Origin: Chlorobiaceae bacterium
Lineage (GTDB): Bacteria; Bacteroidota; Chlorobiia; Chlorobiales; Chlorobiaceae
Assembly (NCBI GenBank): GCA_013334865.1
Contig: JAAXWS010000019.1
Location: 1-46,595, forward strand
Direction: 5' to 3'
Length of the DNA stretch: 46,595 nucleotides
The position numbers were made by a program, and so were the translations under genes. Of this stretch, positions 1 through 46,595 are shown piece after piece; position 1 is the stretch's first letter; every line of letters starts with the position of its first letter. The notes beneath the pieces are model-generated. The model had not been told where the DNA came from. It made no database searches and saw only the letters and a program-made list of their open reading frames with translations.

Positions 1-71
1 GATCGAACAACGCAATCGGTCATCATCCCTCAATTGGATCGCAGTGAATCGGCTCGTTTCCTTCATGGCTT

Positions 72-329
72 TCAGGCAATCTGGGGTTTGTGATGCTTGG
101 CGAAAAAGTCGTTCAGGCTCTCGGCCATCATATCCTGAATGGTCATTCCCTGCTCGATGCCAATCAGCTTCAGCTGCTTGACCACATCGGGCTCGAACCA
201 CACCGTCACGGCCTTTTTTCCGATTCTGACAGGCGCGACATATGAACTGCCCGTTGTCGGCCTCGCCGCCTCAACAACAGTCGACTTCACCTCCCTGAGC
301 AGCGCATCTGCCAAGCTTTTTTTCCTCAT
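72..329 (-). CDS. Ribbon-helix-helix partition/regulatory protein (ParA partner)
   Basis: A small 85-residue protein with a basic N-terminal tail. Its C-terminal half (KAVTVWFEPDVV followed by two helices, ending FFAKHH) fits a ribbon-helix-helix DNA-binding fold. The start at 329 is chosen because its ATG overlaps the parA stop as ATGA, which indicates translational coupling; an upstream in-frame start at 377 would lie inside parA. Small RHH proteins encoded directly after a ParA (ParG, omega type) are the centromere-binding partners and autoregulators of type Ib plasmid partition. That role is inferred here from fold and position. The likely DNA target is the CATG-box array upstream of parA. 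Confidence 0.75.
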   Translation of the reverse strand: MRKKSLADALLREVKSTVVEAARPTTGSSYVAPVRIGKKAVTVWFEPDVVKQLKLIGIEQGMTIQDMMAESLNDFFAKHHKPQIA

Positions 330-976
330 GATCGGATCTCCTGAGGCAACAGGGTTGTCCATCCAAAGTGTGCGCAAACAGCTCGAAACAGTGCCTCAAT
401 CTCTTCAGCAGCTTTACCGTCTGGTTCGTATTCGAGAACGGACAGGCCTGCTGTAAGTGAGTGGACAAAAGCGACCCTTTGCCCGAGAGTTGCGGGCGCA
501 AGATCGAGTCCATAACCTTTCAGGACCTGCTCAGCGTCCGCCCGCAGGCCGCCTTTTCCAGGAACCGTATTGAGCACGGCAAGTGACGGCGTTTTCGCCA
601 AGGAAGCGAGGTCAATCGTGGTACTTATAGCTTTCAGATCCAGCAAAGAAGGGCGGCATGGAATCAACACGAGATCAGCAGCTCGCGCAGCGGCAAGCGC
701 TGATGATTCCGAGTGCGGTGCCGTATCGATGATGACGAGATCTGCGCCATTTTTTTTAGCTGCTTCAATGACCGCCGGGAGACGTGATGCCTGGATAGAC
801 ACCACCACCGGAGAGTCACTCCCGCGAAGATCATGCCAGCACTTTGCGCTTGCTTGGGGATCAATATCGATGACGGCAGATTGCCAACCGGAACGCTCAG
901 CAGCGACAGCGAGATTCAGTGCAATGGTCGTCTTGCCCGCTCCGCCTTTCTGGGATATGATCGCTATGGTTTTCAT
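326..976 (-). CDS. parA: ParA-family partition ATPase
   Basis: A 216-residue ParA/MinD-type ATPase. The deviant Walker A motif KGGAGKTT is at residues 10-17, and the Walker B-like segment VIIDTAPH follows near residues 100-107. It has no N-terminal HTH extension, so it is the small type Ib form (ParF/delta-like) that segregates or stabilises plasmids and integrative elements together with an RHH protein. The partner gene overlaps its 3' end by 4 bp. The ATG at 976-974 is itself inside the first CATG box of a phased array, so expression is probably autoregulated by the partner protein. It likely stabilises the excised circular form of the element. Confidence 0.9.
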   Translation of the reverse strand: MKTIAIISQKGGAGKTTIALNLAVAAERSGWQSAVIDIDPQASAKCWHDLRGSDSPVVVSIQASRLPAVIEAAKKNGADLVIIDTAPHSESSALAAARAADLVLIPCRPSLLDLKAISTTIDLASLAKTPSLAVLNTVPGKGGLRADAEQVLKGYGLDLAPATLGQRVAFVHSLTAGLSVLEYEPDGKAAEEIEALFRAVCAHFGWTTLLPQEIRS

Positions 977-1057
977 GTTTGCCTGGTTTCATGTTTGCTT
1001 GATGGCATGTCATCATGTAGACATGCTGACATGCCCACATGATTGCCTGGCTGCATG
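974..1057. promoter_or_regulatory. Phased CATG-box array, probable partition site/operator
   Basis: CATG occurs at 974, 990, 1006, 1014, 1022, 1030, 1038 and 1054. The three missing positions of the same 8-bp register (982, 998, 1046) hold CCTG, CTTG and CCTG. This makes eleven tetramer boxes, each separated by 4 bp. The 16-bp blocks starting at 974 and 1038 match at 13 of 16 positions. The array fills most of the gap between the HTH gene and parA and includes the parA start codon. RHH partition proteins of the ParG type are known to bind degenerate tetramer boxes separated by short spacers upstream of the par operon. A centromere and operator role here is inference. Confidence 0.6.
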
Positions 1058-1088
1058 ATGGTGTGCTGCCAAGCAGGATACCGCCGAA

Positions 1089-1436
1089 TCACTTGCTCCG
1101 CTTATGGCTTGCCTTACGCAAGGTCAGGTAGGTATCGACCGCCTTTTCGATAGCTTCAGGCCCGTTATTCTCTCCCTTTTCAAGCCATTCGTTCAGCTTG
1201 CGTTCGGAGAAGTAGAGGCGCTTGGTCTTCTTGATGTAGGGGATCTGGTTCCGCTGAACCAGACCGTAAATGGTGGGTACAGCAAGCCGCAACATGATTG
1301 CCGCTTCGGCGACCGTCAGCAGACGGTCATGGGATTCTGAAGGAAACACATTGGCGAGTTCTTGACGAACGATCATTCGAATCGACGCCATCAGCCGGTC
1401 ATCGGCCAATCCGGGGCGGGTCTGTAAGTATTCCAT
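1089..1436 (-). CDS. Excisionase-like helix-turn-helix protein
   Basis: A 115-residue protein. Residues about 40-90 form a MerR/excisionase-type winged HTH: LTVAEAAIMLRLAVPTIYGL is the helix-turn-helix, then a wing (KKTKRLYFSERKLNEWLEKG). Proteins of this class act as recombination directionality factors or as small regulators on integrative elements and plasmids. It lies 112 bp upstream of parA on the same strand, with the CATG array between, so it may be the first gene of the partition operon. It could equally be a replication or copy-number regulator. No replication initiator is visible in the window. Function is assigned by domain only. Confidence 0.65.
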   Translation of the reverse strand: MEYLQTRPGLADDRLMASIRMIVRQELANVFPSESHDRLLTVAEAAIMLRLAVPTIYGLVQRNQIPYIKKTKRLYFSERKLNEWLEKGENNGPEAIEKAVDTYLTLRKASHKRSK

Positions 1437-1887
1437 CTCGTTGTATCAAGGGTTAACGAACAACAACGATGGAAATCTCGCACAAACAGTTAACCCCGTT
1501 CAACCACCATGGGGGTCAAACGGGGTATGGTTTTCGGCTGGAATTGCGAAAAATTGAGTTTGAATCATGAACGACGATAGAGATTGAGAGCGGCTTTTAT
1601 GCATGTCGGCGTTCCCTATCAGTGAGTTTTTTCAAACCAACGCCCTCTGGCCAGAGCCTGCTCAAGGATTTTCTGGCGTGACTTACCAGATTCATAAAAT
1701 AGGGATCTTCATCACACAGAATCGACTTACCTCGGAACTAGAACATGAACCCCGTCCTTTGATGCTACTGGTTGAAAGACACCTATTACCCCGTCATCAG
1801 CGTCTACTCCTATCCAATCACAAGTGATTTTATTCTAATCGATTGGATGATTTCTTCTCTTGTCCAAACACCACAGAAATCCGATCG
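1437..1887. other. Intergenic region between qatD and the HTH gene
   Basis: About 450 bp without a convincing gene. It contains an inverted repeat ACCCCGTT...AACGGGGT at 1493-1526, about 60 bp upstream of the HTH gene start, which could be an operator. GTTAAC occurs at 1452 and 1489. Near qatD there is a small hairpin AATCAC-AA-GTGATT at 1816-1829 nested inside a longer inverted repeat ATCCAATC...GATTGGAT at 1812-1848. It sits 40 to 75 bp beyond the qatD stop and could act in transcript ending, although no strong T-run follows. Short ORFs here look like chance. Confidence 0.4.
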
Positions 1888-2652
1888 TCAGATGTTGGCA
1901 TCAATAAGTGCCCGAAAGTTGCACAAAATAGCCTTAGCTATTAAGTCGTTAGGTGCTTTACGTACATGGGCGATAGCATCGATCGTAGTTTGAATGCTAG
2001 CAGGCTCTGCCAGTTTATTGTCAATCTTCGTAAACGGGCCGTCCGTCTCAGTGATGATGCGACTCAAAGGTAGCTCGGAGACAAGCGCCTGGCCGCGATC
2101 GGAACGGATCATCTCGGCATTGACAGAAAAATAGCAACCGAGGGCTGCAGCTCGTCGTGCCTCGGACTTGGTTCCAGTGAACCAGTGCAGCACAACAAAG
2201 CCACGGTCCTGAGGAAAATGGCTTTCGATCATTTCGAGCACCGTTGGTACGCAACGGACGCTATGTACGGTAAGTATTTTACCGCCGACATCCGCACATC
2301 GTTCAAGAACAGTGCGAAACACCTGTTTTTGAGCATCGAGCGATTTATAGAACCGGGGACCGGCATCAAGTCCAACCTCGCCGATGTAGCGTGCCTCTGG
2401 TAGATAGTGTTCCCACAAGACCAATTCTCCAGCCCGTTCCGCCACGAGTTGCGGATGTAGGCCAAGCGCGGCCCGCACATAGCGCGTATGGTGCGTCAGC
2501 TCGTGATTGCGAGGCCAGGCTTTCGGCGTAGTGGTGACGGTCAACGTGTAAATCCGCGCCGCCTCCGCTCTCGCTATCACGGCATCGAAGTCGGGATAAA
2601 GATCGAGGTGGCAGTGGAAATCGACACCACCGGGCTGGACATCATTGCTCAT
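1888..2652 (-). CDS. qatD: QatD, TatD-like metal-dependent nuclease of the Qat defence system
   Basis: A 254-residue TatD-family amidohydrolase-fold protein. The metal ligands expected of the family are visible: HCH at residues 13-15, glutamate in GEVGLD (E92), H130, H156 and aspartate in TETDGPF (D204). The enzyme is therefore probably catalytically intact. TatD proteins are metal-dependent DNases. In this position, last gene of a KAP ATPase - QatB - QueC-like - TatD-like operon, it is the QatD component of the Qat anti-phage system. Its start overlaps the qatC stop by 4 bp. Annotated alone it would probably be called a housekeeping TatD hydrolase; the context argues against that. Confidence 0.88.
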   Translation of the reverse strand: MSNDVQPGGVDFHCHLDLYPDFDAVIARAEAARIYTLTVTTTPKAWPRNHELTHHTRYVRAALGLHPQLVAERAGELVLWEHYLPEARYIGEVGLDAGPRFYKSLDAQKQVFRTVLERCADVGGKILTVHSVRCVPTVLEMIESHFPQDRGFVVLHWFTGTKSEARRAAALGCYFSVNAEMIRSDRGQALVSELPLSRIITETDGPFTKIDNKLAEPASIQTTIDAIAHVRKAPNDLIAKAILCNFRALIDANI

Positions 2653-4019
2653 CCGGGCTGTGTCGTCACCGCGGCCAACAGCGTGCCCACTTCTTCGATG
2701 CCACGACGATAGACATCGGCAAGAGAGGCTTGACGGGCTGGCGACTCGTCGAAGAGTGGACCGGGTTTGTGGATAAGTATGGGCGCCAAGGCTGGCCTGA
2801 CGCGAAGTCGTTCGATCGCAAGCTGGAAGGAACGGATCTGCACACCTTCGGATTGGCGCGTATCAAGAGCTCGAGCCGTCAAGTTATCGATCGTGTAGAC
2901 GGTCGGGTCACCGCCGGCGCCAAACCCTATGAGCAACGCTGCGCGCCGAATCAGGCATGGCAGGCAATAACCGCAATGCTGAGTGCTGAGGCCATGAAAG
3001 CGTCCCTTGACCGGCGCTGCACAGGACAAGGAAATTGGGGTGAGGTTCCTCAAGAAAACTCCGTTTGCGCATGCTGTCACCATCTCGCCCTTCGTCTTAT
3101 CCCAGTAAGGGTTCTCGATGCGGCCATCGATACCGAGAGCGGCGAGAGCTTCGTTCCAGCGGGCGATGTAGAACGGGTGGGTAGTGCGTGTGCTCAGCGC
3201 CCCGAGGCGGAGGGGGTCGAGCGGTACGTTGACCGCGATCAAGCCATTCTCGGGAACCTTCAGAGTGAATGCGCTACCGAGTCCGCTGCCTGCGAACACG
3301 CCCAAGGCGAAAAAGAGAAAGGATCGTCCCCGCGTGGTGTTCTCGCCATCCGATCCCTGAATGAATCCTTGTGGAAAGGCCATCCAGAGGCGCAAGCGCT
3401 GGAACGGATTGCTCGGATACTGGGCCTTCAACGCATCGAAGATTGAGGTCTGGGCGTCGCTTGTCGCGCCCTCTCCAGCGTGGCTTATGAGAAGCGGCGT
3501 GCGGCCGGCTTCTAGCGAATCGATCGCACCGATCAGGCTATCGAGACCGCCGGAGAAGAGCGCGAGATCGTTGAAGGGCGGGCTGATGAGGCGGCCTGGA
3601 GGCATCGGCGCGACCCGTGTAAAACTACGCGGCCTCGCTCGGAAACCGAGTAACCAGCGATCTCCGGTCAAGAAATTCAGCATCCGGACCAATATTGGTG
3701 CTGCCGCTGTCCAGCGAGCAGTATCAGAGACCGGTACAATTAAACGCAACTCCCGCGTCCAGCCATCCTGAGACTCGCTATCACGCGATACTCGGGTATC
3801 GGCAGCATGGACGTGCGCGGCTAGAACGAGAACGTCAGTCCCCATCTCAGATGGATATACGCCAAGCCGAGACAGATCGCTTAGTGCGCGACCGATCCCG
3901 TGACCCAGAGTTCGGTCACCGTCGATCAAATCGAACCTTGTTGCGAATTCGCTGTTGTCGAGCGGTACTCGTGCTCGGTCGCCTTGGCCGTAGTGGCCGA
4001 TGATAACGTGTCGTCTCAT
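2649..4019 (-). CDS. qatC: QatC, QueC-like protein of the Qat defence system
   Basis: A 456-residue protein with a PP-loop ATP-pyrophosphatase motif SGGLDS at residues 156-161 and a C-terminal cysteine set (C333, C349, C352, C355; CGYCLPC) like the zinc site of QueC. QueC makes the 7-cyano-7-deazaguanine precursor of queuosine but is about half this length. The roughly 150-residue N-terminal extension and the surrounding genes mark this as QatC rather than a tRNA-modification enzyme. It overlaps qatB and qatD by 4 bp each, so the operon is translationally coupled. The biochemical reaction of QatC in defence cannot be read from the sequence. Confidence 0.88.
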   Translation of the reverse strand: MRRHVIIGHYGQGDRARVPLDNSEFATRFDLIDGDRTLGHGIGRALSDLSRLGVYPSEMGTDVLVLAAHVHAADTRVSRDSESQDGWTRELRLIVPVSDTARWTAAAPILVRMLNFLTGDRWLLGFRARPRSFTRVAPMPPGRLISPPFNDLALFSGGLDSLIGAIDSLEAGRTPLLISHAGEGATSDAQTSIFDALKAQYPSNPFQRLRLWMAFPQGFIQGSDGENTTRGRSFLFFALGVFAGSGLGSAFTLKVPENGLIAVNVPLDPLRLGALSTRTTHPFYIARWNEALAALGIDGRIENPYWDKTKGEMVTACANGVFLRNLTPISLSCAAPVKGRFHGLSTQHCGYCLPCLIRRAALLIGFGAGGDPTVYTIDNLTARALDTRQSEGVQIRSFQLAIERLRVRPALAPILIHKPGPLFDESPARQASLADVYRRGIEEVGTLLAAVTTQPG

Positions 4020-4897
4020 GCTCCCTCCGCCTCAGCATTACCCATGATCTGCAAGATGCGAAATGCCTGTTCGTATATGCCTCCGACGAAGGTGAGCACG
4101 CGATCGGGTGTCAACGCTGACATCGCTGCGCGCGCCGTTGTCAGGGCGTCGGCGACAGCGCGCCGAATGAAATCATTCAACTGCGCTTGGACTCGTGCGG
4201 CTTGCCTGATGTCGGAGGGAAGGATCACCGTCTTTGTGCCAATATCGTTGCATAGTCGAGACTCGATCGCGTTCGTCGCATAGAGCTCAAAGACCGTCTG
4301 CATCTGGTCGGAGGTGAGCCCGTCGAGGTTAGTGATGCCCGCTCCGGCAAGATCGGCGATCGTCTCAATGAAGGCTTCTCGCGCGATGCCCTCGTCGATG
4401 GTGCCGCCGTCTGGGCATACATAGTCAGCCAGTCCGAGGAAGATTTCCTCAATCGGCCGACCGGCGAGAGCACCGAGATTGAGCGCTCGGAGCGCCTCTG
4501 TCGCACCACGCGTGACGGCTTCCGACAGAAACCCGAGGAGACGGCTGCCGACTCCTCGGGCTGATCCCATCCTTGCCGCCGCCGTTCGCGCGCCGCCCGA
4601 AGACGAACCCACATAATGCGACACGGCACGACCGAGAGCTCTGCGATCGTTCCCGTCCGAACTCGCGAAGCGGGAGAAGTTGTTTCGAGCTCTGGAAAAG
4701 CGTGTGGGATCCGCAACTGGGGGAATAGGCGGCCTCGCCGGCGGCGCTGGTGGTCCAGCAGGCAATTCAACCGGGGGCGCGCCATTAGGGGCTGCCCCGC
4801 TGTCTGGTGCAGCTGGGGGCGAGCCTTCATTGCTCAGCCAACTTGGGATGAGCGGTGTGCCACCACTTTGGCCGCCGAATGCGCTGGATGTACCCAT
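4016..4897 (-). CDS. qatB: QatB, Qat defence system component
   Basis: A 293-residue protein with a low-complexity N-terminus rich in proline and alanine (residues about 25-65, many PP and PA pairs), followed by a predicted alpha-helical body. No enzymatic motif is visible. It is identified as QatB by its place between the KAP-type ATPase and the QueC-like gene in the conserved qatABCD order. Its ATG shares one base with the qatA stop (TAATG), and its stop overlaps qatC by 4 bp. QatB is required for Qat defence in published work, but its biochemical role is not evident here. Confidence 0.8.
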   Translation of the reverse strand: MGTSSAFGGQSGGTPLIPSWLSNEGSPPAAPDSGAAPNGAPPVELPAGPPAPPARPPIPPVADPTRFSRARNNFSRFASSDGNDRRALGRAVSHYVGSSSGGARTAAARMGSARGVGSRLLGFLSEAVTRGATEALRALNLGALAGRPIEEIFLGLADYVCPDGGTIDEGIAREAFIETIADLAGAGITNLDGLTSDQMQTVFELYATNAIESRLCNDIGTKTVILPSDIRQAARVQAQLNDFIRRAVADALTTARAAMSALTPDRVLTFVGGIYEQAFRILQIMGNAEAEGA

Positions 4898-6879
4898 TAG
4901 CGTGCTCCCTGGCGTGTACGATGCACGCCGTTGGCCGCAACCTTAAGCATCGCTCCGCCATCCCGCCCCCAAAGCTGTAGGAGAAGATTAAATCGTTGTG
5001 TGTGTTCTCTATCCTTGAGAGCGCTTTCCCAGCCGCTGCAGACCCATGGACCCAATCGGTCCAGAGGAAGTGCTTCGAGAAAGTCTAGAAGGTTGCTCTG
5101 AAGCGTGGGGTGCGCTTTGACGAGCACCGCCAGGCCATCCATACCGGGAGGCTCTGTGTCGAAACTGTCGCCGCCGACGATGCGGCCACGCACCGCCTCA
5201 AAGACCTGTGCGGCTTCGGTCGGTGCGAGCCGCTTCAAATCGCCTTCGAGCCCCTGAACTGAGAACTTGCTGCCAAAAAGCTGCTCGACGACGGTGGCCA
5301 AATGTCCGAGCACAGAGGCTGCGCCGAAATAGTCCTTCCGATCCTTAGCGACGAACAGATAGGGCCGAAGATCATCGCCCCCGATCTTCGTAGGTACAGC
5401 TGCCCAAGCCTTAATGGCGGGCGACGATAGCCATTCGCCTAGCAGCACGCTCTCTGTGGCTTTCGAGGCCATCACCTTTGGAGCTGGTTTGGCCGCATCG
5501 CCACCCTTGCTTGCAGTCGTCTTGGCTGGCGAGGTCTCACCCTTATCATCTTCTTTCTCAGTGGCAACTGATTCGAGCGCGACCAGATCCGGACATTTGC
5601 CATCCGGTGCGGCGGCGGCCGCAGCGGCGATCTGGTCAAACAGGCGGGGAAGAAATCGCTCGGCGAGCATGAGCTTGGCTAGAACGGGCAGCTTGACGTC
5701 ATCCCCGAATCCGCGCGCTTCGGCTGTTTGTTGCCGCAAAACGAGCGTGTTAAGAAATCGCTTGATCTGACGAGGATTCCCCTTCGTTCCGTTAGCAAGA
5801 ATCGGTCCAATCTGATCACTCAGCGCCAAGGCATTATTGGTTCGTGCCGCCTTGTCACCAATCGCGGTTTTGACTGTCGGAGCATCAAGCGACCCGCTGG
5901 TCCAGGGCCGTTTCAGCTGCTCGCGGGCAACGCCGATCAAGTTGATAAAGTCCGGATCGTTTTCGCCGAGTTCGGCGCCCACAAGCAGTAGCGTAACATA
6001 GATGCGCGTCTCAGTGTCGCCGAGAGCCGGAATACGAAAAGGCACTTGGATGAGCTTTTCCAAATAATTCCTAGCATAGGTCTGCGGCCCAGTCGAGTCT
6101 GGCAGGTCAGGGAAATGTTTGCGAACCGCATATTCGATCATCGCTTCATCGGCAGCTACGACGAACGCTGTTCGTGACGTGAAGACGAAGAGTCGCACGG
6201 CTTCAAGCGTCTCGATGGCCGTGTCGGGGAGGCAACGATCGAGGTCATCGATCAGAACAACCAATTGCTCGACACCTGCTTTGTCGAGGAGTTCGTCGAA
6301 CGCCTTGCGAAAGGCGCTTATCTCCTCGGGCACGTTAGTCGAGTCGCCTTCACCTACCGGTTTCAATAAACCTTTGAAGTTTCCGATAGCGGTCGAAACG
6401 TTTTCTTTGGTGGCAAGCTTTGAGGGATCGGCGAGAAAACCTTCCAGTGTGCCAACGATGGCCTGAATCAGCTCAGGTGTCGGAAGTCCCGTGTACGCGG
6501 TAAACGCCAGACCACCTGCCTTTTTCGCGACCTTAAGCCAGTCGATCCGACGGAATACAGCCTTCACAGCTTCACCCGCCTTGGTGAGCACGGGCCTCTT
6601 CTCTACCAACCCGGTGACGATACCCTCGATCAGTGCGATCTTGGCGTCTTCAAAGCCTTGAAAGCGCCAACCGTTGAATTTAAGACACAGAACATTCGCT
6701 TCATGTTCGAAGCCAGCCTCTATCATCTCGAGTACGCTCGATTTTCCGGCGCCCCAATCGCCATGGACACCGACGGTCACTGGCTGATCTGGTCTGTCAC
6801 GAAGGAGCCTGATGATCGTCGTGGCAATCGCCTCGTTGTTGAGAAGATCAACCTTGGTCTCGTTGTCAGTCAGGATCAT
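4897..6879 (-). CDS. qatA: QatA, KAP-family P-loop ATPase of the Qat defence system
   Basis: A 660-residue KAP-type P-loop NTPase. Walker A is GVHGDWGAGKSS at residues 37-48 and Walker B is LVVLIDDLDR at 206-215, followed by the CLPDTAIETLEAVRLF segment typical of KAP proteins. Residues about 440-475 form a lysine- and alanine-rich low-complexity linker, and the C-terminal part is helical. KAP ATPases recur in defence systems as sensors or energy-coupling subunits. It is the first gene of the qatABCD operon. The upstream region is strongly AT-rich and probably holds the promoter. The start at 6879 is preceded by a weak GGGAAG ribosome-binding site. Confidence 0.9.
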   Translation of the reverse strand: MILTDNETKVDLLNNEAIATTIIRLLRDRPDQPVTVGVHGDWGAGKSSVLEMIEAGFEHEANVLCLKFNGWRFQGFEDAKIALIEGIVTGLVEKRPVLTKAGEAVKAVFRRIDWLKVAKKAGGLAFTAYTGLPTPELIQAIVGTLEGFLADPSKLATKENVSTAIGNFKGLLKPVGEGDSTNVPEEISAFRKAFDELLDKAGVEQLVVLIDDLDRCLPDTAIETLEAVRLFVFTSRTAFVVAADEAMIEYAVRKHFPDLPDSTGPQTYARNYLEKLIQVPFRIPALGDTETRIYVTLLLVGAELGENDPDFINLIGVAREQLKRPWTSGSLDAPTVKTAIGDKAARTNNALALSDQIGPILANGTKGNPRQIKRFLNTLVLRQQTAEARGFGDDVKLPVLAKLMLAERFLPRLFDQIAAAAAAAPDGKCPDLVALESVATEKEDDKGETSPAKTTASKGGDAAKPAPKVMASKATESVLLGEWLSSPAIKAWAAVPTKIGGDDLRPYLFVAKDRKDYFGAASVLGHLATVVEQLFGSKFSVQGLEGDLKRLAPTEAAQVFEAVRGRIVGGDSFDTEPPGMDGLAVLVKAHPTLQSNLLDFLEALPLDRLGPWVCSGWESALKDREHTQRFNLLLQLWGRDGGAMLKVAANGVHRTRQGAR

Positions 6880-7385
6880 CTTTTACTTCCCACTGCTTAT
6901 AAATTGTTACTGGCGTTGACACCCACGTTGTTAACTACCAATTATGTTATATAGCATTGTGCGGCCAACAATTCTTATATAGTTCACATGTAAAATCTAA
7001 AAATCCTTATAAACATTTACGAAAACATGGATGTGAAAATGAATGCAGCAAGTAAAACCATACCCTTTAAACTCGCCTTCTTGCTAAAAACATTTCACAC
7101 ATCTTTAGTTTTCAATGAACAAATTCTACGACTACTCATATTTAATGCAAGTTCTGACTTTGACAGCCATTTAGTCGATCAAGGCGATGGACATCTGTAC
7201 TGCAGATAAATAGTTCCGTCTCAAGAGAAAGAAATAAAGCTGACCACAAGGTTTTAACAGTAAACAGTACGAATATCCGGCGTAATTATCAAGAGATAAG
7301 GACGAGAACAACAAATTATTAGCGAGCCAATCAAACTCGAAAATGCTTTCTCATGAACACATCACAAGTATTATAGCCCTTCCTT
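6880..7385. other. AT-rich intergenic region upstream of qatA
   Basis: About 500 bp of markedly lower GC than the rest of the window, separating the qat operon from the integrase module. It should contain the qat promoter reading leftward; TATATAAC-like sequence on the minus strand near 6950-6960 is compatible with a -10 region, but no clear -35 pairs with it. A 60-codon ORF on the plus strand (7027-7209) has no recognisable features and is not called. No RNA gene or repeat array is visible. Confidence 0.4.
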
Positions 7386-8333
7386 TTACGAAGTCCTTAT
7401 CAAAGCAATCCGCGTCTTATACGGAAGCCACACAAACTTACAAATACGACTTTTACCGGTAGGTTCGCCTTTGGCTTTGGAGAGAATATCCCAGACCGAG
7501 TTCCTGCTCAAATCGGCAACACCGGTTTTGGAACGGTAGGTAAAATGCCCGCAGAGCCACTCGCGAATCATAGTCCAGGATTCATGCAGAAGTCCGTTAT
7601 AGGAAAGCCTACGAAATACTTCGACGAGGCGGTTCTGGTTGCCGTTAAATATCAGTTTGTGATCAACAGGATGTCCTTGGAACAATGCTTTCAGAGCCGG
7701 GCGGTCAGATGGATCGAAAAACACTTCCAAGCAACCAAGCAGGTCTGCAAGGCGCTCTGGGGTGAGATTTAACTTAATGGAAGATGGATGACCGGCTGAA
7801 GCACTCTCCTGCTTCCTGATTACTTCCGTTTGGTCAATGACATCCGCACACTCAGGAAAGGTCTGCCGAAGCGATTGCATGAATGCAGGGCCGATGCTAC
7901 CGTGGCGGTAATGCAGTTCTTCGAAGAGGTAGGATAGGGCCCGTTTGAGCGTGACATAGACCCCCTGGAGGGTGTCGTAGCCTTCGTCGAGGTCGTTGAT
8001 GAATTCGGCGTTGTAGAGTTCGGAGGAACGGTAGTGATCAATCTTCGGAACCTGCAACCGAAGGTATTCCTGACGGCGGTCACGATATTCGTAGGGGATT
8101 TCGGGAGCGCTCTTCTGCACGTTGGCCTGAGCAAGTTTATCAACATCCCTTATGCGCCCGAAGACGAAGGTGACCATTTCTTCGAGTTCATGGTCAGAAA
8201 GGCTAGAGACAAATGGCTTTTCTGCTCCAGGACTTGTTCTGGTGACGCCGCAAAGAACTTGCAGGTCTGATGATTGCATCAGCCGATGGCCAATGTATTC
8301 CCACTTTTGCTGCTCGTCATCATGCGTCGTCAT
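7386..8333 (-). CDS. Unrecognised integrase-associated protein
   Basis: A 315-residue soluble protein with no motif I can name securely. The N-terminal half is charged and helical. The C-terminal third (KLIFNGNQNRLVEVFRRLSYNGLL and onward, ending with a basic tail) has the pattern seen in mobile-element proteins of Bacteroidota such as the RteC family: a short strand, a leucine-rich helix, then an acidic-basic helix pair. The resemblance is by eye and weak. It overlaps the upstream integrase gene by 14 bp, so the two are co-transcribed and coupled. A role in controlling integration or excision is inference from that linkage. Confidence 0.7.
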   Translation of the reverse strand: MTTHDDEQQKWEYIGHRLMQSSDLQVLCGVTRTSPGAEKPFVSSLSDHELEEMVTFVFGRIRDVDKLAQANVQKSAPEIPYEYRDRRQEYLRLQVPKIDHYRSSELYNAEFINDLDEGYDTLQGVYVTLKRALSYLFEELHYRHGSIGPAFMQSLRQTFPECADVIDQTEVIRKQESASAGHPSSIKLNLTPERLADLLGCLEVFFDPSDRPALKALFQGHPVDHKLIFNGNQNRLVEVFRRLSYNGLLHESWTMIREWLCGHFTYRSKTGVADLSRNSVWDILSKAKGEPTGKSRICKFVWLPYKTRIALIRTS

Positions 8334-9498
8334 CGTCGTCTCCGGTTGATATGCTCGGCATAAGGGCTATCGTGTTCCGCTTGGTCCTCGGCTGGATTTT
8401 TGCGTAGCGCATCGTGGTTTTACGATCACGGTGTCCAAGGATCTCGCCCACGGCATCAAGGTCGGCTCCTACATTGAGCAGCATGGTGGCGCCGGTATGG
8501 CGGGCCCAGTGTGGCGACAAATCCTGGCAGGCCCAGCTGAAATGGGTTCTGATTTCGGCCGACAACTCATCTCCATGTTTATCATAAGCCCGCTTGGCCC
8601 ATGTCTTGAGCATGGTGCCATACCATTTCTTGTGCCCTATATCGAAAATCGGTTCGTGCGGCTTCGGTTCCCTTCCCAGCCGGACCTTGGCCAATTCCCT
8701 GGCCTGCTTGAGGTAGACCATCCCCTGCTGTGCAATCGGGATCGACTCGATCCGCTGCTTTTTCCCTTGCCGGAAATAGACCTCGAAACCGCCATCGGAA
8801 GAAGGGCGGATGTTCGCTTCCGACAACACGGCAAGATCCCCTGGACGCACCGGCACGAAGCAGTTGAAGAGGAATGCGACGCGTCGTCCTTTATGACGGT
8901 GGGGCGTCTTATCAAGGAGCATGATCTCTTCGAAGTAGAGGTATTTGATCTCCCCTTCCCTCTCCTGTATCTGCTTGACCAGGTCGTTCGGGTTTTCCTT
9001 GATATGGCCATCCCGGACTGCCATCCCGATCGCCTGCCGGATTTTGGTCGAATAGGTCCGAGCCGTGTTCTGGGAATAGTTTTCCAGCAGATGAGACTGG
9101 AAATCACTGAGCCAAGCTTTGTCGATCTCCCCGAAGGTAAGGCCGTCAGTCTCGCAACGGGCCAGACTCTTTATCGCATCCTGCCAATTTTCCTGGCTCT
9201 TTTTGTTGACGACCTTATCAGCTATCCGCTGACAATACAGGATGAAGTCCCCTTTACGATGCCCTTCGTTGGCAGGTTTCATGCCGGCAGCAATGCTGCT
9301 GAGTTCAACTTGACGCTTGGCCATAACATCCAGGCAAAACTGCATGGCTGCCCTGTACTTGCCCTTGTCTTTCGGGTCGGCCACCATGTTGAGTGGCTCA
9401 TACACCCTCGTCCCGCTGTCATAAATCTCGATGAAAAATGAATGCCACCCTTTCCGATCCTTGGCGTTCAACACCCTGTGCTTGAGCTTCAGTCTCAC
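8320..9498 (-). CDS. Tyrosine-type site-specific integrase
   Basis: A 392-residue tyrosine recombinase of the kind common on Bacteroidota and Chlorobiota integrative elements. An N-terminal AP2-like arm-binding region (residues 1-75) is followed by a SAM-like core-binding domain (about 80-180) and the catalytic domain. Catalytic residues are visible: R218 (VRPGD), H330 and R333 (HWARH), H356 (LGHRD) and the nucleophile Y365 (MRYAKI). It ends in a run of aspartates. The start is a GTG at 9498, preceded by a strong AGGAGGA ribosome-binding site. Its position beside the 3' end of a tRNA-Val gene fits integration at that tRNA. Confidence 0.93.
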   Translation of the reverse strand: MRLKLKHRVLNAKDRKGWHSFFIEIYDSGTRVYEPLNMVADPKDKGKYRAAMQFCLDVMAKRQVELSSIAAGMKPANEGHRKGDFILYCQRIADKVVNKKSQENWQDAIKSLARCETDGLTFGEIDKAWLSDFQSHLLENYSQNTARTYSTKIRQAIGMAVRDGHIKENPNDLVKQIQEREGEIKYLYFEEIMLLDKTPHRHKGRRVAFLFNCFVPVRPGDLAVLSEANIRPSSDGGFEVYFRQGKKQRIESIPIAQQGMVYLKQARELAKVRLGREPKPHEPIFDIGHKKWYGTMLKTWAKRAYDKHGDELSAEIRTHFSWACQDLSPHWARHTGATMLLNVGADLDAVGEILGHRDRKTTMRYAKIQPRTKRNTIALMPSISTGDDDDDA

Positions 9499-9528
9499 AA
9501 TCCTATCCTCCTAGCGCGTTCATAGTCA

Positions 9529-9558
9529 ATTTTGCACGTCGCATATGCGTCGCAAAAT
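9529..9558. promoter_or_regulatory. Imperfect palindrome upstream of the integrase
   Basis: A 30-bp imperfect palindrome with outer arms ATTTTGC and GCAAAAT and the self-complementary core GCATATGC. It lies 31-60 bp upstream of the integrase GTG, between the gene and the tRNA-Val attachment region. It may be an operator for the integrase promoter or an arm-type binding site near att. Sequence symmetry is the only evidence. Confidence 0.35.
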
Positions 9559-9634
9559 CAATATAAAAATCGCTGAATAAGGCTCAAAAACGAGGAAAAT
9601 GGGGCTTTTTCTGGGCTTTTCGAGGGGAATAAAA

Positions 9635-9664
9635 AAGCCTGTAAGGTGTTGTTCTTACAGGCTT
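9635..9664 (-). terminator. Rho-independent terminator after tRNA-Val
   Basis: A perfect 11-bp stem (AAGCCTGTAAG / CTTACAGGCTT) with an 8-nt loop, followed on the minus strand by a run of six T. It lies 11 bp beyond the 3' end of the tRNA-Val gene and ends the transcript coming from that gene or from clpX. Confidence 0.85.
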
Positions 9665-9675
9665 TACGGGGTGTG

Positions 9676-9749
9676 TGGGCGGTAGAAGATTCGAACTTCT
9701 GACCTCTACCGTGTCAAGGTAGCGCTCTAACCAACTGAGCTAACCGCCC
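9676..9749 (-). tRNA. tRNA-Val(GAC)
   Basis: A 74-nt cloverleaf on the minus strand. The acceptor stem GGGCGGT pairs with ACCGCCC, with discriminator A. The D arm is GCTC-AGTTGGTTA-GAGC. The anticodon stem CTACC/GGTAG encloses TTGACAC, with anticodon GAC at 9715-9713. The T arm is AGAAG-TTCGAAT-CTTCT. CCA is not encoded. The gene sits 60 bp after clpX on the same strand. Its 3' end faces the integrase gene, as expected of a tRNA used as attachment site with the 3' portion restored by the element. Confidence 0.95.
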
Positions 9750-9809
9750 ATCAGGAAGGCCTAAATATAGGACTTTCCCTTTTCAATCCAAACATTTTCA
9801 TCGCCTTTT

Positions 9810-11135
9810 TCAGGCGGTCTTGCGCTCCTTGCCGTCCCTGGTGTAATAGACCGGACCTGACGTCTTGTCGATGGTATCGGCGGTGATGACGCAACGCTGC
9901 ACGCCGGATGTGCTCAGGGTCGGGAGCTCGAACATGATGTCGATCATGACGCTCTCGAGCACCGAACGGAGGGCGCGGGCGCCGGTGCCGCGTTCGATGG
10001 CGATTTCTACCACGCGGTCGAGCGCTTCGTCCGTGAAATCGAGATCCACGCCGTCCATCTCGAAGAGGCGCCTGTACTGCTTGACGAGCGCGTTCTTGGG
10101 TTCGACAAGGATGTTGCGCAGTGCCGGCGAGTCGAGGGGGTCGAGAACGGACATAACCGGAAGACGGCCGATGAATTCGGGGATGAGGCCGTAGTCGTGC
10201 AGGTCGTCCTGGGCAACCAGCTTGAGGATCTCGGGATCGTAGCCGGTCTGCTTGTCCTTGACCTTGGAGCCGAAGCCCATGGATGACTTGGAGACGCGCC
10301 GGGCGATGATCTTGTCGAGGCCTTCGAAAGCTCCTCCGCAGATGAAGAGGATGTTCTTCGTGTTGATGTTGATCAATTGCTGCTCTGGGTGCTTGCGGCC
10401 GCCTTTCGGGGGTACGCCGACCACGGAGCCTTCCAGGATCTTGAGCAGGGCCTGCTGGACGCCTTCGCCCGAGACGTCGCGGGTGATGGAGACGTTGGCG
10501 GACTTCCTGGCGATCTTGTCGATCTCGTCGACGTAGATGATACCGCGCTCTGCACGGTCGAGGTTGAAGTCGGAGGCGTGCAGGAGCCTGGCGAGGATGG
10601 TCTCGACATCGTCGCCTACATAGCCGGCCTCGGTGAGCGAGGTGGCATCGGCGATGGTGAAGGGCACCTCGAGCAGGTTCGCCAGCGTCTGGGCGAGCAG
10701 GGTCTTGCCGGTGCCGGTCGGGCCGATCAAGAGAATGTTGCTCTTCTCGATCACGACGTCGTCCTCGGCAGACCAGTCGTGGGCGTCTATCCTCTTGTAA
10801 TGGTTGTAAACCGCTACGGCGAGCGATTTCTTGGCCTGGTCCTGTCCGATCACGTATTGGTCGAGCGCCTCCTTGATGGTCCTGGGGCTCTGGAGCCTTG
10901 GCTGGAAGGCGGGTTCGGCCTCCCTGTCGGTGTGCCTGATGGCGCTGATCTCCTTGCGGAGGATCTCGACTGAGCTTTGTACGCACCGGTCGCAGATGAA
11001 TGCACGAGGGCCGGCAATCATGCTGCTGACCTCCTGGCTGGTCCTGCCGCAGAAGGAGCAGATGACAGGCGGTTCGCCGCCGATGTTCTTCCTGGAGCCG
11101 GTCCTGCCTTTGCCTGGGTCTTTGTCTTTGATCAT
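9810..11135 (-). CDS. clpX: ClpX, ATP-dependent unfoldase of the ClpXP protease
   Basis: A 441-residue AAA+ unfoldase that recognises and unfolds substrates and feeds them to ClpP. The N-terminal zinc-binding domain has C26, C29, C48 and C51 (CSFC...CDRC). Walker A is GPTGTGKT at 138-145 and Walker B is IIYVDEID near 199-206. The GYVGDDVE pore loop and an SSMGFGSK segment corresponding to the ClpP-binding IGF loop are present, so pairing with a ClpP is expected. No clpP or tig is adjacent, unlike in proteobacteria. It follows the DUF4404 gene by 40 bp, with gltBD further upstream on the same strand. Confidence 0.96.
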
Positions 11136-11175
11136 ATTCTTCGGTTACTGCTTCGCGTTCTTCACTGGCGGGTTC

Positions 11176-11445
11176 TCACAGCCCCATGCGGGCGAGGCTG
11201 TCGAGCACGTGCTGGATCATCATGCTGAGTTTGGGGTGCTCCTCCTCGAAATGGCCGAGGGCATCATTCATCCTCTCGACGACACCGTCATTGCCGACGC
11301 CGTCCACTGCGCCATCACGGACCAGCTTGCCGATGTCCTCCCTGAGCGCGCTGAGGACCTCGGCGGTCTTTTCGTCGACCGTACCGACCTGTTCAAGCTC
11401 TTGGTGCAGGGTTTCGAGGAGGTCCCTCAGTTTTTGCTGTTCCAT
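11176..11445 (-). CDS. Small DUF4404-type protein
   Basis: An 89-residue acidic, all-helical protein (MEQQKLRDLLETLHQELEQV... EEHPKLSMMIQHVLDSLARMGL). The pattern of an N-terminal leucine-rich helix and a C-terminal HP-LS-I-VLD-L-MG helix matches the DUF4404 family, whose function is unknown. It lies about 100 bp after gltD and 40 bp before clpX on the same strand and may share their transcript. No catalytic residue or membrane segment is visible. Confidence 0.75.
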   Translation of the reverse strand: MEQQKLRDLLETLHQELEQVGTVDEKTAEVLSALREDIGKLVRDGAVDGVGNDGVVERMNDALGHFEEEHPKLSMMIQHVLDSLARMGL

Positions 11446-11546
11446 AACGGTGGGTAAGTTGTTTCGGACTTATGCCTGCATGCCGCCTCCGGCGCCATAA
11501 GGGCCGGGAGGTGACATCGTTGTAACACCGGTCGGTGCCGATTCGT

Positions 11547-13019
<1,473 letters not shown>

Positions 13020-13049
13020 AGTAATGCTTGTTCAGGCTTCCCTGTCTTT

Positions 13050-16000
13050 TTAGTTCCCCGATACGCGTGACGGATCGTGCACGTTCTTCTCGAAAGCGGC
13101 CATGACCGCTTCGTCGCCGGTCAGGCCCTGGGCCTCGACCTCTTTCATGGCGTCCATCGCGCGCTTGTAGTCGTTAGGCAGCACCTTGACGAATCGCTGC
13201 GACGCGTTTGCCCACTCGCCGAGGATGCGTGCACCCAGTTCGCTGCCGGTGGCGGCGACGTGACGTTCGACCCTGTCCTTCAGCCAGGCAAGGTCCTCTT
13301 CGCTCTCGACGGGCGAGAGGCTGACCATGTCGAGGTTGCAGCGGCCGGCGAATGCGCCGTCCACGTCGTACACATAGACCACGCCGCCGGACATGCCTGC
13401 GGCGAAGTTCCTGCCGGTCCTGCCGAGGATGACCACCTTGCCACCGGTCATGTACTCGCAGCCATGGTCGCCCACGGCCTCGACGACAGCCTCGGCACCG
13501 CTGTTGCGGACACAGAAACGCTCGCCGGCCATGCCGTTGATGAAGACCTCACCGGAGGTGGCGCCGTAAAGGGCCACGTTGCCGACGATGATGTTCTCTT
13601 CGGGCACGAACTTCGAGGACTTCGGCGGATAGGCGATGATCCTGCCGCCGGAGAGGCCCTTGCCGATGTAATCGTTCGCGTCGCCCACGAGCTCGATGGT
13701 CATGCCCTTCGGCATGAAGGCGCCGAGGCTCTGGCCGGCCGAACCGATGAATTTCAGGTGGATGGTGTCGTCCGGGAGCCCGTCGCTGCCGTAGGCCTTC
13801 GTGACCATATGGCCGATGATGGTGCCGGCGACGCGGTTGATGTTCTTGATCGGGAGGGTGGTGTTCACCTTCTCGCCGCGCTTGATGGCAGGCTCGCAGA
13901 TCTTCATCAGGGTGGTCATGTCGAGGCTCTCCTCGATGCCGTGCTCCTGTGAGATCGTGCAGTACGGGGTGTCGTTCTCGCCGGTATCGACCTGGTGCAG
14001 GATCTTGGAGAGATCCACGCCCTTGGCCTTCCAGTGGTTGACGGTGCGGGACATGGCGAGAAGGTCCGTGCGGCCGACCAGCTCGTCCACCTTGCGGATG
14101 CCGAGCTTTGCCATGTACTCCCTGACGCCCTCGGCGAGGAAGCGCATGAAGTTCTCGACGTGTTCCGGCTTGCCCTTGAAGTTCTTGCGGAGCTTCGGGT
14201 TCTGGGTGGCGATGCCGACCGGGCAGGAGTCGTCCTGGCAGCAGCGCATCATGATGCAGCCCATGACCACGAGGCCTGTGGTGGCGAAACCGAACTCCTC
14301 GGCGCCAAGCATGGCCGCGATGACGATGTCGCGCGCGGTCTTCAGCTGGCCGTCGGCCTCGACCACGATCCTGCTGCGCAGGTTGTTGAGCATGAGCGTC
14401 TGGTGCGCTTCGGCCAGGCCGAGCTCCCAGGGCATGCCGGCGTGCATGATGCTGGAGACCGGGGAGGCGCCGGTGCCGCCGTCGTGGCCGCTGATGAGCA
14501 CCACATCGGCGTGGGCCTTGGCGACGCCCGCGGCGATAGTGCCGACGCCGACCGTGGAGACCAGCTTCACGTTGATCCTTGCCGACGGGTTGGCGTTCTT
14601 CAGGTCGAAGATCAGCTGTGCGAGATCCTCGATCGAATAGATGTCATGGTGCGGCGGAGGCGAAATCAGGCCGACGCCGGGGGTGGAGTGGCGGGTCTTG
14701 GCAACCCACGGGTACACCTTGGTGCCGGGCAGCTGGCCGCCCTCGCCGGGCTTCGCGCCCTGGGCCATCTTGATCTGGATCTCCTCGGCGTTGGTCAGGT
14801 ACTCGCTGGTGACGCCGAAGCGGCCGGAGGCGACCTGCTTGATCTTCGACATGCGCGAGTCACCGTTGGCGTCCCTCTTGAAGCGTTCCCGATCCTCGCC
14901 GCCCTCGCCGGTGTTGCTCCTGCCGCCGATGCGGTTCATGGCGATGGCCAGGGTCTCGTGCGACTCCTTGCTGATGGATCCGTAGGACATGGCGCCCGTC
15001 TTGAAGCGCTTCACGATCGCCTCGACCGGCTCGACCTCGTCGACCGTAATCGGCTTTTCGGCGAACCTGATGTCCATCAGGCCCCTGATCGTGCAATAGT
15101 GCTCGCTCTGGTCGTCGATGAGCTGCTCGTACTTCTTGAACTGCTCGTAATTACCCGTGCGGCATGACTGCTGCAGGAGGTGGATGGTTTCCGGGTTGAA
15201 CAGGTGGAACTCGCCGTCGTGGCGCCACTTGCGGTCGCCGCCGGACTCCAGGCCGCGGTTGACCTTGTTTCCGCCGGGAGGGAAGGCCGTCTCGTGGCGT
15301 TTCCTGACCTCTTCGGCAACCGTGTCGATGCCGATGCCCTCGATCCTGGACGGCGTCCGGGTGAAGTAGGTGTCGACCAGCTGGGTGTTGAGGCCCACGG
15401 CTTCAAAGATCTGCGCACCGCGGTAGCTCTGGACGGTCGAGATGCCCATCTTGGCCATGGTCTTGACGACGCCCTTGACGACCGCCTTCACATAGTTCTT
15501 GATAGCCTTCTTCTCATCGATCGCGATGCGGCCGTTCTGCACCTGCTGCACGACGGTCTCGAGGGCAAGGTAGGGGTTGATCGCGCCGGCGCCATAGCCG
15601 ATGAGCATGGCGAAGTGGTGCACCGTTCGGGGCTCGCCCGACTCGATGATCAGGCCGACCTTGGTACGCAGGCCCGCATTGATCAGGAAGTGGTGGAAAC
15701 CGGAGACGGCCAGCAGCGCCGGGATCGGTGCTCGTGACTTCTCCAGTTCGCCCTTGTCGGACAGGATGATGATGTTGACGCCATGCGCCACGGCCTTTTC
15801 GGCCTGGCGGTACAGGTCCTGCATCGTGGTCTCGATGCCCTTGCCGCCTTTGGCGACATCATAGAAGATCGGGAGCGTGATGGCCTTGAAACCGGGCTTG
15901 TCGATGCCGCGGATCTTCTCGAGGTCCTCGTCGGTGAGGACGGGGTGAGGGATCCTGACGCGGCGGCAGTTCAGCGCGTCGGGTTCGAGCAGGTTGCCTT

Positions 16001-17663
16001 CGGTACCGAGCATGACGGTCGTCGAGGTGACGATCTCCTCCCTGATCGAGTCGATCGGGGGGTTGGTCACCTGGGCGAAAAGCTGCTTGAAATAGTCGTA
16101 GATCAGCCTCGGGCGGTTCGACAGAACGGCGAGCGGCGTGTCGTTGCCCATCGAGGCGATGAGTTCGATGCCGTTCTGGGCCATCGGCCTGACCTGCAGG
16201 GTGATGTCCTCGTTGGTGTAGCCGAACGCTTTCTGGCGGGCCGTGATGCTGTAGTTGTCCACGTCCGGGTTCTTCATCTTCGGATGGTCCGGCAGCGACG
16301 CCAGGTCGATCACGTTCTCGTCGATCCACTTCTGGTAAGGCTTCTCGGAGGCGATGCTCTGTTTGATCTCCTCGTCGGAGATGATCCTGCCCTCGCGGGT
16401 ATCGACCAGGAACATGCGGCCCGGCTGGAGGCGGTCCTTCTTGACGATCTTTTCGGGTTCGATGTCGAGCACGCCGACCTCGGAGGCCAGGACCACCAGG
16501 TCGTCGCTCGTGATGTAGTAGCGTGACGGACGCAGGCCGTTCCGGTCAAGTACGGCGCCGATCTGGACACCGTCGGTGAAGACGACAGATGCGGGGCCGT
16601 CCCAGGGCTCCATGAGGCAGCTGTGGTACTCGTAGAAGGCCTTCTTCGCCGGGTCCATGGAGTCGTTGCCGGCCCAGGGCTCGGGAATGACCATCATGGC
16701 CGCGTGGGCCAGCGACCGACCGGAGAGCACGAGCAGCTCGAAGGCGTTGTCGAGCGTGGCCGAGTCGCTGCCGTCGACCAGCAGGACCGGCTTGATCTCC
16801 TCGAGGGCGTCGCCGAAAAGTGACGAGGTCATGTTCTTCTCGCGGGCCTTCATCCAGTTGACGTTGCCCCTGAGGGTGTTGATCTCGCCGTTATGGCTGA
16901 GGAAGCGGTAAGGATGCGCGCGGTCCCAGCTCGGGAAGGTGTTGGTGCTGAAGCGGGAGTGCACCATGGCGATGGCGCTCTCCATGTCCGGATCGCTCAG
17001 TTCGGGGTAGAACTCCTCGACCTGCTCGGGGTTGAGCATGCCCTTGAAGACGATGGTGCGGGCGGAGAAGCTCGAGATATAGAAATAGCTGCTGCCAAGG
17101 AGGCCCGAGGTGTAGCGGACCCTCTTGTAGATGCGGCGCCGGATGATGTACAGCTTGCGCTCGAACTCCTCGTCGCTCATTTCCTCGCTCGCGCGGCCGA
17201 CGAAAATCTGCTTCACCACCGGCTCCTGGGAGCGGGCGGTTTCGCCGAGGGTCGAGCTGTCGGTGACCACCTTGCGAAGGCCGAGGTACTTCTGGCCTTC
17301 GGCCTGGACCATCTGGCGGCAGATATCCTCGATGGCACGGCGCTGCGAGAGGTCGGGAGGCAGGAACAGCATGCCGACGCCGTACTGCCCGGGAGCCGGA
17401 AGTTCGATATTCCTTTCGGCACAGACCTTGCGCATGAACTTGTCGGGGATCTGCATCAGGATGCCGGCGCCGTCGCCGGTATTCTTCTCGTATCCGGTGG
17501 CCCCGCGATGGGTCATGTTCACCAGGACCTGCAATCCCTGCTGGATGATCTCGTGGGACTTGACACCCTTGATGTGGGCAACAAACCCCACACCGCAGGC
17601 ATCATGCTCGAACCGTTGATCATAGAGCCCGCATTCATGCTTAGCTTTCATATTTTCAGGCAC
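13050..17663 (-). CDS. gltB: Glutamate synthase large subunit
   Basis: A 1537-residue glutamate synthase alpha subunit. The N-terminal class II glutaminase domain begins at C23 (EHDACGVGF), which becomes the catalytic N-terminal nucleophile after propeptide removal. The central domain, the FMN-binding synthase domain ([22 protein letters not shown]) and the 3Fe-4S cysteine cluster ([10 protein letters not shown]) follow, then the C-terminal beta-helix repeats ([22 protein letters not shown]). The called start is GTG at 17663; an ATG 12 bp further in is equally possible, and neither has a clear Shine-Dalgarno. The mature enzyme is the same either way. Confidence 0.97.
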
Positions 17664-17782
17664 ATCTATTCAGATAAATTCAAAAAAATGGGACGGTAGA
17701 CGTTCCAAGGGCAGAATATAAAGTATTGGACATAAAAATCCTGACCTTTTGCTCGCCGGGATGAAACCCGGACACGCACATC

Positions 17783-17833
17783 AAAACAAAAGCCGGGGAA
17801 CAGGATGGTTTTCCCCCTCCTGCACGCCCCGGC
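17783..17833 (-). terminator. Terminator downstream of gpmA
   Basis: On the minus strand a hairpin with stem GCCGGGG/CCCCGGC encloses about 28 nt and is followed by CTTTTGTTTT. It lies 38 bp beyond the gpmA stop and between gpmA and gltB. The long loop makes it a moderate-quality call. Confidence 0.55.
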
Positions 17834-17870
17834 CGTCAATCCACCCCCTGCACACCGACACCTTCCGGCG

Positions 17871-18614
17871 TTACGACTTGCCCTGGCTCGCCACGGCGGC
17901 GACCGCCTGCTGCAAGGCTTCCTGGTCGCCCAGATAGTAGCTCCTGATGGGCTTCAGGTCGTCGTCCAGCTCGTAGACGAGCGGAATGCCTGTCGGGATG
18001 TTCAGGCCGACGATATCCTCATCCGATATGTTGTCCAGGTACTTGACCAGTGCCCTGAGCGAGTTGCCGTGGGCGGTGATGATCACCCGCTTGCCGTTGC
18101 GGATCATCGGCGAAATCGTTTCATGCCAGTAAGGCAGGAAGCGGCCGACCGTATCCTTCAGGCACTCGGTGGCCGGAAGCTCATCGGTGGACAGGGCCGT
18201 GTAACGCGGGTCCTTGCCCGGGTACATCGGATCGTCCAGCGTGAGGGCCGGTGGCGGCGTATCGTAGCTGCGCCTCCAGACGAGCACCTGCTCGTCGCCG
18301 TGGCGCTGTGCGGTCTCGGACTTGTTCAGCCCCTGGAGGGCGCCGTAGTGGCGCTCGTTGAGGCGCCAGTTCTTGGTCACCGGGATCCACATGAGGTCCA
18401 TCTGGTCTAGCACCGTCCAGAGCGTCCTTATGGCCCGCTTCAGCACCGAGGTGTAAGCCACGTCGAACACGAACCCCTCATCCTTCAGCAGCCGGCCGGC
18501 AGCATTCGCCTCCTCCCTGCCCTTTTCGGAAAGGTCTACGTCGACCCATCCGGTAAAGCGGTTCTCGCGGTTCCACTGGCTCTCTCCGTGCCTGAGCAGT
18601 ACAAGCTTCTTCAT
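17871..18614 (-). CDS. gpmA: 2,3-bisphosphoglycerate-dependent phosphoglycerate mutase
   Basis: A 247-residue cofactor-dependent phosphoglycerate mutase, close to the usual length of about 250. It interconverts 3- and 2-phosphoglycerate in glycolysis and gluconeogenesis. The phospho-histidine motif is [10 protein letters not shown] with H9; the second catalytic histidine is in [15 protein letters not shown]. The substrate-binding segment [15 protein letters not shown] and the C-terminal [11 protein letters not shown] segment are intact. The ATG at 18614 is preceded by AAGGAG at good spacing. It is monocistronic, with its own terminator. Confidence 0.96.
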
Positions 18615-18938
18615 ATAACGCTCCTTGTTGTGATAAAATTGAGGTTCCGGACAAAAAACCCCATTTGATTAGGCGTGTCAATTTAATAATCTCGAAAACC
18701 AATCTCAAACATTCTGTCCTTTGCCCGGATGCGTTTTCATGCAGCTCCGATGCCGGTTTTTTTTTAAGTGCCGTTATGGTTTTACGGAAAAATTCTATCT
18801 TACATGTCTTTTGACGCTCGATGTCCGGGCATGAGCCAATACCGCCCATCAGGGTACCTCTAATAGAGCCGTGAGCGGATAGCGGAAATAGTTTTAGGGT
18901 TGCCCATCAGTAAACTGCACGCATCAGATCTGAACACC
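18615..18938. other. Divergent intergenic region gpmA / flavoprotein gene
   Basis: About 320 bp between two divergent genes, so it must hold both promoters. On the minus strand TTGACA (18681-18676) lies about 60 bp upstream of gpmA, a possible -35 element, but the expected -10 position is only a T-run. On the plus strand TTGACG near 18808 lacks a convincing -10. No gene or RNA was recognised. Confidence 0.35.
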
Positions 18939-20198
18939 ATGAATCTCAACAACTTCAGATTAAACCTCGGCGGAAAAGAGTATGTCCCCATCGTCATCGG
19001 CGGCATGGGAGTCAACATCTCGACGACGGAGCTCGCCCTCGCGGCGGAGCGCCTCGGGGGCATAGGCCACATCTCCGATGCCGAAGTGATGTTCGTGTGC
19101 GACCAGCTGTTCGGCACCTCCTACACCAGCGACAAGCGCCGCAAATATGCGGACAACATCAACAACGCCGACAAGTCGATCGTGCAGTTCGACCTCGAGC
19201 AGCTCGCCGAGGCGCAGAAGCGCTACGTCTCGCACACCATAGGCCAGAAGAGCGGCAACGGCGCGGTCTTCCTGAACTGCATGGAGAAGCTCACCATGAA
19301 CAACTCCGCCGCGACCCTCAAGGTGCGCATGGAGGCAGCCATGGACGCCGGCATCGACGGCATCACCCTCGCCGCCGGCCTGAACCTGCGGTCACTGGAA
19401 CTCATCAGCGAGCACGAACGGTTCCGCGATGTCAAGCTCGGCATCATCATCTCGTCGGTCCGCGCCCTCGCCATCTTCCTGAAGCGGGCCGTCAGGCTGA
19501 ACCGTCTTCCGGACTACATCGTCGTCGAAGGCCCGCTTGCCGGCGGCCATCTCGGCTTCGGCCCGGACGACTGGCAGAACTACACCCTTGAGGCGATCGT
19601 GGCCGAGACCATCGAGTTCCTGAAGAAGGAGAACCTCGACATCCCGGTCATCCCGGCAGGCGGCATCTTCACCGGCACTGACGCCGTTGAGTACCTGCAG
19701 ATGGGGGCCAGCGCCGTTCAGGTCGCGACCCGTTTCACCATCTCCAGGGAGGCTGGCCTGCCCGACGAGGTCAAGCAGCACTATTTCAACGCCGTCGATG
19801 AGGACGTCGAGGTCAACAGCGCCTCCCCGACAGGCTACCCCATGCGCATGCTGAAGCAGTCACCGACCCTGCAGTACGGCATCAAGCCGAACTGCGAAGC
19901 CCTCGGCGTCCTGCTGGAAAACGGCGGCAAGTGCGCCTATATCGATGCCTACTACGATGAGCTCAAATCCAGGGAAGCCGACGGGCGCTTCGTCGTCAAG
20001 GCGGCCACATGCCTCTGCACCGGCATGGCCCGTTACGACTGCTGGACCTGCGGCTCGACCGTTTCGAGGCTCAAGGAGACCACCAACCGCCTGCCCGACG
20101 GCTCATGGCAGATCCCTGCAGCCGAGGATATCTTCATGGACTACCTTCTGAGCGAAGATCACGCCATCAGGCGCCCGGCCCTCGAAAAACATCCCTGA
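18939..20198 (+). CDS. Nitronate monooxygenase / 2-nitropropane dioxygenase-like flavoprotein
   Basis: A 419-residue FMN-dependent TIM-barrel protein of the 2-nitropropane dioxygenase superfamily, which also contains FabK and PfaD. Family segments are visible: PIVIGGMGVNIS near the N-terminus, the AGGHLGFG loop, IPVIPAGGIFTGTDAVEYL and MGASAVQVATRFTISREA, which bind flavin phosphate. The start at 18939 puts the barrel at the N-terminus; an in-frame start at 18900 adds 13 residues. A C-terminal cysteine set (CLCTGMARYDCWTC) is not part of the classical enzyme and hints at a metal site. Substrate is unknown; nitronate detoxification is a family-level guess. Confidence 0.8.
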   Translation: MNLNNFRLNLGGKEYVPIVIGGMGVNISTTELALAAERLGGIGHISDAEVMFVCDQLFGTSYTSDKRRKYADNINNADKSIVQFDLEQLAEAQKRYVSHTIGQKSGNGAVFLNCMEKLTMNNSAATLKVRMEAAMDAGIDGITLAAGLNLRSLELISEHERFRDVKLGIIISSVRALAIFLKRAVRLNRLPDYIVVEGPLAGGHLGFGPDDWQNYTLEAIVAETIEFLKKENLDIPVIPAGGIFTGTDAVEYLQMGASAVQVATRFTISREAGLPDEVKQHYFNAVDEDVEVNSASPTGYPMRMLKQSPTLQYGIKPNCEALGVLLENGGKCAYIDAYYDELKSREADGRFVVKAATCLCTGMARYDCWTCGSTVSRLKETTNRLPDGSWQIPAAEDIFMDYLLSEDHAIRRPALEKHP

Positions 20199-20322
20199 AG
20201 CATGGATTTCGGCGCGGGATAGCGTACATTTAAAGGCTGTTATCGCGGTGTCGGGAAAACAAGTGCGGTCCTGCACCCGAGGCACAAGGAAACTTCCCCG
20301 AAACAAGGATCTTCACGCCGGC

Positions 20323-21330
20323 ATGAAGAAACAGCTTATCCTTTGGGCAGGACTCACGGCCATATTCCTGATGCTCCTCGCGGCATCAGTCGCCGCCAAT
20401 CAGCTCTACAGCCTCTCGCTGCTGATCGGGGCGATACATCCCGTCGCCGGCTACGCATTCCTGGCCCTTTGGGCCCTCTTTTCCATCGTCGTCCTGCTCT
20501 CCGGCTACAGGATCTGGGCCGCACCAAAGGTTCCGCCGTTCGCCGAACGTGAGGGGGGCAGGAATTTCGACGCCTACATAGCCTACCGCTCGAAGGTGAT
20601 GCCGAGCCACCCGTCGCACCCCGACAACGGCCGCAAGAGCGGCGACCTGAGGTGGGTGCGCACCAACCTGAAATTCCTCGAGGTGGACGCCCTGAACGCG
20701 ACCAAGAAGATGGCAAGCAAGAACTTCTTCATCGGAGCCTTCGCCCAGAACACCTCCTACGGCACGAATACCTCGCTGTTGAACAACCTCAAGCTTGTCT
20801 GGCGCATCTACGCGATGCACCACAGGAAGCACTCGCTGAAAGAGTTCATCATGCTGCTCAGGTCTGTCTACGCCTGCCTGCCGCTGTCGGACTTCGAAAA
20901 GGAGGATCTCCCGGCGCATATCAAGCCGATTATCCAGTGCGCGTTCAGCAACACCCTGTCCTCCCTTCTGCCCGGAGGCAACCTGCTGACGCCTGGCTTC
21001 CTCAACCTGTTCCTCGCCGGGGCGACCAACACCTACCTGACCTGCCTCTGCGGCATCATGACCTCGCGCCACTGCCAGATGCTCTCGCTCGAAGACCGGC
21101 AGGGACTCGTCCAGCAGAGCATGTTCGAAGCCTCCTTCATGCTGAAAGAGATCGTCAAGGAGAACAACCCCATTCTGTCGGTGACCATCAGCAACGCTGT
21201 CAAGAAAGCCGGCATCGAAAGCCTCAACACCGTCCCGCTGCCCACGCCGGGCAGCAGCGTCGCGCAGGATATCGTCTCCCACCTCGCCAACTCCCTGAAG
21301 AACATCATCAAGGAGACGGGACACGAGTGA
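20323..21330 (+). CDS. Membrane protein, DUF697-like
   Basis: A 335-residue protein with two N-terminal membrane segments (residues about 5-25 and 44-65), then a mostly helical cytoplasmic domain. The later part (LLPGGNLLTPGFLNLFLAGATNTYLTC, with a following helix pair) resembles the DUF697 region of YcjF-like proteins, but the match is by eye. The start MKKQLILWAG at 20323 is chosen because it begins with a typical membrane-protein N-terminus; an ORF start at 20248 adds 25 charged residues in sequence that looks intergenic. It follows the flavoprotein gene by 124 bp. Function is unknown. Confidence 0.7.
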   Translation: MKKQLILWAGLTAIFLMLLAASVAANQLYSLSLLIGAIHPVAGYAFLALWALFSIVVLLSGYRIWAAPKVPPFAEREGGRNFDAYIAYRSKVMPSHPSHPDNGRKSGDLRWVRTNLKFLEVDALNATKKMASKNFFIGAFAQNTSYGTNTSLLNNLKLVWRIYAMHHRKHSLKEFIMLLRSVYACLPLSDFEKEDLPAHIKPIIQCAFSNTLSSLLPGGNLLTPGFLNLFLAGATNTYLTCLCGIMTSRHCQMLSLEDRQGLVQQSMFEASFMLKEIVKENNPILSVTISNAVKKAGIESLNTVPLPTPGSSVAQDIVSHLANSLKNIIKETGHE

Positions 21331-21399
21331 GCCGTTGATAGTGGATAGTTGATAATTGATAGTTGGGCAGAGAAGGAACGAGCTCAAGGGACATCACCA

Positions 21400-21468
21400 C
21401 CCCGGGTTGAAACCCGGGGCAACAGAAGAAAATGTAAGATTTGAATATCCGCAGGGTTGAAACCCTGC
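21400..21468. repeat. Pair of small REP-like hairpins
   Basis: Two perfect hairpins with a 2-nt GA loop: CCCCGGGTT-GA-AACCCGGGG (21400-21419) and GCAGGGTT-GA-AACCCTGC (21451-21468). Each is followed shortly by ATGTAAGAT. A related copy, CCGGG-ATGAAA-CCCGG, lies at 17756-17771. They sit between the membrane-protein gene and tadA. The shared GGGTTGAAACCC core with differing flanks suggests a dispersed intergenic repeat family. Confidence 0.6.
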
Positions 21469-21512
21469 TGCATGTAAGATCGTTCTACGCAATATCCACC
21501 GAACACCCGGAA

Positions 21513-21532
21513 TCACGTGTCACGTGTCACGT
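21513..21532. repeat. CACG-rich tandem motif at the tadA 3' end
   Basis: A tandem of TCACGTG units that overlaps the end of tadA: read on the minus strand it supplies the last codons (R-D-T) and the TGA stop. Similar clusters occur at 23735-23752, 28913-28940, 29074-29101, 31555-31567, 38468-38487 and 38575-38589. Confidence 0.6.
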
Positions 21533-21984
21533 CTTCTCAACCCCCTGAAGAAATCCTGCAACAGGCTCTCCGACTTGCGCTCCATGATGCCGCCGTAGAC
21601 CTCAGGCTGGTGGTTCAGCGCGTTGCAGCCAGTGATGTTGAGTACGGTGCCTGCAGCTCCCATCTTGGGATCCCATGCCCCGAACACGACCCGTCCGACC
21701 TTGGCCAGCACGATGGCGCCGGCACACATGGGGCAGGGTTCAAGGGTCACGGCAAGGGTGCACCCCTCGAGGTACTTGCTCCCGATGGTTGCCATGGCCG
21801 AGGTCAGGGCGATCATCTCGGCGTGTGCGGTCGCGTCGGACAGGGCCTCGACCTGATTGTGCCCACGGCCGATGATGCTGCCGTTGGGATCGAACACGAC
21901 CGCCCCGACCGGCACCTCCTTCTTCTCATAGGCCTTGACGGCCTCCCGTAAGGCCTGCTCCATCATGTAGTCGAGTTCGTTCAT
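21520..21984 (-). CDS. tadA: tRNA-specific adenosine deaminase
   Basis: A 154-residue cytidine/deoxycytidylate-deaminase-fold enzyme that converts A34 to inosine in tRNA-Arg(ACG). The zinc and catalytic motif HAEMIAL supplies the histidine ligand and the proton-shuttling glutamate, and PCPMCAGA supplies the two cysteine ligands. Length fits bacterial TadA. It is divergent from sucC with a 151-bp spacer. Its last residues and stop codon lie inside a CACG-rich repeat cluster, so the extreme C-terminus may differ from relatives. Confidence 0.92.
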
Positions 21985-22022
21985 ATCAGCAAAAAGAAAA
22001 GTGCGGCGGCGACCACACGGCG

Positions 22023-22052
22023 TTCAGCAATACGATGTTTTTTTGCTATTAT
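22023..22052 (+). promoter_or_regulatory. Candidate sucC promoter
   Basis: TTCAGC (22023-22028) and TATTAT (22047-22052) are separated by 18 bp and lie 84 bp upstream of the sucC ATG. The -10 is good, the -35 weak. This is the best sigma-70-like match in the divergent tadA/sucC spacer. Confidence 0.35.
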
Positions 22053-22135
22053 ACGACTTCGTCACATTTTTTCTCTCTGCATTCCTCGCGTGCCGCCCTT
22101 CAAGTGAGGCCGTACCAAACCATAGAACACCTGCT

Positions 22136-23314
22136 ATGAACATTCATGAGTACCAGGGAAAGGAAATCCTGAAAAAATTCGGAGTTGCCGTCCCGAAGGG
22201 GTATGTGGCATATTCGCCCGAAGAAGCAAAACAGGCCGCCATACAGCTTTTCGCAGAGCTGCCGGGCCCGGTGGTGGTCGTCAAGGCGCAGATCCACGCC
22301 GGCGGCCGCGGCAAAGCGGGCGGGGTCAAGCTGGCCAAGTCGCCTGAAGAGGCTTTCGAGATCGCCCAGAAGATGCTCGGCATCACCCTCGTCACCCACC
22401 AGACCGGCCCTGAAGGCAAACTGGTGCACCGGCTCCTGGTCGAGCAGGGCATGAACATCGAAAAGGAGTTCTACGTCGGCATCACCCTTGACCGCGCCAC
22501 CTCGAGGAACGTGCTCATGATCTCGACCGAAGGCGGCATGGAGATCGAGAAGGTTGCCGAAGAGACCCCCGAAAAGCTGCTGAAGATCCAGGTCGACCCG
22601 CTCTACGGCCTTCAGGGCTTCCAGGCTCGCGAAGCGGCCTTCTTCCTCGGCCTCCAGGGAACGCAGTTCAACAACGCCGTCAAGTTCATCCAGGCCCTCT
22701 ACAAGGCCTACACGACCATCGACGCATCGATCGCCGAAATCAACCCGCTGGTCATCACCAAAGAGGGCGACGTGTTCGCGCTCGACGCCAAGATCAACTT
22801 CGACGGCAACGCCCTCTACCGCCACAAGGACTACCTCGAACTCAGGGACGAGAGCGAGGAGGACCCGCTGGAGGTCGAGGCTTCGCACTCGAACCTCAAC
22901 TACGTCCGCCTCGACGGCAACGTCGGCTGCATGGTCAACGGCGCCGGCCTTGCCATGGGCACCATGGACCTGATCCAGCTTGCCGGCGGCAGACCGGCCA
23001 ACTTCCTGGACGTGGGCGGCGGAGCCAGCCCGCAGACCGTCGAACAGGGCTTCAAGATCATCCTGAGCGACAAGAACGTGAAAGCCATCCTGGTGAACGT
23101 GTTCGGCGGCATCGTCCGCTGCGACCGCGTCGCCGGCGGCATCATCCAGGCGGCGAAGAACATCGACCTGACGGTGCCGGTCATCGTGCGCCTCGAGGGC
23201 ACCAACGCCGAAGCGGCTCAGAAGATGCTCGACGACTCCGGCCTGAACCTGATTTCGGCCAACGGCCTCAGGGATGCGGCCCAGAAGGTGCAGAAAGCAC
23301 TCGGCGTGGCGTAA
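22136..23314 (+). CDS. sucC: Succinyl-CoA synthetase beta subunit
   Basis: A 392-residue ATP-grasp beta subunit of ADP-forming succinyl-CoA synthetase, which interconverts succinate and succinyl-CoA. The start at 22136 ([12 protein letters not shown]) is the conserved family N-terminus; the longer ORF from 22001 is intergenic. The ATP-grasp loop [13 protein letters not shown] is near residues 53-65, EINPLV lies in the second half of the grasp domain, and the CoA-ligase domain has [13 protein letters not shown] and [10 protein letters not shown]. In a green sulfur bacterium it would act in the reductive TCA cycle. sucD is not adjacent. Confidence 0.96.
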
Positions 23315-23341
23315 GCCGACACGCCAGCCTCCCGACTACAG

Positions 23342-23378
23342 AAAAGCCGTCCTCCACGATCGTGAAGGACGGCTTTTC
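23342..23378 (+). terminator. Terminator after sucC
   Basis: A hairpin with arms AAAAGCCGTCCT and AGGACGGCTTTT begins 27 bp after the sucC stop. The run of T forms the end of the right arm, so it can also act in the opposite direction. Confidence 0.8.
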
Positions 23379-23407
23379 CAGTTCTCCCCCCGGATACGGA
23401 TTCCCGA

Positions 23408-23448
23408 AAAAAAAACAGGCCGGGAAGAGTCAGCTTCTTCCCGGCCTG
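23408..23448 (-). terminator. Terminator reading leftward, after the export operon
   Basis: A perfect 13-bp stem (CAGGCCGGGAAGA / TCTTCCCGGCCTG) with a 7-nt loop, followed on the minus strand by nine T (A-run at 23407-23415). It lies about 315 bp beyond the macB stop, so either the operon has a long 3' untranslated region or it serves an unseen transcript. Confidence 0.7.
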
Positions 23449-23763
23449 CAATCCAGCAACCTGCCAGCCTCCATCCATCCGGCTATCATCTTCCTTTCGT
23501 GATCATCATCATGCATCGTTTTCATACGTGGCAATGATGGAGAAGACCCGGCATGCTGCTGATTCTCACACACAACAACACAACAACTTCTGTCCACACA
23601 CTTGACATAAACCATCGCGTCTCATCATATGGGACGCTTCCCGCCACCGATCCTTGCGCACTTTTTTTCTTTTATTTGAAAATATTTTCTTGGCCCGGAA
23701 AGCGGGCAGGCACGGGGGCCTGCCCCTACAATTCACACGTTACGTGTTACGCATCCCTCGTTG
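23449..23763. other. Intergenic region downstream of macB
   Basis: About 315 bp without a gene. It holds a GC hairpin GGGCAGGC...GCCTGCCC (23704-23725) close to the macB stop, a CACG-type repeat (23735-23752) and, on the plus strand, a good promoter-like pair TTGACA (23602-23607) and TCATAT (23625-23630) with 17-bp spacing that precedes no gene. A T-rich stretch follows at about 23660-23680. Confidence 0.4.
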
Positions 23764-25719
23764 TCATTCGTACCGCAGTGCCTCGACAGGTTTGAGGCCG
23801 GCGGCCTTCTGCGCCGGCCAGAGGCCGAAAAAGAGGCCGATGAGCACCGAAAAGCTTGTGGCAAGCACCACGGAGAAGGCTGAAGTCTTGACCGCCCATC
23901 CGGCAAACGTGGAAAGGATGACCGAAACACCGACGCCAACCAGGACTCCGATGATGCCACCGGTGAGCGTCATGCCCACCGATTCGATGAGGAACTGCAG
24001 CATGATGTCGGCCTTCCTTGCGCCGATGGCCTTCCTGAGTCCGATCTCCTTGGTCCGCTCGGTCACCGAGACCAGCATGATGTTCATGATGCCGATGCCG
24101 CCGACCACCAGCGAGATCGCCGCGATCGAGCCCAGCAGCATGCTCATGGTCTGGGTCGTGGAGCTCAGCATCTGCTGGAACTGGGTCATGTCGCGGATGT
24201 TGAACGAATCCTCGTTGGAGGGCAGGACCTTGTGCCGTTTCCTGATGAGGGCGTCGATGGCCGACTTCGCCGGTTCGATGTTCGCGGCGCTGGAGACCTC
24301 CACGAAGATGCCGTCGAGGTAGTTCTTGCCAAGCACCCGGTACATGCCGGTCGTCACCGGGATCAGCACGACGTCGTCCTGGTCCCTCGGTCCGGAGAAG
24401 CCCTTGGCCGGAGCCACGCCAATGACCCTGAAATTGATCCGGTTGATCTTGACGACCCTGTCGACAGGATTGAGGTTCCCGAACAGCTTGGTGACGACCG
24501 TGGTGCCGAGGATGGCCACCTTCTCCCTGCCCTGGATCTCCTGCCGCGTGAACCACCTGCCGATCGTCGGCGTGGCCGCACGCATCTGGCCGTAATCGTA
24601 GTCGACGCCCTCGACGCTGGAGCTCCAGTTCCTGTCCATGGAGACCAGCTGGCCGAGGCCGGTCACGTCTCCGGAAACCCTCCTGACCAGGGGGGTGAGT
24701 TCGGAGATCGCTTCGGCATCCTTTTCGGTAAAGCGGGTGACCGTCCCGGACCCCTGCGCTGCGCCGCCGATCCTGGCCGATCCGCCCCTGATCGAGAGGA
24801 GGTTCGAACCCATCGATTTGAGCTGCTCCTCCATCGCCGCCTTGGCGCCCGTTCCCAACGCCATCATCGCGATGACCGAGGCGACGCCGACGAGGATGCC
24901 GAGCACCGAGAGCAGCGTGCGGATCTTGTTGGAAAGGATCGACTGGAACGCCTGGACAAAGAACCCGAACATGCGGGTCGGCTGGAAGAGGGTCGAGGCG
25001 GCCACCGCGAGCTCCCCCGGCGGCAGCTCCGCCTGCTTCGCGGCAGAGGGCTTCCGACGGTCGTCGAGGATCCTGCCATCCTTCATCGTGATGATCCTGC
25101 CCGCGTATTCCGCGATCTCCTGTTCGTGGGTCACCATGATGATGGTCTTGCCTTTTTCATGCAGCTCCGTGAGGATGCGCATGATCTCGTGCGAGTTTTT
25201 CGTATCGAGGTTCCCGGTGGGCTCGTCCGCGAAGATGATCATCGGGTCCCTGATGAGCGCGCGGGCGATGGCCACGCGCTGCTGCTCGCCGCCGGACATC
25301 TGGTTCGGCCGGTGGCCGGAGCGTTGGCCGAGGCCGACCATGTCGAGGCGTTCGAGGGCCGCTTTGCGGAACTCGCCTCGCTCCCCGCTGTAGATGCAGG
25401 GCAGCATGACGTTGTCGATCGTGCTCATCCGGGTGAGCAGGTGGAACTGCTGGAAGACGAAGCCGGCGACGTTGTTCCTGATCGCGGCAAGTTCGTCCTC
25501 GCTCATGCCGCTCACCTTCTTGCCCATCAGCCGGTACTCGCCCGTATCGGGAACGTCGAGCAGGCCGAGGATGTGCATCAGGGAGGACTTGCCGGAACCC
25601 GACGCCCCCATGATGGCCACGAACTCACCCTGGCCGATCTTCAGGCTCACGCCGTTGAGAGCGTTAACGGAGCTCTCGCCGATACGGTAGGTCCTGGTGA
25701 TGTCGACGACTTCGATCAT
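23764..25719 (-). CDS. macB: MacB-type ABC transporter, ATPase-permease fusion
   Basis: A 651-residue fusion. The N-terminal LolD-like ATPase domain (residues 1-230) has Walker [10 protein letters not shown] at 38-46, signature [15 protein letters not shown] and Walker [13 protein letters not shown]. The MacB-type permease has one membrane helix (about 270-300), a large periplasmic domain, and three C-terminal helices containing the FtsX domain ([14 protein letters not shown]). MacB powers mechanotransmission through MacA and TolC to export macrolides, peptides, haem precursors or siderophores; the substrate here is unknown. The ATG overlaps the stop of the adaptor gene by 4 bp (ATGA). Confidence 0.92.
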
Positions 25720-26696
25720 CGGCCGGGCCCCTGTTGCGGAGGACGCCGCTGCGGCATGAACGGGTTGGTGCCGTTCTTGCTTTTCGGAAGCGCGAAGGTC
25801 GTGTCCCTGACGACCACGACATCGCCTGCGGCGAGCCCGCCCACGATCTCGACATTGCTGTCGTCCTTCAGGCCGGTCTGCACCGCGACCTTCCTGACGC
25901 TATCGGCCTTGGCGCCCCTGACCGAAACGAACGAACGGCCATTGCGCATGCGGACCGCGGAGAGGGGCAGCAGGAGGACGTTGTCCTTCTCCCTGACGAT
26001 GATGTTCACGTTGGCGCTCATGCCCGAGCGGAAGACCTCCGGCACCCTTTCAGGCACGAGATCGACCTGGTAGATGTTGACGTTGTTGACCAGTTTGGAC
26101 TCGTAATAGATATGGTCGACCACACCGGTGACCCGGATGTCGGGATAGGCATCAAGGCTGATCTCCGCCTTCTGGCCGGTCTTCACGTTGCCGATGTCCG
26201 TCTCGTCGACATCCGCCTTGACGATCAGCCGGTCCGAGAGCACCACCACGGCATCGGCGGTGGTGATGGTCTGCCCCGGATTGAGGCTGCTGACGATCAC
26301 CTGCCCGTCGATGGGCGATATGAGGGCCGTCTGGTTGTAGACCTTTTTCCAGTACTCGGTCTCCCCTTTCCCCTTCTGGGTCGCCGCGTCGAGCAGGGCG
26401 GCACGCTCGGTCGAGCTTACCAGCACAAGCACCTGGCCTTTCCTGACGAAATCCCCCTCCTTCACCAGGATCTCGTCGATCCGGCCGCCCACCGGCGACT
26501 TGATCTCCAGTCGGTTCTGGGGTTTGATGGTAGCGGTGGTCGATACCGCGGTGCGGATGCTCCCGACCTGCACCGGATACGCCCTGAGGGTTATTTCCGA
26601 CTTCCCTTTCTTCCCCAGGGTAACAAACAGGAGGCCGGCGATGATAGCGACGGCGACGGCACTCCCCCAGATCAGCGCGGGTTTACCTGGTTTCAA
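25716..26696 (-). CDS. macA: MacA-like periplasmic adaptor (HlyD/RND family)
   Basis: A 326-residue membrane-fusion protein. It has one N-terminal membrane anchor (residues about 8-27), a lipoyl/barrel-sandwich domain split around residues 60-150 ([24 protein letters not shown] ... [18 protein letters not shown]), a beta-barrel domain (about 150-235) and a membrane-proximal domain. The helical hairpin between the lipoyl halves is very short (about residues 95-125), shorter than in E. coli MacA, so contact with the outer-membrane channel must differ. The C-terminus is proline- and arginine-rich. It links the TolC-like protein and MacB, overlapping their genes by 14 and 4 bp. Confidence 0.9.
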
Positions 26697-28005
26697 TGGT
26701 TCCTCCTTTTGCCTGCACCCAGGCGGCCTCCGTGGTCAGGAGCGTCGAGCGGGCGGCGAGATATGATTTCTTTGCGGTGACGAGATTGTCTTCGATGATG
26801 GTCCATTCGTTGAACGAAACGAGGCCTGCCGAATACTGCGCTTCGGCGATCCGGGCGCGCTCCGATGCGGCATCGAGGTACTGCTTCTGGACGTCGACAT
26901 TGGCGGCGGCATCCCTGAACCCCTTCCATGCCTGTTCAAGCGTCCGCATGATCGAGAAATAGATGCTCTGTTCGTCCGCGGCGGACTTGTTGTAGGCGGC
27001 CCTCGCCATGGAGACCGTCGCCCTGCCGGAGCCTCCCTGGTAGATGGGCACGGCGACATTGACGCCGACCTGCCAGTCGACCCTGTCGGGGGGCAGGCTG
27101 GCGAACGAGTTGTTCCCGACGGAGGAACTGAGCGAAACCTTCGGCACGAAGGCGCTCCTGGCGGCCATCAGGCTGTAGCGCGAAGCCTCCTTCTGCGAAG
27201 AGTACTGCCGGTAGGAGGGGTGCTCCCTGACGAGGCGGTCGAATTCTGGCATGCCTTTCGGGGGCTCCGAAGCGTCGAACGACCCGGTGACGGCCACCGG
27301 CGACAACGTGCGCCGGCCGAGCTGGGTGCAGAGCACGGCCTGCGAGGTCTCGAGCCCCCGCTTCGCCTGCGAAACCTCGAACTCGGCGGCAGCCAGGTCG
27401 GCCCTGGCCTTGCTGAGCGAGCCGCTGTTCTCGCTGCCCGACTTGTAGAGCAGCCCGATCAGCCGCAGGCTGTGCCTCCTGATGTCGGCGATCTCACCGG
27501 CCAGCCGAACCTGCTGCTGCGCCGTGAGCAGCTGGGCGAAGGCGTTCCTGAGGCTGTTCCTCGTCGAGGCCGAGATGACATCGGCAGCGTTGTGCATGGC
27601 CTTGACCGTCTCGCTCCGGGAATCGACCGTATTCCTGGTCCTGCCGCCGTCGTACAGGAGCTGGGAGGCGCTGGCGACCATCGTCCAGGATCCGTCGCGG
27701 CTGACGCTCGCGCCGGAGAATGACGACTGGGCACCTGCCGGGCCAGAAAGGTTTCCCGAGCGGTTGCCTCCGGTAGAAACGCTCAGGGAGGGCAGCAGCC
27801 CGCCGTAGTCGACCGCGCGCTGGGCCTCGGCCTGTCGGACAGCCTCGGAAGCCGAACGCAGGTCGGGATGGTTTAGGGACGCCTCCTGCACGCACTGCTC
27901 CCAGGTCAGCACCTCGGCCGCGAACAACCGGGATGGGTTCGTACCCGGAAAACCCGGCACCGTCAAGAGGAACCCCAGCAACAGCAAACGTCTCATCATC
28001 AGCAA
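26683..28005 (-). CDS. TolC-family outer-membrane efflux protein
   Basis: A 440-residue TolC-type protein with an N-terminal signal peptide (residues 4-30, RRLLLLGFLLTVPGF then a cleavage site near FAAEV). The typical duplicated helical pattern follows, with a QEASLNHPDL-like motif in the first repeat and ARIAEAQYSAGLVSFNEW near the C-terminus. It provides the outer-membrane channel of the tripartite exporter encoded with macA and macB. It is the first gene of the operon and overlaps macA by 14 bp. The start may be the first ATG or the fourth codon (MRRLLLLG). Confidence 0.9.
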   Translation of the reverse strand: MLMMRRLLLLGFLLTVPGFPGTNPSRLFAAEVLTWEQCVQEASLNHPDLRSASEAVRQAEAQRAVDYGGLLPSLSVSTGGNRSGNLSGPAGAQSSFSGASVSRDGSWTMVASASQLLYDGGRTRNTVDSRSETVKAMHNAADVISASTRNSLRNAFAQLLTAQQQVRLAGEIADIRRHSLRLIGLLYKSGSENSGSLSKARADLAAAEFEVSQAKRGLETSQAVLCTQLGRRTLSPVAVTGSFDASEPPKGMPEFDRLVREHPSYRQYSSQKEASRYSLMAARSAFVPKVSLSSSVGNNSFASLPPDRVDWQVGVNVAVPIYQGGSGRATVSMARAAYNKSAADEQSIYFSIMRTLEQAWKGFRDAAANVDVQKQYLDAASERARIAEAQYSAGLVSFNEWTIIEDNLVTAKKSYLAARSTLLTTEAAWVQAKGGTIETR

Positions 28006-28098
28006 ATCGTTATGGGAATGTCTGTTGGCTTCATCTTTAAATTGGACGCGCGTTCAGGGTGATCCTTGCACGACAAACGCAGAAAAAAAATACGCCTG

Positions 28099-28884
28099 TC
28101 AGGGCATAGCGAAGAAATCCCGTTTCCGGAACGCTCCAAAGAGCATCCGGAACATCGCCTTGCGTCGCGTCAGCCACTCGATGCGGGGCGACGGCCCCCG
28201 GGAGGCAAGGATCCCGTCGACAAGGAAGGCCGATACCGTCGCGATATCATCGGCCAGCAGGTTGTAGATCCTCCGCCGCTTCGCGTTTTCCGGATCGTTC
28301 CCGGAAACGGTCTCCATGAGCATGTCGGTCACCACCATGCCGGGAAGCAGGCGGCCGACCGAGACCCCGCTGCCCCGTGCTTCGTGCGCGAACGCTTTGG
28401 TGAAATAGGTCGCGGCGCACTTCGTCGTGCCGTACATGGCCATGCCGTCGAGAATGCCGCCGTTGCTGCCGTGCCCCTCCATGGTGAAGATCTTCCCGGA
28501 CCTTCGCTCCTTCATCGCCCGGAACGGGACGACGGTGCCATGCACCACACCCATCAGGTTCACCGCGGCGACCCGTTCCAGCCGGTCAGCAGGGACCTCC
28601 CACGCCTTGACCAGCGGTTGGCCGATGCCCGCGTTGTTCACCCATATGTCCACCGGGCCGAACCGTGCCACGGCTTCCCGGTGCAGGCGTTCGACTTCGG
28701 CTTCGGACGACACCTCTGCGACGACGCCGTGCACCCGGCCGGCGAAAGCCGAAAGCTGCGCAAGAGCGCGATCAACGCCATCCATGCCGGTGCCGTTGAC
28801 GACCACGTTGCACCCTTTGTCGAGGAACCTTCTTGCCAGGCCGAAGCCCAGGCCCCGGGTGCTGCCGGTGATGACGACGTTCAT
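28099..28884 (-). CDS. Short-chain dehydrogenase resembling chlorophyll b reductase (NYC1/NOL)
   Basis: A 261-residue Rossmann-fold SDR. The NAD(P)-binding motif TGSTRGLG is at residues 6-13, NNAG at 83-86, and the active site is S140, Y151, K155. The start MNVVITGS at 28884 is chosen because the upstream in-frame extension lies in a CACG repeat. Several segments recall plant NYC1/NOL chlorophyll b reductases: VVITGSTRGLG, IWVNNAG, KIFTMEGHGSNG, MYGTTKC and LLPGMVVTDMLM, plus the C-terminal LTRRKAMFRM region. Those enzymes reduce the C7-formyl group of chlorophyll b. A role on bacteriochlorophylls in this organism is inference from remembered sequences. Confidence 0.8.
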   Translation of the reverse strand: MNVVITGSTRGLGFGLARRFLDKGCNVVVNGTGMDGVDRALAQLSAFAGRVHGVVAEVSSEAEVERLHREAVARFGPVDIWVNNAGIGQPLVKAWEVPADRLERVAAVNLMGVVHGTVVPFRAMKERRSGKIFTMEGHGSNGGILDGMAMYGTTKCAATYFTKAFAHEARGSGVSVGRLLPGMVVTDMLMETVSGNDPENAKRRRIYNLLADDIATVSAFLVDGILASRGPSPRIEWLTRRKAMFRMLFGAFRKRDFFAMP

Positions 28885-29158
28885 TATGGGATAGTAACGA
28901 TTGCAAAAGATTCGTGACACGTGACACGCAACGCGTGACAAATGACTGGAATAAAGGTAAAGTTATGCGTTTTCAGACGAAAATGTCCTATCGACGAGAG
29001 TTTCCCCCTGTAATCCTGAGCGAAACGTAAGATCCATTCAAGACGGAACTGCCTGTCGCCTTTTCTCATCGCTCGTCACGTGTTACGCGTCACGCGTCAC
29101 GGATAGTTACTTGTCACTCTTAAATCGTATCTTCAGGGCAAACAACGAAAATCATCCC
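28885..29158. repeat. Divergent spacer bounded by inverted CACG repeat clusters
   Basis: The spacer between the SDR and ABC-F genes holds two CACG-type clusters in opposite orientation: GTGACAC units at 28913-28940 and TCACGCG/TCACGTG units at 29074-29101. They bound a unique core of about 130 bp. Both gene promoters must lie here. No other feature is evident. Confidence 0.5.
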
Positions 29159-31111
29159 ATGCTCGAAGCAAGAAACCTCTCCCTCACGGCAGGCACCAAG
29201 GTGCTCCTGCGCGACACTTCCTTCCGGATCGGCGACAGGGACCGCGCCTCGCTGGTCGGCCTGAACGGCACCGGCAAGTCCACCCTCCTCCGCCTGCTCA
29301 GCGGGCAGCTGCACGAAGACGGGCCGCAGAGCGAGGGGCAGATCATGAAGTCCTCGACGACCTCCATCGGCTACCTCCCGCAGGAGATCTCCTTCGAGGG
29401 GGACCTGGAAAAAAGCGCCCTGGAATATGCCCTGCTGGCCAACCAGACGCTGAACGAGCTTGCTGAAAATATCGCGAGGATGGAGCTGGAGCTGGCCCTG
29501 CCGGACCAGGACCACGAGGGCGAAGCCTACCACAACCTGATTGAGCGCTTCAGCGACGCCGCCCACGACTTCGAACGGCTCGGCGGGTACCGGATGCAGT
29601 CGGAAGCCGAAAAAATCCTCACCGGCCTGGGCTTCAGCGGAGCCGACTTCCAAAAGAAGGTGAAGGAGTTCTCGGGCGGTTGGCAGATGCGCCTGCTGAT
29701 CGCCAAACTGCTTCTGCAGAACCCCACGCTCCTCCTGCTCGACGAGCCGACCAACCATCTCGACATCGACTCGCTCCGCTGGCTGGAACAGTACCTGCTG
29801 AACTACGAGCACAGCTACCTGATCGTGTCGCACGACCGCTTCTTCCTCGACAAGCTGACCACCAAGACGCTCGAAATCGCCTTCAACGAGATCACCGAGT
29901 ACAAGGGAAACTACACCTATTACGAAAAGGAGAAGGCCGAACGCTATCAGCTCCTGATGTCGCGCTATGAGAACGACCTGAAGAAGATGGCCGACCTGAA
30001 AGCCTTTGTCGACCGATTCCGGTACAAGGCCACCAAGGCCCGCCAGGCGCAGAGCCGCCTGCGCCAGATGCAGAAGCTGGAAGGAGAGCTGCAGACGCCC
30101 GAAGAGGACCTGTCGCAGATCTCCTTCTCCTTCCCGAAGGCCCGGCCCTCGGGGCGTGAGGTATTGCGGCTCGATGGGGTCTCCAAGTCGTTCACGCTGC
30201 CGGACGGCACCCTGAAGAACGTCCTGAAGAATATCGATATCGAGATCATGCGCGGCGACCGCATTGCCATCGTCGGCTCGAACGGCGCCGGCAAGACCAC
30301 CTTCTGCCGCATCCTGGCCGATGAGATCGAGTTCGGGGGCAAGCGCCAGACCGGCCATAACGTCAGCATGAACTACTTCGCCCAGCACCAGACCGAAAAC
30401 CTCTCCCCGGAAAAAAGCGTCCTCGAAGAGATGATCGCTTCGGCACCGACCTCCGAGGCGCAGCGAAAAGTGCGCGATATCCTCGGCTGCTTCCTGTTCA
30501 GCGGCGACGCCGTCGAAAAGAAGACCGCCGTACTTTCAGGCGGGGAGAAATCAAGGCTGGCCCTGGCCAAGATCCTGCTCCAGGCCTCGAACCTGCTCAT
30601 CATGGACGAACCGACCAACCATCTCGACATGCGCTCGAAGGAGATGCTGATCGACTCGCTCGAGAACTATGACGGCACGCTGCTCCTCGTCTCGCACGAC
30701 CGCTACTTCCTGGACAGCCTGGTCAACAAGGTGTTCGAAATAAAGAATGGCAGCGTCCAGGTCTACCTCGGCACCTATGCCGAATACCTTGAAAAGGCCG
30801 AAAAGGCTTATGAAGAGGAACGGAAACAACTGGCGGCCGAGAATACCCGGAAAGAGGCCGAACGCAAGGCCGCCGCACAGAAACCGGCCGCGAAACCCGC
30901 GGCGCCGAAAGGCAACAGGAAAAAGATCGAGGCGATCGAGAAGGAGATCCAGCGGCTGGAGGAGTTCAAAAAGCAGCATGAGGAGCTGATGGCCCAGCCC
31001 GCTTTCTACGAAAAACCTGCCGACGAGACCCAAAAGGAGACCGAAAGGTACCAGATGATCTGCAAGGAGCTCGAGGCGCTCTACGCCTGCTGGGAAGAAG
31101 AGGCCGGTTGA
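29159..31111 (+). CDS. ABC-F family ATPase
   Basis: A 650-residue protein with two ABC ATPase domains and no membrane segment, the hallmark of ABC-F proteins that act on the ribosome. Domain 1 has Walker [10 protein letters not shown], signature FSGGWQMRL and [12 protein letters not shown]; the charged linker helix ([20 protein letters not shown]) follows; domain 2 has [18 protein letters not shown] and [12 protein letters not shown]. The alanine- and lysine-rich segment (about 560-600) and a C-terminal coiled coil fit the Uup/EttA-like group. The start MLEARNLSL at 29159 matches the domain boundary. Subclass and antibiotic resistance cannot be decided here. Confidence 0.93.
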
Positions 31112-31117
31112 ATGGAG

Positions 31118-31435
31118 CTATCTTGCAAGAAGGCGCAGGCCGGCGACGCCGGCGATGATGAGGAAGATGCAGAGGATACGGGCGGGTTCGCGGGGTTCGT
31201 CGAAGAGCAGGATACCGGCGGCAGCGACACCGACCGCCCCTATGCCGGTCCAGACGGCATAGGCCGTACCCACCGGCACCGTCCTCATGGCGATGGAGAG
31301 CAGCCAGAAGCTCGCGGCCATCGCGGCAACCGTCATGACGGAAGGCACCGGACGGGTAAACCCCTCGGTATATTTCAGGCCTACGGCCCAGGCGCATTCG
31401 AGCAACCCCGCCACGAACAGGATCACCCACGGCAT
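31118..31435 (-). CDS. gdx: Small multidrug resistance family transporter, Gdx (SugE) type
   Basis: A 105-residue, four-helix SMR protein. The binding glutamate E13 lies in [14 protein letters not shown], and [18 protein letters not shown] matches the Gdx/SugE subgroup rather than the EmrE/Qac multidrug subgroup. Gdx proteins are dual-topology dimers exporting guanidinium in exchange for protons. The stop codon lies only 6 bp from the stop of the convergent ABC-F gene, with no terminator visible between. No guanidine riboswitch was recognised upstream. Confidence 0.88.
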
Positions 31436-31573
31436 TGTTGACCCCTCGGCATTTCAACGAATCCCTTCATCATCGCATCTCCCTGTTATTTCTCGTAACC
31501 CGTGACGGGGAATGTGTTTCGTTTCAAATATCCGGGCACGGACGGATCATACCTGTCACGCGTCACGATTCCC

Positions 31574-32716
31574 TCACACCTTCACCCATGCCCGCTGGCG
31601 GTCGGAGTCGAGACCGGCCTGCAGCACCTTCTGGATCATCACCCCGTCCCTGAAGCCGGCCGCGTCCTGGAGGACCACCGGGTCGCCGGTCTTGAGCGCC
31701 TTGACGATCCGGTGCGCGAGGAAGGCGAAACCGACTGCGAAGATGCCGTGCACGGCGAGGGATGAAAGCCTGATCTTCTCCTGCAGCACCAGTTCGTCCC
31801 AGGGAAGCATCGGCTCGAGCGACTTCCAGCGGGGGGCGTCGATCAGGCTGCGCCCGACGATTGCATCGCCGTTGGCGATCTCCCACAGGCGCCCCGCACC
31901 GTCGAGCCTGATGGTCTTGAGGCTGCCCACCACTTCAAGCGAGAACCAGGTGTAGGAACCGACCGTGGTGACGTGCATGAGCGAAGAAGCACCCAGCGCA
32001 ACCGACGACGGACCGAACTTCATGAACATGGCGAAGCTGTCGTCCGAGGTGACGGGAAGCACGGATCCCGCCGAACCGTGATCGGGACGCTGCGATATCG
32101 AGGTCGACAGGTTGCAGCAAACCTCCGAGATCTCGCCAACGAGGAACCGGTTCAGGTCGATCAGGTGCGAGCCGATGGCGCGCAGCGCGCCGCCACCCTT
32201 CGCCGTGTCGCTCCACCAGGACCAGGGCTGGTCGGGTCGGTTGCGCGTGGCAAGGTTCACCACCGCCCGAACCTCATAGATCCTGCCGATGTCGCCACCG
32301 TCGATCATCTGCTTCATCATGCGCACGGAGGGGTGGAACCTGAGCTGGTGGTCGATCAGCGCAAGTCCCGATGCGTTCCGGGCGGCCGAGGCCATACGTA
32401 GGGCCTCATCGACCGTCAGGGCGAAGGGCTTTTCGCACAGCACCCCCTTGCCGCTCCTGAGCACGCCGGTCACCATCGGCTCGTGGAGCCAGGTCGGGGT
32501 GGTGACGCAGACCAGGTCGAGGTCGCACTCCAGCATCTCGCGCCAGTCGGCGAACCCCTGACGGATGCCAAAACGCTCCATGAACTTCTGCCGATGGCGT
32601 TCGGTGGGGCTCGACACGGCGGCCAGCTCCACGCCCTCCATCAGCGAAAAGGCCGGCGCCTGGGCCACCTGGGCCCAGCCACTGCCGATGAATCCGATCT
32701 TTACGTGCTCTTTCAT
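31574..32716 (-). CDS. Gfo/Idh/MocA-family oxidoreductase
   Basis: A 380-residue NAD(P)-dependent oxidoreductase with an N-terminal Rossmann domain ([17 protein letters not shown]) and the family segment [13 protein letters not shown] ... [15 protein letters not shown], where EKP carries the conserved lysine. The C-terminal alpha/beta domain has [28 protein letters not shown] with the GGG and GSHLID motifs. Substrates in this family are usually sugars or cyclitols, but biliverdin-type substrates also occur; nothing here decides. The start is 18 bp after the hemN terminator hairpin and has no Shine-Dalgarno, so the leader is short. A CACG repeat begins 7 bp after the stop. Confidence 0.85.
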
Positions 32717-32727
32717 GTTGTCAGTGC

Positions 32728-32757
32728 AAAAAAAAGGGTGACCTGCCGATCACCCTT
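32728..32757 (-). terminator. Terminator after hemN
   Basis: An 8-bp stem AAGGGTGA/TCACCCTT with an 8-nt loop, followed on the minus strand by eight T. It begins 26 bp after the hemN stop and separates hemN from the oxidoreductase gene. Confidence 0.85.
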
Positions 32758-32782
32758 GTATGGTCAATTCAGTTTTCCATGA

Positions 32783-34231
32783 TCAGCCGACCTGCTGGGC
32801 TTCCTTGGCCTGTCGGGCCCGCTCGATGTACTCCTTCTGGATGTCCCTCGAAACGTTGTACGCCTTGGAGAGGCTGTCCGAACGCCAGAGGTGCGCGTCG
32901 AAGGCCATGCAGATGTTCCTGAGGAACGGCACGCCGATCTCGGTGACCTTCACGCTCTTCTCGCCGAGCACGACGATGCCGTCGTTCTCCATGTCCTCGA
33001 GGCGGTAGCGGGCGACATCGAGCTCTTCGGTGTACATCGACGGGTCTTCCCAGGAGGTCTGCTGGCGGCACATCAGGTTCAGGATGTGGCGGCGCAAGAC
33101 GAGGTCCTCCTCGGTGAGCAGGTGGCCGCGCATGATCGGGAAGCGCCCCTTGTTGACCTCTTCGATGTAACGGTCGTCGTCGCGCTCGTTCTGTGCGAAG
33201 GCGTACCAGGTATCGCTGATCGACGATGCGCCGAGGGCGAGCATCATCTGGGTGGTGTTCTCGGTATAGCCCATGAAGTTACGGTGCAGCGAGCCGTCCT
33301 TCAGCGCCAGGTAGAGGGCATCGCCCTCAATGGCGAAGTGGTCCATGCCGACCTCGTGGTAGCCGATCGACTCGAGCATGGCGCGCCCCTTGTCGTAGAG
33401 CTCCTGCTTGACGTCGCCCACCGGGAGGTCAGCCTCCTTGAAGCGGCGCTGGCCTTCGTAGAGGTGCGGGTTGTGGCCGTAACCGTAGAATGCGAGGCGG
33501 TCCGGCTTCAGCTGCATCACCTTCTGGATGGTGTCGGTGACCGTGGCGAGGGTCTGCTTGGGCAGGCCGTAGACGAGGTCGAAATTGATCGAGGTGAAGC
33601 CGATCTGGCGGGCCAGGTCGATCTTCTCCTTCACCAGCTCGAACGACTGGGGACGGTTGATCTCGGCCTGAACGACCGGGTCGAAGTCCTGGATGCCGAA
33701 GCTCATGCGGCGGAATCCGACGCTGTAGAGCGCTTCGAGGTGCTCCCTGGAGGTCGAGCGGGGGTTGGTCTCGAAGCTGAAGATATAGTTGTCCATGCGG
33801 TTGACGTCCTTGAACAGGGTATCGACCAGCCTCTTGAGGTTCTCCGGGCTGAAGAAGGTCGGCGTGCCTCCGCCGATGTGCAGCTCCTTGACGTTCAGCT
33901 TGCCGGGGAAGACATCGAGGTACATCTGCCACTCCTTGATGAGGGCGTCGATGTAAGGCTCTTCGAATGAATGGTCTGTCGTGCGATGGGCGTTGCAGCC
34001 GCAGAAGTAACAATGGTTCTCGCAGAACGGGATGTGGATGTACATGCTGATGCCCGTCTTCTCGTTGCTTTCGTTGAAGCCTTTCACCATCGCATCCTTC
34101 CACTGCTCCTGGCTCACGCCGTCGGCGCTCCATGAAGGGATGGTCGGATAGCTGGTGTACCGGGGGCCTGGATTGCTGTACTTTAACGCGAGAGCTGCGA
34201 GATTTGCTGTCATTGTATTCTTCCTCGACAT
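32783..34231 (-). CDS. hemN: Oxygen-independent coproporphyrinogen III dehydrogenase
   Basis: A 482-residue radical SAM enzyme that decarboxylates two propionates of coproporphyrinogen III to give protoporphyrinogen IX under anaerobic conditions. The SAM-cluster motif is C70, C74, C77 ([10 protein letters not shown]), with the extra cysteine typical of true Hem[11 protein letters not shown] near residue 21, [10 protein letters not shown], and [16 protein letters not shown] are family hallmarks, and the C-terminal HemN domain is complete. Length is near the usual 455-460, with an extended C-terminus. For an anaerobic phototroph this step feeds haem and bacteriochlorophyll synthesis. Confidence 0.95.
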
Positions 34232-34300
34232 ATGTTATTTTTGATGAACACGAGAAAATACATAAAACTCGGCAAATTCATAGCCAAGCCCCATCAAACC

Positions 34301-34318
34301 GGCCGCACCTTTGCGGCC
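34301..34318 (+). other. Hairpin in the purE leader
   Basis: GGCCGCA-CCTT-TGCGGCC forms a 7-bp GC-rich stem whose right arm ends 17 bp before the purE ATG. There is no Shine-Dalgarno between it and the start (TTTATTTATCC). It could influence translation or be part of the divergent promoter region. Confidence 0.4.
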
Positions 34319-34335
34319 TGATCATTTATTTATCC

Positions 34336-34863
34336 ATGGCAGCAGCAAACATTGAACAGCAGAACCCGATCGTAGGCATCCTCATGGGTTCCGACTCCGA
34401 TTTCGACATCATGAAAGATGCGGCCGACGTCCTCGAAGAGTTCGGCATTCCCTACGAAATCTCGGTCATCTCGGCGCACCGCACGCCAGGTGACCTCGAG
34501 GCTTACGCCTCTTCGGCGCAGGAGCGCGGCCTGAAGGCGATCATCGCCGGTGCCGGCGGCGCCGCGCACCTTCCCGGCGTCACGGCGGCCATGACCGTCC
34601 TGCCGGTCATCGGCGTGCCGATCTACAGCAAGAAGCTCAGCGGCCAGGACTCGCTCTACGCCATCGTGCAGATGCCCGCCGGCATCCCCGTCGCCACGGT
34701 AGGCATCGACAACGCCCGCAACGCTGCGCTGCTCGCCGTCCAGATGCTCGCGCTCGCCGACGAGGAACTCATGAAAGCCATGCAGGCGTTCCGCGTGAAG
34801 CTCGCCGAAGCCTCCCGCCAGAAGACCGCGAAGATCCGCGAGAAGCTCAATGCCAAAGGCTGA
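34336..34863 (+). CDS. purE: N5-carboxyaminoimidazole ribonucleotide mutase
   Basis: A 175-residue PurE that converts N5-CAIR to CAIR in purine synthesis. Active-site segments are clear: [19 protein letters not shown] (with the catalytic histidine), and [15 protein letters not shown]. The start at 34336 ([22 protein letters not shown]) matches the family; the longer ORF from 34132 runs into the divergent hemN leader. SAHRTP and GGAAHLPG fit the class I enzyme that works with PurK, not present in this window. It overlaps the next gene by 14 bp. Confidence 0.95.
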
Positions 34864-35353
34864 AGACTGGATCAAGCGCCTCGGCCTCGAACCGCACCCG
34901 GAGGGGGGCTGGTACCGCGAAACCTACCGCAGCTCCGGCTCGTACGATTTCAGCGGCACCGTACCCTTCGACGGCCCGCGGGCCTACGCCACCTCGATCC
35001 ACTACCTCCTCGAACGCGGTGGCCGTTCGCGCCTGCACCGCATCCATTCGGACGAGCTGTGGTACTTCCATGCGGGCGGCCCGCTCGAGGTGCACATCTT
35101 CCCTGAAACCGGCCCTCCCGCCTCGTTCACCCTCGGCCCCGATCCGGATCGCGGAGAGGTGCTCCATTCATCAGTCCCCGCCGGTTGCCGGTTCGGCGCC
35201 TCCATGCCGGACCGGCCCGATCGCGACCCCTACTCGCTGGTGAGCTGCGTTGTGGCGCCGGGCTTCGATTTCCGCGACTTCGCCTTCGCCGACGGCGCGG
35301 AACTGGCCTCGCGCTTCCCCGCCCACCGGGATATCATCGCCGCCCTCTCCTGA
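34850..35353 (+). CDS. Cupin-fold protein, DUF985 family
   Basis: A 167-residue cupin-like protein. Family features are [19 protein letters not shown] at the N-terminus, [35 protein letters not shown] in the barrel, and [20 protein letters not shown] near the end. The histidines in [14 protein letters not shown] may bind a metal. Members of this family are mostly uncharacterised; some are annotated as sugar-nucleotide-related. It overlaps purE by 14 bp and is translationally coupled to it, but no purine role is known. Confidence 0.88.
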
Positions 35354-35475
35354 CTCCCTGCAAACCGGAACCGCAACCGATATCCACCCGTTACGACATT
35401 CTTCTCTTTTTTATTACTTTTGGCAAGTTTGCAGCATACGGGGTTTTGAACAAGAACAGGAGAACAGGCGGGGAG

Positions 35476-36759
35476 ATGAAAAAAAAGGTTGTGATCGTGG
35501 GCGGAGGGTTTGCCGGCCTGCACGCGGCTAGAGTGCTCGGCAACAGGAGGGACGTCGAGGTGACGCTCATCGACCGGAAGAACTACCACCTCTTCCAGCC
35601 GCTGCTCTACCAGGTGGCCATGGCTGCCCTCGGCGAGGGCGATATCGCCGCCCCGCTCCGGAACATGCTGGCCGATTACGGCAACATCACGGTTTTCAAG
35701 GGCCTGGTCACCAACGTCGACCTCGAGACGAAAACGCTCACGACCGATTTCGGCGAAGTTTCCTACGACTACCTCGTGCTCGCCTGCGGCGTGCAGCACC
35801 ACTATTTCGGCAACAACGACTGGGAGGAGTTCGCCCCGGGCCTGAAAAACCTCGCCCAGGCGACCGAGATCCGCCGGCGCGTCATGGATGCCTACGAGGC
35901 GGCCGAACGCACCAGCAACCCGGTCGAGCGGAAGAAGCTGCTGACCTTCGTGATCGTTGGCGGCGGCCCGACCGGCGTCGAACTCGCCGGATCGATCGGC
36001 GAGATGAGCCGGTACACCCTGTCGAGGTTCTACAAGCACATCGATCCGAAACTGACCAGGATCTTCATCGTCGAGGCCGCCGAACGCATCCTCGGCGCCT
36101 TCGATCCCGACCTGTCGAGCCGGGCGACCAGGGAACTCGAGAAGCTCGGCGTCCAGGTATGGACCTCGAGCGGCGTAAGCGCTGTCGACGCCAACGGCGT
36201 GCAGATCGGCCGCGAGAGGATCGAAGCGGCGACCGTACTCTGGGCTGCCGGCGTCCAGGCGCAGGAGATCGGCAAGACCATGGGAGTCGAAACAGACCGT
36301 ATCGGCAGGATCGTGGTCGAACCCGACATGAGCATCCCCGGCCATCCCGAAGTGTTCGTCGGAGGAGACCAGGCCTGCTTCACGCACCAGACCGGCACGC
36401 CGCTTCCCGGCCTGGCGCCGGTCGCACTGCAGCAGGGCAAATACATCGGACGCGCCATCCTCAGCGACCTCAAGGGCAAACCGAGAAAGCCCTTCAGCTA
36501 CTTCAACAAGGGCCAGATGGCCACCATCGGCAGGAACAAAGCGATCGTGGAGTTCAAGGGGCTGAAGTTCGACGGGGCGCCGGCATGGTTCACCTGGATC
36601 ATCGTCCACATCCTCTACCTCACGAGCTTCAAGCACCGCGTTTTCGTGCTCATGCAGTGGGCTTGGTCCTACTTCACGCTCGCCCACGGCGCACGGCTCA
36701 TCGTGAACAAGGAGTGGCGGTTCTACGGCAGCAACCGGAAAGGCCATACCGATGAATGA
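35476..36759 (+). CDS. ndh: Type II NADH dehydrogenase (NDH-2)
   Basis: A 427-residue membrane-associated flavoprotein with two dinucleotide folds. The FAD motif VVIVGGGFAGLHAARVL is at the N-terminus, and the NADH motif FVIVGGGPTGVELAGSI is in the middle. The quinone-site region (FQPLLYQVAMAALGEGDIAAPLR) and the second FAD segment (PEVFVGGDQACF ... LAPVALQQGKYIGRAI) are present. The C-terminus (WFTWIIVHILYLTSFKHRVFVL) is amphipathic and fits membrane anchoring. It passes electrons from NADH to quinone without pumping protons. The start at 35476 follows a GGCGGGGAG ribosome-binding site. It overlaps a small membrane protein gene by 8 bp. Confidence 0.9.
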   Translation: MKKKVVIVGGGFAGLHAARVLGNRRDVEVTLIDRKNYHLFQPLLYQVAMAALGEGDIAAPLRNMLADYGNITVFKGLVTNVDLETKTLTTDFGEVSYDYLVLACGVQHHYFGNNDWEEFAPGLKNLAQATEIRRRVMDAYEAAERTSNPVERKKLLTFVIVGGGPTGVELAGSIGEMSRYTLSRFYKHIDPKLTRIFIVEAAERILGAFDPDLSSRATRELEKLGVQVWTSSGVSAVDANGVQIGRERIEAATVLWAAGVQAQEIGKTMGVETDRIGRIVVEPDMSIPGHPEVFVGGDQACFTHQTGTPLPGLAPVALQQGKYIGRAILSDLKGKPRKPFSYFNKGQMATIGRNKAIVEFKGLKFDGAPAWFTWIIVHILYLTSFKHRVFVLMQWAWSYFTLAHGARLIVNKEWRFYGSNRKGHTDE

Positions 36760-36982
36760 CCAGGTAGGGCGTCCTGCGGGATTCCGTCCGACGGTCGCCG
36801 GTGTGCTCAACGCCCTGCTCTCCGTCACGTTTCTGGTGCTTGCGGCGTATATTGCATGGTCGTCTACCCTCATTTCCGGACCGGACGTCCTGCAGCTCCG
36901 CCTGTTTGCCTGCGTCATGGCCGCCTACGGCCTCTGGCGCTGGATAAGGAGCCGGCTCAAGGACCGGCGCGAAGATGAGTGA
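36752..36982 (+). CDS. Small membrane protein downstream of NDH-2
   Basis: A 76-residue protein with two predicted membrane helices (residues about 15-37 and 48-65) and a basic C-terminal tail (RSRLKDRREDE). It overlaps the ndh stop by 8 bp, so it is co-translated with NDH-2. No family is recognised. It might help membrane association of the dehydrogenase, but that is a guess from linkage. The hydrophobic pattern and coupling make a real gene likely. Confidence 0.65.
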   Translation: MNDQVGRPAGFRPTVAGVLNALLSVTFLVLAAYIAWSSTLISGPDVLQLRLFACVMAAYGLWRWIRSRLKDRREDE

Positions 36983-37037
36983 CCGGTTGACGCCGCACCA
37001 CGATTTTTTCTAAAGAAAATTCTGCAACGCTATCATC

Positions 37038-38240
37038 GTGATGAAACCTCTCGACATCAGCACTGAAACCGAACAGCAGCTCTTTTTCCACAACTACGCA
37101 CGGCTGCCGCTCGAAATCGACTACGGCAAAGGCTCGTTCCTCTACACGACGGACGGCACCCGCTACCTCGACATGATCGCGGGCATCGGCGTCAACGCCA
37201 TCGGCTACGGAGACGAACGGCTCGTCAAGGCGATCTCCGAACAGGCCTCGAGGTACATCCACACCTCGAACCTCTTCATGCAGCGCCCGCAGTTCGAACT
37301 TGCCGAAAAGCTGCTCGAGCTCTCCGGGCTGTCGAGGGTATTCCTGTGCAACAGCGGCACCGAGGCCATCGAGGCGGCCATCAAGCTGGCGAGAAGATGG
37401 GCCGCGCAATCCGGCGACCCGGAAAAGCGCGAGGTGCTTTCGCTCAGCAACTGCTTCCACGGCAGGACCTACGGCGCCATGTCCCTGACGGCCAAGCCGA
37501 AGTATGTCGAGGGTTACGAACCCCTCCTGCCCGGCGTCGGCATGATCGGCTTCAACGACGTCGAAGACCTGGAGCGCAAGGTCTCCGGCCGCACGGCCGC
37601 GGTCTTCGTCGAGTTCGTGCAGGGCGAGGGCGGCATCCACAGGGTCAGCGAAGCGTTCTCCAGGCGCCTCGGCGAGCTCGCCGAGCAGCACGGATTCCTC
37701 ATCGTGGCCGACGAGATCCAGGCGGGCTGCGGCCGTACCGGAACCTTCTTCAGCTACGAGCAGTTCGGCGTCACGCCGGACGTCGTCTGCCTCGCCAAGC
37801 CGGTCGGCGGCGGGCTGCCGCTCGGCGCGCTCATCGGCGGCGAGAAGGTCAGGGAGATTTTCACCCCCGGCAGCCACGGCACCACCTTCGGCGGCAATCC
37901 GGTTGCCTGTGCCGCCGGCCTGGCGATGATCGACGTGATCTTCTCCGACGGCCTCATGCAGCAGGCTGCCGAAACCGGCAAGATGATGCGCGAGGCGTTC
38001 GAGAAGCTTGCCGCGAAATACCCGCAGATCAAAGAGATCCGGCAGTACGGCCTCATGATCGGCATCACGGTCGAACGTGAAGCGAAATACTATGTCGAAG
38101 AGGCGCTGAAGCGTGGCGTGCTCGTCAACGCCACCAGCGTCAACGTGATCCGCCTCCTGCCGCCGCTGTCGCTCAGCCTCGAGGAGGCGCAACTCTGTAT
38201 CGATATGCTCGATGAGATCTTCAGCGAAGAAAAGGCCTGA
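37038..38240 (+). CDS. argD: Class III aminotransferase, acetylornithine aminotransferase type
   Basis: A 400-residue PLP-dependent aminotransferase. The PLP-binding segments [15 protein letters not shown] and [17 protein letters not shown], the aspartate in [18 protein letters not shown], and the Schiff-base lysine in [14 protein letters not shown] are all present, with [16 protein letters not shown] near the C-terminus. Length and motifs fit ArgD, which converts N-acetylglutamate semialdehyde to N-acetylornithine; related omega-aminotransferases cannot be fully excluded. The start may be the first or second ATG (MMKPL). It overlaps the next small gene by 29 bp. Confidence 0.88.
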
Positions 38241-38469
38241 GCCCCCGCGGGAAACCGCGAAAAAGCAGGCCGGCATGCCGCTCGGGACGGTGAACTACCT
38301 GTACATCGCCCTGGGCGCGGCCGTCATCGCCCTGAGCTACGCCGGCATGTACCTCGAAAAGTCGGTCGACGGCATCTTCTCCCTCTACATAGCCCCCTTC
38401 ACCCTCACCGGCGCCTACCTCTGGGTGCTCTACGCGATCTTCTACCGGACAAAAGAAGGGAAATCATGA
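38212..38469 (+). CDS. Small membrane protein, DUF3098-like
   Basis: An 85-residue protein with a lysine-rich N-terminal tail ([17 protein letters not shown]) and two membrane helices (residues about 27-47 and 57-77) joined by a short polar loop. The layout, basic tail then [20 protein letters not shown] then a second helix, resembles DUF3098 proteins of Bacteroidota; the match is by eye. It overlaps argD by 29 bp; a shorter start at 38275 would remove the basic tail and the overlap. Its TGA stop lies at the edge of a CACG repeat cluster. Confidence 0.6.
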
Positions 38470-38589
38470 CGCGTGACACGTGACACGGGGAATAAGAATT
38501 CTCTCGTCGGCAATCGGAGGTAAAATAAAAATGTCGGGCAGGGCTTCCCTGCTCGACAATCAGCTTTCTTTACTCGTCACGCGTCACGT
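38468..38589. repeat. Intergenic element bounded by inverted CACG clusters
   Basis: GTGACAC units at 38468-38487 and TCACGCG units at 38575-38589 lie in inverted orientation around a core of about 87 bp. The core contains the hairpin at 38532-38558. The left cluster includes the stop codon of the preceding gene. Confidence 0.5.
38532..38558 (-). terminator. Terminator reading leftward (tonB operon)
   Basis: A 12-bp stem TGTCGGGCAGGG / CCCTGCTCGACA (one G-T pair in the transcript) with a 3-nt loop, followed on the minus strand by TTTTTATTTTA. It is about 200 bp beyond the tonB stop, a distance created in part by the 164-bp duplication-insertion. Confidence 0.7.
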
Positions 38590-38594
38590 TCCCC

Positions 38595-38775
38595 TCACCC
38601 TTCTCCGTGCAAGAGGACATACCCAAATAAAAACCGTCGTGAGCACTTCGAGTGCAAGGCGTACGGAGCGGAGCAACCGGAATGTACACGCAGTACATGA
38701 GGATTGCGAGTACCGCACAACGCAGCAATCGATTTGCGCAACAGGTTTTAGTTGACTATCACCCTTCTCCGTGCA
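38595..38775. repeat. 147-bp insertion flanked by 17-bp direct repeats at the tonB 3' end
   Basis: The 17-mer TCACCCTTCTCCGTGCA occurs at 38595-38611 and again at 38759-38775, where it is the tonB stop and last codons. Between the copies lies 147 bp with no ORF, including the internal CACTTCGAGTG hairpin and a GTACA-rich segment. The subterminal TAAAAACC (left) and GGTTTTAG (right) are inverted relatives. It resembles a small non-autonomous insertion with a duplicated target. Confidence 0.5.
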
Positions 38776-39565
38776 GGGTAAACCTGACCGGAATGGTCAT
38801 CCACACGCGGACCCGCTTGCCGTTCTGCTGGCCTGCGCTGTACTTCGACTCCATGGCGATGCGCACGGCCTCCTTGTCGAAGTAGGTCCCGTCTGCCGGC
38901 ACACGCTTGACGATGTCGGCCCGCATGGCTCTCCCGTCCTCGCTGATCAGCACGCGGACGAACACCCTGCCCTCGATGCCGGCGATCCTGGCCATCTCGG
39001 GATAGATCAGCCTCGGGGTGCCAAGCACGACCGGAGGGTTCGAACACTCGACGAACTCGACCGTCTCACACGCGGCCGACGAACCCTGGCTGGCTCCGCC
39101 CTGGATCGCCTGCTTGATCTCCTTCTGGGTGGCCAGCGTCTGCTCTGCCGGCGCTTCGGCGACCTTCTTGATCTTGCCGACGTTCGGCGGCGCCTCGACC
39201 GGTGCCGAGCTCTTGACCGTCTTCGGTTCCGGAGGGGTCATCGGGGGCGGAGGCGGAAGCTGGGTGACGTTCGTGACGATCTCGTAGCACTTTACCGTCC
39301 TGACGTCGTCGTTCCTGCCGAGCCCCGACAAAGCGAGCAGGCGGTTCCAGTTGGCGCTCACCAGCCAGAACGAGCAGAGGGTGAGCACCGATATGATCAC
39401 GCCATGGGTCAGGTACAGGTGGGCTTCGCGGCGCAGCACGAGGTTGCCGTAGCTGATATGCCGAACCAGGTCGGTATCGAGGAACTCTTCACGGAACGTC
39501 CAGCCTTTCCGGGCCTCCCGGGCCACATCGTCATGGACTCTTTCGATCTTTGAGGACACGTTCAA
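38759..39565 (-). CDS. tonB: TonB-type energy transducer
   Basis: A 268-residue TonB-like protein. It has an N-terminal cytoplasmic part of about 50 residues, one membrane helix (about 51-70), a proline-rich stretch (LPPPPPMTPPEPK near 103-115) and a C-terminal TonB domain (LIYPEMARIAGIEGRVFVRVLISEDGRAMRADIVKRV ... IPVRFTL). The long cytoplasmic N-terminus is typical of Bacteroidota/Chlorobiota forms. It couples the proton motive force harvested by ExbB-ExbD to TonB-dependent outer-membrane receptors. It is the last gene of the exbB-exbD-exbD-tonB operon, 21 bp after the second exbD. Its stop lies in a duplicated 17-mer. Confidence 0.92.
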   Translation of the reverse strand: MNVSSKIERVHDDVAREARKGWTFREEFLDTDLVRHISYGNLVLRREAHLYLTHGVIISVLTLCSFWLVSANWNRLLALSGLGRNDDVRTVKCYEIVTNVTQLPPPPPMTPPEPKTVKSSAPVEAPPNVGKIKKVAEAPAEQTLATQKEIKQAIQGGASQGSSAACETVEFVECSNPPVVLGTPRLIYPEMARIAGIEGRVFVRVLISEDGRAMRADIVKRVPADGTYFDKEAVRIAMESKYSAGQQNGKRVRVWMTIPVRFTLHGEG

Positions 39566-39586
39566 CTACTCCTTTGTTCTGGTTCG

Positions 39587-40114
39587 TCAACCGGCTCGCC
39601 GGACTTCGGATTCATCCTGGGCGTTGAAATCGTCGAGGCTGAACCGGTCGATCTTGAGCAGGTTCAGTTCATCGATGATGTCGACGAGTGATTTGTACTT
39701 GGCCTTCTCGCTGATCTTGACCACGATCACCAGCTTCCTGTTGCTGGCATACTGCTGCTGGAGCAGCTGGCGGACATCCTTGCTGACCGCACCGACGGAT
39801 CCCTGCTGCTGGTCGTAGAGCGGCGTGCGGTGCGGAGCCTCTTCGCCGAGCGACCAGTAGGCGAATCCGTCTCCGGGCACCCTGAGGGTCATCACGTTCC
39901 TCTCGGCGACGGAGACCTCCCCGGTTTCCGGCGGAATGTTGATCTCCATCGTGTTGGACTTGGCGAAGGTCGTCGTCAGCATGAAAAAGGTCAGGAGCAG
40001 AAACGCCACGTCCACCATCGGCGTCATGTCGAGATGGAAACCGATCCTCTTGGTTTTGCGGCCACCCTTTTTGCCCCGTCTCTCCGGTGTATCTACCATA
40101 CCCATATCAGCCAA
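39587..40114 (-). CDS. exbD: ExbD-type biopolymer transport protein (second copy)
   Basis: A 175-residue ExbD/TolR protein with one N-terminal membrane helix ([21 protein letters not shown]). The aspartate in MVDVAF is the proton-carrying residue. A periplasmic domain follows ([26 protein letters not shown]). It overlaps the upstream exbD by 8 bp. The N-terminus has a glycine- and lysine-rich tail ([15 protein letters not shown]). Tandem ExbD paralogues usually form heteromeric stators with one ExbB. Confidence 0.92.
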
Positions 40115-40640
40115 CCTCCTTTTCGAGAACGGTGACCAGGTTGAAGTTGAGCAGGTTCATCTTCTTGAACACCTTGATGACGTAGTTGACCGCCTCGTAA
40201 TCCGCCTTGCCGTCCGCCTTGATGACCGGCCTGAGCCGCTGGTCGGCGTAGCGCGACATCATGATGTAGCGGGGCAGCTCCTCGCGATTGATGCGGAAGC
40301 TCTCGCCGAGCCTGAACTTCCTGAGGGAATCGGCGACAGCCGGAGCGGACATCCCTGCATTCTCCAGGTTCTGCCGGACCACCGTATCGAACAGCCTCAC
40401 CCTGGCAGGCTGCGAAGAGAGGCCCATGAGGATGGAGTTGTCGGAGGCGACCGTGACGGTCAGCACATCGGACTCGGGAAGCTTCATGTTCGAATGGGAA
40501 GGCGGCAGGTCGATCCTGACCGTCTCCGGGGGCCGGAACTTCGTCGTCAGCATGAAGAAGGTGAGCAGCAGGAACGCCACGTCCACCATCGGCGTCATGT
40601 CGAGCCTGAAGCCGACCCTTTTTGCCTTGATCTTGGACAT
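40107..40640 (-). CDS. exbD: ExbD-type biopolymer transport protein (first copy)
   Basis: A 177-residue ExbD/TolR protein with the same membrane motif as its neighbour ([21 protein letters not shown], with the key aspartate) and a periplasmic domain ending in [35 protein letters not shown]. The two copies are similar around the membrane helix but diverge in the periplasmic part, so they are paralogues and not a recent duplication. It starts 3 bp after the exbB stop. Confidence 0.93.
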
Positions 40641-40643
40641 GGG

Positions 40644-41393
40644 TTACGATTGGGATTTTCCGGAGCCGAGCGTCTGGATGATGTAGAAGGCCGCCTCGTC
40701 GATCATGTAGTTGAACCGGTCGACCTTGCTGGTGAACACGTTGTAGGTGACAATACCCATGATGCCGCCGAGGATGCCGAGCGCCGTGTTGAAGAGCGCT
40801 TCAGAAATACCCTGGGAGAGCTGCACCGCGTCGGGCGAGCCGCTGGTGGCCATGGCCGCGAAGGCGCGGATCATGCCGAGCGTCGTGCCGAGGAGGCCGA
40901 CCATCGTGGAGATCGACGCGATGGTCGAGATGGCCACGAGGTTCTTCTCGAGGAGCGGCATCTCCATCACGGTCGCCTCTTCGACGGCCTTCTGCATTTC
41001 GCTGATGCGCTTGTCGCGGTCGGTGATGTTGTGGACGGCAAGGATCTTGTAGCGCTCGAGCACGGCACGAAGCACCGCGGAGAGCGAGCTCTGGTGGTCA
41101 TCGCAGCGGGAGATCGCCTGGTCGACGGCACCGGCCTCGATATCCTGCTTGAGGCTCTGCACGAAATCGGTGATCGCGCCTTTGCCGGAAGCCTTGTTCA
41201 GCGCCACGATGCGCTCGACGATGTAGGCGATGACCATCATGATGAGGGCCATCAGCACCGAAACGATCGGACCGCCTTTCCAGACGGCATGAAACATGGA
41301 TTCAGGCGGGTTGGTGCCCATCCAAATGTAGAAGCCGAGAGAGACCGCGTAGGTGACTGCAATCAGCACCGCCGTAAAAAAGCCCTGTTTCAT
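40644..41393 (-). CDS. exbB: ExbB/TolQ proton channel subunit
   Basis: A 249-residue MotA/TolQ/ExbB protein with three to four membrane helices (about 6-25, 40-63, 150-175 and 195-220). The conserved MotA-ExbB block STIASISTMVGLLGTTLGMIRAF and the following ISEALFNTALGILGGIMGIVTYN are intact. With the ExbD pair it forms the proton-driven stator that energises TonB. It is the first gene of the operon. The long cytoplasmic loop (about 65-145) is helical. Confidence 0.93.
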   Translation of the reverse strand: MKQGFFTAVLIAVTYAVSLGFYIWMGTNPPESMFHAVWKGGPIVSVLMALIMMVIAYIVERIVALNKASGKGAITDFVQSLKQDIEAGAVDQAISRCDDHQSSLSAVLRAVLERYKILAVHNITDRDKRISEMQKAVEEATVMEMPLLEKNLVAISTIASISTMVGLLGTTLGMIRAFAAMATSGSPDAVQLSQGISEALFNTALGILGGIMGIVTYNVFTSKVDRFNYMIDEAAFYIIQTLGSGKSQS

Positions 41394-41771
41394 TTGCTTG
41401 TAATTAGATGGAAAAAAATCAGCATCATTGACAGAGAACCGTGCCTGATTGGCTCAAAATGAATAATAAAACACATCTTCCTGACAATTCGCAAAACATC
41501 GGTCATGATCGGCAGCCTCCGATAACCTGGAGGAAGCTTCATCCCGCATCAGGCCCTGCGCGAAACACGTTCATGCCCGTTCAGGCGTCGCCGACACCGG
41601 CGACTTCCAAATGTAGTAAAAAAAAAGCATAAGCCGCCAACCCCCGCATCGCGATACAAGGCTGGCCACACGCTGGCGAAGCAGCCTCAGGCGCGCCGTT
41701 GTGATTTCATTATTTTAGGCTTATCATTGCTTCAGAAAGGAGCAACCAGGGCACCAACGCAGAGGGCAGGC
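41394..41771. other. Divergent intergenic region exbB / dnaG
   Basis: About 380 bp that must contain promoters for both operons. TTGACA occurs on the plus strand near 41427, too far from dnaG for a simple assignment and without a good -10. A run of A at 41617-41626 and a few short repeats are present. ORFs here have no recognisable content. Confidence 0.35.
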
Positions 41772-43676
41772 ATGATACCGCAACGCATGATTGATGAGGT
41801 CCGCCAGGGAACGGACATTGTTGACGTCGTCTCGGATTACGTCAAGCTCAACCCGTCAGGGCGTCACTACAAGGCCCTCTCCCCCTTCACCCAGGAAAAG
41901 ACCCCGTCATTCATCGTCTCGCCCGACAAGCAGATCTTCAAGTGCTTCTCCAGCGGCAAGGGCGGCAATGTCTTCAGCTTCGTCATGGAGATGGAGAAGG
42001 TCACCTTCCCGGAGGCCGTCGAGCTCCTGGCCAAACGCGCCGGCATCGACGTCTCGAAATACCGCCAGGAGGGCGCGAGGAAGGATGAGCAGCGGCAGGA
42101 CAGCCGGTTCGATACCCTGCGATGGGCGGCGCGCTTCTTCCACGGCAACCTCGAAAGCGACGCCGGAAAAAGGGCATACGCCTATCTCGCCGGCAGCCGG
42201 GGCCTCGAAGCGGGCACCATCAGGAGGTTCGGCCTCGGTTTCGCGCCGGAGTCGTGGGACCACCTGCTGCACGCCTCCACGCGTGACAACATCCCCGTGG
42301 AGCACCTGACCGAACTCGGCCTGCTCACCCGCCACCACCAGCGCAACACCCTCTACGACACCCTCCGCAACAGGGTGATCTTCCCGATCTTCACCATCGG
42401 CGGGCAGGTAGCCGGGTTCGGCGGCAGGACATTGTCGGACGACCCCGAAACACCCAAGTACATCAACTCCCCCGAGAGCGCCACCTTCGAGAAATCGAAG
42501 CTCCTCTACGGCATGCACGCCGCAAAGGATGAGATCCGCCGCCAGGAGGCCGCCATCCTCGTCGAAGGCTACATGGACGTCATCGCCCTGCACCAGGCCG
42601 GCATCACCAACGCCGTCGCCTCGTGCGGCACCGCCCTCACCCGCTACCAGGCGAAGATCCTCAAGCGCTATACCTCGCGGGTGCTCTTCCTGTACGACGG
42701 CGACAACGCCGGCAAGAAATCCATGCTCGCCGGCATCGACATCCTGCTCTCCGAAGGACTGACCCCCTGGGTGCTCCTGCTGCCCGGCGGCGAGGACCCC
42801 GACAGCTTCATCCGCAACCGCGGCAAGGAGGCCTTCTTCAAAGAGATGCAGGACAACCGCACCCCGTTCCTCGACTTCCAGCTCCGCTGCTTCCGTGACG
42901 CCGGCATGATGGACGCCCCCGACCAGGCCTCCAAGGCGGTCTCGGCCATGACCAGAAGCATCTCGCTGGTACCCGACCCCGTGCAGAAGGAGCTCTACCT
43001 CGACGAACTCTCCCGGCAGCTCGGCATCAGCCGCAAGACCCTCCTGAAGGTGATGCCCTCCGCTGATTCCGGAAGGCCCTCCGGCCCGCCCCCGAGGGAA
43101 GAGGAGAAGAAAGCCGCGGCACCGGCACCGCCGCCGAACCGTCCGTTGAGCGTCTCCGAGCGCACCTTCCTCGAAGCGCTGCTCGAAAGCACCTTCTACG
43201 GCAACGAAGTGCTCGCCTTCGCCGCCTCGCACGAACAGATGCTCAGCCTCTCGAACCACGCCGCCCAGGCAGTGCTGCGCCACCTGGTCGACCGCTTCCG
43301 CGAGCTCGACCCCAAAGCCGGCCACGGCATCGACATCACCGCCGAAATCACATCGATCTCCATGCCAGAGGCCCGCGACCTCGCGCTCGACATCCTCTTC
43401 CGCCTGCCCGTGCAGGAACAGGCCCCCCTGCTGCCCGACCAGACCATGCAGCACGCCCGCCGCTGCCTCTCCCACTTCCTCATCGCCGTCAAGACCCTCG
43501 TGCTCGAACCCCTCCAGCAGGAGAAGCAGACGGTCCTCGCCCAACTCGCCGGCACCACCGAAAAAGCCGACGAGAAAAAGCTCTTCATGCGCCTCCACGA
43601 ACTCAACAGCAAAATCCGCTCCATGGACCAGGAGGTCACCGGCTCCATCAACGCCATCCTGGAACGGGAAGCCTGA
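41772..43676 (+). CDS. dnaG: DNA primase
   Basis: A 634-residue DnaG that makes RNA primers for replication. The start at 41772 (MIPQRMIDEVRQGTDIVDVVSDYV) matches the family and follows a GAGGGCAGG ribosome-binding site. The N-terminal zinc-ribbon region is present, but three of its four ligands are replaced: S37, T40 and S61 with only C58 kept. The catalytic Toprim domain has LVEGYMDVIAL and FLYDGDNAGKKS with the expected acidic residues. A proline-rich linker (about 440-475) precedes the C-terminal helicase-interacting domain. Confidence 0.94.
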   Translation: MIPQRMIDEVRQGTDIVDVVSDYVKLNPSGRHYKALSPFTQEKTPSFIVSPDKQIFKCFSSGKGGNVFSFVMEMEKVTFPEAVELLAKRAGIDVSKYRQEGARKDEQRQDSRFDTLRWAARFFHGNLESDAGKRAYAYLAGSRGLEAGTIRRFGLGFAPESWDHLLHASTRDNIPVEHLTELGLLTRHHQRNTLYDTLRNRVIFPIFTIGGQVAGFGGRTLSDDPETPKYINSPESATFEKSKLLYGMHAAKDEIRRQEAAILVEGYMDVIALHQAGITNAVASCGTALTRYQAKILKRYTSRVLFLYDGDNAGKKSMLAGIDILLSEGLTPWVLLLPGGEDPDSFIRNRGKEAFFKEMQDNRTPFLDFQLRCFRDAGMMDAPDQASKAVSAMTRSISLVPDPVQKELYLDELSRQLGISRKTLLKVMPSADSGRPSGPPPREEEKKAAAPAPPPNRPLSVSERTFLEALLESTFYGNEVLAFAASHEQMLSLSNHAAQAVLRHLVDRFRELDPKAGHGIDITAEITSISMPEARDLALDILFRLPVQEQAPLLPDQTMQHARRCLSHFLIAVKTLVLEPLQQEKQTVLAQLAGTTEKADEKKLFMRLHELNSKIRSMDQEVTGSINAILEREA

Positions 43677-43786
43677 CCCCGGCAGTCTCCTCCATCGTCA
43701 CGATCGGCCAGACAAACCTTTTTCAGCCTCGCGTTGTTGGAGATAACGTAGGATGATGCCCCGTAATGGCAAGGAGTGAACAGATC

Positions 43787-44419
43787 ATGAAAACCGTTAT
43801 GCTGATGCTGTCGAGCCTCCTGTTTGCAGGATGCTCAGTGCTGGGAAAGCGAAGTGCTGCCGAACCGCCTTACGAACTGCTGAAACAGGATGGGCCTTTT
43901 GAAGTGCGCCGTTACGGTCCGATGGTGATCGCTGAAACCATTCTCGACGACGAGAGTTACGGAGCCGCAAGCGGCAAGGGATTCAACCGGCTGGCAGGAT
44001 ATATTTTCGGCAGGAACAGGTCGAAGAGCTCGATCAGCATGACGGCTCCGGTCTTGCAGGAGCGCCGCGGCGAAAAGATCTCCATGACGGCACCGGTCCT
44101 GCAGCAGCGGAACAAAGGCGGCTGGACCATGGCGTTCGTCCTTCCCGAGGGATTTACCCTCGCCTCGGCCCCCGAACCTCTCGATCCCGAAGTGAAGCTC
44201 CGCGAGCTCCCTCCGGCAACGGTCGCGGTGGTCAGCTACCCTGGCCTGCACTCCTCCGCCAATCTTGAAAAGTACGCCAGGCAACTTCGAGCCTGGCTTG
44301 AAAAACAGGGCTATCATGCGATTTCGGAACCCAAGCTCGCCTCGTACGATCCGCCATGGACCATTCCCTTCCTGCGGCGCAACGAGGTGCAGATCAGGAT
44401 CGCCCCCGACGCCAGTTGA
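43787..44419 (+). CDS. SOUL-family haem-binding lipoprotein
   Basis: A 210-residue SOUL protein with a lipoprotein signal peptide: MKTVMLMLSSLLFAGC, with the lipidated cysteine at residue 16. The start at 43787 is supported by the signal peptide and by AAGGAG 10 bp upstream; an upstream in-frame ATG at 43766 adds seven residues. SOUL segments are PYELLKQDGPFEVRRYGPMVIAET, FNRLAGYIFGRN, ISMTAPVL (twice) and WTMAFVLPEGFT. SOUL proteins bind haem or tetrapyrroles. In an organism rich in bacteriochlorophyll a tetrapyrrole role is plausible but unproven. Confidence 0.88.
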   Translation: MKTVMLMLSSLLFAGCSVLGKRSAAEPPYELLKQDGPFEVRRYGPMVIAETILDDESYGAASGKGFNRLAGYIFGRNRSKSSISMTAPVLQERRGEKISMTAPVLQQRNKGGWTMAFVLPEGFTLASAPEPLDPEVKLRELPPATVAVVSYPGLHSSANLEKYARQLRAWLEKQGYHAISEPKLASYDPPWTIPFLRRNEVQIRIAPDAS

Positions 44420-44551
44420 TCCACCGATTCCAGACGCACTTCCCTGACCTGAAACGTCCCGATCGCCCGGACCATCGTAGGCAGGCCCACAGGGGAACCC
44501 AAGCTCTTACGATTGCCCCGTGCAGCCCGGTGGAATCAGCTCTTCCCTCAG

Positions 44552-45090
44552 TCAACTAATCCCCTCATCTTCATTTTTCATTCTCCGATGTTCTGCACCA
44601 GCCAACGTAACACTCTCTGCAAGATCAGCATAAGCAACAGCTGCGAACGCTGCTCTCAATGAGGGCACGGTGATCGAATACTGACTTCGGGTTCTCGCAT
44701 CTAACCATCCAGCAGGAACAACATAGAACACCCATGATACATCAAACGGATTGAGCGTTGCCTGGTTTATATTGGCAAACAGTGCGAACACGTAGACATC
44801 GGCATATCGACATTCGTCCGGCTTCGGCTACCCTGTAACCGGATCCACACGTTGATGCTTTGGATAGCAAATAAGACCCTGGTCAAACTTTTCTGACCCC
44901 AGCTCTGCAGAAATGCAGCGGTCTTCACCTCGACCCTCATGCCGCTGGAGTTCAGTAGATCATATTGAGTCCACTTATCCCGTATCTCATGAATACCTCC
45001 AACTGCCTGCCCAACCAGACATTCAGCCAGGACACCCCGGATTGCGTTGCTCATCAGGGTTGACGAACTCCAGCGCAAGAAGTCCAACAC
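44552..45090 (-). pseudogene. Disrupted PD-(D/E)XK-like protein gene
   Basis: Two reading frames together give one protein. The upstream part (from 45090, GTG) has FLRWSSSTLMSNAIRGVLAE, then YDLLNSSGMRVEVKTAAFLQSW, where D, E and K fit a PD-(D/E)XK nuclease core. The downstream part, in another frame, continues with KPDECRYADVYVFALF and WLDARTRSQYSITVPSLRAA. The break is a frameshift near 44841-44850, and an in-frame TAG at 44830-44828 interrupts the second frame. The family, as I recall it, is a stand-alone uncharacterised protein of about 200 residues. It lies beside the CRISPR array, but no other defence gene adjoins it. Confidence 0.7.
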
Positions 45091-45251
45091 GTAAAATCCA
45101 GCTGACCTGAGGCCTCGATGAATCGCTCTTCGCCAGATAATCGCGAAGTATTAATCAGGCTGAGTTCCATTATACCCTTGTATTATTAAAGGTTAGCTAT
45201 CGAATTCACTCCGATGCTTCCGTTAGTTATTTTTTCACAAAACAACGTCCA

Positions 45252-46595
<1,344 letters not shown>

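Follow-up and report, generated by a model that had tools for sequence, protein, structure and literature searches.

What does a run of short DNA boxes do when it is set in strict register and stops at the start codon of a parA gene? The question is raised by an array at 974-1057 (minus strand) in a 46,595-nt stretch of Chlorobiaceae DNA, which we call the window. The original prediction had read there eleven boxes in exact 8-bp register ending at the parA start, and the sequence confirms it. We consider below how unusual the array is, what protein would bind it, how widely its spacing is shared, and which of several functions fits it best.

The array and its operon

Eight of the boxes are perfect CATG (974, 990, 1006, 1014, 1022, 1030, 1038, and 1054) and the remaining three fall in the same 8-bp register with one mismatch each (CCTG at 982 and 1046, CTTG at 998). 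The core consists of five contiguous perfect boxes (1006-1041, minus strand). The box at 974 shares its CAT (974-976) with the start codon of parA on the minus strand. The 46.6-kb window contains 273 copies of CATG (5.9 per kb); a simple binomial estimate puts the chance that at least eight of eleven boxes would fall into register somewhere in it at about 1e-11. Nowhere else in the 2.4-Mb genome are three CATG spaced in 8-bp phase, and within the window CATGNNNNCATG is confined to the array (4 matches vs. a shuffle mean of 0.98). In a composition-aware period scan of the 46.6 kb, the site at 974 had a period-8 score of 39.4 and no other period-8 site scored above 12. A promoter scan was uninformative; it found no good sigma-70 promoter within the array, a point against the reading favored below. 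Elsewhere in the window, short imperfect repeats are present at 28915-29105 (GTGACACG/CGTCACGCGTCACG) and 21326-21370 (GTTGATAGTGGATAG); they are intergenic or nearby and unrelated to the par locus.

The operon layout is also as had been claimed: parA (326-976) is directly followed by an RHH gene (72-329), both on the minus strand and overlapping by 4 bp. ParA, 216 aa long, is a type Ib-like ATPase with a deviant Walker A (KGGAGKTT at residues 10-17) and no N-terminal HTH domain. It matches NF041546 with 194.7 bits (cut-off 180), and its best sequence matches among solved structures are a ParA (5u1g) and ParF. It also matches the VirC1 Pfam family weakly (25.6 bits; cut-off 24). Three features of type Ib systems are found here: a ParA with a deviant Walker A and without an N-terminal DNA-binding domain, a small RHH partner gene directly downstream, and, by sequence, a repeat array upstream.

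The RHH protein, the putative centromere-binding protein, belongs to PF20605 (Antitox_RHH; 70.9 bits) and has no match to the ParG family PF09274. In its model, residues 6-16 form a predicted N-terminal helix, and the RHH helices span 47-60 and 64-78. In a fold search with this model, ParG was the top PDB match, followed by CopG and Arc, none of them reaching significance (E <= 0.001). Of 21 RHH relatives, all match PF20605 and two match ParG weakly (best E 0.032). Each of the 21 PF20605 members examined adjoins a type Ib-like parA, and the name Antitox_RHH may be misleading for annotation. An N-terminal motif, KKxSLAxAL, is conserved in the RHH family; in the model it is matched by the helix at 6-16, and it is a candidate for contacting ParA.

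The layout has known counterparts. Tetramer boxes alternate with spacers in TP228 parH (PMC7308502). In pP62BP1, AATACTCA is repeated seventeen times in 8-bp units, an array described as apparently unique upstream of parA (PMC3346939). As in these ParG-type (type Ib) systems, of which TP228 parFGH is the example, a ParF-like ATPase precedes a small RHH protein, and tetramer boxes with 4-bp spacers repeat every 8 bp upstream of the ATPase gene (PMC7308502, PMC3346939). The differences are a CATG box where those systems have ACTC, an RHH protein of PF20605 and not of PF09274, and boxes that are mostly near-palindromic. The delta/omega/parS system of pSM19035 similarly joins an RHH partition protein to contiguous short repeats, at least four of which are required for ParA activation (PMC9499535); the window has five contiguous perfect boxes. 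There, however, the repeats are heptads (period 7 rather than 8), and the RHH family and the operon arrangement are different.

The array belongs to an integrative element. Reading leftwards on the minus strand, the order is tRNA-Val(gac) (9675-9749), a tyrosine recombinase or integrase (8320-9498), a complete QatABCD anti-phage system carried as cargo (1888-6879), an HTH_17/excisionase-like gene (1089-1436; a candidate excisionase or element regulator), the array, parA, and the RHH gene. Past the RHH gene the contig runs for another 71 bp, and its end is also the start of the window. Since tRNA-Val also adjoins the integrases of homologous elements (in the genome G026 and two further relatives), it is the probable attachment site. 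Directly after the integrase lies a gene for a 315-aa protein (7386-8333) that recurs beside the integrase in related elements and matches no known Pfam or NCBIfam family. At the far end of the window is a CRISPR-like array (45252-46570) with about 19-20 copies of GTTTCAATCCACGCGCCCACGCGGGGCGCGAC and spacers of ~34 bp; the ORF at 45380-46384 that spans it is false.

In G026, a one-contig genome, the par module lies inside a VirB-type integrative conjugative element (ICE) at tRNA-Val. The order there is integrase, HTH, parA, RHH, a DUF3363/VirD2-like relaxase, a VirD4-like coupling protein, and VirB-type genes. No direct repeat of at least 16 bp was found flanking this element in the stretch examined for att repeats. 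The window, which starts at a contig end, has the integrase and tRNA-Val, and a search of its genome limited to the relaxase and VirB4 families of G026 found neither. Par modules have been proposed as stabilization systems of Tn4371-like ICEs, where type Ib ParA and ParB are near traF, a VirD2/RlxS-like relaxase and traG; no phased repeats were seen in that account (PMC2789088). The present case is alike in having a type Ib par module on an integrative element, and differs in that the element is of a Chlorobi type at tRNA-Val and its copy in the window is without the transfer genes of its G026 relative.

Conservation of the pitch and of the boxes

Is the 8-bp pitch peculiar to this locus? Collections of genomes, viral contigs, and plasmids yielded 185 ParA loci, of which we retained the 134 whose RHH gene matches the family profile. 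(Loci were recovered with the ParA alignment; the RHH protein alone, used as a query of viral contigs, gave no confirmed relative.) The 180 bp upstream of each parA were scanned for repeated 4-bp columns at periods 5-14. Period 8 was best in 119 of the 134 loci, and in 100 of 113 once redundancy was removed; among 604 control windows taken at the same loci, it was best in 49. Against dinucleotide shuffles of the same sequence, 101 of the 134 loci reached z >= 4. The shuffles are the cleaner null because the control windows are largely coding and favor multiples of three. As a positive control, we scanned four plasmids that have an annotated ParG. Period 8 came out in every one, three of them scoring modestly, and one carries TACTCA units, which contain the ACTC box. 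Two further loci in the control scan, without ParG annotation, had periods of 8 and 7. The 8-bp pitch is thus widespread in a ParA-RHH family that is itself broad and spans several phyla. The original prediction had proposed looking for the phase upstream of parA homologs and regarded its absence from all the close ones as fatal; it is present in most.

The CATG boxes are conserved among nearer relatives. Phased CATG is found upstream of parA in G009 (95% ParA identity; parA and RHH proteins 94-95% identical to those of the window), G026 (76%), G034, and G032. Between the window and G026 (75-76% ParA identity), the fraction of identical letters is 0.86 in the boxes vs. 0.59 in the spacers. The idea that the class is specific to chromosomally integrated elements does not hold: the phased layout, several times with CATG itself, is found before parA on plasmids (of Methylococcus, L034, and pDE4 of Sphingobium, L042) and on IMG/VR viral contigs.

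The array is also not universal and can be lost or replaced, since three fairly close Chlorobi relatives (L007, L008, and L010, in G045, G043, and G003; 64-66% ParA identity) lack it. They keep the ParA, RHH, and HTH genes, and no period-8 array was found upstream of parA or displaced within the surrounding 19-20 kb. Their RHH strands read KKPLTVWF, KKPMTVWF, and KKSMTVWF. In G032, an in-frame fusion joins the beginning of parA to the RHH domain (L046, 8895-9251), apparently through an internal parA deletion, and the phased array upstream is kept. Two genomes of the window's own family (L016 and L017) have a distant ParA (42% identity) with a period-8 AAAG/GAAA array directly before the start codon.

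Box letters and the RHH recognition strand

In CopG/Arc/MetJ-type recognition, a beta-strand enters the major groove of DNA. The pitch is fixed in the family and the letters of the box vary, and they vary with the strand. CATG arrays go with KKAVTVWF or KKAMTGYF, TGCA arrays with KHVGGYF and SHIGGYF, TATA with KLIGGHF, CACA with RKAIAAYF, ATGT/ACATGT with KKAIAGHF, and GCAC/GCGC with VNIAGYF. We measured the covariation by Mantel-type correlations in 57 non-redundant arrays. Box similarity correlated with beta-strand similarity when RHH helices and ParA were controlled (partial r = 0.256, p = 0.0005), although Mantel tests leave some shared ancestry in this correlation. The helices had no such relation when strand and ParA were controlled (r = -0.03). 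The box can be predicted from ParA similarity as well (partial r = 0.249).

Within the strand, the signal alternates. The equivalents of the outward residues A40, T42, and W44 jointly gave r = 0.375 (p = 0.001), with similar values at two other cut-offs, and the K38 equivalent also carries box signal. The inward equivalents of V41, V43, and F45 have none (r = 0.05). Such alternation is as would be expected of a beta-strand lying in the major groove. The original prediction had taken the 4-bp box and 4-bp spacer as a ParG-like layout of a class that RHH proteins recognize, and the tracking of box identity with the recognition strand supports this. Whether the PF20605 proteins paired with NF041546 ParAs form a broad family of centromere-binding proteins, in which positions 40, 42, and 44 encode the box at a fixed 8-bp pitch, is a proposition to which we give an even chance.

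What the array is for

Very probably, the array is where the operon's own RHH protein (72-329) docks, and it looks like a functional centromere or operator. We think it likely that it is both, the operator and the centromere of a type Ib partition operon on an integrative element. The genome lacks the relaxase and VirB4 that the related conjugative element carries, yet has retained the array, which counts for this reading. At each near-palindromic CATG box, 8 bp from the next, a single RHH dimer would place its paired beta-strands in the major groove. Binding to contiguous boxes would be cooperative, the DNA becoming wrapped or coated by the protein. Because the array reaches the start codon of parA, the bound RHH protein is proposed to repress the parA-rhh operon. 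It could also present its flexible N-terminal tails to ParA and stimulate it, and ParA would then move or anchor the circular (excised) form of the element, contributing to its segregation. We favor this mechanism because of the anatomy of the locus and the precedents of TP228 and pSM19035.

Could the array be an operator only, with the RHH protein autoregulating parA-rhh in a relic of a plasmid-like ancestor that no longer segregates? The overlap with the parA start would suit such a role, as would the integrated state of the element in a genome where neither the relaxase nor the VirB4 of the related ICE was found. But parA, the RHH gene, and the array are all intact and conserved (the proteins are 94-95% identical in G009, and the boxes are kept among relatives), eleven boxes over 84 bp are long for a simple operator, and the RHH proteins of the type Ib systems described combine two tasks, forming the centromere complex and repressing. 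We therefore regard loss of segregation as unlikely. A role in transfer rather than partition is less likely still. In Agrobacterium, VirC1 and VirC2, also a ParA-like ATPase and its DNA-binding partner working at a specific site, act at overdrive in T-DNA transfer, and ParA and the RHH protein at the array might likewise help to assemble or position a relaxosome. The weak VirC1 match of ParA and the position of the G026 operon, directly before the DUF3363/VirD2-like relaxase and VirD4-like protein of a full VirB-type ICE, speak for it. The array, however, persists in the window's genome and in G009, where the G026-type relaxase is absent, the relaxase and T4SS (VirB4) of the related ICE being the partners such a role would call for; and related arrays are found on plasmids typed as non-mobilizable (Nostoc, Gloeobacter, Calothrix, and Methylococcus).

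Two further readings have little to recommend them. The HTH_17 protein (1089-1436) could bind the array and control excision: it is of a DNA-binding family, its gene is adjacent to the array, and HTH genes are conserved at this place in close relatives. This is most improbable, given that the three array-less Chlorobi loci retain the HTH gene, plasmid loci carry the array without such a gene, the box letters track the RHH strand, and the array is ~7.3 kb away from the integrase gene. A functionless short repeat, arisen by chance or drift, might be invoked because other short repeats exist in the window. We give this virtually no credence in the face of the binomial estimate, the family-wide 8-bp phase with differing letters, and the better keeping of boxes than of spacers.

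To our knowledge, few plasmids have had their type Ib centromere worked out. The array had been thought to represent an undescribed class, which holds for the CATG box and the RHH family and fails for the layout, known from TP228 and pP62BP1. Three things appear to be new with respect to the open-licence literature, where we found no description of CATG centromeres: the specificity for CATG, the general occurrence of an 8-bp pitch among PF20605/NF041546 pairs, and the covariation of strand and box.

For the family, the results suggest that PF20605, named for antitoxins, includes many partition proteins. With box letters that covary with three strand residues, both RHH beta-sheet recognition and plasmid incompatibility can be put directly to the test. 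If the proposed encoding is true, the centromere sequence, and with it plasmid incompatibility, would be predictable from the RHH protein alone.
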